A stretch of DNA of 64,000 nucleotides, taken from NCBI GenBank assembly GCA_946800325.1, contig OX326961.1, forward strand, positions 40,104,543 to 40,168,542, written 5' to 3'. This document shows, piece after piece, positions 1-64,000 of this stretch; position 1 is the first letter of the stretch; each line of letters opens with the position of its first letter. The notes below the pieces were generated by a model, which ran no database searches, was not told the DNA's origin, and saw nothing but the letters and a program-made list of their open reading frames with translations. This stretch comes from Luzula sylvatica (taxonomy: Eukaryota > Streptophyta > Magnoliopsida > Poales > Juncaceae). The position numbers and the translations under genes were made by a program.

Positions 1-1
1 T

Positions 2-328
2 ATTTGGAGGTTGCCAGGTGGCGGATTCGCAGTAGGCCGGTTCTCAGGCGGGCGAAGAGCCGGGGAGCGAGAATTGCCAGTGGTTTATACAGAGGTGGAT
101 GGTGGGTTTAACGGAGCAGGAGCTCCAAGACGGGTTTCTTGGGTTTCGAGAGGAAATGGATCGAATGGACGAGGTGGAATTTCAAGAGTTTTTAGACATT
201 TGTTTGCTTGTTTTAGGCACCCAAATTCTCCATCTCCATCTTCTTCGTCCTCTTCTTCTCGAACAAGACCCGAATCGAGCTCTGGTGGATCGATCGGTTC
301 GGTTTTCAGGAGGAGTTCGCGTAGATAA
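2..328 (+). CDS. 3' end of an unidentified gene (partial, cut by window edge)
   Basis: The frame is open from the first bases to a TAA at 326-328, giving about 108 residues with the N terminus outside the window. The region is clearly richer in G+C than the DNA after it. The peptide is Gly/Arg-rich at first, contains [17 protein letters not shown], then a Ser-rich stretch, and ends in a basic RRSSRR tail. I do not recognise the family. A second frame (99-341) is also open, so this could instead be non-coding exon or UTR; the reading with the [10 protein letters not shown] motif looks more protein-like. No polyadenylation signal was assigned. Confidence 0.45.
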
Positions 329-1139
329 TGCTTGGAATTGAATTTGCGTGTTTGAAGTTGAACAATTTGAGTTCTTGTTTATTGGGAAAAAAAAAATTGG
401 GTAAGAAATTTAAGAAATAATAGACAAGGCGATCTCTATTTGCTAGATTCATTAGAAAAACTACCTCCTTTTGTTTTTAATTGATTCAAATTTTTTTCTC
501 TGTTGTAAATAGAAAAATGGGTCTTGACAAAAAAGGGTCCTGCTTTCTTGATTTAGATTGTAAAATCTTCCCAATTCATTGTGGAAGCAAAAGTAATGAA
601 GCTAGGGTGATTATCATTTCAATTAGTCTATTCTTTTATTTATTTTTTGCTAATATTTATTGAACTTTCATTAGTGGATATTTGATTGGTAAGTTTATAT
701 ATGCTGTTTATATTACTTGTTATTTGTCTTTTCATTAGGGTTAGGGTTAGAGAAAGAGAGAGAATATTAGGCATGTATGATGTATCTAATATTTGGAAGT
801 GAGGTTGATGCAATGTAGTATTCGATATTGCTGGGTGGTTGAACTACATGAGTCTCTTTCTTTAATTTAATCATCAATTTGCCATAATTTTTTTTATCGT
901 ATTTGTTTTTCTTGGTTTCTTGTTGTATTAACAAAACAATATATTGGTTTCTTGGTGGCTCATTTGCCCACTACTTATTACAACTTGAACTTGACATGTT
1001 CATTTGTTCTCTTTCTAGCCTGTTTTTTCATGAAATTATTATCAATATTATTATCTTTTTAGTTATAAGTTCCTCCTGAACTATGTGATGATAGAATTAT
1101 TGATAAGTTAAAGATGAAGACACACAACCAATAAATTCA
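329..1139. other. AT-rich sequence, nothing recognised
   Basis: This is probably 3' UTR, intron or intergenic DNA of the preceding partial gene. It has no convincing ORF. A two-and-a-half-copy TTAGGG-like run (about 737-750) is too short to be an interstitial telomere. Confidence 0.4.
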
Positions 1140-1345
1140 TAACTAGTTGGTTGAGTGCGAGTCATAAAAATTCATATGTTGTAAGAAATTGTGGGTTCGA
1201 TTCTCATTGACATTAACGAAAACGATAAAAATGAAGACATATTGGTTTAGTTTATACAAACCTACGGAATTAATGCTGGGTGTTAGGGGTTCAATCATGA
1301 ATGAACGAGTTAATTTATTTAAATGAATTATGTATGAGCACATCT
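1140..1345 (+). repeat. tRNA-derived SINE-like sequence
   Basis: TAGTTGGTTGAGTG (1144-1157) resembles a pol III A box, and GGTTCGATTCTC (1194-1205) resembles a B box. They are spaced about 50 bp apart, as in a tRNA head. The rest is AT-rich with no clear poly(A) tail, so the element is old or truncated. It could also be a decayed tRNA gene; no cloverleaf was folded. Confidence 0.4.
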
Positions 1346-2287
1346 GTGTTTAACTAATATGGTCTTTCTCTTGAGCATGTTGGCTTATGTTAAATGATTT
1401 GTTTTACATATTGTCCGCATTTCTCTAACAATCATTAGAGTTCTAATTATATCTTATTCAACTATTGTACGGATTATGGTTTAAAAATATATTAACAGGT
1501 ACATTACATATCGGTGGCCACTTCTTCATCATTATAGTATGTTCGTGGAGAAGATATAATATAATATAATATAATAGTAACGATTGCTAAGACAAAACCA
1601 CCTCACAATTAATGAACCTTGCTGTAGAAATTTAACGTGAAAATTTAATGGGCTTTGAATGGAAGTGTGACCATTCGGCCTGGTAGGCTCGTCACGGAGC
1701 GTGTTTTTATGTAGACCCCTTGTGGATTTGAAATTTGAAATATGAACATTTTCGATTTGAAAAATAATTGTAAATTTAATTTAATTAGTTAGGTATTAAA
1801 AATTGGCCCACTGAGATTGGCAATGGTGGTCATAGTCATTTATATGGGGTCAGTCAAGAACTCAGCATTTATGATTTGTTTTATTGTATAATGGATAATT
1901 ATGATTATGCGGCTGTGCTATGCCCATTACCATATTTAACTTTTGATAGGATACGTAGTATGTATGTATATTGTATAATGTATTTATAGAATCCGATTTC
2001 TATATGGTCATTTCAGAATAACTCAGATAATCCATGCGAATAAAACAAACAAAGATAAATACGTACAAAATAAATTTTGAACAATTTAAAATTAACAATA
2101 TAAAATGGGGGTCCTTTTGTTAAAAGGGTAATTTGGGTATCATAAAATTTAGAATGTTATTGCTATTTATTTTCTCCATTTCATTATTGGATGAAGGGCT
2201 TAGAACCCTTTCCATTTTTCTTCTAAAAAATATTATTGAAGAATCATAGCACAATGAAATACACTATACTGGTATAGTGAATAGTAC
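1346..2287. other. AT-rich intergenic DNA, nothing recognised
   Basis: There is no ORF of note. A short ATAAT repeat sits at about 1555-1575. Confidence 0.4.
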
Positions 2288-2525
2288 CGGTATCCAGTGA
2301 CGAAACCGGGAATTAAATGTAAGGAGGGCCGAACTTTGCAACAACAAAAAAACAACTCCTAGAAAGTTGCAGGAATTGAACGTGCCACATATCGCAACTA
2401 AGTTAACAAACTTACCATTTGAACTACGTACGTTTAATCAAATAATACAACAACAAAAAAATTATATGTATCTAATAGTATATAAATGAGAAATCTCGGC
2501 TTGCCCCTCATTGGATCCGTCGGTA
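2288..2525 (-). repeat. hAT-MITE-like remnant with tRNA-like boxes
   Basis: The left end CAGTGACGAAACCGG and the right end GGATCCGTCG resemble the ends of the better-preserved element at 61511-61776. On the minus strand AATGGTAAGTTT and GTTCAATTCC sit where A and B boxes would lie. No clean target duplication was found, so the limits are approximate. Confidence 0.3.
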
Positions 2526-2739
2526 CCAGTACCGGTACTAGTTTTTTTGTTTTGCTAATTTATGTTATAAATTTAAATTGGAACCCACAGATTTTAAATA
2601 AACGACGCACATACTCAAAATATTCAGCAAACTTTCCTTAATTTGAGCTATTTGGATAGGCCTTATTGGATCCTTATAATTCCCCCTTATTCGATCCTCT
2701 GATGGCAGGTTCGAATTTATTTGATGGTCTCCTAAATTT

Positions 2740-2995
2740 ATTTTAGAAATATCATAAAACTAATCTAGAATTATCCTAAAAATATCTTATATAATTTTAT
2801 AAAAAAATATTATCGATCAATATATATATAATGAATCGAAGTATCCTAAATGGAGTATCTCGTTCTCAGCCGTATATTGGAACTATCCCCAACTATATCC
2901 TGCCGTATCAAGTATTCCAGTCGTATCTGAAAAATATGAATATTAAAATAAACTGATACGTCACGTGATTTATCCTAAATCGAAGCATCCATGCA
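2740..2995. repeat. Fragment of the GTATCC-rich hAT MITE family
   Basis: It shares order and wording (GAAGTATCCTAAATGGAGTA, CCTGCCGTATC, GATACGTCACGTG) with the intact 550-bp MITE at 60459-61008. Neither terminus is preserved. Confidence 0.5.
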
Positions 2996-3650
2996 GCCCC
3001 TCAGGATTCAGATGCCGGGCAGGTAATTTAGCCGAAAATCTGTCAAGCGAGGAGTATTTATGGCCGGCAGCCAAATTTATGACATATAAGATTTGCTAGG
3101 TAAATGTTCGACACAAGATACCAAAAGTCAAAGGTTCATGTCACATTGGTATCACAAATAAAAATATGAAATCAAAAATATCTATAATTCATGGATTACG
3201 TTTCACTTAAAAAAAATTGCTAGGTAAATTTTAAAATTACTACAAATTGTCCATGTAAGTTAATAACTTAATATTAATAGTCATCCAAATAAGAATCCCA
3301 ATATTCTAATGTTTAAATTCGGATGATGATATTTACAAGAAATTGTTTTTATTTGTGATAAGAAATTTAAATTCTTTCTAAATAAAAATAATGAGATATA
3401 ATATACTAAAATTGTGCACAAACTTATGTGAAATTATCAATATACCCATCCTACCGTATTTAAAAATTTTCTATGTGTTACTATATGTCTTTTAGAATTC
3501 AGTAACATCAAGGGGCCTTTCTCCAATTTCACTAAATTTTGTTTGTATATCCCAACATAAATTTATCCTAATTTGTTCGATTTTAAAAAGATCTTTTTGG
3601 CAATTTCCAATTATATATAGGGGTTATTTACAATTTAATTTTAGACATAA
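2996..3650. other. AT-rich DNA flanking a Helitron, nothing recognised
   Basis: There are no ORFs. It ends in TAGACATAA directly at the CTAG terminus of the next element. Confidence 0.4.
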
Positions 3651-4175
3651 CTAGCGCTATGCCCGTGCAATTGCGCGGGATTATTTTTTTTTTCTGAGTT
3701 TTGCATTTTTGTTGTGTTGCAGTTTTATTTAATTTGCAGTGTGTATTTGTGTGCATATGTTGCGAAAGTTATTTTGAGTGACAACGAAGAAGAGATATTA
3801 CGCAGAGTAGTGCGGCCCCCCCTCCTCAAAGATCGAGGAATTGCGCGAGACTTCAAAAAATCGAAGAATTTACATGACTAACTTATAGGTACAAAAATGT
3901 TTGAATACAAAAATGTTTGGGCAAACACAAATCAAGTTTCAAAAGCTATTATTATAACAAAATTAATGTGTTATGTATGACTGTCGTGGAATGAAATTAT
4001 GAATGAAGACACGATTTTTTTCGAATCTAAATAACTCTATGGTATGTGTTCATTGCATGCATGATATGATATGAATGAAATAATTGACATGTAAAAACGA
4101 AACTCATAATATATGAGTATTTCACAATAAAACAACACATAATGATGCACATTAGAAAAGAACAAACAATTTCAT

Positions 4176-5700
4176 TTGGACATAAAATTTGTACGGTCTG
4201 TACGTTTGTCTCATGATTTTATAAATTTTAGAGTAAGAACCGTTTGAATTGTTGCAAAGCTTATTTTTTCGAACAATTCAAACGATTATTGTTCTAAAAT
4301 TAGTTTGTTCTTTTATACATCATCGACAAAGTTAACGAAATAAACAAATTTGTTGTCGTAAAAATTATTAAGAACGAAAGCTTGAACCATGCAAATCTTA
4401 AATTGTCGTGTATGTTGTGTATATCCAAATAATGTCATCTTTTGAATGATATAAAATCGTGTACATCCAATTGGAATGTTTGTTTCTTTCAATACTATTT
4501 AGCCTCGTAAATTTTATTTAATACGTAATTGGTAAAATGATTCTATGTTTGTATTGTTTGAGTTACCAATCATTGGTCATTTAATTAATCATGAATAATT
4601 ATTCTTATTCGTATTTGTATTGGTATTTCGTATTTGCATATGTGTTTCGTATTTCTGTTACGTATTTCTTCTTGTAATTGACATTTGTATTCATATTTCG
4701 TTTCAGTATTTTCATTTTCACTTGTATTTTCTATTCATATATTTATTTCAAATTATCGATTTGTATTGGTATTATTGGTATTTGTTTTTCGTTTTAGTAT
4801 TCGTATTCGTGTTTCTGTTCGTACTTGTGTTGTTATTCTTATTTCCACGCATATTCGTGTTTCGTATTTTGTACTTCGTTATTCGTATTTCAATTTTCAT
4901 TGTTCGTAATTTGTAAATTGTAATTCATTATCATATTCGTATTCATAATGGTGTTTGTATCCGTATTTGTATTCATGTCATGTATTCGTATTGATATTAT
5001 GTATTTGTATATGTACTCGTATTGCATATTTTATTTGGACATAAAACATGTGCGAACAGTAAATTTGCCTCAGTAAATCGTGATTTTTTAATATTTTAAA
5101 GTAACAACGGTTTGAATTATTCAAGTCATTTTTCTTAAACAATTCAAATGATTCTGGATTTAAATTTTATTTATTCTTGAACACATCATCTGCAATTTTA
5201 TGTATTTATGCAATTTTATGTATTTATATTTCGTACTTTGTGTTAAGATTGGTACCAGGATTGGTTTTGGGTTATATTTTCATTTTTGTATTTGTATTTC
5301 GTATCTGTATTGGTATTCCGTATTTATATATCCGTTTCACGTTTTTTGTACTTATATTTTTTGTTGGTATTTTCGGTGTTCGTATTCGCAAATAATGGTA
5401 TTTGTTTTATGTTTTGGTTTTTATATTTGTATTGTTAATTTGTATGTGTATGAATTTCATATTTGTCTTCCGTACTTATATTTTGTATTGGCATTTTGAT
5501 TGTGTTTGTATTTGCATTTTTATTTGTACGTGTTTTCCGATTTATTCACGTTACACTTTTTTATTGCTTTGTTGTCTTTGTTTAGTATGTCCCAATGTTC
5601 GTTAATTTTGATATGTTGTTTATGTTTGTTATCCAAGCCATTTTCATACGTATTGTTCTTTTTTGTCCACAATGGTAGTGTATATCCTCCTAAAATTTTC
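4176..5700. repeat. Two-unit tandem duplication rich in TATTCG/TATTTG
   Basis: A segment at 4176-4331 (TTGGACATAAAATTTG, then GAACAATTCAAACGATT) recurs in diverged form at 5032-5190. Each copy is followed by several hundred bases of degenerate TATTTG/TATTCG hexamers (about 4600-5030 and 5200-5640). The long hydrophobic ORFs here (V/F/I/Y/C only) are products of this composition, not genes. Confidence 0.6.
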
Positions 5701-6056
5701 AAAACCACACGATGATGATGATGCTGATCATTTTGATAATCGATAATAATGATTCTAATTATGATAAGTAAATGATCATAATGATGATGCTCATGAGGAA
5801 AATGGTGATATGGTAATGATGATTATGATGATGCTAGTGAAAATGATAATTACATTAAGTCCAACATATACTGCACGAAGAAATGGTCGTTGATATCCCC
5901 TAATTCAGGACAAAATAAAACATTAACAATAGAACAAAAAAGAAATACAATAACATGCATTTTAATTAAAGAAAATATTATCCTTACCAATTATTTTATT
6001 TACTGGCACCAATTACTCTCTTGAATATTTGTATTTTGCAAGCGTAACCCTGGAAA

Positions 6057-6386
6057 AGTGAAAAATCATGCAAGATATCCATCAACAGCAGGAAACGCAA
6101 AATACAACATTCTTGTCTGAATGTAAATTGGTAATTTACCATGGCCGAAATGTAAAATGATACCAATAACTAAAAGTGCTCCGCTAATGAATCCGAGCGC
6201 TTTAACTTGCGTTAATGCACCTGAAAAATAAAATGAAATAAAATATTTTGATCAAACTTTTAATAAGAAAAATATAACAATGTCCATTTTTGATATAGTT
6301 GAAGAAGTTAAACCTCGATACGTATAAGAACATGACCAGAACGCACCCCGATTATTGTGCTCACTATTGCAGAAATTGAAGTGCGA
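6057..6386 (-). pseudogene. Decayed HGSNAT-like (DUF5009) gene fragment
   Basis: Two exon-like stretches lie on the minus strand. The first (about 6314-6386) reads TSISAIVSTIIGV then GHVLI and ends at a GT donor. The second starts after an AG acceptor at 6221-6222 and reads ALGFISGALLVIGIILHF, a membrane helix, then LPIYIQ. The order resembles the plant heparan-alpha-glucosaminide N-acetyltransferase-like membrane proteins, where an SSISAI...GHVLI segment precedes a helix ending IILHF. Joining the two exons does not keep frame, so this is a broken piece. It sits inside the candidate Helitron, which fits gene capture. The family call is by eye only. Confidence 0.4.
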
Positions 6387-6599
6387 AAAAAATAAGAATA
6401 AAATATAACACATAAAATAATTATATTTATATTCCATACCTATGAATTTGTCGAGGTTGAAATGGTGCTAAGAATTATCTCCTGTGGAGTTAAGATCGAC
6501 AACTCATCATTTTTCGAAAATGTACGGAAAAATCCCCGCGCCTGAGATCATGGTGTTTGTGCAGCGCCTGCCCTGCCTCACGCCTCTATCAACCACACC

Positions 6600-7080
6600 T
6601 TGATTGCCTCGTGCCACAATCGACAATGCATCACTCCAAGCACCTCGGCTCGACCTGTCGTGGTGTTCGTGGAGCGGCTGCCCCGCCTCACTCCTGAACC
6701 ACCTTGTGCTTCTACCAACAACGTGTCACTCGAAATACCTCGACTCGACAGCGCCTGCTCCCCCTCGCACCGCTATCCGTCCGCACCGAGTCTGGCTCGT
6801 GCCTGGACCACCTCACGTCACTATCAACGACGTGTCAACCTCGACTCGACAGTGCCTGCTCCGTCTTGCACCGCTATCAGTCCGCGCCGAGACTCCCTCG
6901 TGCCTGGACTGCCTCGCGCCACTATCCACGACGTGTCACTCGAAATACCCCGACCCGACAATGCCTGCTCCGTCTCGCACCGCCCTCGGTCCGTGCCAGG
7001 ACTGTCTCGCGTCTGTACCACTTTACCTACCATCCACGATGTGTTCCTCGAAACACTCAGCTCGGCCTTTTTCGTTGCAA
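6600..7080. repeat. GC-rich minisatellite, about 100-110 bp period
   Basis: The core CTCGACTCGACAGYGCCTGC recurs near 6740, 6839 and (diverged) 6949, each time followed by CTCGCACCGCTATC-like text and a GTGCCTGGAC-like stretch. Three + frames and one - frame stay open because repeat units share few stops. The block is strikingly GC-rich against AT-rich neighbours. Confidence 0.6.
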
Positions 7081-7189
7081 ATAAAGAATCGAAAACTTGT
7101 TTATATAAATACTACCGATATTCCATTACTTCTGAAAGAAGCAAACTTAATGGACAAAAAAAGGACCAATAACAAACACAACAAACTTG

Positions 7190-7330
7190 ATTTACTTCTG
7201 AAATACCCAATTTGCGCTCGAAGAAACTGCATAACAGATAGACATGTATCACACTCGCACCGATAAGAGCCAATGGTTCGAGAATTGCTTTATGTAGCGC
7301 CTTCGATCTCATTCCTTCATTCACTGCCAC
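7190..7330 (-). pseudogene. Exon-like fragment of unknown gene inside the Helitron
   Basis: The minus strand is open with the peptide NEGMRSKALHKAILEPLAL followed by IGASVIHVYLLCSFFERK, which looks like a short amphipathic segment plus a membrane-like helix. It lies upstream, in minus sense, of the HGSNAT-like pieces and could belong to the same captured gene or another one. I do not recognise it. Confidence 0.25.
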
Positions 7331-7659
7331 GAAATAAAAAATAAAAAAATTAGTTTAATATTTAATTCAAAAATTAATAGAGATAGGAGGAGAGAGTGTG
7401 TCTGTGTGAGAGAGAGAGAGAGAGAATACAGATGGTTTGTTAATCAGTCTGGGCCTCCCATCTATGCTCTCGAATTGAATATTAGACAACGCTTCGTCCA
7501 ATTTCGAAATTTTCTACAATAGTGGCCGAAAATGCTCTGTCATTTTTCATAAATTATTTTCTCGCCATAAAAAAATAATGGTTTTTTCTGCTCAGACTTA
7601 AAAGATTCAAACCATTAATCATAAATCACAGAAATTCATGAAAAATGGAGAAGAATTAA

Positions 7660-8500
7660 GCGGAAAGAACGAAAAAAATCACCTCTATCGTCGTCTGAGC
7701 AGAACAATCGAACTGGCCCCCTCGTCGTCCAAGCAAAAGACTCCAGAATCGACCCTGTCGCCTCTTTTCTAGCCGTGGCCTGCCTCTTTCATCCCCCGAG
7801 AAGAAGAATCGAAGCCGTCGCCTCTTCTGTCAAGCTATGATCTGCCTCTTTCGTCCCCTGAGAAGAAGAATCGAAACCGCTTCGGTCCTAGCTCGAGCAA
7901 AATCCCTGACAATCACCAGCCTTTTCCCTCTCGAGGGGATAGGGTTCTTACTCCCGAGGTTAGGGTGTTCATTCTGAGCATTAAATCTTTAGACGACTGT
8001 GAGAAAGAGGTAAAAACAAAATCAGACGGCAAAAAATCCGACGGTTGTGAGAAAGAAATTGGGCAAACTGGAAGCAAAATCGGAAGCAAAGAAGTGAGCG
8101 ACGTGGCCTCTGACCTCGCTCTGTTAAATCGAAGAAAGAACCAAGGAAAATCTGAGATAGCAAAGAAAAATCGTCCAACAAAATACCAAAAAAAAAGCTA
8201 ATTTGCAGATTGACCCAAAACCAAAAAACTCACACGAAAATGAGCTTTATCTGGCGATTTTGTGGTCGGAGTTGGAGCGCGGAAGGAAATCTGCTTTCCT
8301 CCGCATGCATGGCGCGAGTTCCACACATCATCTCCTCTGCATCCCAAGAGGAGAAAAGGGCGGTGAGGCACAGGCCACAACGGATTCCGGCGTCCAGAAA
8401 CCAATCTAGGGTTTTTTCGGTTTTTTCTCGCGAGAGAGATGAAGCCGTCTAGGGTTTGGGGTTTGGAGTGAGGAGAGAAGTGCATGGGGGATGGCATGAA
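7660..8500 (-). other. Leader-like block of a captured gene
   Basis: This block is relatively GC-rich. On the minus strand it contains AAACCCTA telo-box-like motifs (near 8407 and 8448) typical of plant 5' leaders. Short ORFs occur on both strands (7965-8201 +, 8198-8497 -) but none is recognisable. It may be the promoter/5' UTR of the gene whose exon pieces lie downstream in the Helitron. Confidence 0.25.
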
Positions 8501-9483
8501 ATATCTTTTTTATGTATGATCGAACGGCTCTCAGTAAAACAATCGAACGGTAAAAAGTTAAAAAACGTGGAAGGATAAAAAATAGGCCCATTATTTTGCA
8601 TTATATCTATTTAATGATTTTGCATTATATCTATTTAATGATATTATTTTTTGTTTTATTAAACTTGTGTTGTATACGGTATACCTCAAATATTATCAAA
8701 TTTATTCACATGTTTTAACTTTTCAAAAAGGTTATTTTGTAATATTCAATAATATAATTTTATAATTTTCTGTAACTCCAGCTGTATATGCCCAACTTCC
8801 AAGTATTATCAAAATTATCTTTTAATTTCTACGAAAGCTTTTTCTTTGTAATCTGCAATAATATAGATGACTTCTTTTTTATTTGATTTCGGACATAATG
8901 TCTTTTTGTTGCCAATTTCTACTAACGTGCCATTGTTGGTTAATTCTAACCTAGAGGGTGGTGAATAGATAACCTAATGGGCAATTTTTGACTAGGTATA
9001 CAAATTCTAATTATAGTGCGGAATATAAATTTAAGTTAATAATGAAAAGAGGATACCGAACACGCGATGTTTATTACGGAGTTCGGTAGGTGGTTGCTTT
9101 GTAGCTTTAACTCACCCTTTACTCGCTTAATTGACCGATTCAATTAATTGCGAGTACCTACGTCTCCGGAAATGCCTTGTGCCTTTTCGGCGTTCGATTG
9201 AATTCCAACTCACTCGTACAAGGTTTTGCCTAGATCGAGTTACACGTTTCTCTCGATCTATGGCGGCTTTACACTCTTGGTACTAGCCTATTACAATATC
9301 TAAATACTAACTAAACGTGATCGGTCACGCAAGTTGGGAATAGTATTTGGAAGGGAAGAGGGAAATCTAATCTCTAATAATGAGTTAGAAGATTGTTTTA
9401 GCTCAATGATATAGCAATGTTTCTCTCTTTGGAAGTTTAGATTTGGATAGATGAAGTGATGAGAGAGAATGAGGGAAGGGTTC

Positions 9484-9491
9484 TATTTATA
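9484..9491 (-). promoter_or_regulatory. TATA box of the SIRE LTR
   Basis: TATAAATA on the minus strand lies 41 bp beyond the nearest palindrome and is followed by a pyrimidine-rich CTCATTCTCTCTC tract, as expected around a transcription start. Confidence 0.6.
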
Positions 9492-9530
9492 GAACACATA
9501 GTCCCTTCCCTCACTTGCTTATTCTGAATA

Positions 9531-10078
9531 GTCCGTTGCAACGGACATATGTTCCGTTGCAACGGAACTTTCAAAAACTAGCCGTTATGGCTGATGTACT
9601 TGAATTTATTGCACAGTCCGTTATAACGTAACTTAGTCCGTTACAACGGAATTCTGTGTTAACTAGTCCGTTGCCACGGACTTGAGTCCGTTCCAACGGA
9701 CATTCCACTGAGACAACACTTCAGCTTTGGGTTTTAATTCCCGTTGCAACGGAGTGTTTTCCGTTACAACGTGGAAAGGGGTTCCGTTACAACGGATTGG
9801 TTAATCCGTTGCAACGGACTCATGTGGGAGTTTATACTGAAGTGAAGCCTTGATGTCCGTTACAACGGACGTTAATGTCCGTTACAACGGACATTCTTCT
9901 GTGACAGGCTTCATCATTGGAAATAAAATAACGTTGCAACGGAGATAGAGTTCCGTTACAACGTACATGTCCGTTACAACGTATTGGTGATTACGTTGCA
10001 ACGGACTATACTGGTTTTCCCATGTTGAATAAATCGAGTAGTTCCGTTACAACGGACTGGAATTCCGTTGCAACGGAC
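9531..10078. promoter_or_regulatory. Array of 18 paired CCGTTRCAACGG palindromes in U3
   Basis: Twelve-base cores start at 9533, 9554, 9618, 9638, 9668, 9688, 9741, 9761, 9784, 9806, 9857, 9879, 9931, 9953, 9971, 9993, 10044 and 10065. Read as nine successive pairs, the start-to-start distance within a pair is 20, 21 or 22 bp every time, while pairs lie 40-85 bp apart. Cores vary at the middle (TTGCAA, TTACAA, TTATAA, TTGCCA, TTCCAA), and some have one end changed to ACG or CGT. Each intact core carries two inverted AACGG motifs. Position upstream of the TATA box suggests an enhancer; the function is inference. Confidence 0.8.
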
Positions 10079-10414
10079 ATACTGATTTCAGCCTTTTTAA
10101 TTGAATTCAAGTACTTTTTCATTGTGTTTAATCTTTTAAACAAGTTTAGAGATACCTATATATTGTATTGATGATTAGGTAGATATCCCAACTTGCGGAA
10201 TCTTCTATGTCTTGATCTTCTTCGCAATTCTTCAACGTCTTGATTTATGTGCGTCTTGATTTTATCCATGATTCTTCGACGTCTTTGATTCTTGTTATTC
10301 TTGATTGATCCTTTCATTTTGTACCTATCTCCTACACATTTATCTTGCTAGATTTCGTTAGTAGTATCGACATTGTATTTGAGATAATCAAACAATAGGA
10401 AATTTGAACCAACA

Positions 10415-10600
10415 AACTCCCCCTTTTGATTCATTTCAAAACAATGTCGATTTGGAGAGATACATCGATTATCGGTAACTGTCCAATACGATTATCCTTT
10501 CTCCCCCTTTTTGAAAGTGGATCAAAAGGGATTGAATTTGAAAAAAATCATGAAGGAAAGCTCCCCCTACAAGCAATCTCCCCCTAAACACGTGCATATC
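10415..10600 (-). other. Polypurine tracts of the SIRE element
   Basis: The tract complementary to CTCCCCCTTTT (10418-10428) abuts the LTR and would prime plus-strand synthesis. Three further CTCCCCCT blocks follow near 10501, 10561 and 10579. Multiple tracts of this kind are usual in SIRE elements. Confidence 0.6.
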
Positions 10601-10921
10601 GCGCATGTATAGGCTTTGATGTAGTTGAATACTCTTTTTAAATTATGAATGATTTTTGAGATTAATAGGTGATATAGTTTTCGAGTTTTAGTAATGAGAA
10701 TGTGAACCAAGTAATATACTACTCATTTGCACAAATATTTTAACCAAATCAACTCTTAATCATAAATTCAAATTCATACAAGCAAACATGCATGGATACA
10801 CATACGAAATAGCATAATTAAAACAAGTTTTTCGAAAACAAACCTGACACTACATATGCAAATAGGTACTAATTTTAGAAAATGTTTTATGCTCTAATGA
10901 GCTAGGTAGACACTCATAACT

Positions 10922-11909
10922 CTAATCATCTCCGGTTGAGTCTTCGTCATCGGGATTGTTGTTGGATTGGAAACGACGGTTCATTGTCTCGAATTGGTTA
11001 TCGACATAGTCATATAGTTCGGCACGAAGTTGAACCGCATGGCTTCGGATGAGAGTGTTATCAACCAAGACCTCATCGCGGGCCGCAAGAACGGTATCGC
11101 GGGTCACGCGATTGTCGGCGAAAATCTCATCGCGGATCGTAAGAACGGTATCGCGGGTCATGCGATTGTCGGCGAAAATCTCATCGCGGACCGATTCGAC
11201 GTGTGTGTTTTGTTGGAGGGTTTGTGCCGCGAGAAGTGCTTGTATGTCCTCAAGAGTGAACGATGGTAGAGTTGACGAGCTTGAGCCATCGTTGAGAGCA
11301 CGTCGTTTGGACCCGCGAGAGGATTCCGGTAGATCGTTAGTCTCTTGCGCCGGAGGGTCAAAAGGGATCCATGCGGAGGAGATTTCCGGAAAGAAATAGG
11401 GACCGGCTCGGTTGTTACGAGAATAGTGATCCGAGAGTCCTCGGGTGGTCTTTCGAGTTAGTCCAAAAACTTCGAGGCGTTCGGGGAGCAAAAGATTTTC
11501 GGTTGGGACTTTCCCGAATGGCCAATCCGATTCCGGTATAGTAATCCCGGTTTTGAAACATGCGAGTGTAATAATGTGTCCATAAGGAAGGGAAGAGGTG
11601 CCGACTCGCAACGAGTATTCCATATGCTTGATTATCAAGTTTGGAATGTTGATGGATGGTGTGTCTTGGTACCAAAGATTGTAGATTAATACCTTGTTTC
11701 GGGTTTCGAGATTGGTTTTGAGTTTGACCACCGGGGTGAGAATGTTGTTCCTGATTTGCCACGTAACCCGGAGATTTGGTTCGTATTTGGTGGAGTAAAA
11801 ATACGTTCGATCATTGGTGGTGATGTTTTCTACTTCGTCCGAGTCGTTTCCGTGATACGAATCACCACGACTAATGTAGAACCTCTCACCGTTCGCGGAC
11901 AACCCAAGC
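10922..11909 (-). CDS. C-terminal part of SIRE env-like ORF
   Basis: About 328 residues remain on the minus strand; the open frame begins at 11926, but its first few residues come from the adjoining LTR, so the true N terminus is lost. SLPYGHIITLACFKTGITIP resembles the conserved LPYG-centred motif of the plant transposon protein domain found in the third ORF of SIRE/Maximus elements. The C terminus holds repeats of VRDEIFADNRMTRDTVL (three diverged copies), likely coiled coil, and an acidic end. No signal peptide or transmembrane helix is visible in what remains. The role of this ORF in the element is unproven. Some + strand open frames here are mere shadows. Confidence 0.65.
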
Positions 11910-12120
11910 CATTCATTAATTATCACTAATTACATAATTAGTTATTAACTGATCAGTTCAGAAAATAGAAAATAAAATAAGAGCCCAATTGTTACAAAGC
12001 CCAAAACTTCAGCCTGTTATGTAAATAGTCGACCGTTATAACCTCTTCCTAGCGTTCTCTCCAGTACACACATGACTGGAGAGAAAACTCATCTTCTCCA
12101 AACGTGCAATACTCTTAACA
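11910..12120 (-). repeat. Truncated 3' LTR of the Copia element
   Basis: It matches 17252-17462 with four substitutions and no gaps, ending in CTCTTAACA. The outer 194 bp seen in the other LTR, including TGTTAGAAGAG, are missing and replaced by SIRE env-like sequence. Confidence 0.9.
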
Positions 12121-14790
12121 ACCCCCCTCAAGCTCAGGAGGAGTAATGTCGACTTTGAGCTTGCGTCGTAAATAGTTAAAACGCGTCGTGGACAACCCTT
12201 TGGTGAGCGTATCTGCCAGCTGATCTGCCGAGCACACAAATCGAACAAGAAGCTGCTTTTGAGCGACTTTTTCTCGGACAAAATGGTAGTCGATTTCAAT
12301 GTGCTTGGTTCGCGCATGAAACACCGGATTTGAAGCAAGATAAGTAGCACCCAGATTATTACAATATAAGATGGGAGGTTGAAGAAGAGGGAGATCAAGT
12401 TCACTGAGAAGATATTGAAGCCACAAAGCTTCTGAAGTTGCCAAAGCTAGAGCTTTATACTCAGCCTTGGTACTTGATCTTGAGACAGTAGGTTGCTTTT
12501 TGGAAGACCATGAAATCAAATTTGATCCAAGAAAAACACAATAACCCGTAGTAGAACGCCGATCATCAGGGCATCCTGCCCAATCGGCATCTGAATAGAC
12601 ATGAATAGCATGATCTGGTGATGAATTAATGGTGAGGCCATGAGTAATCGAGCCTTGAAGATACCTAAGTATCCTTTTAACCAAACCCCAATGAGAATCG
12701 CGAGGATTATGCATGAATTGGCTCGCCTTATTTACTGCAAATGCAATATCTGGACTACTGAGTGTAGCATACTGTAATCCACCAACAATGGATCGATAGA
12801 GAGTTGGATCAGATAATAATGTACCACTGTATTTGGAGAGAGGTTCAGTTGAAGCAATTGGAGTAGATACTGAGTTTGCTTTAGTCATATTGGCTTTGGT
12901 AAGTAGAGCTTGAATGTACTGAGTTTGATTTAGGTGTAGGCCAGAAGCAAATCGTGTACACTGAATTCCTAAAAAATAGTGTAAGTTTCCTAGATCTTTA
13001 AGCTTGAACTGGTTGTGTAGCTGAATGGTAAGAGAGGAGATTGCATCAGCAGAAGTACCAGTGATGATAATACCATCCACATAAACTAACATATAGGTGA
13101 GATTGAGAGCAGTTTTTCTGATGAACAAGGATGGATCTGCAAGAGATGGAATAAAACCGAGATTGTGTAATGAAGTACTCAGTTTTTGAAACCAAGCACG
13201 AGGAGCTTGCTTTAATCCATACAATGCTTTCTTAAGTAGACATACATGAGAGGGAAACTGTTGATCAACAAAACCCTGAGGTTGCTCCATGAGAACCGTT
13301 TCTGAGAGATCGCCATTAAGAAATGCATTATCTATATCTAATTGCTTAAGAGGCCAGTGATTTGAGATAGCTAGAGAGAGCACCAATCGAATCGTGGTAG
13401 GTTTAATAACTGGACTAAACGTTTCTTCATAATCGATACCCAATTCTTGAGTAAAGCCACGAGCTACAAGCCTGGCTTTGAAACGTTCGAATGAACCATC
13501 AGCATTTCGTTTAATCTTGAAGATCCATTTGTTCTTGATTGGTTGTTTATCAGGAGGTTTAGGAATTAACACCCAAGTACCATTAGAGAGAAGTGCATTT
13601 ATCTCTGAGGCCATTGCTTTACGCCATGGTTCTTGTTTGATAGCTTGAGTAAAACACGTGGGTTCGGAGAAAGGTTGTAGCTGAGAAGAATATGCCACAA
13701 AATCAGGGTTAGATTTTGGTTTAAGAGACTGTGTCTTGCTTTGAGTAATCATAGGATGAGCTACTGTACTGGGTGAGGATGGAGAGGAAGATTGCTCAGG
13801 TGAAGAAGTTGGTTGAGGTGGAAGATCTGGTGACTGGGTGATGTTATCAGTTGTTGCGGAAGATCCACAGTAACTGGGTATAACTGATAGAGGAGGTATA
13901 GAGGATGATAAATCTGCGGAAGATCCACAGGTACCATCCTTGACTGGTGTGAGTAGAGGAAACGTAAGCTCATCAAAAACTACATTTCGTGAAATGTAGG
14001 TCTTGCCATTTGTGAGATTTAAGCACTTGTAACCTTTGAAAGATGGAGCATATCCAATGAAGATACATGGAGAAGATCTAAACTCAAGTTTATGCTGATT
14101 ATATGGTCTCAGGTAAGGAAAACAAAGACAACCAATTGTCTTAAAGTAGGAGTAATCAGGAGCTCGATTGTATAATAGTTCATAAGGGGAGAGTTGAGGA
14201 TGAGTGAGAGGAGGTATTCGATTAATTGAGAACACTGTGGATTGAAATATATCCGGCCAGTAGGAGCTTGGGAGATGTGACTGAGCTAGTACAGCTAAAC
14301 CATGCTCAGTAATATGGCGATGTTTTCGTTCAGCATGTCCATTCTGTTGAGGTGAGTAAGGACACGAGATTTGTAGTTCAATGTCAGGGAAGGCAGTTTT
14401 AAGAAAGAAGAATTCCGAGCCACCATCAATTTGTAAACGCTTGATCTTATGAGATAGAGAATTCTCTACCATGGATTTAAACTTAGGAAAGATATTAGTT
14501 AAATCTGATTTGTTTGTGAGGAAATAGATCCAAACAAACTTGGAGAAATCATCGATAAATATGACATAATAGCGAAAACCTTGATTAGAAACAACAGGAG
14601 CTGGACCCCAGAGATCACAATGAAGTAATTGTAATGGTTTGGTAGTAACATTAGAACTAATCATAAATGGAAGTCTTTTGGATTTGGCTACACAGCAATC
14701 TTTGCTAAGAGGAAATGATTTATTACATAAACTAATTTTATTTTGACGAGCTAAAACTGAATTGAAGGGTGACATAATCTCCTGTGCCAA
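12115..14790 (-). pseudogene. Copia pol: integrase, reverse transcriptase, RNase H (defective)
   Basis: The frame is 891 residues. Integrase comes first, with LLHCDLWGPAP, LQIDGGSEF and SPQQNGHAERKHRHI carrying the D, D and E positions. Then come the RT domain (WIFKIKRNADGS, ARLVARGFTQ, LDIDNAFLNGDL, ALYGLKQAPRAW) and RNase H (VYSDADWAGCPDDRRSTTGY), ending in the LADTLTKGLS motif of Copia polyproteins. The RT active site reads YVDG where the family has YVDD, and the RNase H block reads SSTKAEY where a catalytic Glu (SSTEAEY) is usual. Both changes should abolish catalysis. The frame is offset from gag-pro, which it overlaps at 14751-14790, although the family normally has one continuous polyprotein; this points to a small indel near there. 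Confidence 0.85.
12121..12141 (-). other. Polypurine tract of the Copia element
   Basis: ACCCCCCTCAAGCTC on the + strand gives a GAGGGGGGT purine run immediately before the 3' LTR. Confidence 0.7.
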
Positions 14791-16181
14791 GTGGTAGAAG
14801 ACACCTGAGCAGCTAAACCAGTAGGAGATGCAGCAGAAGAGAGAGAGTAGAGTCCATTAATTGGTTTGATTATGTGGAGGATTCGCTGAGAGCTTCGATC
14901 CTTAAGAAGACAAAGATTTGGTAAGAATTCCACAGAAATATTGTTATCGAGTGTTAATTGATTGATACTAAGTAGTTGTTTTGTAATTTGGGGAACATAA
15001 AGAACACGAGAGAGATTTAAATTAACAGTGGGAGAAGTAATAGAGGAATTGCCAACATGAGAAATCAACAAACCTTGTCCATTACCAACGATGAGTTGCT
15101 CAGCTCCAGTGTATGAAGAGGTATTGGTGAGATTATTAAAATTTGATGTCACATGATGTGAAGCACCAGAATCAAGATACCATTCATGAGGGGAATGGAA
15201 AGATGGTGGATAAGCAGGTGATGGTGATGGGTTGTAATAGGGTTGTGGAGATGGTGCAGCAAAGTAGGTTGAGGGACGAGGCATGTACTGAGTTTGTTGA
15301 GGAGAGGCAAATTTAGATGGTTTTAGGGATGGATCGCGAAGCCAGCAAGAATTGATATGGTGTCCCGGTTTGTGACAGTAGTTGCATGTTAATCCATTCT
15401 TGGTTGTGTTTTTCTTCCATGGTTTGTTCTTACTTGATTGATAAGGTATGGTGTAATTGGGTGGATTGGTGAAAAGAGGAGGTTTGGATGAAGTTGGTTG
15501 AGAAGATGAGAGAAGAGATGCAGCATGATTGACCGATGATTCATCATACATGATCGATTCATGGCTGAGAATGACACCTTGGATGGAAGAAAATGTATGC
15601 TTAGTATCTGAAGAGGTTATGGCCAGAACCGATTGTCGAAAATCAGATCCAAGACCTCGTAGTGTCGTCATAACCAGATCATGCTCAGGAACCGGACAAT
15701 CAATAAAAGATAATTGATCAGCCAGATTCTTGACTTTCAAGAAATAATCGGAGCAGGAGAGAGTACCCCGTTGAACATTTTGCAGCTTGGAACGCAAATC
15801 ATGAGAATGCGCAAGAGAAAAAGAAGAGAATGATTGAAGAAGAGATGACCATGCCTGAGCTGCTGTATTGCAGTGAAGTACTTGAGCAAGTGCTGATTCC
15901 GTGAGAGAGCTCATAAGCCATCCTAAGATCAGTTGATCCTGCTGTTGATATTCAAGATCGGCACCGGACGCATCGTCATTGATTTTATTGGGGTCATAGA
16001 TTTGAGGATTTTCAAGAAAGTTCATTAGATTATGCCCGCGGAGTACCGGCAAGATTTGAGATTTCCAGAGCAGAAAATTAGTTTTATCAAGCTTGATAGG
16101 TACCGGGTGTGTGAAATGAACCATCTTGAATGGAGATTTGGTGGTAGCGGAATCGGAGAGATCAGATTGAGTCGTCGCCAT
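14751..16181 (-). CDS. Copia gag-protease with gag-pre-integrase motif
   Basis: The 476-residue frame starts at the first Met. The N-terminal gag (PIKLDKTNFLLWKSQI, RGLGSDFRQSV) matches the UBN2/Retrotran_gag type. A zinc knuckle CNYCHKPGHHINSC (CX2CX4HX4C) follows a basic KPWKKNTTKN stretch and would bind RNA. A Pro/Ser linker leads to the aspartic protease motif WYLDSGASHHVT. The frame ends in the gag-pre-integrase motif WHRRLCHPSIQF, just where pol continues in another frame. The start codon lies against the target duplication of the nested MITE. Confidence 0.85.
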   Translation of the reverse strand: MATTQSDLSDSATTKSPFKMVHFTHPVPIKLDKTNFLLWKSQILPVLRGHNLMNFLENPQIYDPNKINDDASGADLEYQQQDQLILGWLMSSLTESALAQVLHCNTAAQAWSSLLQSFSSFSLAHSHDLRSKLQNVQRGTLSCSDYFLKVKNLADQLSFIDCPVPEHDLVMTTLRGLGSDFRQSVLAITSSDTKHTFSSIQGVILSHESIMYDESSVNHAASLLSSSQPTSSKPPLFTNPPNYTIPYQSSKNKPWKKNTTKNGLTCNYCHKPGHHINSCWLRDPSLKPSKFASPQQTQYMPRPSTYFAAPSPQPYYNPSPSPAYPPSFHSPHEWYLDSGASHHVTSNFNNLTNTSSYTGAEQLIVGNGQGLLISHVGNSSITSPTVNLNLSRVLYVPQITKQLLSINQLTLDNNISVEFLPNLCLLKDRSSQRILHIIKPINGLYSLSSAASPTGLAAQVSSTTWHRRLCHPSIQF

Positions 16182-16187
16182 TAGAGC

Positions 16188-16713
16188 TAGGGGTGTTCAA
16201 ACGGTTCGGTTTATTCGGATACCGAACCGAACCGGTCGAATTCGGTTTAATCGGTTCGGTTTTTCGGTTTATTTGGTTCGGTTCGGTTCGAAAAATGATA
16301 TTGTCCGGTTTATTCGGTTCGGTTCAGTTTTGATGTTGTGAAAACCGGTTAAACCGAACCGACCGAATAACATCTCATTTTTCATAAATTTTTTAATATG
16401 TTAATGTTAAATTATAAACAATTGATATCATAATCCTATAAAATTATATAATTATATTTTATAATATGTATTTATATTTTTTGATAAATAAAATATAATT
16501 TTTTTGATAATTTATTTTTATTTTAAAATTATAATGTTTCTTATTCGGTTTAACCGAATAAACCGAATAAGAATTTGGTTTATTCGGTTCGGTTTTTAAT
16601 CGGTTTGAAAGCTAAAACGGTTCAGTTCGGATTGAATTTAGTTCGGTTCGGTTTAAATTGGTTTGACCTTATTCGGTTCGGTTTGAACCGAACCGATCGA
16701 ATAAACACCCCTA
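16188..16713. mobile_element. hAT MITE (GGTTCGG family) at the gag start codon
   Basis: It begins TAGGGGTGTTC and ends AACACCCCTA, and is flanked by the perfect 8-bp duplication ATTAGAGC (16180-16187 and 16714-16721). It is 526 bp and built from GGTTCGGTTTATTCGG-like repeats in both orientations around an AT-rich centre. The duplication overlaps the first two bases of the gag ATG, leaving the codon intact but moving the leader away. No transposase is present. Relatives lie at 44350-44640 and, badly decayed, 18450-18640. Confidence 0.9.
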
Positions 16714-17045
16714 ATTAGAGCATCAGGGGTACCAAATGGGTAGTTGGAGGTTTATTTAAAATTTTAAAGAGACGAGGGACTAATTTGAATAAAACCACGT
16801 TTAATCGGGTTTACGGGTTTGATAGAATGAGTGAGTAAATGAAAATAGTGTAAAAATAAACTTTGTTGGCGATGGGAATACGAGTAGATTGGTTATTTTA
16901 GAATTACGAATGAAGAGGTATTAAGAAAGTTACTGGAGATGACTGGAGATAACCGGTACCATGTACCAGTTGAGTAAGAGTGAGGCGACAGACGTTTAAA
17001 AAAGAAGTAAAGAGAGGATCTTGATTGAGCGATTAGCTTTCAAAT

Positions 17046-17057
17046 AGTCTGATACCA
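17046..17057 (-). other. Primer binding site of the Copia element
   Basis: On the minus strand TGGTATCAGACT directly follows the 5' LTR, close to TGGTATCAGAGC, which pairs with initiator tRNA-Met in plant Copia elements. Confidence 0.8.
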
Positions 17058-17462
17058 TGTTAGAAGAGATTGAATAATAGAATACTGTAAAGAGAGAGAA
17101 TGTAATTAAGAGTTAATTAAAGAGTGAATACTGATTTCATTAAATCTAGAGAAAACTGATTACAATTTATACTTATAGACAACTAATCTATCCACTAATC
17201 CTTGATTTACTCCTGACCATACAATGTATAACTGACTAATCTTATCTACATCATTCATTAATTATCACTAATTACATAGTTAGTTATTAACTGATCAGTT
17301 CAGAAAATAGAAAATAAAATAAGATCCCAATTGTTACAAAGCCCAAAACTTCAGCCTGTTATGTAAATAGTCGACCGTTATAACCTCTTCTTAGCGTTCT
17401 CTCCAGTACACACATGACTGGAGAGAAAACTCATCTTCTCCAAACGCGCAATACTCTTAACA
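17058..17462 (-). repeat. Complete 5' LTR of the Copia element
   Basis: It is 405 bp, from TGTTAGAAGAG to CTCTTAACA. The ends form a TGTTA/TAACA inverted repeat, and it is bordered by the PBS on the inner side. Confidence 0.9.
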
Positions 17463-18838
17463 CTATGCACTAGATATTACATAATTTATTGAAATATTAT
17501 GATATTCTAGTTTTTCATATATTTTTTGCTACTTGACACTAATAACGCTGTTTTTTTTTTTTTGATTAAATTCAAAGGAGGTTTAAAATCCTCCATTTGA
17601 ATGTTTTTTGTATAAAAGAAAAATAACGCTGTTTTTCAATTGATATATCTTCACTATATCGAATATGATTCTCTCTAATATCTCATAAATTCACCCCTCG
17701 TTTAAAACAAAGAATTCTTACTAACCAATACAAATAGAAAAAGAGAATGATTATAATGATAAGTCGAAACATACCGATATCAATTATGAAGTATGAAATA
17801 TCGAGATTATAATGATTTAACTCAGAACATTTTTATAATGAAAAATGAAACATAGAAATAATTCATTCACGTCCTAATCACCTAATTGTTCATGACTTTA
17901 TCATGCAGGGATCATGCCATTTCAATGTCAGTCAATTAAAATACATTTTATAACGGGCCAAAACTTCGTCTTGATTGTATTTGGGCCGAATAATACTCAC
18001 AATTTTATGAGGCTTTACACCCCTCATTTCTCCCATAATATCAAGAAGAATCATCAATTCATAATTAACCTATTAACTATCTCTGTCACTTAACGATTAA
18101 TCCGTATTTATTGATTTTTGAATATAATCGGTAGAAATCTTAATTATGTATTAATTTTTTAGTAACTATGAATTAATTATTAATTAATTTTGCTAATTGA
18201 GATATTAATTATGATTTGATGACTCATCATCATGAATTGTTAGGAAAATGGAGGCAAGGTATAATTTTCCATAGTTTATTATTCTAATTTATTATCATAA
18301 ATTCTGAATCCGGATCTTATTGTTTATGGGACATCCATTATCCATTGGATTTTAATGCAACGTCATAGGAAACAACCCAATATCTACTTTCCTAATACAC
18401 GATTTTGCTTCTTTCGAATTCGTCTGATGTATTCACTAAAAATAAGATCGGGTGGGCAATGCCCGGTTTAAACCGAATCGATTAAAGTAGAACTGAACAA
18501 AAATTGAATTGAATTCATCAAAATCGAATCTACCGAACTTGTCATTTAAACATATCTTCAACCGAAGTGATTAAATCAATGATTTTATTCGGTAAAACCG
18601 AACCGTACCAAGAAATATGATGAACAAGAATGTAAAAGACAGAAAAAATCAACATATATGATGTTACATTATTTTCAAAGAAACATAGAACTTTTTAATA
18701 TAATCTTTGTTTGATTCCGACTTTGGATAAATTTTTAAAAAACAAAGAAACCAAAGCAAAATCTACACAGATATGTGCACATCACAAATCAAAAACCATA
18801 AAATTGAAACATAACATATTGACGATGTTGAATTGTAG
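17463..18838. other. AT-rich intergenic DNA with small relics
   Basis: It holds a 66-bp LINE tail (separate entry) and, at about 18450-18640, a decayed GGTTCGG/CCGAACC-type hAT MITE beginning GGTGGGCAATGCC. Nothing else was recognised. Confidence 0.4.
17556..17621 (-). mobile_element. Very short LINE/SINE tail insertion
   Basis: The 15-bp direct repeat AATAACGCTGTTTTT flanks the insert (17541-17555 and 17622-17636). On the minus strand the insert ends in poly(A), preceded by a small hairpin (GGAGG...CCTCC). It is a 5'-truncated target-primed insertion. Confidence 0.7.
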
Positions 18839-19015
18839 GAGACGGAATTCTTAGAGTCGTTGAAGGACGAACATAACGAGGAAGATGAGTTTACCCAAAC
18901 ATATATTAGTGACGAGGATTTGTCGAAAGTAATGGATCGAAGCGATCAAATCAGGCCACCTGGCAATGCTGAGTCGGCTTGTCTGGTCCTGCTGAAAGGA
19001 CCTCGATGGGAATAG
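18839..19015 (+). pseudogene. Exon-like fragment, possibly from an SNF2-type remodeller
   Basis: After an AG acceptor at 837-838 the frame reads ETEFLESLKDEHNEEDEF, then YISDEDLSKVMDRSD, then ESACLVLLKGPRWE and a stop. In the next frame the text continues as SGDNILSALYN, which suggests a frameshift rather than a true end. An acidic ...SDEDL...RSD segment reminds me of C-terminal regions of plant SNF2-family chromatin remodellers, but I am not sure of the family. No flanking exons were found. Confidence 0.3.
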
Positions 19016-20237
19016 GTGGTTCAGTTCAGGCTACCAGCGGCGACAATATTCTCTCTGCACTGTACAATTAGATATTAGTGGAAAGGAGTTATATATTCAT
19101 CAAAATAATATGGTCTCGAGACAGAATGTCCGGCTCGAACTAGCTTGACTCGTCTCGATAATAATTCGGAATTGAATTTCTTAAATCATTTTTTCATCAA
19201 AATCATTCATACATTTTTAAGCAATATTGCATTTAATATTATTGAATATTCAACTAAATCATGGAAATCACATATTATTTTATTATTTAAGTATTTCTTC
19301 CAACATACAAATAGAGGAAAAGAGAGAGGGTTTTATTATTTTCTGAAGTGAAACCTGATTCGCGTAAATTTTTAATTTCATATTTGATTAATTATCCAAA
19401 TGAGACTCGGATTCTTGACCTTTAATATCATTTGCAAAATGCTCAATCACTAGAATATTGGGTCAGTGATGAGAAAACTTTATTGATTAGGTTGAGATTT
19501 TTTATTGTTTTTATGGGTCACAATTTTATTTATTGAGTATTTATTGTTTTTCATGGGCTAACATGTCCTCTCAAAATTGACTCGAGTGAGCCCAACCTAG
19601 CGGGAACTCGATTCCTCTTCGGTTCGCGCTGACACGTCTCGATTCGACAAATAATTTGAGATGTTGTTGAGTTTCTTACAAAGTCCAACACGAAACGAGT
19701 CACGAACCACAAGTTAAACTCGTTGTCCTCGCGGTCTCAAGATGATCTCAGTTCTTATTGGATAAGTAATTATTCGGGTCCGAATATGATTTGGATATTA
19801 AACGAATACAATTCAGATATTGTAGCATACAAATACTGTTGTAAAAAAAATGAAAATATTGAAAAAACGGTGAAAAATGAAGTTACAATGGCAAACCGGT
19901 CTTTTTTATGCAACACGATCGAGAAAAAGGTCAACTGTTTTTTAACCGTCGTTGATCGTATTTTCACCCAAAAAACTTTTTCTCAATTTTACACAATTTC
20001 AACAATTTATATTATTACATATAAACGTAATTTTTTTATTGCGAGTTCTTATAACATTACAAACGAATTATGATATATTTTCAAAATAAAAATATATCAT
20101 TGTTAAAATATGTACAACATGTCAGCAACCTTATCATATAATCAATGTACAAATTATATGTTAGTACCGAATTCACACTCAGACGTTACAAAGTATATTT
20201 CTAGATGTATTATCAAAGTACAAATTAAATAATATGA
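19016..20237. other. AT-rich intergenic DNA, nothing recognised
   Basis: Short open frames (19145-19351, 19723-20073) have biased, Asn/Ile/Phe-rich composition and no recognisable motif. Confidence 0.4.
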
Positions 20238-20519
20238 CATAAAACCAATGTTTTAAATAGCGTGTAGCGGCATACAGCGTTTTGGACGTTTAATTTAGCG
20301 GTCAGCGTTAGCGGGCGATATAGCGCCACTTCACCATTGCAGCAAATTTTAATCAAAATTATTATTTTTATAATACTACAATATGAATATAAATATAATT
20401 TAGCGGCCCAATATTATAAATAAAATTATATCGAATGCTTATTTATATCAACATCACAAACTAACATAAATTAAAAATTCATCTCTAAAAAAAAATATAT
20501 TATTAATTATTATTACTTT

Positions 20520-20530
20520 TATTTTTATTA

Positions 20531-20566
<36 letters not shown>

Positions 20567-20715
20567 GTTATTATTATTATTTAATAACAATAATTATTAT
20601 TATTGTTATTATTATTATTATTATTTAATACCAATAATAATAATTATTATTATATTATTACTATTATTTAATAACAATTATTATTATTGTGTAATGATAA
20701 TAATGATTATTATTA
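20520..20715. repeat. Imperfect (TTA)n microsatellite, left of the nested element
   Basis: TTATTATTA/ATAATAATT tracts are interrupted by TTTAATAACAATAATT-type palindromes. Together with the block after 21658 they form the AT-rich core of the hAT element. Confidence 0.8.
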
Positions 20716-21658
<943 letters not shown>

Positions 21659-21817
21659 TTATTATTATTGTTATTATTATTTAATAACAATAATAATAAT
21701 AATAATAATAATAATAATTATTATTATTATTTGTACTATTACTATTATTATTACTATCATTATTTTATTATTATTTTTATTATTATTATTGTTATTATTT
21801 GTTTTAACATTATTTTG

Positions 21818-21860
<43 letters not shown>
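21659..21860. repeat. (ATT)n/(TAA)n microsatellite, right of the nested element
   Basis: It includes an uninterrupted TAA run (about 21820-21860) and mixed TTA blocks. It is part of the hAT core. Confidence 0.85.
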
Positions 21861-21861
<1 letters not shown>

Positions 21862-22149
21862 CACGTTATAGCACCGCTACAACCGCTATATTTGAACGTT
21901 TCATGCTATAGCAGTCCGCTATAGCGTTGTAGCGGCACAAAACGCTACAGAGCTAAATTCCGAAGCGATGTAGCGTTTATCTCCTAAAATTCGCTATAGC
22001 ACCGTTATTTAAAACACTGCATAAAACTGTAATGACCCAAATTATGTATTTATTTATCCAAATTTCGAATGGTCCAGTATCTGGATAATTTGAAAAACAA
22101 ATGTAGTACTTTGAAGATCAAATAATTGATCCAAATATTGAATGTTCAA

Positions 22150-22480
22150 AACCCGCATGAATGAAAACTCGAAAATGAAAACCAAACTTCTCGGAACTCG
22201 AAGGATTCGAAACAAAATTTTCGAAAACCGAAATGACATTAAAATCAAAATGATCTTGAATCGAACAATTCAAAAAACTAAAATGACCCGGATCATAACG
22301 ACACAAAACTGAAATGACCCAAATTGAATATGTAAATCGAAAACGAACCGCAACCGAATGATCCTAAAATCAAAACGAAACCGAATGATCCTAAAATCGA
22401 ACGACCTGCAACCGTAATGAAACGATGACTCAAATATTTGGCAAACCAAAATGGCTCAACTCATCCGATTTCCATTCTAA
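22150..22480. repeat. Degenerate CCGAATGAYCC repeats
   Basis: Units such as ACCGAATGATCCTAAAATC and AACTGAAATGACCC repeat every 25-35 bp. The wording matches the interior of the hAT MITEs in the giant inverted repeat (46827-47502 and 51195-51860), so this is probably a decayed relative. Confidence 0.5.
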
Positions 22481-22710
22481 ATCGGCCATAAAAATTAAAT
22501 ACATATGTGGACCCGTTAAAAAATATCAGGATCCGGATTCAATTAGATACGAATAACGTTTTCGAATCCAAATCGATTCGAACAATATTTGATCCGTATT
22601 TTTTTGAAGAAAAACATAATTTACGAATCGTGAACATATTTAATTTTATATTTTATTAATAATACGATTCCAACCAAAACTTAGGCAGATATTTTGTATC
22701 AGCCACATTA

Positions 22711-24153
22711 TCACTCTAGATTACGGGGCCATATTATTCTTATGTATAAAGTTAAGAGAAATGGAAGAAATTTGTGCAGCCACGTCATCAGGGGCTTCTT
22801 TGTAATTTTTTTTTTCTTTTCACATTTTGGTCCTTTTTTATTTACATTTTGGTCATTTTTATTTGAAAAAATTACATTTTCATCCTTTTTTATTTATATT
22901 TTGGTCCTTTTTTATTTACACTTTGGTCCTTTTTATTTACATTTTGTCCTTTCAAGTTTGAAAAATTACACTATAGTCCAGAGGCCTCTTTGAAAAAAAT
23001 TTATTTATATTTTGGTTCTTTTTATTTACAATTTGGTCCTTTTTAGTTGAAAAAACTACATTTTGATCCTTTCTATTTACATTTTTGTCCTTTTTAGTTT
23101 AGAAACTTACATTTTGGTCCTTCATATTTACATCTTGATCCTCTTTTATTTACATGCCGGTCCTTTTTTACATTTTTGAATTTACATTATAGTTCTTTTT
23201 TTTTATATCTTGGTCCTTTTCAGTTTTAGTTCACACTTTGGTACTTTTTATTAACATTTTGGCCATTTTTAATTTAAATTTCGGTCCTTTTTTACATTAT
23301 TAATAATTCCTCTCATCTCATGCCTCCACATCACCACCTTATTATGCCTCCCTATCACCACTTTACTTGGAAAATTTTCAAAAGACTCCTTAAATTTGTA
23401 GATATTGTAAAAAACAATTAATTTACATATGTATTCATTTAAAAAAAATGCTTTTTTAATTTTAAAAAATTCTTAAACTTTTTGTAATATATAATAATTA
23501 AAAAAAATTACTATATGTTATATGTTATATAATTTTAATATTTTATTCATTACAAATATTCGACTTATGTATTATTTTTCTTGAAAAACTAACATAAAAT
23601 TATAATAAGTTGAACAATATTATTAAAAGAACATCTTGCAAATATTTAAAAATAAAATATCATAAAACTATTAAAAAATACATAAAAGAAAAACTAAAAT
23701 AAAAAATAGATGTTTAAATAGATATTTTCTATGAATATATTTGCAAGATGTTTATTTATTATTATTTAATGTTAGTTTTTTATGAATAAATAATGGAATA
23801 TTAAAATTATATAAACAAAATATGTAATAATTTAAATTTTTTTAAATCATTACATGTTAAGAAGTGTTTATGAATTTTCTTAAAATTAATAAAAAAATAA
23901 CAAAAATAACTTTTAATTATTACATATGAGATTTGGAGGGTATTTTGGAAAAAAAATAATTAATATCATCCATAAGGAGTATTTTAAAATAAAAGTTTGG
24001 TAAAGAGTTTTTTTTTGGAGTTTACGAAAAGATAGAGGATTTTCTACAATATCCAAAAAAAATTAGGGAGTTAAAAATATACCAAATCACGGATGTGCGA
24101 ATAATCATGACAAACTCGAGAGCTCGTGCGCAATTGCGCGGGAAAAAAGCTAG
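22711..24153 (+). mobile_element. Non-autonomous Helitron
   Basis: The 5' end TCACTCTAGATTACGGGG (22711, preceded by A) leads into AGAGAAATGGAAG and GCCACGTCATC, as in plant Helitron heads. The 3' end has a hairpin of CTCGTGC and GCGCGGG around AATT (24123-24142) and ends AAAAAGCTAG (24153), followed by host T. The A/T target and lack of duplication fit. It is about 1.44 kb, with no coding capacity. Confidence 0.75.
22800..23290. repeat. ACATTTTGGTCCTTTTTATTT tandem repeats inside the Helitron
   Basis: About twenty diverged copies of a 21-25 bp unit (ATTTTGGTCCTTTTTATTTAC) fill the 5' third of the Helitron, with occasional GAAAAAATTACA variants. Internal minisatellites are known in Helitrons. 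Confidence 0.75.
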
Positions 24154-25105
24154 TTGGTATTATATCCAACTCGTTGACACCATTATATATTGAATTAACG
24201 TCCACACATGCACAAATCAGTCCTCCTAATTCGCTATGGAAGTACAAGAAAACGTTTCATCACTTTGATATTTAATATTTTCTGTAGCTTCCTTTATGAA
24301 TATATTAACTAAACAAAGCTTACACTTGTCGGCATTACGGAATTAAGCAAAAGGGTACCATAATATAATACCATGAATCCTCGAGACAACAAAACATCTT
24401 TATAGTCTCACTTATAAATCCTTTCTTGGTCATAAAGAGGGTAACTAAAGAACAAGCAAATCAGTTTAATACAATAAAGTTTTCAAAAAAGAAAAACAAG
24501 GCAACTCTAATATTCCTTTTATCTCAATATAATTGCATGATTGCTTTACATTTTATTATACTCATTGATCAATAGATAGGTACAATATTCTTTTCTTACA
24601 CAGGTAATTCATTGCTATGAAACAAATAGAATTAACTTATATAAGTCTATAATTAATTAATTATCAAATAGCCCATTACAATTTACATATAAACTTCTCA
24701 TTTCCAAATGTTTTATTTTCTAAATTTCAAAGTTTCTAGAATCAAGACACAGCTGTATTGCATTTACTAAAGAATTATAAAAGCTTGTCAGACTGCACGT
24801 ATCCATTAAAGATGGTTTGTCAATTTTTGTCAAAATATTATTATACAAACCAACCCCAATTTTCAACTACACCAAATTATCAAATTCAGAGACATTCTTA
24901 GCAAAATATACCAAAATCATAAATCATAATTCATAATACAGTATGTCAGCAGCATCTACGGAGAATCAAATAACCATCTCCAAAACCATGAAAGAGTTCA
25001 AATAAGTTTCTGCATTATTCAGAGATTATTCTTAGTAAGTATTACCGAAATTAAACCAAATCAAATTTAGCAATTTTTATTTCCAAAATCCCGATCAAAA
25101 GATAC

Positions 25106-25137
<32 letters not shown>

Positions 25138-25326
25138 TCTTCTAGTCTTCTAGTCTTCTTCCTTCTTTCCCTCTCATTTGTACCCTACAAAACCCAAGAA
25201 ACGACACGTTTCAGACAAGAGAGATATTTCTTCTTCTTTTCTCTCTGCTCTCATTACTCACTAGAGCTGTAGCAATCAATCTGACTCCATCTCAATCGAA
25301 CCACCAACCCCCATTCCTCAACTCAC
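24154..25326. other. Upstream region of the aspartic protease gene
   Basis: This is AT-rich, with no ORF. A (CA)n tract lies at about 25107-25132 and is followed by a CT-rich leader with TCTTCTAGTC repeats up to the ATG. No convincing TATA box could be placed near a start site; AACTTATATAAG near 24634 is probably too far away. Confidence 0.4.
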
Positions 25327-26682
25327 ATGGCATTTCCTCTATCATCGTGTCTTCTCCTCCTCCAATGTCTTCTCCTTTTCTTGCATCCCTTCACTCTACT
25401 CGGAGGAAGACCAAATCACGCCATTAATGTTCTTCGCAAATCCACCTCAAAACCCCAGATTCTACCTCTTAGAACCTCAAAGATCCCTTCTTGTTATCTT
25501 CCGAGACAACCCAACAAGCTTTTATTTCACCACAATGTTTCTCTCACCGTATCTCTGCAAGTGGGGTCCCCTCCTCAGAATGTAACTATGGTTCTCGACA
25601 CTGGAAGTGAGCTCTCATGGCTGGTATGCAATTCTTCCACTTACAACAATTCTTTCAAATCCTTTGCCTCTACCACTTACAATCGAATCCCCTGCAATTC
25701 CCCTGTTTGTCAAACCCAAGCAAGAGACCTCCCTATCCCCCCTGACTGTGATCAAACCACTCAATCGTGCCACGTGTCAATTTCTTACGCTGACATGTCA
25801 TCTTCTTCGGGCCTCCTCTCATCCGATCAATTCTACCTCGGCAACGCCGATACCGGTACTTCGAACTCAACTCCGGTTCTCTTCGGTTGCATGGATTCGA
25901 CGTACGATTCGACCGAAACCGTCACTACGGGATTATTGGGTATGAATCGTGGATCTTTATCTTTCGTGACCCAAACCGGTACCAAGCGATTCTCGTACTG
26001 CATTTCGGACAGGGACGATTCCGGCATTTTACTATTAGGAGGCGGTGCGAACATTTCCCTCCCTTTCACCGTTCCTTTGAATTACACGCCATTAGTACAA
26101 ATCTCGATGCCTTTACCGTACTTCGATCGCGTGGCTTACTCGGTACAATTACAAGGCATACGAGTCTCGAATTCGATTCTCAACATACCCAAGTATGTTC
26201 TGGTACCGGACCATACCGGTGCGGGTCAAACAATGGTGGATTCCGGTACCCAATTCACCTTTCTACTCGGCGAGGCTTACATTGCATTGAAAAACGAATT
26301 TCTACTACAAACCAGTAACATTCTTCCCGTATTAAACGAACCCGATTATGTGTTTCAAGGAGCTTTCGACACGTGTTTCAGATTACCTCGAGGTACGGTA
26401 CCGCCAGTAGGTTTACCTGAAGTGGGTCTTGTTCTACAAGACGCGGAAGTGGTGGTCACCGGCGAGAAGTTGTTGTACCGCGTACCGGGTGAATACCGGG
26501 GCGGAGATGCAGTATGGTGCTTGACATTTGGCAATTCGGACTTGGTACCGTTATCGGCTTATATAATAGGGCATCATCATCAACAAAATGTTTGGGTGGA
26601 GTATGATTTGGAAAATGGACGGCTTGGATTGGCTCCGGTACGGTGTGATCTTGCCACGCAGAGACTGGGCCAACTTTATTAA
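25327..26682 (+). CDS. PCS1: PCS1-like aspartic protease (pepsin family A1)
   Basis: This is an intronless 451-residue secreted or ER-targeted acid protease. An N-terminal hydrophobic signal (LLLLQCLLLFLHPFTLL, residues 10-25) precedes a short pro-region. Catalytic motifs are D91TGS and D305SGT, with flap Tyr154 in ISYADMSS. LFGCMDS, GLLGMNRGSLSF, FSYCIS, YFDRVAYSVQL, VPDHTGAGQTMVDSGTQFTF and IGHHHQQNVWVEYDL follow in the order seen in Arabidopsis PROMOTION OF CELL SURVIVAL 1, about the same length. In Arabidopsis PCS1 protects embryos and reproductive cells from death. Many Cys and several N-glycosylation sequons suit the secretory pathway. The start is the first Met after a CT-rich leader (CACATGG context). 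The closest alternative is its tapetal paralogue UNDEAD. No defect is visible. Confidence 0.93.
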   Translation: MAFPLSSCLLLLQCLLLFLHPFTLLGGRPNHAINVLRKSTSKPQILPLRTSKIPSCYLPRQPNKLLFHHNVSLTVSLQVGSPPQNVTMVLDTGSELSWLVCNSSTYNNSFKSFASTTYNRIPCNSPVCQTQARDLPIPPDCDQTTQSCHVSISYADMSSSSGLLSSDQFYLGNADTGTSNSTPVLFGCMDSTYDSTETVTTGLLGMNRGSLSFVTQTGTKRFSYCISDRDDSGILLLGGGANISLPFTVPLNYTPLVQISMPLPYFDRVAYSVQLQGIRVSNSILNIPKYVLVPDHTGAGQTMVDSGTQFTFLLGEAYIALKNEFLLQTSNILPVLNEPDYVFQGAFDTCFRLPRGTVPPVGLPEVGLVLQDAEVVVTGEKLLYRVPGEYRGGDAVWCLTFGNSDLVPLSAYIIGHHHQQNVWVEYDLENGRLGLAPVRCDLATQRLGQLY

Positions 26683-27084
26683 GTGTAATTTTGCGCCTTT
26701 ATATAGAGATAAATATGTTGTTGTATAAGTACAAAAAGATTTTGACAAGTAGTAAAGATGTAATAGTATATAGGTTATTATTATTATTTATCTAAGTATT
26801 TTGTTTTTTTTTGTTTTCTTTTCTAAAAAGAACGAAATACTTGGATAAATAGTAAAGTAGTTTTTTTTTTTTTCATTTTTAAGTGGATTAATAGATTAGT
26901 AGTAATAGTAAAACTAATGTGTACATTTTGGTAGAGAATCTAAAGATTGTACTTGAAAATATGAGTTTAGTGGACAGACAAGTCATGTTATATTTTACAA
27001 TTAATCTAATAAATTGAATTCTCCAGTTATATTTTACGGGAGTGATGTTGTATTGGCGGTGAAATATTTAATTTTTACAGAGGT
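26683..27084. other. 3' flank of the protease gene
   Basis: AT-rich, with likely 3' UTR in the first 100-200 bases (AATAA-type signals abundant). There is an inverted pair AAATACTTGGATAAATAG / TTTATCTAAGTATTTTG around 26788-26852 that could form a hairpin. Nothing else was seen. Confidence 0.4.
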
Positions 27085-27382
27085 CACGTGCACCGATGTT
27101 TTGTACGTCATTATACTTTTTACTGTCGGTGATGTTTGCTTCCAGTTGTAATTTGTATACTTGTAAAAGTAATAATTTTTTTGTCCTCGTAATTTATTAT
27201 ATTTTATTACCCATTAAATAAATATAAGCCCGGCCCATAATATATTAATCTTCCTAAATAAAATACTAGTAATTTAATAACTAATTTACGGAATTTCACG
27301 TGAGGAATATGATGTGTCAGAAGTTGCGGATAAGGTAAAGACCACGTGTTAACGTAAAACTCAACGTAGAATTATGACGTGT
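27085..27382 (+). promoter_or_regulatory. ABRE/G-box cluster upstream of the SDIR1-like gene
   Basis: CACGTG occurs at 27085-27090, 27297-27302 and 27343-27348, and ACGTGT at 27377-27382, all within 400 bp of the TATA box. These are the core sequences bound by ABA-responsive bZIP (ABF/AREB) and by bHLH/PIF factors. Regulation by ABA is an inference from these cores and from the SDIR1 family's known role. Confidence 0.55.
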
Positions 27383-27465
27383 ACATAGTAATGATTATTA
27401 ATCATAATCTTATTAATGATTATTAACCATATTTATCTTAATCATAATATCATTTATACCCGGTG

Positions 27466-27472
27466 TATATAG
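27466..27472 (+). promoter_or_regulatory. TATA box of the SDIR1-like gene
   Basis: TATATAG, with transcription expected near 27500. A 5' UTR intron is possible between GGTAAAG (about 27645) and TTCGCAG (about 27997), but this is not proven. Confidence 0.5.
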
Positions 27473-28034
27473 TAATCCACGAACCATTACATACGAGAAT
27501 GAAGAAAGAGAAAAAGATAAGTTTATTGTTTATTGTGTACGAATACACCAATACCACTTGATTAGTTTTCCTCTTTCTCTACGGACAAGCAAATTAATTC
27601 GTCTATTTCTTTTATATTGAATTTTGGGTGTTCTTTTTTCTTCCGGTAAAGTGTTGTGATCAGGAGCAAAATTTCGCCTTTAAACTCTGGTAAATAATCT
27701 TGAATTTTTGGGTGTAATTTTTATTTTTTTCATTAGATTGAGTTGGTTTAGAGCCCCAAATTGTGTAATTTTAGGGTTTGTGATATATTGTTCTGGAGAG
27801 TGATACAAGTTTCTGGAAAATCCAAAATGGATTTGTCCGGAGCTATTAAGATTTTCATAGTGGGTTTTGGCTGGAATATCACTTTCCTTTATCTTGAATC
27901 CATTTATAGTCGAAAGTTGATTTCTTTATCCAGTTCGAAATCCTGTTTTTTATGACTGTTCAGCTCGATTTTTGTTTCTTCTTGTTCGGTTCGCAGCGAT
28001 CGTTCTTTGAATCGAGTGATATCAATTGGGGGAA

Positions 28035-29152
28035 ATGAGTTTCGTGCTTAGAGGAAGCAGAGGTGATATCGAGGCTGGATTTCCTGAATTCTTCTCAGAG
28101 AGAAGACCTTTGGTATCTATCCTCTCAAAAATTATATTTTCCATTTCATATTCAATAGATTTTTATATGTTATTAACAATTTCGTATTTCAAACTTCTTT
28201 TTTCTTGATTTCTGTACAGAGAATCCATTCAGGGAGAACTGTTAATTCAAATTCATTGGCTTTTCTCGTAACTGGTAATTCAACTCCAAAATATATTTAT
28301 TTAAACTTGTTACCAATTCTAATATAAATCAATAATCCCTCACTCTCTCTCTCTCTACAGTTTTCTTGCTATTCATGATACTCAATTCGCATCAATTGTC
28401 GCCAAATTTTCTGGTAATCATTCCTCACAAATTCAAATCGTTCTTTCAAACATTTAAAAAATTTGACGCTAAAAATTCTTTTGTTTATTAAGCTATGGCC
28501 AATGCTAGGAGTGTTCGTATTGGCAACAATACTGAGAATGTACGCCACGTGTCGACAATTACGAGCTCAACCAAACCCACATCAAAATTCTACAAATAAT
28601 TTACTCAGCCATACAGAATTACGCTTACACGTCCCTCCTTCCATCGCAATCGCCACGAGAGGTCGATTACATTCTCTCAGACTTCAACTCGCTCTCTTAG
28701 ATCGCGAATTCGACGATTTAGGTACATTTTATATTTACTCATTATTTAATTAGTAAACTTTAATTTGGCGATTTAATTTACGTAGATTACGACGCATTGA
28801 GAGCGTTGGATTTGGATAATAGTCCGAGTGGGATCTCGATGAATGAGGACGAAATTAATGCTTTGCCGGTACATAAGTACGACGAGGTAAAATCGTCAGA
28901 GGAAGAATTGACGTGTAGTGTGTGTTTAGAGCAAGTTAATGTTGGGGAATTACTTAGGAGCTTGCCTTGTTTGCATCAGGTATGAATTATTAAATTAAAT
29001 TAGCAAGTAATAATTTGTGTTGTGATTAATTTGGGGTTATTGGGGTTTAGTTTCATGCGGGGTGTATTGATCCGTGGTTGAGACAGCAAGGGAGGTGTCC
29101 AGTTTGTAAGCATCGAGTTGTTGGGGAGAGCGATGCTTCTTTCATGGTCTGA
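28035..29152 (+). CDS. SDIR1: SDIR1-like RING-H2 E3 ubiquitin ligase (six exons)
   Basis: The exons are 28035-28112, 28220-28274, 28361-28413, 28493-28721, 28786-28979 and 29051-29152, all with GT-AG junctions and matching phases, giving 236 residues. The N terminus MSFVLRGSRGDIEAGFP, two membrane helices (about 39-52 and 61-76), HTELRLHVPPSIAIATRGRL and LRLQLALLDREFDDL match the Arabidopsis SALT- AND DROUGHT-INDUCED RING FINGER 1 family. The RING-H2 ligands are C182, C185, C200, H202, H205, C208, C219, C222, with the E2-contact Trp212. The family ubiquitinates regulators of ABA signalling at the ER membrane. This copy is shorter than the 273-residue SDIR1: the linker between INALPVHKY and ELTCSVCL is about 10 residues instead of about 40, so it may be a distinct paralogue. 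No gene of related function adjoins it. Confidence 0.92.
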
Positions 29153-29689
29153 TTTTACTACCGAGATACATATCGCATGACCTTACTCAAGATGATTAGT
29201 GGTTTCTTTGTATTTGAAATTTTTGATATTGGTTTTTCGTACAATTTTGTATATATTAAAATGGTCATAAACTAATAATAATTATAATATATAATGATTT
29301 TAGTTTACTATTTTGTTCCGTTTTATTAAATTGACATTTCAGGTCTTTGTTTTTTTAAATTAAACAATTAAATTGTAGAATAACAAACAAAAATAATAAA
29401 AAAAAAACACGAACGTAAACAAAATCTAAAAAATTGATGGAAAAAGTGGAGAACCAAAGTTCGAAAGGACAAATTGTATTGTGCATGACGGGCATGTACG
29501 AACTTGAGATCGGTACATTTGATACACTCGATAATGGAGTTTGGACTGGGGATGTCTACCAAATCTTCCATGACTTCTCGAGCTCCTCTGGCTTGCTGAT
29601 CGCAAGGTCAGTAATGAACACAGCTCAATACTATATGTTAGCGCGACCATACTCAATCGTATTCATTAGTCAATTTTAGTTTAGTTTTT
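29153..29689 (+). other. 3' flank of the RING gene with an unassigned short ORF
   Basis: AT-rich 3' flank up to 29433, then an 81-residue open frame (29434-29679, GQIVLCMTGMYELEIGTFDT and LLIARSVMNTAQYY). The ORF is relatively GC-rich and could be a gene fragment. I do not recognise it, and a minus-strand frame is open too. Confidence 0.25.
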
Positions 29690-29960
29690 GTCATGTATTT
29701 TTTGATTTCCTCCAATATTTCAATACAAAATGTATAAATGAAAAATAATATAGTATTTTTCACAATACAAGCAGAATACACAAAACTCATAAATTATCTC
29801 ACATTAATTTTACTATTATATACACAAGCTCATGCAAAAAATATCATGATTGGGAAATGCATATGTTGTTTGGGTTCACGTATATTTTGTTGTTTTTCTG
29901 TAAAAAAATTTATATTTTGTTATGAAATGCATATAGTATGTTTAACTGCACCAAAAAAAG
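29690..29960 (+). repeat. Dispersed repeat R1, copy 1
   Basis: R1 is a family defined in this window by TTTGATTTYCTCCAATAYTTC, then CACAATACRAGCA, ATCTCACATTAATTTCTA, GCACYRGCTCATGCAAAA and one to three TTATGAAATGCATATAGT...GCTCATGCAT units. This copy is diverged. Class unknown; it travels with Helitron-like hairpins in other blocks. Confidence 0.65.
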
Positions 29961-30099
29961 TAATGATATGGTAGCAACAATATTATAATGTTAGTTATGT
30001 ATAAATTTCTAAATCAAATATCAATTTAGATATTTGTGTCAATTGTATATTTTTAAAAAAAGAAAGACGAGCACGATACGCGATCAATTGTATATTTGA

Positions 30100-30320
30100 G
30101 TCATGTTTAAACTTCTCTCTCTCATTTTTTTGAATTTTGTGATTTTGTGGTGATGGTGGTCGTGGTGGTGGCAATTTCGTTGTGGTGGAGACTGCTGGCC
30201 TGCTGGGTGATGGTGGTGGTGTCAATTTGATAGTGGTGTTGTCAATTTCGAAGATGGTGGTGCAATGTTTTGATGGAGATGGTGCCAATTTTAGGTGGTG
30301 ATGATTTCGTTGGGAAGGTG
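30100..30320. repeat. GGTGGT/GATGGT low-complexity block
   Basis: GTGGTGGT and GATGGTG repeats dominate. The Pro/Thr-rich minus-strand ORF across it (29995-30288) follows from this composition. Confidence 0.6.
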
Positions 30321-31080
30321 AAAATTTTTTTGTGGTGTTTTTTTCTCAATTGGAATTTAACTAGTTTTAATTTCTGGTTAAATTTTGAGTTTTAGATAAT
30401 TATGGAAAATAATAATTTTTAGTTTTTTAATTCTAAATATTTTGAAATAAATATTATGGCAAATAATAGTTATAATTGCGATTATTTGAGGGAATTGAAG
30501 AATTTTAAATTTTGCTTTCAAAAATCCGAGAAATATAAACGTAAATTCGAACGGATTAAATTGTGTCCTGTCCGTCTACAAGACTTCAAAGTTCAATAAT
30601 CCTAGAAATATAAACATAATAATATATCTTGCGTCAAAATTTGAAGATTTTAGAAATTATAGAAAAGGATTTGTGAATTTTAATTAGAAAAACCAAAGAT
30701 TACACCATATTTTTTTTGTGGAACGAATTCCAACATGCTATGTATATGGTAGAAATTAAAAACTTGTTTTGAACTTCTTAGATTTGAAATAAACGATCAA
30801 TTTCATTAGTTTTCACTTTTCAATGATATAACCAATTTTTTAAACAGAACTAAAACACGAATCGTGTTCTACGGCTCAAATTTTTATTTATCAAGGATAA
30901 AGCAAATTTTTATTTATGAAGGCCAAAATTTTCATGCAGTTTACCTTAAATGGTCGCATCATAACAGGAGACATGTTAAATCGTAAAGGGTGGATAAGAC
31001 TTTTTAGGTGTCCACTATATAAGAATAACGATTTTTTTTGCCCAAACGGACCATTTCCCGGTCAAAAAGTACAAATATTT
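30321..31080. other. AT-rich intergenic DNA, nothing recognised
   Basis: No ORF or terminal repeat was identified. Confidence 0.35.
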
Positions 31081-31904
31081 GAAAAATGGTCCCTTTGAGC
31101 GGGAAATAGTCCATTTGGACAAAAAAATGTGAATTTTTGTTCTCTCGCTTATTTTTTTCGCGATAAATCGTGCAATTCGATATTATATAATATTATTTTA
31201 TTATTATTATTATATGTTATTTATATATCTATAATATTAATGAAATTAATATTTTATTATAGTATTTTATTAATATTAAGGTATTATTTGGGATTTTTGA
31301 ATTAAAAATAAATAAATAAATCTTAATTTCCACGAATGTACTTTTTTCAGCGGGAAATGATCCATTTGGGCAAACAAAATGTGAATATTTGTTCTCTCGC
31401 TTATTTTTTCGCGACAAATTGTATAATTCAATATTATATAATATTATTATTATATTATTATTTTATTAATATTAAAGTATTATTTGTAATATATGAATTA
31501 AAAAAATCTTTATTTTCACGATTCTATTTTTTGAGCCGGAAATGGTCAATTTTCGGTTTAGTGTTTGGGAAAATGTAATATTTTTTTTATCTTATATCAT
31601 ATTATTTTTATTTGAATTATATTAATAAAATTAATATTGTATTATAACAATATTAAAGTATTATTTGTGATATATGAATTAAAAAAAATAACCTTAAATT
31701 ACGTGATTGTACTTTTTAAAAATAACCTTATTATTTGCCTATTTTCGGTTTAGTTTTATGAAAATGAAATATTTTTTTAATATATTGTATTATTTATATT
31801 TTTATTATATTCTTAAAATTAATATTATATAAAATTATATTAGTAATATTGAAGTATTATTTGTGATGTATGAATTTTAAAAAAGAAAACATAAATTTCA
31901 TGAT

Positions 31905-31905
<1 letters not shown>
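31080..31905. repeat. Degenerate tandem repeat, about 180-250 bp units
   Basis: Units begin near 31097, 31348, 31533 and 31733. The first two start GCGGGAAATRRTCCATTTGG and share TTTGTTCTCTCGCTTATTTT; all end in a run like AAAGTATTATTTGTRATATA followed by TGAATTAAAAAAA. Units decay rightwards. An (ATT)n/(ATA)n tract follows at 31905-32010. Confidence 0.6.
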
Positions 31906-31937
<32 letters not shown>

Positions 31938-32039
31938 AATAATAATAATAAATATTAACAAACAGATTATATGATTTAGTTAATAATAATAATAATAATA
32001 TTAAATAAATATTATTAATAATTATACATTTTTTAAGTC

Positions 32040-32552
32040 CAAAAGGGCAGGAATGGGAAAAAAAAATTTGGCAGGATTTAAAAACCCGGATCAAAAAACC
32101 GCTCAAAAGTTGAACATCAGTACCTCATCATTATTTTTGTCTTTTAGTAGGCGGGTTTTTAAAACCCGGTTCCTTATTTTGGCTTTTTCTTCACCGGGTT
32201 TTTAAATCCCGTTGCTTACCGTTAATTAAGTTTAATCGTATAAACTTACTTTAATTAAGTGTTAAACCGGCGGGTTTTTAAAATCCGGTAGTTAGTGTTA
32301 ATTATTTTTACGGGATTTTAAAACCCGGCAGTTAGTGCTAATTAAACCGGCGGTATTATAAAACTCGGTATTTAGTGCTAAATAATCCAGCGGTCTTTTA
32401 AAATCCGGTGCTATTAGTTTAATACTGCAAAATCTGACACAACACGTTTTTGAATGTGATTAGAGCACCGGAATTTAAAAATCCGTTTCGGATTATATTT
32501 GGAATATTTTCAAAAAAAAAATTATTTTTTGAATTATGTTCCCATAAAGGAT
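32040..32552. repeat. Palindrome array CGGGTTTTTAAAACCCGG
   Basis: Diverged copies of an 18-20 bp palindrome occur near 32082 (half), 32150, 32192, 32270, 32311, 32349, 32386 and 32469, separated by 40-80 bp spacers containing GTTAGTGCTAATTAA-like text. The right end (GAATATTTTC...GCAGAAATGCTCC, 32552) matches the terminal repeat of the MITE at 57349-58012, so the array probably lies inside a relative of that element. Confidence 0.65.
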
Positions 32553-33359
32553 CACGTGCAGAAATGCTCCATAAATCTATTTGTTGAATGAAATCAAAAC
32601 ATCACCGGAACTCTCATTGATTTCTTCTTTTATGTACGTTACTCTGGATTTTCAAATGCATAAATTGTGCATACCATCATTACGTGAATGCGGTAAATAA
32701 CGTGTACAATTGGAACCTATTGTATAGAAATATGTTGTCGATATATTTAAGTTCCTCAATAGTCTTCTTCTTGTTTCTCTTGTTGAAGTTTCTTTTCTCC
32801 GCAATTATAGTACATGTGATGTAATTTTATATGCAGATTGAGTACTTGGCGCTTCTCGCCGGAGCACACCTGGCCAAGAAGTGTAGGATGTGCAAAAAGT
32901 TATAGCATAGTATGGGTTCATGTATTTTTTGATTTTCTCCAATACTTCAATTCAAACTGTATTAAACGAAAAAAATAATACAATATTTGTCATAATACGA
33001 GCATACAATTATCTCACATTAATTTCTACTTTTATATGCACCGACTAATGCAAAAAATTATCGTGTTATGAAAAATGTACATAGTATGCGCTCATGCATA
33101 TAGCGGGGTTTCTTGATTACCAAATGCACGAGGAAAAATAAGTATGCTCGAACTACACCAAATCAATTATTCAACCGCCAAATTAACGTGAATATGTAAC
33201 CTAACAAAATTATATTTAAATTTCAAATTAAATATAAACTTAAATATTTGTGGTTTAGTGACGTGATTATATCATTACTTCCATCAAAATTTCTTATGAT
33301 CATAAAATATTATAAAAAATAATTTCCATTTTTATATCGCACTAGCTCGTGCATAAAGT

Positions 33360-33640
33360 GTGCGCTTAGCAGGAGAGAGGTACATGCATCTGTATGAAGA
33401 ATTGAAGATCGACGTCTTTTTTTTTTTAAGGAGAAGCAGTTATCTTGATGACATTGATGGTCCAAGCCGACATGGGTGCGGAAGCACTTGCCTCAAGATT
33501 CGTGCACCGTCAGTGATGTTGAGCACTCAAACACTTCTTCTACCAGGCGATCACCATCTTCCTCCTCTGCGCTTCGATTCAGCTTTGATCGATTTGAGTA
33601 ATGGATGGAACCACCCATCAACGGCTTTCATTTGACAGGT
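33360..33640 (+). pseudogene. Captured gene fragment, disrupted
   Basis: This is a relatively GC-rich patch with a 91-residue frame (DDIDGPSRHGCGSTCLKIRA, LLLPGDHHLPPLRFDSALID) before a GT donor-like GACAGGTTCC. Another frame reads VQADMGAEALASRFVHR but has stops. The same patch recurs at 42200-42430 with indels. Family unknown. Confidence 0.3.
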
Positions 33641-33977
33641 TCCATTTTTTGGTTTAATTTTTGTAATTTTTGGTTTAATTTAGTAATTTTTTAATTACTA
33701 ATTTATGGAGTATTTCAGGTGTAATCGAACCTCTGAGATTGTTGTTCTCCATCTACGGATTATTTTTTTTGAAACCACAATGGGTAATAGAAAGAAGGAA
33801 AATTTTACCTTGCCTTAGCCTTATAATTAACTAGTGATTCGTAATTACTAATATTTAAATATTAATTATTAATTATTAATTTGGGATGTCAATTTATATT
33901 ATATTTCTAATTATCTATATAGGAAAATTGTTGGAATCAATAATTTCACAATTTAACTGAATGTATAAATTATAAAA

Positions 33978-34614
33978 GAAAAATTATACTTGTCCCCTCT
34001 AATATCCCCTCAATATATTGATGTGTTGACAATATATAATAAATGCATTAAATTTTAAATTATGTGACAAACTGTATTTATTAGGTGGTAAACCACATTG
34101 ATTAGGTGGTAAACCAAATTATAACAAAATAATTTGCTTTATTTAATATTTTTATTATATTTAATTTAATACATGATAAGTTATATTTATTTGAACAAAT
34201 TTTTATTATTTTATTTTCAATATTTTTTTCAAAAAAATATTTTCATTTTTATTTTCTAATTTTTGCGAAATTATTATTTTCATTTTCATTATTATATTTT
34301 TATTTATTTTTTATGATGGTTTTATTCATGTATCCGTTTAACGCATGTTAAATGGTATATTAATTTAATCCAATAATTTTTTTTCCAAATTTATAAATTT
34401 AAATTTCATTAATTATAGATGGTGGTAAACAAAATAGTCAAAAATATTAAATAAATTAATGATGTGTGAAACGGTGAATCTTTTTTACATTCTTTTCTTA
34501 TCTAGGATGGGAAAAAAATAAAAAGTCATGGTTTACCACCATCATTAATACATACGCCAACACATCAATCAATCCAGGGGATTTTAAGGGGGACATGCAT
34601 CACCACTCATTTTA
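33978..34614. mobile_element. MITE present in copy a only
   Basis: The 637-bp insert has imperfect terminal inverted repeats (TTGTCCCCTCTAATATCCCC and, inverted, TGTCCCCCTTAAAATCCCC) and sub-terminal GGTGGTAAACCA motifs. It is flanked by TATAAAA (33971-33977, 34615-34621). The duplicate block has a single TATAAAA at 42765-42771, an empty site that proves insertion. A Mutator-like origin is likely; only 7 bp of the duplication are exact. Confidence 0.8.
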
Positions 34615-35405
34615 TATAAAATGTTGGAAAATATAATAATTTGTTTGGTCGTATAGAAAATTTTATAATTTCATTATTGAAAATATAAAAAGTAGTATTT
34701 AATTAAAATTGATATAAAATGTTTAAAACAAAAAATCTTTATAATAAATATTTTATTTTTTATAATCCAACAAATATATTAATTTTGCGGTGTCATCTAG
34801 GCCATTAATTTGAAGGGCTGTATTTTTTCTCGATTTTTACGTGAGACCTGTATATACATCATAATTTTCCTAAGCATAACAAAACATAAATGGATTTAAA
34901 AAAATAAAACAATCAACAATAACTTTATTTATATACGTGTAACATCAAATTATAAGAAAATAAAAAACATATATATAATTCTGAGAAAAAATATAAACAG
35001 TGAAGTTGTACCTGATTTAATAAATAAATAAATAAAACTGTAAGTAAACTCTGACATGATCTCGAGTTTCCCGGAATGACATCAATTTAATCCACAAGCC
35101 AATACACCGCCTAACCTATAATTTAGATTAGATCCCATTAATCATGTAGACTGCATGATTCAGCTTGGACGAGTTGTTTTTCCAGTTCTATTAGTAAACA
35201 AATCATATTTAAGAAAATAGGTATTGTAATTTTTAATTGCATGATCTTTAAATTAAATTAAAGAAACAGCTAAAACTTAAAAAAGAACAAACAAAAACAA
35301 AATCTACTAGTTTGATATAAAAAATGAAAATTTAAAGTTACCTCAAATAGAGTTGTAGGTCACTCATTAACCATCTTTATCTTTTTCAGATGATATTACA
35401 ATGTT

Positions 35406-35799
35406 TTTTTTTTTTTTTTTTAAGAAAGCGTATAACTTTTTTTAATATATTAAAGCGAGATTTAATATATTGGATTAAGATTTTACATGAAAAATATAAA
35501 AAATGAGATTCCCCACTCTTTAACTATCAATGGTTAGGAGGGGGGCTTAGCAAAAAAGAGACCATTTGTTGTCTTCTTGTCTTATCTTTGCCGCCGTGCT
35601 CGGTGCCTCGGTGCGTGTTGACCGAAAGATACGAGCGTTTGTTTCTTTTCAAATTCCCCAAATGGTGACGATGAATTAGGTGTCGATTTTTTTTTTGTCC
35701 TCTCCGGTCTTGCGATGAATTGGATGATATTATAATGTCATGATGAGTAATCTCAAGAGATATTTTTCTCAAACACGAAAGAAGGTTCGTCGTCGTACC
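35406..35799. other. Insert in copy a, unassigned
   Basis: Poly(T) (about 35405-35422) is followed by unmatched sequence with a GC-richer part (35570-35640). Collinearity with copy b resumes at GTCATGATGAGTAATCTC (35737). A 97-residue minus ORF (35527-35820) is unrecognised. Confidence 0.3.
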
Positions 35800-37665
35800 A
35801 ATCAAATAAACTGATGACATTTGCTCGATCTATTTAGTTCGAGTCCAATTCATCCAAATAAATTAAGGGATGAATAAATTGATTTCCTCCAATGTTTTAA
35901 TTCGAATGTACCGAATGGAAATAAGTAGTATAAATAATATTTTTCACAATACGAGCAGGTTAAAAAAATTCTTTTCATAATTCATAAAGTGATCTCAATT
36001 GATTTCTATTTGTATATGGACTAGCTCATGCAAATAACTATTATGGTTATGAAATGCATATGGTGTGGACTCATTCATCCTTCGTTGTTAAAAAAAATGA
36101 AGCACAAATAAGTATGTTGAACTACATCAAAACTAGTTTCATCATAAAAAGAATTATGGAAGTTACATCTACGTCAATAACAAATAAAAGATATAAACTC
36201 TACAAAAACATGGCTTTTCATATTTGGGGCTTCGCTGTTTTCTTATACAATAAATTTTATGTTTCTATATTTTCATATTTGATTCCCTTCAGAGTTTCAA
36301 ACATTCTTCGACTCATCCGTTGGTTATGTTATTTTGTTTCAAACCGTTCGATGCGATTCATCTTAATCATTGCATATTTGACCTTGATAACTTGTCGAAT
36401 GAAAAGAGCATCAGATAATTATTTGTTGTCCTAAAAAAAACATAATTATCACAAATTATAACATGTTGAACTTCACCAAAGAGTAATGAGCCGCATAATT
36501 CAGCTAGTGACTCAAAGTCAAATATGTAAGTAAATAAAACTAAATAGTTATCTATGAATTCACAAATTAAACCATTAACTTTTTTTTTTTTTTTTGAAAT
36601 CAGGTGATCATATCATTTCTCTACCAAAATTACTTGTAATCATAAAATTTTATAAAAGCTAAATCCACATCAACAAAAAAATAAACTCTACAAAGACCTC
36701 ATGTCAATAAATATAAATAAATTATGTTTTTCCTCCATATTATATAATGGGCTTAGCGGGCCATCATATAATTACTATTGGGCCTATATAAAGATTTATT
36801 TTGTTTATTCGGTTTTTTTTTGTTTAATTTTTGTAATCCTTCAATAAATGTAATTTAGCTCATGTGACCACGACCTGACATGTGTTCATTTTTTTTTTTT
36901 TTTTTAGTTTTGTTCTATTACAATTCAAATTACATTGATGTATGAAAGAAAAATATAATTGTCTCCCAAACTCATCACAATATTCTTGATGAGGTGATAA
37001 AATGAATTGATTAACATTTATAATTGACTCAATTCAATGTTAATTGACACGTTTAATTAATGCATCAATAATTTGTAATATGTTAATATTAGTGAAATTC
37101 AACTGACGTGTCAATTCAATTAAACGGTTAATTAAATCGTTAATTAAGTTAATTAATAATACTGATCAACATACTTAATCCTCTCTTGCCGTCTCATCAA
37201 GGATGTTATTTTTGTGTTATTGGGGCTCCATATATAATTTCCGTATGGAAATATGCTCAATTGTTAATTTCTTACAGTATAATTTCCAATTGTGTTTTTT
37301 TTTTAAATTGATATTTTTTATATTAATGAATGTGTATTATTCGCGGTTTTTTTTTATTTGTTTTAAAACTTTAATTGTGTTTGAATTATAACATGTTATA
37401 TTTTATTTATTTGGTGTGGATTTATAATGATGGATCAATTCCATGGACACTTATTAATTATAATGTGTATCCATAATAGATAAATTTCATGAACATTTAT
37501 TAATTATAATACATTTATTGACGTCAATATATTTAAAAACATATCATGATTATATAATTGAATTTAAGCGTATCCGCGCAAATTCTATTTAAACAAATTA
37601 TAAAAACAAATAAAAAAAGTATGAAGTCCGGCACAATTATTGTGCGGGCTATTATTAGTGCATGT
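35800..37665 (+). repeat. Duplicated block B, copy 1, with Helitron-like 3' hairpin
   Basis: 35800-36430 matches 53640-54366, and 36480-37665 matches 57000-58690. It contains a diverged R1 unit. It ends in the hairpin CCGGCACAATTATTGTGCGG (37629-37648) followed by CTATTATTAG and T. With copy 2 (ending TATTGCTTG then T), the ancestral terminus may have been CTAG. The 5' end was not located, so a Helitron identity is an inference. Confidence 0.5.
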
Positions 37666-38593
37666 ATATTTTTATATGACATATACATGCATATTTTGAT
37701 AATGTTCTCCCAAATATTCCAGATTTATAATTAACTAATATTCATGACCGGTAAATATTATTAAGTAATATTCATTTTTTTTTGAAGAAAATAGAGTAGG
37801 TTTTTGTGCCCTATTTCTATTATTTTTTATATAATAATAATTAAGTTCGTACAAATTGAGGTGTTTGCCCTAAATTAAGAAAAAAACTACTCCTAAACAC
37901 CTCATAATTATCTAGATGAACTAACTATTACAATGTTGTATTAAGATCCAATTGTGTAATTGAATCTACTATTTGAATTCCTGGTTTCAGTCCATACTCA
38001 GGAATTAGAAGTCTGCAAAACCCAGGAATTTAAAGCCAAGGTTTGCAGTTCTGGTTTTATGGAAAACCAGGAAGCAAACTTCTAGTTATTACTTAGCTTA
38101 CGACCTCATCTTCTCTTTTTCCTTTAGCCGCCGTCAAAACATCGCTACTTCACCCCTCTTCCATAGATGTCTTCCTCCATCAACTCCCTCTCCTCGACCA
38201 TGGACGCCCTCTTCCCAGCGCCCTGTCCTCTACCATTAAGACCCTCTCTGTACCACCATAATTCCAGCGATTAAGAGGAGATCTAGGGTTTTCTGAGATA
38301 TGCGGCAAGACAGAAACCCATGCTCGAATCAATCAATTGGTCTCTTTTTTTATGGCTTCCACCCTCGTCGTCCTTCTTAACTTGTACCTCTTCGATTTCA
38401 GAAGGGTTCAATCACGAAACCTAATTCCTCCAATATCGACTCACTGCCCTTCAACAGTAGCACCTCTTCTGAGTCCCGAACAACATCACTGAGAGGATTT
38501 AGGCCGTTTGAAGATTCGTCCATATCTGTACCGATTAGATTCTCCATATTTGAAACTGCACTTCTCATGGTATGTTCACTTTATCTTGTTTGA
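37666..38593. other. Unassigned sequence with a leader-like GC-richer part
   Basis: 37666-37960 is AT-rich. Near 37990-38085 short inverted repeats (GTCTGCAAAACCCAGG / CCTTGGTTTGCAG-like) occur. 38100-38570 is C/T-rich with a 35-codon ORF (38167-38274, MSSSINSLSSTMDALFPAPC) and a GATCTAGGGTTTTCTG motif, reminiscent of a 5' leader. No gene was recognised. Confidence 0.3.
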
Positions 38594-41553
38594 TTAATTC
38601 GATCGATTCTCTCTAAATCTCTCTTCTTCATTCATATCCGAATTAAACCACCAAAGCCCTTCTGTAGAAAAAACTTCTCCTTGCTCCTCTCCATTAATTA
38701 CATCTGCAGAATTAGAATCATTAGTGTAGAAATCATCTGAATTTATAGAACAATCATAAGAATTTGCATCTGAATTTGAAATTTTTTCATTTGAGCTTGA
38801 ATTTGATTCTGATATGTGATTAATTGTTTCATTAGTCCTTCTAACTCTGCTGTTATATATTTCATTATAAACATATTTATAATTTTCCCCATTTTTAACT
38901 AAGATATTCAATTTGTATTCATAGATTATATGATCTATTATTTGCCAATCAGTAAAGTTTGCATTGGAGAATGTTCTTCTGCATCTTTCAAGCCAGATTT
39001 GGTACAAAAACATAGAGATAAGTAATTTTTATTCACCTGTTTCTTTTTTGTCTAGAAGTAATTCTAGCGGGTTCCTTTGATTATTTAAATGAATATCTAG
39101 AATTTCATGTAATTTTTCCCAGATTTGTTGTGTAAAAATGCACTGAAATGTTATTTGTTTGACACTTTCTTCAGATTTCAGACAAAGGACACATCTATTA
39201 ATTAAATTCCAACCCTTCTTCTTAAGATTATCCATGGTAAGTATTTTATTTAAGTATATTAACAATAAGAATATTTTAATTTGTAATTCTATTTTAATTT
39301 TTCATATTTGAAGATATCTTGATTTAATATAAACACCATTTGCTAATACTTTATATGCACTTTTACAGGAAAATTTTCTATCTCCAGTCCAGCACCAGTG
39401 AAAGACATCTTTTTGGGAAGAATTTAAGTCCAAAGAATTGCAGAATTGTTCCAATTGAACAAATTGTTGCTGTGCCACAATGGATAAAGGTACATTTAAC
39501 CATGGTTCGAGGAATCGCCGATTCCAACCCGGAATCGGCCGGCACCGTTCCGATTTTACCCCTTTTTAGTCGGAATCGGCCTATTTGGTCTGAAAAGCGA
39601 GAAAAATCGAGAAAAAACGACAAAAACGAAGGCAAAGGAGTGCGTGGAGGGCTCCATGGCTGTCCATGGCTGAAGAGAGGGAAGAACAAAGGTGTCCGCG
39701 TGCTCCATGGCTGCTCTGGAAGAAGAAGAAGAGAGTGTGTAAACAGTAAAGGCAAAGAGAGAGAGAGAGAGAGAGAGGGGTCGTGTGCGTGGAAAGTAAA
39801 GGCAGAGAGAGAGAGAGAGAGGGTGGTGGCGTGCGTGGAAAGTAAAGGCAGAGAGAGAGAGTGTGTGTGTGTGTTGCGTGGGGTAGATAATGTAAGGGAA
39901 ATTATACTCCTCCCCCAAAAAATGAGTTATACATCCTCGATGACGTGGCACATGTGTGTTAAATTTCTGTTAACCCACGTGTATCTATGATAATCTTAAT
40001 TAAAATTAATTATTTGTTAATTGATTCGTATCTACTAATTAACCATTAAAATTAAATTTTCATCTTCAATTAACCATTAATTCGCTTAACATGTCACGTC
40101 ATCGAGGATGTTTAACCAACTTTTGTTGGACACCATATATGCTCTCATAACGTAATTAGATTGATGTGATATAAATGTGTTTTTTTTTTCTTCTATATGT
40201 GTCGTAATTTGTAACAGATTGAGTATTCATTTCAGTATCAAATTCTTCTTTCTTCTCTGTGAATTAATCTGTTGTGAATTAATCTGTGAATTTCTCTCAT
40301 AATCATGTCAGGTAAAAACAAAAAAACCGATTCCTTGACCGATTCCGATTCCGATTTTTCCGATTCCATTCCGATTAGTCCTCCAGGCCATTCCCCGATT
40401 CGATTTCCGATTCCGATTTTCAGAACCTTGCATTTAACCCTAAACTTGTATAAAGATTATTTTCTTGCATAATTTTAATAAAATAATTTACTGCCCCATT
40501 TTTATTTTCTGAGAATGAATAAAGTTCTTTGTACTTAAATATGAGAGGTTTTTCACACCATTTTGCTTTCCAAAAATTTTTACTAGTACCATTACCTATT
40601 ATAACATTTAAACTTTGGTTAAAAAAAATCATAATTTTTAAGTACATCATTCCATAAATAAGAATTTTTTGAGTAATTAATTTGATCTTGCTTTAATTAG
40701 ACCAATCAAGTTTTTCCTCAGAATTGTAGTATAACCAAAGCCATTTAGTTAATAATACTTTATTAAAAATTTCTAGATTTAATACTCCAAGACCACCTTT
40801 TTCCTTTGATTGGCACACAATATTCCAGTCTACTAAATTATATCCAGATTTATTATTACCTTTCCATAAAAATAATTTTCTGATTTTATCTATTTCATTT
40901 AAAACTCATTTCGGAAATTTAAATACATTAAAATAATAAATGGGCATTGATGTTAATACTGAATTCATAAGAATTAATCTACCTGCTTTACTTAATAAAC
41001 TTCCTTTCCAACCATTTAATTTATTTGTAATTTTTTCGATTATTTTTAAAGAATCATTTTTGGAAGGTCTTTTATAATGTAATGATAACCCTAAATATGT
41101 TATTGGCAAACTGCCAACATTACATTCTAATTCTTTTGATATTAGGTCTAATAATTCAGCATTTACATTCATTCCTATAGCTTCAGATTTGTTATAATTC
41201 ATCTTTAACCCTGATTCTTGTCCAAATAAGTTTAATATAAATTTTAGTCTTTTAATATTATTTAAAGTAGGTTTAATAAATAATATTGAATCATCTGAAA
41301 AAATTAAGCTGGTATATATATTATTAATTGGTTTTGAAATAAAAAAATTATCACTCAATTTTTCTAATAAAACAGACAATACATCCATTACTAATAAAAA
41401 TAAATGTGTAGATGTGGGATCTCCCTGCCTTAAACCTCTTTTTAAGTGTATATGTTTTCCAGGTATTCCATTTAAAATTACTCTCGTTGTCCCCGATAAA
41501 ACTGAATTTTTAATCCAATTTATAAATTTTTTACCAAAACCTCTCACTTTCAT
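38594..41553 (-). pseudogene. LINE ORF2 reverse transcriptase remnant
   Basis: In minus order there are three recognisable parts. The RT core (41553-40906) has KRGLRQGDPTSTHLFLLVMD, the catalytic FSDDSILF (family FADD) and LPITYLGLSL. A piece near 40900-40650 has LFLWKGNN and EKGGLGVLNL after a premature TGA just past FPK. The last part has IGNGTSKNFWKAKW (about 40600) and, beyond the hAT insert, the zinc-finger region NRCVLCLKSEESVKQITFQC and IWLERCRRTFSN (39265-38920). The upstream endonuclease is missing. Stops, frame changes and the insertion make it dead. Confidence 0.85.
39501..40430. mobile_element. hAT element inside the LINE
   Basis: The left end CATGGTTCGAGGAATCG and the right end, inverted, CAAGGTTCTGAAAATCGG, are flanked by the perfect 8-bp repeat CATTTAAC (39493-39500, 40431-40438). 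It is 930 bp, with GGAATCGGCC/CCGATTCC repeats near both ends, three (GA)n tracts (39758-39860) and an internal palindrome pair ACATCCTCGATGACGTG / CACGTCATCGAGGATGT (39931, 40087). The ORFs on both strands (39340-39990, 39378-39951) are repeat-driven. Confidence 0.85.
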
Positions 41554-43475
41554 GACATTAATTAAAAAATCCCATGAAACACTGTCAAATGCCTTATGTA
41601 TATCTAATTTTAAAATAATTTTTTGATTTTCTCCAATACTTCAATTCAAACTGTATTAAACGGAAAAAATAATACAATATTTGTCATAATACGAGCATAC
41701 AATTATCTCACAATAATTTGTACTTTTATATGCACCGACAAATGCAAAAAATTATCGTGTTATGAAAAATGTACATAGTATGCGCTCATGTATATAGCGG
41801 GGTTTCTTGATTATCAAATGCACGAGGACAAATAAGTATGTTTGAACAACACCAAATCAATTATTCAACCGCCAAATTATCGTGAATATGTAAGCTAACA
41901 AAATTATATTAAAATTTCAAATTAAATATAAACTTAAATATTTGTGGTTTAGTGACGTGATTATATCATTACTTCCATCAAAATTTCTTATGATCATAAA
42001 ATATTATAAAAAATAATTTCCATTTTTATATGCACTAGCTCATGTAAAATATTATCACGGCAATGAAACGCATATATTGTGCGGGCTCATGCATATTTGT
42101 TGTTGTTATGAAATATTGAAATGCATATAGTTTGAAGCTCGTGCATGAAGTGTGCGCTTAGCAGGAGAGAGGTACATGCATCTGTATGAAGAATTGAACA
42201 TCGACGTCTTTTCTTCTTTTTTTAAGGAGAAGCAGTTATCTTGATGACATTGAAGGTCCAAGCCGACATGGGTGCGGAAGCACTTGCCTTAAGATTCGTG
42301 CACCGTCAGTGATGTTGAGCACTCAGACACTTCTTCTACCAGGCGATCACCATCTTCCTCCTCTGCGCTTCGATTCAGCTTTGATCGATTTGAGTAATGG
42401 ATGGAACGGCATCAACGGCTTTCATTTGACAGGTTCCTTTTTTTGGTTTAATTTTTGTAATTTTGGCTTTAATTTAGTAATTTTGTAATTACTAATTTAT
42501 GGAGTATTTCAGGTGTAATCGAACCTCTGAGATTGTTGTTTTCCATCAACGGATTATTTTTTTTGAAACCACAATGGGTAATAGAAAGAAGGAAAATTTT
42601 ACCTTGCCTTAGCCTGATAATTAACTAGTGATTCGTAATTACTAACATTTAAATATTAATTATTAATTATTAATTTGAGATTTTAATTTATATTATATTT
42701 CTAATTATCTATATAGGAAAATTGTTGAAATCAATAATTTAACAATTTAATTGAATGTATAAATTATAAAATGTTGGAAAATATAATAATTTGTTTGGTC
42801 GTATAGAAAATTTTAGAATTTCATTATTGAAAATATAAAAAGTAATATTTAATTAGAATTGATATAAAAAGTTAAATATCATTATTATATCACATATATA
42901 TATTTGTTGGATTACCAAAAAATAAAATATTTATTATAAAGATTTTTTTTGTTTTAAACAATAATATTTATTTTAATTTGTAGATGTTTTGGTTTTAATT
43001 TGTCGAACTTGATTTAATCAATCAATTTTTTGATTTGTCAAGACGTTACTCGTTTAGTTTCGGTATTAATTATAATATTTTACTCAATTATAAGCTATGT
43101 TTATAATATCGGTCCAAATAACGTATATATTATTTCATTTCGCTATTCGGTTCAAGATCGTCGCGATTTACCCCAAATCGGTTTGAATTTTAAATGTATT
43201 TTAAATTGGATATTGTCAACATTAAAATCATATTAGTCCACACCGATATATTCATTTCATATCGTTGTAGGAGTTATACGAATCATATCAGAGATATATA
43301 ATTTTTTTCTTTTCAAATATTAAAAATATATATTTTGTTAGGGTTGTGAAAATTGAAGGAAATACACTTTTAGATCAACGGTAAAACTGTACATGTAAGG
43401 ACAAATGAACGTACCCGTTTCGATGGAACCAATATGTGTGTAATAAAATTTCACAAATATCAGATCCAGTGGGAG

Positions 43476-43639
43476 TTCCGTTACAACGGACCTAGGGTGC
43501 GTTGTAACGGACCCATTGTATGGTTCGTAAACAAGAGTTCCATAAACACTTTCGTTGTAACGAAAGTAATGCTCCGTTACAACGGACCTATTATACGTGA
43601 GGGTCCGTTACAACGGACGTATGGTGCGTTATAACGGAA
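43476..43639. promoter_or_regulatory. Three paired CCGTTRCAACGG palindromes in the solo LTR
   Basis: Cores start at 43478, 43499, 43552, 43574, 43605 and 43626, so pair spacings are 21, 22 and 21 bp. Sequences include CCGTTACAACGG, GCGTTGTAACGG, TCGTTGTAACGA and GCGTTATAACGG. The array ends 94 bp before the TATA box. Confidence 0.8.
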
Positions 43640-43731
43640 CCTGTTCTGATTCTGGAATGTGTATAATCTGTTATACACGTTTTTGCATATTTGATATATT
43701 GCAACTATTAATATGTCATTATCCTATGAAG

Positions 43732-43739
43732 TATAAATA
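43732..43739 (+). promoter_or_regulatory. TATA box of the solo LTR
   Basis: TATAAATA is followed by GATGTTTCTCTCTCTTC, a likely start region, like the arrangement in the SIRE LTR. Confidence 0.6.
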
Positions 43740-44349
43740 AGATGTTTCTCTCTCTTCTAGGTGTTTCATTCAGTCAAAATCATTCAACAAGAATTGAAAG
43801 ATTGCAACCGAGGAGAGAGAGACAAGAGAACGTAATAAACGAATCAAGCAATTGCACATACACTTCGTCTAGGCAGTTGCGTGTGTGTTTGAGAAAATAG
43901 GACTCACGATAAATACGAGTAGATGAGTTCACATCTTATGACACTTCGTTTGTGATCAAATCGGAGAAGTCATCGAGGAGAAGATATGTTGGAGACGTGA
44001 ATAAGAGATACACAGAGAACAACCGAGAGCGTGTCAATAAGCTGGGAGACGTGTGGGCGTAGGACGCACGGCTAGTCACCAACGTGACAACAAAGAGAGA
44101 ACCAAAGAAGAAACGAACAACACTTCGTACGTGATCAATTTCATGTGGTACGGTTCTATCTTCTATTGCATCGTACCCTCGGAGAGACGGATTTATCCCG
44201 GAATTAGGGAACCGTCCCGTAACCCTCATTTCGCTGCGCTTGGTCCGGGGCCGCGATTCCCAACAAAAATACTTTGGTTCAAAGTGTTCATTTTATTCGG
44301 TGCGACGTGGTGCAGTTTTAGTATTTTGAAAATAGATTAACTCAACCTA

Positions 44350-44640
44350 CCAAATAATATCATTTAAAATTAATTTAATATATTAATGCTAGAATACTAA
44401 AATTGAATATGATAACGTTCCAAATATTAGAAGGACCTTTTATTTGATTTATTTATATTTTTTAATAAATAAAATATGAATTTTATTAATGATCTATTTT
44501 TGTTTTACGATTATAATGTTTCTTGTCCGGTTCAAGCGAATAAGAGATCGATTTTTCGGTTCAATCCTAAATCGGTTTATAACATCTAAAGACCGAACCG
44601 TTTAAACCGAATTCGACCGGTTATGTTCAGTTCCCGAATA
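44350..44640. repeat. Relic of the GGTTCGG hAT MITE family
   Basis: ATAAATAAAATATGA, ATTATAATGTTTCTTGTCCG and GGTTCAAGCGAATAAG follow the order of the MITE at 16188-16713 from its AT-rich centre to the right end. Left half absent. Confidence 0.55.
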
Positions 44641-45658
44641 AACCAAAATATTTGAAAATAAAATACATATATATCTCTAATATGATTCATATGATTTCTA
44701 TAACAATATGAAATGAATATATCAGTGTGGACTAGTATGATTCTTAAGTTGACAATTTCCAATTTAAAATACGTTTAAAATTCAAACTGATTTGAGGTAA
44801 ATTGCGACGATCACGAACCGAATAACGTTATGAAATAATTATACCAGTGATTTGGACCAGTATTACAAACAAAGTTTATTACTCCGTAAAATATTATAAT
44901 TAATACCGAAACGAAACGATTAACGTCGTGACAAATCAAAAAATTGATTGATTAAATCAAGTTCGACAAATTAAACCAAAACATCTACAAATTAACTATA
45001 TAAATTAAAATAAATATTATTGTTTAAAACAAAAAAATATTTATAATAAATATTTTATTTTTTATAATCCAACAAATATATTAATTTTGGGGTGTCATCT
45101 AGGCCATTAATTTGAAGGGCTGTATTTTTTCTCGATTTTTACGTGGGAATACATCATAATTTTCCTAAGCATAACAAAACATACATGGATTTAAAAAAAT
45201 AAAACAATCAACAATAACTTTATTTATATTCGTGTAACATCAAATTATAAGAAAAGAAAAAACTAAATAAAAAAACTAAAATAAAAAACATATATATAAT
45301 TCTGAGAAAAAATATAAACAGTGAATTTATACCTGATTTAATAAATAAATAAATAAAACTGTAAGTAAACTCTGACATGATCTCGAGTTTCCTGGAATGA
45401 CATCAATCCACAAGCCAATACACTGCCTAACCTATAATTTAGATTAGATCCCATTAATCATTTAGACTGCATGATGCAGCTTGGACGACCTGTTTTTCCA
45501 GTTCTATTAGTAAACAAATCATATTTAAGAAAATAGGTATTGTAATTTTTAATTGCATCATCTTTAAATTAAATTAAAGAAATAGCTAAAACTTAAAAAA
45601 GAACAAACAAAACAAAATCTACAAGTTTGATAAAAAAATGAAAAAATTTCAGATGATA

Positions 45659-45931
45659 TTACAATGTCATGATGAGTAATCTCGAGAGATATTTCATGTC
45701 CTCACAAGAAAAGGATAGATCAGAATTTTCAATTTTTGTCGTTTCGAAATGAAATGGGTCTTCGGGCAACAAATATGCACTAGGACATTCTTTGAGAAAT
45801 TTTTCTATTTCTTCTTCGATGTCCTCACAAGAAAAAGATAGCTCAGAATTTTCAATATTTGTCGTTTCGATTTCAATGTCCCTACTTGCAGTTGCAGAAG
45901 ATGGAGCAAGCTTGCCACATAATTTATCCCT
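45659..45931 (-). pseudogene. Acidic coding fragment with internal peptide repeat
   Basis: The minus frame stays open for 90 codons from a TGA (45932-45934) to a TAA, with no suitable start Met. It reads KLCGKLAPSSATASRD, then IETTNIENSELSFSCED, then IEEEIEKFLKECPSAYLLP, then FETTKIENSDLSFSCED. The ETTxIENSxLSFSCED motif occurs twice, about 37 residues apart. The piece EEIKRFLKECPIALLFPDL, clearly related, appears at about 49808-49865 inside the loop of the giant inverted repeat. Family not recognised; the last residues come from block-A sequence. Confidence 0.45.
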
Positions 45932-46826
45932 TCAAATTCTCCAATTGGAGTCCCAGTAATTTATTACATCATAATTAATATGTAAATTAAAAAATCAAAT
46001 ATATAATAAATAACGTAATCAATTGGAAAATCCATTAATTGTCAATTTGTCAGACCCGTCAATTGTACAATTTGTTGGACATGTTAAAAACTTAGAGAGA
46101 TTATATTAATTTCAAAATTTCATAACTTCCATTAACGGTTAATCATGTTAATTTATTAAAACAACACCTTATAATTGTCAATTAATGAAAATTTAGAAAA
46201 TTACAGAACAACCCTGAAAAAATAAAAATAAAACTACATAACAGTCGCCGAAAATTAAAATAAAGCAAAACAATTCCTACAATTTAAAACATTGCAAAAA
46301 AGTCCATGGGAGTAATTTATTCTCCTAATACATTTCAAGGCTCGTATAAAATAAAAATGAATAATTTATCATTATGTTTTTGTAGTTACGATTATTTATG
46401 TTTCAATTTCACCTTCCGTGACGTATGTTTTAGCTTATACAACATGTGTATGAGTATTGATTTGTATTTGAATTATTTTACTTTATAGGTTGTTGAATTA
46501 CATATTAAATTATTCTCAATTATCGCAATGTTATTTCGTTTGAGTTCATATCACAATATTTTTTCAAATACATTATTAAAAAATAAAATCTGTCATTACC
46601 TATGGTTTTTGCATTAAAATTATAAATCCTGAAGGTATCAAATAGTCTGAAAATATCAAATACGCCCCCTCAAATTATCATATATACAAATGTGAAGTTA
46701 TCTTGTATATCCACATAAAATCTTGAATCGGGTTTCGTTGTCTTGCTTATGGTGTCATGCACTTTGGTTTCTCGGTTTGTTCGTCTTATTTCTCAGTCAT
46801 GTCTTGATACGTCTTTCTCCTATGAC

Positions 46827-47502
46827 TAGAGGTGCCAATCGGACGAGTCGGGTCATTTCGGTTTACGAACGTTCGGATTACCGCTCATTCTTGTTCGGAT
46901 CGTTTTGATTTTTGGTTCATTCGCTTCAGGATCGTTACGGTTTCCGGATCATTCGGTCCGGGACGTTTCGATTTTTGGGTCATTCGATTCCGGTCGTTTC
47001 GGTTTTCGGGCCATTCGGTTCTTGATTAGTTCAATTTTTGGGTCATCCAGATTTCGCAAAATTTGATTTCGAATCATTCAATTTTTCGAACATTTAGTTT
47101 TCCGGTAATTCGGAATTTATTTTATTAATTCCGAAATATTTTAACAATAATATATTGTTTTTAGCAATAATATATTAATGTTCGAGTCATTTTGGTCATT
47201 AGTTTTGGTTCATGATATTTGAGTCATTCGGATCTAGAGTTTTAGGTATTTGGGTTTCCAGTTATTTCGGGTCGTTCAGGTTTCGGATCATTCGATTACG
47301 GATCGATTTCTCATTCGGGTCATTCGGTTTCGGGTCGGTTTCCGATTCGGATCATTCGGTTTCGGTTCTATTTCTAGTCCGGATCATTCGATTTTTGTTT
47401 CGGGACGTTTTACTTTTCAACACTTTTCGTTCCGATCGGCTTCGAATTAGGACGGGTCGGGTCAGGCCATTTTACGAGTCAGGTCACATCTTGCCAGTTC
47501 TA
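46827..47502. mobile_element. hAT MITE in the left arm
   Basis: It begins TAGAGGTGCCAATCGGACG and ends CTTGCCAGTTCTA, flanked by CCTATGAC and CCTACGAT (six of eight match). The interior is made of degenerate GGTCATTCGGTTTCGGGTCG units of about 33 bp, which explains the open frames 46723-47529. Confidence 0.65.
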
Positions 47503-47639
47503 CCTACGATACCTCGTGGCTCAACATAACAATCCCCCGTCCCTTTGGAAATAAATGAATTTAATGTTAATTTTAGTAACATCTTTTTGACGAGAGCAAG
47601 TAAAATAAATACGGAAAATTAGCAATTGAATTCGACAAA

Positions 47640-48240
47640 AAAAACTCTCTAAAATCTTAAAGTATCAAAAATATCTTTGCACAATTTTGAAAATTTCAAA
47701 AATACCCTTAAATGACCTGGAAAAATCAATGTACCCCCTCTAGAAACAAGAAAATTATAGAATGCCTTTATAAGATCTGGAAATATTAAATATGTCCCTC
47801 CAAAATACCAATATGTAAAAAATGACACTCCAAAATCATAAAATATCAAAAATACCCTTATAAAATCTGAATATATCAGATATTCCCTATCAAACAATTT
47901 CGAAAATACTCTTACAAAACTGAAGACATTAAATATAATTCTCTACAAATGTTAAATATATAAAAATTAATCTTCTAAAATCCGATAATATAAAAAATAC
48001 TTCTCGAAAATCTAAAAAAACTTCAAAGAAATCCTTATAGACCCTAGAAATATCAAATATAACATCTTTCTAAAATCTGAAAATTTACAAAAATGCCTCT
48101 ATAAGTCCTGAAACTATCAAATACCCCCCTTCGAAATTTGATTATATAGAAATACCCATCTAATTAGGATTTTTTTTTCTCTTTCTGATTTATAGGAGTA
48201 TATTGGATATTTCCAAGTTTTGTAAGGGTTTTTTGGAAAT
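47640..48240. repeat. Degenerate minisatellite in the left arm
   Basis: Units of roughly 35-40 bp of the type AAATATCAAAAATACCCTTA then TAAAATCTG repeat with heavy divergence. The mirror block is 50430-51050. Confidence 0.6.
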
Positions 48241-48640
48241 GTTCAGATTTTGATGTGAGTGCATATTAATAAATGGCACCAAATTTTTTTACTATAGAAC
48301 AAAATTTGCATGTGTCTAAAAAAATTAAAACAAAATTTTTCATTTTCCATGTCATATGGATAGTGCATCAAACATAAACTGTCATATTGTAATCGTACAC
48401 TTTAGAGTGCATATTCCATGTCATGTTTTAATCGTACAATTTAGATTGAAAAATAAAGATGACATGGATTAAAAAAATAACGTCAACTTTTATTGTAAAA
48501 TACGACACACAAATAATTACATAAAATGTGACCATCAATTAAGGTACAAAAAATCATTGGATAATACCAACACTCGTCACAATATCCAATAGTTCAAATT
48601 GAAATATAAAAAGTATCACACAAAATATATGCATTAAAAA

Positions 48641-49861
<1,221 letters not shown>

Positions 49862-50196
49862 TTTTATTGCATATATTTTGTGTGATATTTTTTGATATTT
49901 CAATTTGAACTATTGGATATTGTGATGAGTGTTGGTATTTTTTTTGAAAATGATGAGTGTTGGTATTATCCAATGATTTTTTGTACATCAATTGATGATC
50001 ACATTCTATGTAATTATTTGTGTGTCGTATTTTACAATAAATGTTGGCGTTATCTTTTTAATCCATGTCATCATTATTTTTCGATCTAAATTGTATGATT
50101 AGAATATGACATGGAATATGCACTCTAAAGTGTACGATTACAATATGACAGTTTATGTTTGATGCACTAACCATATGACATGGAATACGAAATTTT

Positions 50197-50324
50197 GATT
50201 TTGACTAGAGTGTATGAGGGCCCTATCTATCTCTCTTCTTTTTATATTTTCTAATTCTTGTAATTGGAGTTTTTATTAATTAATGCAAACTAGAGAGGCA
50301 TTGCTTCTCCTTCAAAAAAAAAAA
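50197..50324 (+). mobile_element. 5'-truncated LINE tail in the right arm only
   Basis: The insert ends in poly(A) (50314-50324) and is flanked by a perfect 26-bp duplication starting CCATATGACATGGAATACGA (50171-50196, 50325-50350). The left arm has no such insert at the mirrored place (about 48345), so it arrived after the arms formed. Confidence 0.85.
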
Positions 50325-50429
50325 CCATATGACATGGAATACGAAATTTTTTGTTTTAATTCTTTTTGACACACACAATTTTGTTCTATAATAAAAAAAA
50401 ATTGTGCCATTTATAATATGCACTCTCTT

Positions 50430-51050
50430 CAAAATCTGAACATTTCCAAAAAAACCCTAACAAAATTTGGAAATATCCAATATACTCCTATAAAATCATA
50501 AAGGGAAAAAAAACCATAATTATATGGGTATTTCTGTATTTTCAAATTTCGAAGGGGGATATTTGATAGTTTCAAGACTTATAGAGGCATTTTTTTAATT
50601 TTCAGATTTTAGAAAGATGTTATATTTGGTATTTCTAGGTTCTATAAGGATATCTTTGAAGTTTTTTAGATTTTCGAGAAGTATTTTTGATATTATCGGA
50701 TTTCAGAATATTATTTTTTATATATTTAAGATTTGTAGAGAATTATATTTAATATTTTCAGTTTTGCAAGAGTATTTTCGAAATTTTTTGATAGGGAATA
50801 TCTGATATATTCAGATTTTATAATGGTATTTTTGATATTTTATGATTTTAGAGTGTCATTTTTTACATATTGGTATTTTGGAGGAGCATATTTAATATTT
50901 CCAGATCTTATAAAGGTATTATATAATTTTCTTGTTTCTAGAGGGGGTACATTGATTTTTCCAGGTTATTTAAGGGTATTTTTGAAATTTTCAAAATTTT
51001 GCAAAGATATTTTTGATATTATTTGATTTTAGAGAGTTCTTTTTGTCAAA
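50430..51050. repeat. Degenerate minisatellite in the right arm
   Basis: Mirror image of 47640-48240 (TAAAGGTATTATATAATTTT and similar). Its Phe/Ile-rich ORFs are artefacts. Confidence 0.6.
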
Positions 51051-51194
51051 TTCAACAAACTTTAGGTATCAAATTGCTAATTTTCCATTTGTTTTACTTG
51101 CTCGCGTCAAAAAGATGTTACTAAAATTAACATTAAATTCATTTATTTCCAAAGGGACGAGGGATTGTTATGTTGAGCCACGAGGTATCGTAGG

Positions 51195-51860
51195 TAGAAC
51201 TTGCAAGATGTGACCTGACTAGAAAAATGACCTGACCCGGCCCGTCCTAATTCAAAATCGATCGGAAACGAAGAGTGTTGAAAAGTCAACGTCCCGAAAC
51301 AAAAACCAAATTATCCGAACTCGAACTATAACCGAAACCGAATGATCCGAATCGGAAACCGATCCGAAACCGAATGAAAAATCGACCCGAAATCGAATGA
51401 CCCGAAACCTGAACGACCCGAAATAACTGGAAACACAAATACCTAAAACTCAAGATCCAAATGACCCAAATATCACGAACCAAAACTAACGACCAAAATG
51501 ACTCGAAAATTAATATATTCTTGCTAACAACAATATATTATCGTTAAAATATTTCGGAATTAATAAAATAAATCCCGAATGACCGGAAAACTAAATGTTC
51601 GGAAAATTGAATGATTCGAAATCAAATTTTGCGAAATCCGGTGACCTGAAAATTGAACTAATCTAGAGCCGAATGGCCCGAAAACCGAGACGACCCGGAA
51701 TCGAATGACCCGAAAATCGAAACGTCCCGGACCGAAAGATCCGGAAACCGTAACGACCCTAAGCGAACGAGCCAAAAATCAAAACGATCCGAACAAGAAT
51801 GAGCAGTAATCCGAACGTTCGCAAACCGAAATGACCCGACTCGTCCGATTGGCACCTCTA
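51195..51860. mobile_element. hAT MITE in the right arm
   Basis: Inverted copy of 46827-47502, from TAGAACTTGCAAGATGTG to ATTGGCACCTCTA. The minus-strand frames 51286-51997 arise from its CCGAATGACCCGAAA repeats. Confidence 0.65.
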
Positions 51861-52727
51861 GTCATAGGACAAAGACGTATCAAGACATGACTGAGAAATA
51901 AGACGAACAAACCGAGAAACCAAAGTGCATGACACCATAAGCAAGACAACGAAACCCGATTCAAGATTTTATGTCGATATACAAGATAACTTCGCATTTG
52001 TATATATGATAATTTGAGCGGGCGTATTTGATATTTTCAGACTACTTGATACACTTTCAGGATTTATAATTTTAATGCAAAAATCATAGGTAATTTAAGA
52101 TTTTATTTTTTAATAATGTATTTCAAAAAAATATTGTGATATGAACTCAAACGAAATAACATTTTCGATAATTGAGAAGAATTTATTATGTAATTCAACG
52201 ACCTATAAAGTAAAATAGTTCAAATACAAATCAATACTCATACACATGTTGTATAAGCTAAAACATACGTCACGGAAGGTGAAATTGAAACATGATCGTA
52301 ACTACAAAAACATAATGATATATTATTCATTATTATTTTATACCAGCCTTGAAATGTATTAGGAGAATAAATTACTCCCATGGAGTTTTTTGCAGTATTT
52401 TAAATTGTAGGAATTGTTTTGCTTTATTTTAATTTTCAGTGACCGTTATGTAGTTTTTTTATGTTTTCAGGGTTGTTATGTAATTTTCTAAATTTTCATT
52501 AATTGCCAATTATAAGGTGTTGTTTTAATTAATTAACATGGTTAACCGTTAATTGAAGTTATGAAATTTTGAAATTAATATAATCTCTCTAAGTTTTTAA
52601 CAGGTCCAACAAATTGTACAGTTGACGGGTCTGACAAATTGACAATTAATGGATTTTTCAATTGATTACGTTATTTATTATATACTTGATTTTTTAATTT
52701 ACATATTAATTATGATGTAATAAATTA

Positions 52728-53006
52728 TGTATTTGAATTGAATTTTGTATATTAATTGATTATGTAATTATGCTGTCAAATTGACTAATTTAGGTATTGA
52801 ATTAATTATGTCGTTAATTAGAGAAATTGTTAAGATTTAAAATTAAATATTGAAAGAAAAAATATCAAAGCGTAAATATGGTTGCCATGAACTTGATTAA
52901 TTGGGCCGAATTGATTTAAAAGCTGTGTATTGGACTGGGATCTCTTTCATTTAAGTAATTCATGAGTCACGACTCTTGACTTGAAGAGATGTCTAAAGAT
53001 TTATAA
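52728..53006. other. AT-rich flank of the giant inverted repeat
   Basis: Nothing recognised; it ends with the LINE target site AAAGATTTATAA (52995-53006). Confidence 0.4.
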
Positions 53007-53265
53007 TCTGGGGGCTATGGAAGGAACGTAATAGAAGGTTATTTCAAAGCAAGGAGCAAACTCCCGTCTAATCGCGTCCAAAGCCATTGAAGAAACCTCT
53101 GTATGGAGCAAACTGCCTAATTAAGCAGTACAGATTAGGGCTTCGTGGTTAGTACGAAATTACTTCTACTTTTTTTTTTCCGGTTACTACTAATGTAAAT
53201 TCATTATTTTACGTATTTATAAAATCCTAAGGTATAGCGTTCAGCTATCCTTACTTCAAAAAAAA
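53007..53265 (+). mobile_element. 5'-truncated LINE with coding remnant
   Basis: The peptide LWKERNRRLFQSKEQTPV at the start is the C-terminal motif of plant L1 ORF2. A poly(A) tail ends the insert. The perfect 12-bp duplication AAAGATTTATAA flanks it (52995-53006 and 53266-53277). Confidence 0.85.
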
Positions 53266-53442
53266 AAAGATTTATAAACTACTAACGTCTCTTCAAAGAA
53301 TATACCTGTGTATATATATCAACACTTTTTCTTTTTCTTCTTCTTCTTCTTTGTTTCATAATTTGTCGTTGGAAGTTAGAAGTGGGGAAAAGATTGGTGT
53401 GCAATATCTTCTTCCACAGATAGTTCTCAAAGTAATACAACA

Positions 53443-53652
53443 ATGACATTCTCTCCTGAATACTTTTCTCATCCGATCCGAGACCAAGACATGGTGCTTC
53501 TTCTTCCCAGTTGCATTATTCTACAAGTCCCGGAGTGGTTTGTACGAGGAAAAGAAATCACCGTTCCACGGATGTTACATGTACGTCCAGGTCCATGGAA
53601 TCCCGATTTCATGAGGGTGACTCCAATAGTTCGTACCATTCGAATAAACTGA
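53443..53652 (+). other. Unassigned 69-residue ORF
   Basis: The frame encodes MTFSPEYFSHPIRDQD and PEWFVRGKEITVPRMLHVRP, with TATATATA about 130 bp upstream and a TTC-rich leader. Its last bases overlap the start of block B, copy 2. It may be a small gene or a captured exon; no family was recognised. Confidence 0.3.
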
Positions 53653-54366
53653 TGACATTTGCTCGATCTATTTAGTTCGAATCCAATTCATCCAAATAAA
53701 TTAAGGGATGAATAAATTGATTTCCTCCAATGTTTTAATTCGAATGTACCGAATGAAAATAAGTAGTATAATATTTTTCACAATACGAGCAGGTTAAAAA
53801 AATTCTTTTCATAATTCATAAAGTGATCTCAATTGATTTCTATTTGTATATGGACTAGCTCATGCAAATAACTATTATGGTTATGAAATGCATATGGTGT
53901 GGACTCATTCATCCTTCGTTGTTAAAAAAAATGAAGCACAAATAAGTATGTTGAACTACATCAAAACTAGTTTCATCATAAAAAAAAATTATGGAAGTTA
54001 CATCTACGTCAATAACAAATAAAAGATATAAACTCTACAAAAACCTCGTGTCAGTTTTTTTGACATATGTAGAATCTTATTTGTATTGCGATGGAACCAA
54101 TTTAGTGTTACTTTTTGCTCTGTTTGATAGAATTTCATATCACGTACGAGAAAAAATATGGCTTCGTTGTTTTCTTATACAATAAATTTTATGTTTCTAT
54201 ATTTTCGTATTTGATTCCCTTCAGAGTTTCAAACATTCTTCGACTCATCCGTTGGTTATGTTATTTTGTTTCAAACCGTTCGATGCGATTCATCTTAATC
54301 ATTGGATATTTGACCTTGATAACTTGTCGAATGAAAAGAGCATCAGATAATTATTATCACAAATGA
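53640..54366 (+). repeat. Duplicated block B, copy 2, left part
   Basis: Matches 35800-36430 at high identity and retains about 95 bp (around 54050-54160) that copy 1 lacks. Includes a diverged R1 unit. Confidence 0.75.
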
Positions 54367-54929
54367 TAACATATTAGTGTACATAAATTATATATATCTT
54401 GTTATCGTAACTATGTTTGTTATCACATCATCTTGTATGTAACTAGGGTCTAGGGATGCAATTAGGATAATGTTTACATTTATATAATTTTACTATGAAT
54501 GTCACACATTTTGATGATATGAGTAATTTGTAATTTATTTATAACATTGTCATTTTGATTACTAATTTGAATAAAATTACAAGAAATATTTTTATTAAAT
54601 TAATGAATATTACGTTACATAATCATTTTATTCTTACATAAGCCTATGATATTATTTTCTTCACATTCTGTCTGCAGGGGTGGAGTTATGGGGACGTCAA
54701 CTTCAAAAATATTTTATAGAGGAGATGGAGCTTAAAATAAAGTACACAATTCGTAGTATTGTAATTCAAATTTGAGACCTCTCAATTCATTAGTATATGT
54801 TTTACCACTACACTATTCAATATTTTGATAAATATAAAAAAAATTATTGTAACTATTACTTTTCAAAGCGAAGTTATATGACCTAGATATCTGAATTTTG
54901 CTCTAGATGAGAAAACTTACAAAAAATTG
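54367..54929. other. AT-rich DNA with a MITE-like remnant
   Basis: At 54675-54840 CAGGGGTGGAGTTATGGGG is followed on the minus strand by TAGTGGTAAAACATA and AGGTCTCAAATTTG, the antisense tRNA-box layout of the 61511-61776 element. No matching right end was found. Confidence 0.35.
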
Positions 54930-57060
54930 GGTTCATACATTTTTTGATTTCCTTCAATATTCTAACTCAAACCGTACAAAATGAAAGGAAGTATAATATT
55001 TCTCATAATACAAGCAAAATACTATTTTTTCTTGATCAAATTTATAAAATTATCTCACATTAATTTCTATTTTTATACGCACTACTAGCTCATGTAAAAT
55101 ATTAGGGATAATTTCTTGTATAGCCTTCCAAAAACTCAAAATATCATATTTGTCCTTCTAAAATAGCTAATATCAAATTTATCCCCCAAAACTTCTTTAT
55201 TTGTCAAATTTGTCCATAATAAGCTTTTCCGTGAGATTTAACACCTAACATATATGAATTGACCATCTTGCCCTTCCTCCCACTCCAATTAGTTCTTCTT
55301 CTTAAAAAATTCCTTTACGACTCTGTCATCTCTTGCTTGCTTGCGTTACTACCGCCCCCTTCTCTATTCTCGTCCTCGACTGAAATCTCCCACCTCTCAC
55401 TCGCATGGGGTTCCTTTGAGAGTCGAAGAAAGTGCCTCATGCCTGGATACTATAATCATACCATCCATGAATCAATTCTCATTTACTGTCGTACCGCACT
55501 TGATATTTTATGTAGAAGGAATTAAGTAATTATCCTCCTCCTTTTCCTGAATTCCATTTTTAATTCCAAGTATTAGCTACTCTTAAATTTTAAATGTTTA
55601 CATTACCTAATTACACAACTGATTTTTGTTAGTTCATTATTGTAATATAGTGTGCATTTGTGTTTAGTAAGTCTGAGAATATGAATTAGGGATGGGCTGC
55701 GAGAACTATGGGTTAAGTAAGGTTAATGAAGATGAATGTTCTCAGTTAGGAGCGAATAGAGATTCAATTACGACTCAAATGTTGTATTGATGGAATAATT
55801 ATGCTGAATTTTGTTGATGGGTCGGTCAGGCGAATTAGCATATAAACATGCAAATGTTGTTCAATTTATGGACTTGGGGCTATGAAGTTTGGTTGTTGGT
55901 TGTTTTGGGGCGAATGTTTTTAGTTTTGCTTGTTTTGCATTTTTTTGTTCCAAGGAATGTCCTCGAATGAGAAGTATGCTGAATTTGTCTTTCAATTCTT
56001 TTGAATGTAAATAATTGTAAAATATGATTTGGGAAGTGTTTTATAACTATACAAATTATGTGTTATGTCCCGTGTTGCGCAGATACGACCACAACTAGCT
56101 TATCCGATATGTGTCGTGGGCGATACAGTATTTTTACATAGAACTAATGATACGATGCGGACGCGAAGATACGGGTACGGCAGGTTTTTTAAAGCATTCA
56201 CACAACATAGGTTATGTCCATACAAAGTCTGTGTTATGCTTTAGTTGTATATAAATTGAGTTAATCAACATTTTCACAAATGAGGCTCTGTTTTCATCAC
56301 TCTCGAAAAACAATTTTGTGCCAATTTAGTTATTTACTGTATTATATTCATACCTGTTATATTCATACCATCAGTAAATATAGCTCAAATAATATTTTCA
56401 TTATTTTCTTTTCAAATTCTTCAAATTACAAATGAATACCAACTATGCAATATATATTATAAGAAGGTGTGGATAATTGATACACTTGCAGTGGATATTT
56501 CTAAAGTTAAAATGAGAAAAAGAGTGGAGAAAGAAAATAGAGAGAACCAAAAATAGACGGAGAGGAGGGGAGAAGGAGAAGTTAGCATAAAATAAAGAAG
56601 AAAGTGTACTACACTGGGAAAGAAAGAGAATGACAAAAGAATAGAAAAATAAAGAAAGGACATTTTAGTCATTTAAAAATTTAACTTTACAAATTTAACA
56701 GTGATGTTGACGTTTTGGATAAATTTGATATTTTTTGTATTTAAATGGATATATTTGATAAAGAATGAACTATAGAAGGACAAATTTGATAATTTCAAAT
56801 TTAGAGGGACAAATTTGATATTTTTAATTTTTGGAGGGACATACCTGAAATTGTCCCAAAATATTATCACGGTAATGAAACGCATATATTTTGTGGGCTC
56901 ATGCATTTTTGTTGTTATGAAATGCATATAGTTTGAAGCTCGTGCATAAAGTGTGCGCTCGTTGGTATGAAATGCACAAGGACAAATAAGTAGTGTGGAA
57001 CTTCACCATAGAGGAATGAGCCGCATAATTCAGCTACTGAGTAGTGACTCAAATATGTAA
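54930..57060 (+). repeat. R1 copy split by a Mutator-like element
   Basis: R1 text runs from 54930 to 55104 and continues at 56858 (AAAATATTATCACGGTAATG), exactly as in the unbroken copy at 42040-42070. This restores collinearity across the insertion. Confidence 0.8.
55105..56857. mobile_element. Mutator-like element, possible Pack-MULE
   Basis: Terminal inverted repeats of about 180 bp begin GGGATAATTTCTTGTATAGC at the left and GGGACAATTTCAGGTATGTC at the inverted right end. The perfect 9-bp duplication AAAATATTA flanks it (55096-55104, 56858-56866). The 1.75-kb interior has no transposase. It has a C/T-rich leader-like stretch with an ORF (55259-55525, two frames open) and could carry a host gene fragment, which I cannot identify. 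Confidence 0.8.
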
Positions 57061-58690
57061 GTTAATAAAACTAAATAGTTATTTATGAATTCACAAATTA
57101 AACAATTAACTTTATTTTTTTATGAAATCAGGTGATCATATCATTTCTCTACCAAAATTACTTGTAATCATAAATTTTTATAAAAGCTTAATCTACATCA
57201 ACAAAAAAAATAAACTCTGCAAAGACCTCATGTCAACAAATATAAATAAATTATGTTTTTCCTCCATATTATATAATAGGCTTAACGGGCCATCATATAA
57301 TTACTATTGGGCCTATACAAAGGTTTTTTTTTTTATTAATTTTTGTAAGGAGCATGTAACCTTTTATAGAATCAAAATTCAAAAAACAACTCATTTTTTG
57401 AAAATATTCCAAAAATAAATTTTTTTTTATAATATTTCAAAAATAACCCATAACGGACTTCTAAATCTCGTCAGTTCATATTAATAATTTTAATTGAAAA
57501 TATGATATATTTTCCCAAATTTCATCATAACACCATCTATGATCTAATTAATATATTCAATTAAAATGATAACTAATACATGTTGATCGTTAGCTTAATA
57601 CATAACTAATATTTATTCGAATTCATAAATTTGAATAAATTTTAATGAATATTTAATTATATGTTTTAATTATCACGTTAATTAAATATAATTGTTCTAT
57701 AATGAAGAATTCGGTGGGTACATTTTATGAATTCGAATAAATATTAATTATGTATTAAGTTAACATGCAACATGTATTAGTTATCATTTTAATTAAATGT
57801 ATTAATTAGATCATAGATGATGTTACGGTGAAATTTGGGGAAATATATCATATTTTCAATTAAAATTCTGAATTTGAAGTGGCGGGATTTAAAAGCCTGT
57901 TATGGGTTATTTTTGGAATATTATCAAAAAGAGGGTTATTTTTGGAATATTTTCAGAAAAAAGATTATTTTTAAATTTTGATTCTATAAGGGGTTACATG
58001 CAGAAATGCTCCTTTCTGTAATCATTCAATAAATATAATTTAGCTCATGTATGGAAGAAAAATATAATTGTCTCACAAACTCATCACAGTATCCTTGATT
58101 AATGCATCAGTAATTTATAATATGTTAATTTTAGTAAATCTTAATTGACGCGTAAATTCAATTAAATGGTTAATTAAGTCAATCAATAATACTAATCAAC
58201 CTATTTAATCCTCTCTTTCCGTCTCATCAATGATGTTATTTTGTGTTATTGGGGCTCCATATATAATCCCCATATGAAATTATGGCTCAATTGTTAATTT
58301 CTTATGGTATATTTTTCAATTGTGTTTTTTTTTTTAATTAATATTTTTTATGTTAATGCATGTGTATTATTCACGATTTTTTATTTGTTTTGAAACTTTT
58401 ATTTTGTTTGAATTATAACATGTTATATTTTATTTATTTGGTGTGGATTTATAATGATGGATCAATTCTACGAACCCTTATTAATTATAATGCGTATCCA
58501 TAATAGATGAATTTTATGAACCTTTATTAATTATAATGTATTTATTGATATAAATATATTTGAAAACATATCATGATTATATAATTGAGTTTAAACGTAT
58601 TCGCGCAAATTCTATTTAAACAAATTATACATAAATATATAAAAAAGTATGAAATCCCGCACAATTATTGCGCGGGGTATTGCTTGTACA
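57000..58690 (+). repeat. Duplicated block B, copy 2, right part
   Basis: Matches 36480-37680, interrupted by the MITE at 57349-58012. It ends in the hairpin CCCGCACAATTATTGCGCGG (58648-58667), then TATTGCTTG and T, a Helitron-like terminus with a degraded CTRR. Confidence 0.65.
57349..58012. mobile_element. Mutator-like MITE with empty site in the paralogue
   Basis: The ends GGAGCATGTAACC and, inverted, GGAGCATTTCTGCATGTAAC continue into long inverted repeats (TATAGAATCAAAATT, GAAAATATTCCAAAAATAA). The flanks TTTTTGTAA and TTTCTGTAA match at eight of nine bases. Copy 1 of block B has a single uninterrupted TTTTTGTAATCC at 36828-36839. Confidence 0.8.
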
Positions 58691-59507
58691 TGTATATTTT
58701 GATAATGTTCTCCCACATATTCCATACTTAAAATTAACTAATATTCATGACCAATAAATATAATTAAGTAATATTCATGATAAACATATACTAGTTTAGT
58801 AGTTTACATATAAAATTTATTATCTAAATATTAAATATGTTTGTCCTCATCAGAGTGTCTTTGACGTTTATTTTCGATAACTGCACCCTAATTGTTAACT
58901 ACTTATAAACTTTACATAATGTCTGAAATATAAGCTTTAAATAAATCTGAAATACAATATATAAATCCTAAATCATGTCAAAGTCCCTAAATAAGTTATA
59001 TTGTGTTATGAAAATGATTATTTTAATTTGCAATAATTATGCTAGTAATAATAAGATATTAATGTGGTTGACTCGTAATATACATAAATATACTTTTGGG
59101 CTAGTTTGTAAGAAAATTCATGTTTTGTTAATGTGATGTGTACACTAATTTAAATGAAATTTAAGTTATAAATATCCTAATTAAGATTTAATTGACTTTA
59201 AGTGTTTATTTAATATTCAATATTTAAAACAATTAAGTCAATAAATAGCTAAACCAAATTGTGCTACGAGACCTTTTTTTATATTTTGAACCGCTAAATA
59301 ATTCATCTATATATTAATGTTTTTGAAGATTTAACTTTTTGAAGGCCTTGACAAATTGTCGAGTTGGCCCAATAAAAAGACCGGCCCGGTTATCATAAAT
59401 ATGAAATATCTTATACAAGATTAGAAATAAGAAATAAATCACACAAATAATTACCTTTACAAAATTCTATTATCAAAGTCATACATTTCAATGATACTGA
59501 TACGAGT
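58691..59507. other. AT-rich intergenic DNA, nothing recognised
   Basis: No ORF, terminal repeat or RNA gene was seen. Confidence 0.35.
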
Positions 59508-60440
59508 AATAAATCTATTTGTTGAATGAAATTCAAAGCATCACCGGAGCTCTCACTGATTTCTTCGTTTGTTTACGCCTTCCTGGGATTTCAAATATGT
59601 TCAATTGCGCATACCAACTTTGGATTTTCAAATGCATTGAATTCAATTAGGCATACGCCTGCGGAAATTGGCATGTACAATACGAACCTATTGTATAGGA
59701 ATATGTTGTCGATATATGTAAGTTCCTCAATGGTCTTCTTTTTGTTTATTTAGTTGAATCTTCTTTTCTCCGCAATTATTGTACGTGTGATTTCCAACTC
59801 AGTACGATAAATTTAGTTAATTTTATATGCATATTGTGCACTTCGTGTTTCTCACCGGAGCACACCTGGTCGAGAAGTGTAAGATGTGCACAAAATTATA
59901 GAATTGTATGTGTTCGTGTATTTTTTGATTTTCTCCAATATTTCAATTCAAACTGTATTAAAAGGAAAAATCAATACTAAATTTTTCACAATACAAGCAA
60001 AATATTTTTTCCTTCATAAACTTATCTCACATTAAACTATTTTTATATGCACCGGCTAATGCAAAAAAATATCTTGTTTATGAAAAAAATGTACATATTG
60101 TGTGGGCTCATGCATTTATGTTGTTGTTACCAAATGTACACAGTGTGCACTCATGCATATACTGAGGATATGTAAGCTAACAAAATTAATAATTAATAAA
60201 TTATATTTAAATTTCAAATTAAACATTAACTTAAATATTTGTGGTTTGATGACGTGATTATGTCATTACTTCCATCAAACTTTCTTATGATCATAAAATA
60301 TTATAAAAATAAATCTACGTAAACAACAAATAAAAAATATAAACTCGACAAAATTTTCACGTCAATAAATACAAATAAATGAATTACTTTTTACATCTAC
60401 ATAAACAAATTAAGTTATCTCTTCGTATTGCACAATAAGT
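59508..60440 (+). repeat. Third relative of block A with R1 copy
   Basis: 59508-59880 matches 32560-32900, including an exon-like stretch ending LLYRNMLSIY at a GTAAGT donor (59718) and GGAGCACACCTGG. An R1 unit follows (59915-60330). The 75-residue ORF 59526-59753 runs through this donor and is probably a decayed captured exon. Confidence 0.65.
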
Positions 60441-60458
60441 CAAATAACTACAAATAAC

Positions 60459-61008
60459 CTATGTTGCACGGATACGGGTACGGGTATCGTATCCGATACG
60501 ATACGGATACGACGATACGGTAATTTTTGAAAAATCACGGATACGGATACGGCTATATAGTTATTATTTTAATATATTTATATTATATATAATAAATAAT
60601 ATTTTTAAATTAAATATCATGACAATAAAAAAAATCAACATAACAATACAAGTATCATAAAATTATCTTAAATTATTTTAGAAGTATCCTAAAACTAGTT
60701 TTAGAAGTATCATAGAAGTATCCTAGAAGTATCATATACAAATTATTTAAAAATATTATGGGCCAAAACATATATTGGGCCGAAGTATCCTAAATGGAGT
60801 ATCCCAGCCGTATCCTAAACGTATCCCAGCCGTATCCTGCCGTATCCTGCCGTATCCCCGCCGTATCCGAAAAAAAATAATATTAAAAAATTCGGATACT
60901 CCACGTGGCGTATCCGATACGTATCGCAGCCGTATCGCACCCGTATCCGTATCGGATACCCGTATCCTCAGGATACTTCGGCGTTTTTGGAGTATCCGCG
61001 TAACATAG
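60459..61008. mobile_element. hAT MITE, GTATCC-rich
   Basis: The ends CTATGTTGCACGGATAC and, inverted, CTATGTTACGCGGATAC are flanked by the perfect 8-bp repeat CAAATAAC (60451-60458, 61009-61016). The interior is dense in CGTATCC/GGATACG repeats. The ORF at 60775-61008 is an artefact. A fragment of the family lies at 2740-2995. Confidence 0.9.
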
Positions 61009-61056
61009 CAAATAACGTATCCAATATGATACGTGACTCAAGGAAAGAAAATTATA

Positions 61057-61212
61057 CTACGAGCTCAATGATTCTTGCTCGCCATTATCGAAGCAAATGT
61101 TACGCAACCAACCACTAATGGAAGAAGAAGATTCATCCGAGAATAATACTACGTCTTGTTTTCTGAAATCAGAAATAACGGATCCATCTGGACCAAGATT
61201 GTTGTTCTCCAT
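61057..61212 (-). pseudogene. Gene fragment MENNNLGPDG...
   Basis: A 51-codon minus-strand frame from ATG (61212) to TAG, peptide MENNNLGPDGSVISDFRKQD then SSSSISGWLRNICFDNGE. The start (ATGGAGAACAACAATCT) recurs at about 33740 and 42535 in block A, so a gene piece has been copied with the repeats. Unknown family. Confidence 0.35.
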
Positions 61213-61289
61213 CTAAGGATTTTTTTGAAAGCACCTCTTCTTAGATGTGTGTGCTTTTCACTTTTTCATTCCTTTGATGTGCATAAAGA

Positions 61290-61475
61290 TTAGCACAAAT
61301 CATTAAATTTTGTTACTGACAAACGGACGTTTGTTTTTAATTTCTTCAGTTTCACACACTTCATCTGATAAGTCTCCTTTCCTCCCCAGGTGGAAATTGG
61401 TTCCGCTACCACCTCTTCTTTTTCCCGAATGGCAATTTGAAACTTGAAAGCAAGCAATTCTACAGCCTTGACCAA
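61290..61475 (-). pseudogene. Unassigned minus-strand ORF fragment
   Basis: A 61-residue frame (VKAVELLAFKFQIAIREKEE, VAEPISTWGGKETYQ) of normal amino-acid composition, upstream in minus sense of the preceding fragment; the two may come from one gene. Not recognised. Confidence 0.3.
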
Positions 61476-61510
61476 ATATTATCTCATATGTGAGCTTGCG
61501 AGCTTATGTG

Positions 61511-61776
61511 CAGAGGCGGAACCAGATCAAAAACATAAGGCGGCCGAGTATTATCACTTCTATGACAAAAAAAAAAATTTAAGGAAAAAATAGAGCTTTG
61601 TAGGACATGGGAATCGAACCTTGCGTCTTTGTTAGAGTGAACAATACACACTACCACTAGAGCAACAATATCTTTGTGTAAGAATTGTTGTTTTTTAAAC
61701 CAAACTTTCGCTACATATACATCGCGTTTACGATTTCATGGGGGAGGGGCCGGAGTCCCCCCCGGTTCCGTCCCTG
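61511..61776 (-). mobile_element. hAT MITE carrying tRNA-like A and B boxes
   Basis: The ends CAGAGGCGGAACC and, inverted, CAGGGACGGAACC are flanked by the perfect 8-bp repeat CTTATGTG (61503-61510, 61777-61784). On the minus strand TCTAGTGGTAGTG and AAGGTTCGATTCCC sit 40-45 bp apart like pol III A and B boxes. Similar layouts are seen in relics at 2288-2525 and 54675-54840. Confidence 0.85.
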
Positions 61777-61795
61777 CTTATGTGCATTTTATTTT

Positions 61796-62765
61796 GGGAA
61801 ATTTACAAATAACCCCCTATATTTTCTTGAATTTACAAAAAAAAACCTAACTTTTGAGAAACTCCAAAAAACCCCCTACATACAAAGTTTTCTTTTCAAT
61901 TACCCCCCTAAAGAGTATTTCATGGTATTGCAATTTTTTTTGGACCAAAATACCCCACTATTTTTCATCTTTAAATTTAATAAACAAATTTTTGTATTAT
62001 TATATTAATTTAAAATCACTATCAATATTTTTTAACATATACTAATTTTAAAAAACTATATGTCATATACATAATTTTAATTTTTAATTTATTATATATT
62101 TTATCATAGAAAACTAAAATTAAATAAAAATATGATATAAAAAATATTCCTGTTAATATCTTGACAAATTAATATTATTCTAGCATTTAATTTTAATGTT
62201 AAATATTTATTAATAAAAATAGTTATTAAATAATATTTCTGACCAAATTAGCAATGCATAAGTGAATCTCAAAACTAGCATTAAAATAATATTGTCGTTA
62301 GTTCTAATTTCAACAGCTAATTTTATTTCAGCAGTTAATTTTGTAGTAATTATTTTTATTAACTATTAGCAAATTAGTTTATGAAATCAATAGTTGTTAA
62401 TAAAAATAATTACTAAAAACTAGCTACTAAAATAAAAATAGTTACTACAAAACGAGCTGCGGAAATTAAAATAGTTGTTGGAATTAAAATTAGCGGCCAT
62501 ATTATTTTAATCATAATTTTAAATAAAATTAGCTGCGAAAAAAATTCATTTATTCATTATTAAAATTAATATAAAAATATAAAAAATTTAAAGATGAAAA
62601 ATAGAGGGGTATTTTGGTCCAAAAAAATTGCAATACCATGAAATACCCCTTTAGGGGGGTAATTGAAAAAAATCTTTGTATGTAGGGGTTTTTCGGAGTT
62701 TCTCAAAAGTTAGGGGTTTTTTTTGTAAATTCAAGAAAAGATAGGAGGTTATTTGTAAATTTCCC
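61796..62765. mobile_element. Mutator-like MITE
   Basis: Terminal inverted repeats of about 190 bp begin GGGAAATTTACAAATAACCC and end AGGTTATTTGTAAATTTCCC (with small differences). The perfect 9-bp duplication TTTTATTTT flanks it (61787-61795, 62766-62774). The interior is AT-rich, non-coding. It resembles the element at 20716-21658 in its CCCCCTA-rich termini. Confidence 0.88.
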
Positions 62766-62774
62766 TTTTATTTT

Positions 62775-63354
62775 CTCAGCTTCTCTCATTCTAGACTTCA
62801 CTTCCAATATCTCATCTTTAATCCTCCGGTTTTCTCATCAATAAAATCAGTTTTTGATACGTTTGTTACAAATTTCATTCTTGTCTCCTTTTAATTTATT
62901 TACAAGACAATATACTCAATTCGATTCATGAAAACTCTGTTCTCTTTTTTGTTACATTTCCAACTCAATTCAACACGATATACATGCATATTCAAAGCAT
63001 TCATAAAAATTCAAACTATACACTCATTGCGATTCATAAAAGTCCGAGTTCAATTTATTTTCTTCTTCCAAATATAATTAGATCTTCAATCCAATTTCAT
63101 TAATGATTTAATGAATCAGAGGGAATTATTGTCATGGTTTACAAATTAAACATCAGCAATAAAAAAACACCAAAGAAATTTTCGACATTAATATATTTTG
63201 AATATCATAGGATTGTTTTGGATCTCAGATAGATAAAAATAAACGGTTGAGGTATGTGATCTAATAAATTTAAAATTATTTGAATATTTGACTTTACTAA
63301 AGAATGAGATGCGGCTAAAAACTCGTTTGAATTGTTTACGAGATCCAAACGACC
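62775..63354. other. AT-rich intergenic DNA, nothing recognised
   Basis: One 63-residue minus ORF (63188-63379) has no recognisable motif. Confidence 0.35.
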
Positions 63355-63665
63355 TCATGTATTTTTCAATTTCCTCCAATATTTTAATTCAAATTGCACT
63401 GCGGAAAAAAATAATATAGTACCTCTCATAAAACGAGAAAAAAAAAATTCCTTCACGAAATGCATGACTTATCTCACATAAATTTCTATGTTTATATGCA
63501 CCGGCTCATGCAAATATTATCCTGGTTATGAAAAAGGCATATATTTTGTGTGAGCTCATGCATTTTTTGTGTTATCAATTGCATATTGAGTGGGATCATG
63601 CATATAGCATATATTGTGCGCTAAGGTTATGAGATGCATAATGACAAATAAGTATGTTGAACCAT
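63355..63665 (+). repeat. Dispersed repeat R1, last copy
   Basis: TTTCAATTTCCTCCAATATT, ATAAAACGAG, CTTATCTCACATAAATTTCT and GCACCGGCTCATGCAAATAT follow R1 order, with three GCATAT...CTCATGCAT units. Confidence 0.7.
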
Positions 63666-63699
63666 CCAAGTAATTGTCACGTAATTTAACCAATGACAT

Positions 63700-64000
63700 A
63701 AATGTTAAATGTTAGAGGGGGAGCCGCCAGGAAACCCTAACTATATTGAGGCGATTTTGGGGTGGAGGCTTCCCTAGCCGCCTCCACCCCCTCTCTCCAT
63801 ACCGAGCGACGGTCAGGCAACGACGGAGCGACGAGACAACGAGAAGCTCCCCCCCATTCTGTAATTTCGAGCATTACAGAGGAATTTCGAGCCGATTGCA
63901 TAGCTGGCGTTTTGTCGTCGAATATTTTCATTATCACCGACGGAGCGACGAGGCTTACGAACGGCCAGGTACCGAGCTAAAGACGTAGCAACGGTCTAGC
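63700..64000. other. GC-rich block at the window edge
   Basis: An abrupt shift to GC-rich sequence with GACGGAGCGACGAG repeated at 63822 and 63939. Two + frames are open (63746-63988, 63762-63980) and one minus frame (63737-63937). It could be a leader or exon of a gene beyond the window; nothing was recognised. Confidence 0.3.

Follow-up and report, generated by a model that had tools for sequence, protein, structure and literature searches.

The window, a stretch of 64,000 nucleotides from the genome of Luzula sylvatica (contig OX326961.1), contains a retrotransposon of the copia type on its minus strand. The 3′ LTR of the element, called LTR 1, was delimited by its terminal hexamers and by the adjoining polypurine tract (PPT). 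LTR 1 and the adjacent element comprise the following features:

8934–10414, minus strand: LTR 1, the 3′ LTR, TGTTGG...CCAACA, 1481 bp, with terminal hexamers at 8934 and 10409
9484–9491, minus strand: TATAAATA box of LTR 1
9533–10076, no strand: palindrome array, 18 copies arranged as nine pairs, identified by motif matching
10366–10392: right arm of an inverted repeat, 22 bp inside LTR 1
10417–10424, minus strand: terminal polypurine tract AGGGGGAG, separated from LTR 1 by 2 bp (TT)
10425–10451: left arm of this inverted repeat, directly next to the PPT
10501–10585, minus strand: three further PPT octamers (10501, 10561, 10578)
10922–11926, minus strand: open reading frame of 334 amino acids in the position of an envelope-like gene, with a match to Transposase_32 under the Pfam cut-off
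12115–14790, minus strand: pol part, with copia reverse transcriptase (RVT_2) and retroviral SH3 domain
14751–16181, minus strand: gag part, with copia gag (Retrotran_gag_2) and Pol_BBD

The earlier note had described LTR 1 as belonging to a SIRE element. The structural marks and domain matches support the assignment of the element to the Sirevirus-type copia retrotransposons: it has copia gag and reverse transcriptase, four PPT octamers, an inverted repeat, and a palindrome cluster in U3 followed by a TATA-type box. SIRE elements have been reported for Luzula (PMC11538461). The copia-type gag and pol of Sireviruses are represented by RVT_2, Retrotran_gag_2, and Pol_BBD, and the integrase core in the pol part scores 30.9 bits, just under the Pfam cut-off of 32.6. 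In Sirevirus elements the PPT octamer begins 10 bp before the 3′ LTR and the linker copies average four (PMC2829016); here four copies of AGGGGGAG are positioned within about 170 bp of LTR 1, and the octamer occurs elsewhere in the window at 6758, on the strand of the element, and at 63716, on the opposite strand. The Sirevirus inverted repeat borders the PPT and its right arm is set 28 bp into the LTR on average (PMC2829016), an arrangement that is repeated here at 22 bp. In contrast, the attachment site is AT/TG in 20 of the 21 published Sirevirus elements (PMC2829016), whereas here it is TT/TG, one base off. Further Sirevirus marks are a C-rich integrase signal near the 3′ end of the LTR and the 9-bp primer binding site TATCAGAGC after the 5′ LTR (PMC2829016). 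Near the 3′ end of LTR 1 is the sequence CACCACCCTCTAGG, C-rich as judged by eye. The 9-mer TATCAGAGC is absent from the 64-kb window, in which a 5′ copy of LTR 1 was also not found by blastn.

The 334-residue open reading frame, located between pol and the PPTs, contains an internal 54-bp repeat, and no relatives of it were detected at an E-value of 1e-3. A 211-bp direct repeat with 98% identity links the end of pol (11910–12120) to a segment beyond the gag reading frame (17252–17462). It may, at a guess, be what remains of a related insertion, or of a rearrangement that deleted the 5′ LTR. Elsewhere in the window, the best match of a protease gene (25327–26682) is from Juncus effusus, with 81% identity, and a large inverted repeat (45957–52727) has arms of about 2.6–2.8 kb that are 86–97% complementary in several blocks and flank about 1.4 kb.

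The unit of the LTR 1 array is a 12-base palindrome of the type CCGTTRCAACGG, present in 18 copies as read on the plus strand, ten of which are exact, seven have one mismatch, and one has two. At up to two mismatches, the 64-kb window contains 52 matches to CCGTTRCAACGG, counted on both strands, as against 2.64 expected from shuffled sequences. Exact copies of the core CGTTNNAACG number 23 in the 64-kb window, with 17 in LTR 1, six in a second LTR (43478–43637), and none outside the two LTRs; the one palindrome of LTR 1 that lacks it, at 9668, has a single change. The array has a G+C content of 44% and lies upstream of the minus-strand TATAAATA box at a distance of 41 bp, which confirms the earlier description of 18 12-mers upstream of a TATA-type box. 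The pair starts are:

Pairs 1–3: 9533/9554, 9618/9638, 9668/9688
Pairs 4–6: 9741/9761, 9784/9806, 9857/9879
Pairs 7–9: 9931/9953, 9971/9993, 10044/10065

The start distances within the nine pairs are 21, 20, 20, 20, 22, 22, 22, 22, and 21 bp, exactly as the earlier note gave them. When 18 12-mers were thrown at random into 544 bp and consecutive pairs were scored, an average of 0.92 out of nine pairs were spaced at 20–22 bp, and the maximum in 20,000 trials was six. The pairing of the palindromes is real. From pair to pair, the distances are 85, 50, 73, 43, 73, 74, 40, and 73 bp. The gaps of 40–85 bp proposed earlier are therefore correct as start-to-start distances; however, they are not arbitrary-looking but close to whole helical turns.

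The second LTR, LTR 2, extends the observation beyond LTR 1. Its features are:

43336–44265, plus strand: LTR 2, apparent solo LTR, TGTTAGGG...CCCAACA, 930 bp, recognized from its sequence, blastn, and its ends
43478–43637: three palindrome pairs, six copies in all (43478/43499, 43552/43574, 43605/43626), identified by motif matching
43732–43739, plus strand: TATAAATA box of LTR 2, 94 bp past the last palindrome

The within-pair distances in LTR 2 are 21, 22, and 21 bp, so that the spacing rule of 20–22 bp recurs in all three of its pairs, the layout being known from one copy of each LTR. Outside the motif, no similarity between LTR 1 and LTR 2 was detected by blastn with 7-base words at an E-value of 0.01. 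Within LTR 2, pairs 1 and 3 resemble each other, with 89% identity over 38 bp. LTR 2 is flanked by the two arms of an inverted-repeat element (42988–43321 and 44647–44981), and no internal region was seen. Its flanks, TATTT and AAAAT, do not form a recognizable target-site duplication, and the window contains no uninterrupted copy of the joined flanks. A C-rich stretch such as that of LTR 1 is not evident by eye at the end of LTR 2.

Clusters of palindromes in front of a TATA box are a published trait of Sireviruses, and the array is therefore of a kind already known (PMC2829016). According to the accessible text of that study, repeated motifs are present in 13 of 21 Sirevirus elements as palindromes, with 8–32 copies per element and 3–14 per 3′ LTR; the clusters start 200–400 bp after the junction of the PPT and the LTR, extend over 300–500 bp, and lie shortly before the TATA box (PMC2829016). 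The array of LTR 1 likewise consists of many CpG-bearing palindromes clustered in the LTR just before the TATA-type box, its 18 copies exceeding the minimum of eight, and it starts 338 bp past the junction and spans 544 bp. In contrast to the published 3–14 copies, all 18 are in one LTR. The published motifs have the signature CGG-CCG, which is missing in only one of 13, that of Tnd-1 (PMC2829016), whereas the core of the motif studied here, CCG-N6-CGG, has the reverse order. Since the signature is missing, the array is a variant of the Sirevirus repeated motifs rather than a strict member. Extra motif copies precede the envelope gene in elements that have one (PMC2829016), but none are found near the 334-residue reading frame, whose envelope identity is putative. 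The accessible text of PMC2829016 does not mention strict pairs of 20–22 bp or a common phase. The palindromes of the maize elements Opie, Ji, and Giepum form a similarly palindrome-rich cis region with strong predicted structure, but their motif is different (accessible parts of PMC5311732 and PMC10760457).

In the text accessible to it, a literature search found no mention of how Sirevirus motifs are spaced as pairs or phased, and a search with the literal motif found nothing related by title. Thus, motif clusters are known in the family, whereas the strict pairing and the common phase may be new. Scans of the genome and viral contig collections did not provide further members of the family. 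In the genome contigs, the paired pattern matched four loci, all from Treponema metagenome-assembled genomes; the two that were inspected are 21-bp tandem repeats and were judged unrelated. These repeats (L001:4833–5185 and L003:1697–1937) include CCGTTACAACGG, and their unit would correspond to seven codons if in frame. The viral contigs contained no match to the paired pattern, 41 loci with the 16-mer, and three with the maize motif. Two copies of CGTTNNAACG at a distance of 19–23 bp were found in none of the 44 viral loci, two of which (L009 and L030) carry six and seven scattered copies. Relatives of the reverse transcriptase domain were not found in the viral contigs.

Most of the LTR 1 array is a diverged tandem duplication of about 189 bp. 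The segments 9666–9897 and 9855–10083 were aligned by blastn with 73% identity over 238 columns, and because of this alignment pairs 3, 6, and 9, pairs 4 and 7, and pairs 5 and 8 are duplicates of each other. The units defined by the alignment are:

9668–9856: unit 1, with pairs 3, 4, and 5
9857–10043: unit 2, with pairs 6, 7, and 8
10044–10083: start of a third unit, with pair 9

The spacing of the pairs in LTR 1 is therefore partly inherited. The spacers had been thought unrelated in sequence, which is contradicted by the 73% identity of the duplicated segments and by the spacers of pairs 5 and 8, which have eight of ten bases in common. Between duplicated units, 89 of 96 palindrome positions are identical (93%), compared to 79 of 118 other positions (67%; Fisher p 3.7e-6). 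This comparison was anchored on the palindromes of pairs 3/6, 4/7, 5/8, and 6/9, contained 15 gap columns, and excluded the stretch after pair 9. As expected, the palindromes have thus decayed less than the sequence around them. The lengths of the spacers vary among duplicates (8, 10, and 9; 8 and 10; 10 and 10 bp) but always remain within 8–10 bp. Pairs 7 and 8 (9931–10004) mirror each other, with variant 12-mers in the order X, Y, Y, X, which suggests template switching or conversion.

The palindromes share a common helical phase. When periods of 6–40 bp were scanned, the 18 sites of LTR 1 had the best coherence at 10.45 bp, with R of 0.80, and no palindrome deviates from the common phase by more than 0.19 turn at 10.45 bp per turn. 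The six palindromes of LTR 2 all agree in phase to 0.07 turn at 10.55 bp. A point against the phased reading is that the best period is 10.45 bp for LTR 1 and 10.6 bp for LTR 2; R of LTR 1 falls to 0.26 at 10.6 bp, and R of LTR 2 is 0.90 at 10.45 bp. With pair midpoints as the sites and the gaps between them permuted and jittered, the coherence had a p of 0.0054 for LTR 1 and 0.0002 for both LTRs (1 of 5000 trials). A model with uniform gaps that takes the duplication of LTR 1 into account, and to which the likeness of LTR 2 pairs 1 and 3 is external, gave p of 0.018 for LTR 1 and 0.0042 with LTR 2 added. With pairs 1–6 and LTR 2 only, p was 0.013, or 0.0017–0.007 at fixed periods of 10.4–10.55 bp. 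The evidence for the common phase is moderate because the test was post hoc, designed after the distances were known, and there are about seven independent pairs. The earlier note had placed two dimeric factors on one face of the helix; the support for this goes further than the proposal, to all 18 sites and to LTR 2. The phase of the TATA-type box is 0.54 and 0.68 turn in the two LTRs at 10.45 bp; however, the two values diverge by up to 0.33 turn at other periods, and the TATA phase was therefore not used.

Each 12-mer consists of two inverted half-sites, and the 24 palindromes of the two LTRs contain 48 of them. AAC is present in 47 of the 48 half-sites, with a preceding pyrimidine in 47 and a following G in all 48. 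YAACG is found in 46 half-sites, YAACGD in 44, and YAACGG in 36. R2R3-MYB proteins recognize (C/T)AACNG, and the rule for WER is AACNDN (PMC7145699). The half-sites thus fit a MYB-type site, as was suggested earlier, nearly all of them conforming; what differs from ordinary R2R3-MYB sites is their arrangement as back-to-back inverted dyads in phased pairs, and the N, which is always G. AtMYB57 prefers inverted-repeat dimers, but with a different half-site, and the arrangement of these arrays is not described in the accessible text on R2R3 homodimers (PMC11995187). The palindrome centres are purine-pyrimidine in 23 of 24 cases and pyrimidine-purine in none; ten are strictly self-complementary (GC or AT), and the others comprise 13 with AC or GT and a single CC. 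Of the changes at the inner base, 17 of 18 are C to T, as against eight transversions among ten changes at the outer base (Fisher p 0.0001, calculated on copies that are not independent).

The MSA element, the site of MYB3R proteins, has the consensus YCYAACGGYYA and shares the AACGG core with the half-sites, whereas the consensus of type-I MYB sites is YAACKGHH. At up to one mismatch, the MSA consensus matches one of 48 half-sites and YAACKGHH matches 47. The mitosis-specific reading of the earlier note, in which MYB3R proteins bind the array, was therefore dismissed beyond the AACGG core, since the flanks do not fit.

Every half-site contains a CpG that holds the C of the AAC (48 of 48), and 36 of the 39 CpGs in the region 9500–10090 are inside palindromes. 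Methylation of the cytosine within AAC lowered the binding of WER (PMC7145699). Because of this effect and the CpG in every half-site, methylation by the host would be expected to weaken binding, and it could switch the sites off. The array is probably methylation-sensitive.

The best reading of these sequence data, in which we have an even degree of confidence, is that the array is a phased set of sites for MYB-type factors in the U3 of a Sirevirus-type LTR. The array would be a cis-regulatory region of U3, a variant of the palindromic repeated-motif clusters of Sireviruses. Each 12-mer, composed of two back-to-back inverted pyrimidine-AACGG half-sites, would be suited to two R2R3-type MYB domains, and a module would consist of two of these dyads at a distance of about two helical turns, with the modules holding one phase. 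Since the sites share one helical phase, factors bound to them would face the same direction and could cooperate, acting jointly on the TATA complex, which lies 41 bp downstream, presumably in activation rather than repression. The array grew by duplication of segments with several pairs, with the half-sites and the phase retained, and host CpG methylation would weaken factor binding at the half-sites.

The main rival, possible with roughly one chance in several, is that the pair is instead a hairpin with a 12-bp stem and a loop of 8–10 nucleotides, formed in the RNA or single-stranded DNA of the element, and that conservation acts on the constant length of the loop. Two palindromes 20–22 bp apart make a near-perfect hairpin, which could alone explain the pair spacing. 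The hairpin might help to stabilize or package the RNA, or it might be a by-product that supplies the small-RNA silencing of the host, as proposed for maize Sirevirus palindromes, to whose clusters small RNAs map (PMC5311732, PMC10760457). The sense RNA of 9500–10100 folds at −273 kcal/mol, compared to −149 kcal/mol for shuffled sequences (z −22, 20 shuffles), but good folding is expected of any array of palindromes. The complementarity within pairs, 127 of 144 positions, is higher than the approximately 121.6–121.8 obtained with shuffled partners (p 0.004–0.005), which a model with proteins only does not predict, and with G-U pairs included it is 136 of 144 (p about 0.01). This covariation has a p of 0.010 for LTR 1 alone, 0.013–0.020 when unit 2 replaces unit 1, 0.004 when pairs 7 and 8 are both included, and 0.03 with pair 7 alone. 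However, it depends on pairs 7 and 8, which have matched outer changes (A with T): p is 0.23 for pairs 1–5 with two of LTR 2, 0.33 for pairs 1–5 alone, and 0.40 for LTR 2 alone. Template switching could likewise create the matched changes. Furthermore, a hairpin does not predict the phase between pairs, and its stem would permit the pyrimidine-purine centres that are absent from all 24 palindromes. The hairpin and the phased array can hold together.

Instead of a MYB, the sites may also bind a different dimeric factor of the host, or a factor encoded by the element or involved in silencing, which we consider rather improbable. The G after AAC is stricter than (C/T)AACNG demands, and no common binding factor was found for the Sirevirus repeated motifs, nor a site of a single factor common to them, in the accessible text of Bousios et al. 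(PMC2829016). Nevertheless, the half-site rule agrees with R2R3-MYB sites position by position.

It is unlikely that there is no functional spacing rule, so that an ancestral pair was amplified by duplication, spacing and phase were inherited, and the matched changes arose via template switching or gene conversion in reverse transcription. The 189-bp duplication, the adjoining of equal spacings (20, 20, 20 and then 22, 22, 22, 22), and the mirror-image order of pairs 7 and 8 are consistent with this explanation, as are the 14 of 66 spacer comparisons with p < 0.05, four of which are between known duplicates, in a count inflated by the shared end bases A...T. However, the palindromes were retained while a third of the other positions diverged, the spacers of duplicates differ in length yet are confined to 8–10 bp, and the phase persists in pairs 1–6 together with LTR 2, which is otherwise dissimilar to LTR 1. 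A decayed 21-bp satellite was ruled out, since R of LTR 1 is 0.35 at 21 bp as against 0.80 at 10.45 bp; TRF reported no tandem array.

A phased array of MYB-type sites would have consequences that can be distinguished. Changes of the spacers by a full turn and by a half turn would differ in effect if the bound proteins work from a single side of the helix; their effects would be the same if nothing but hairpins or copy number matters. The authors of PMC2829016 called for promoter tests, and the fixed spacing and the phase supply a sharp one. The half-site rule points to a candidate class of factors, and its CpG suggests a way in which silencing could operate directly at the site of the activator. 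If LTR 2 is not a Sirevirus, the motif would extend beyond that group, contrary to the 2010 statement (PMC2829016). More speculatively, and with considerable doubt, the arrays may represent a promoter code phased over the whole LTR, in which MYB-type dyads face one way over about 50 turns in two otherwise dissimilar LTRs, the CpG of each half-site makes binding and methylation mutually exclusive, and phase rather than copy number is what is selected in Sirevirus clusters.
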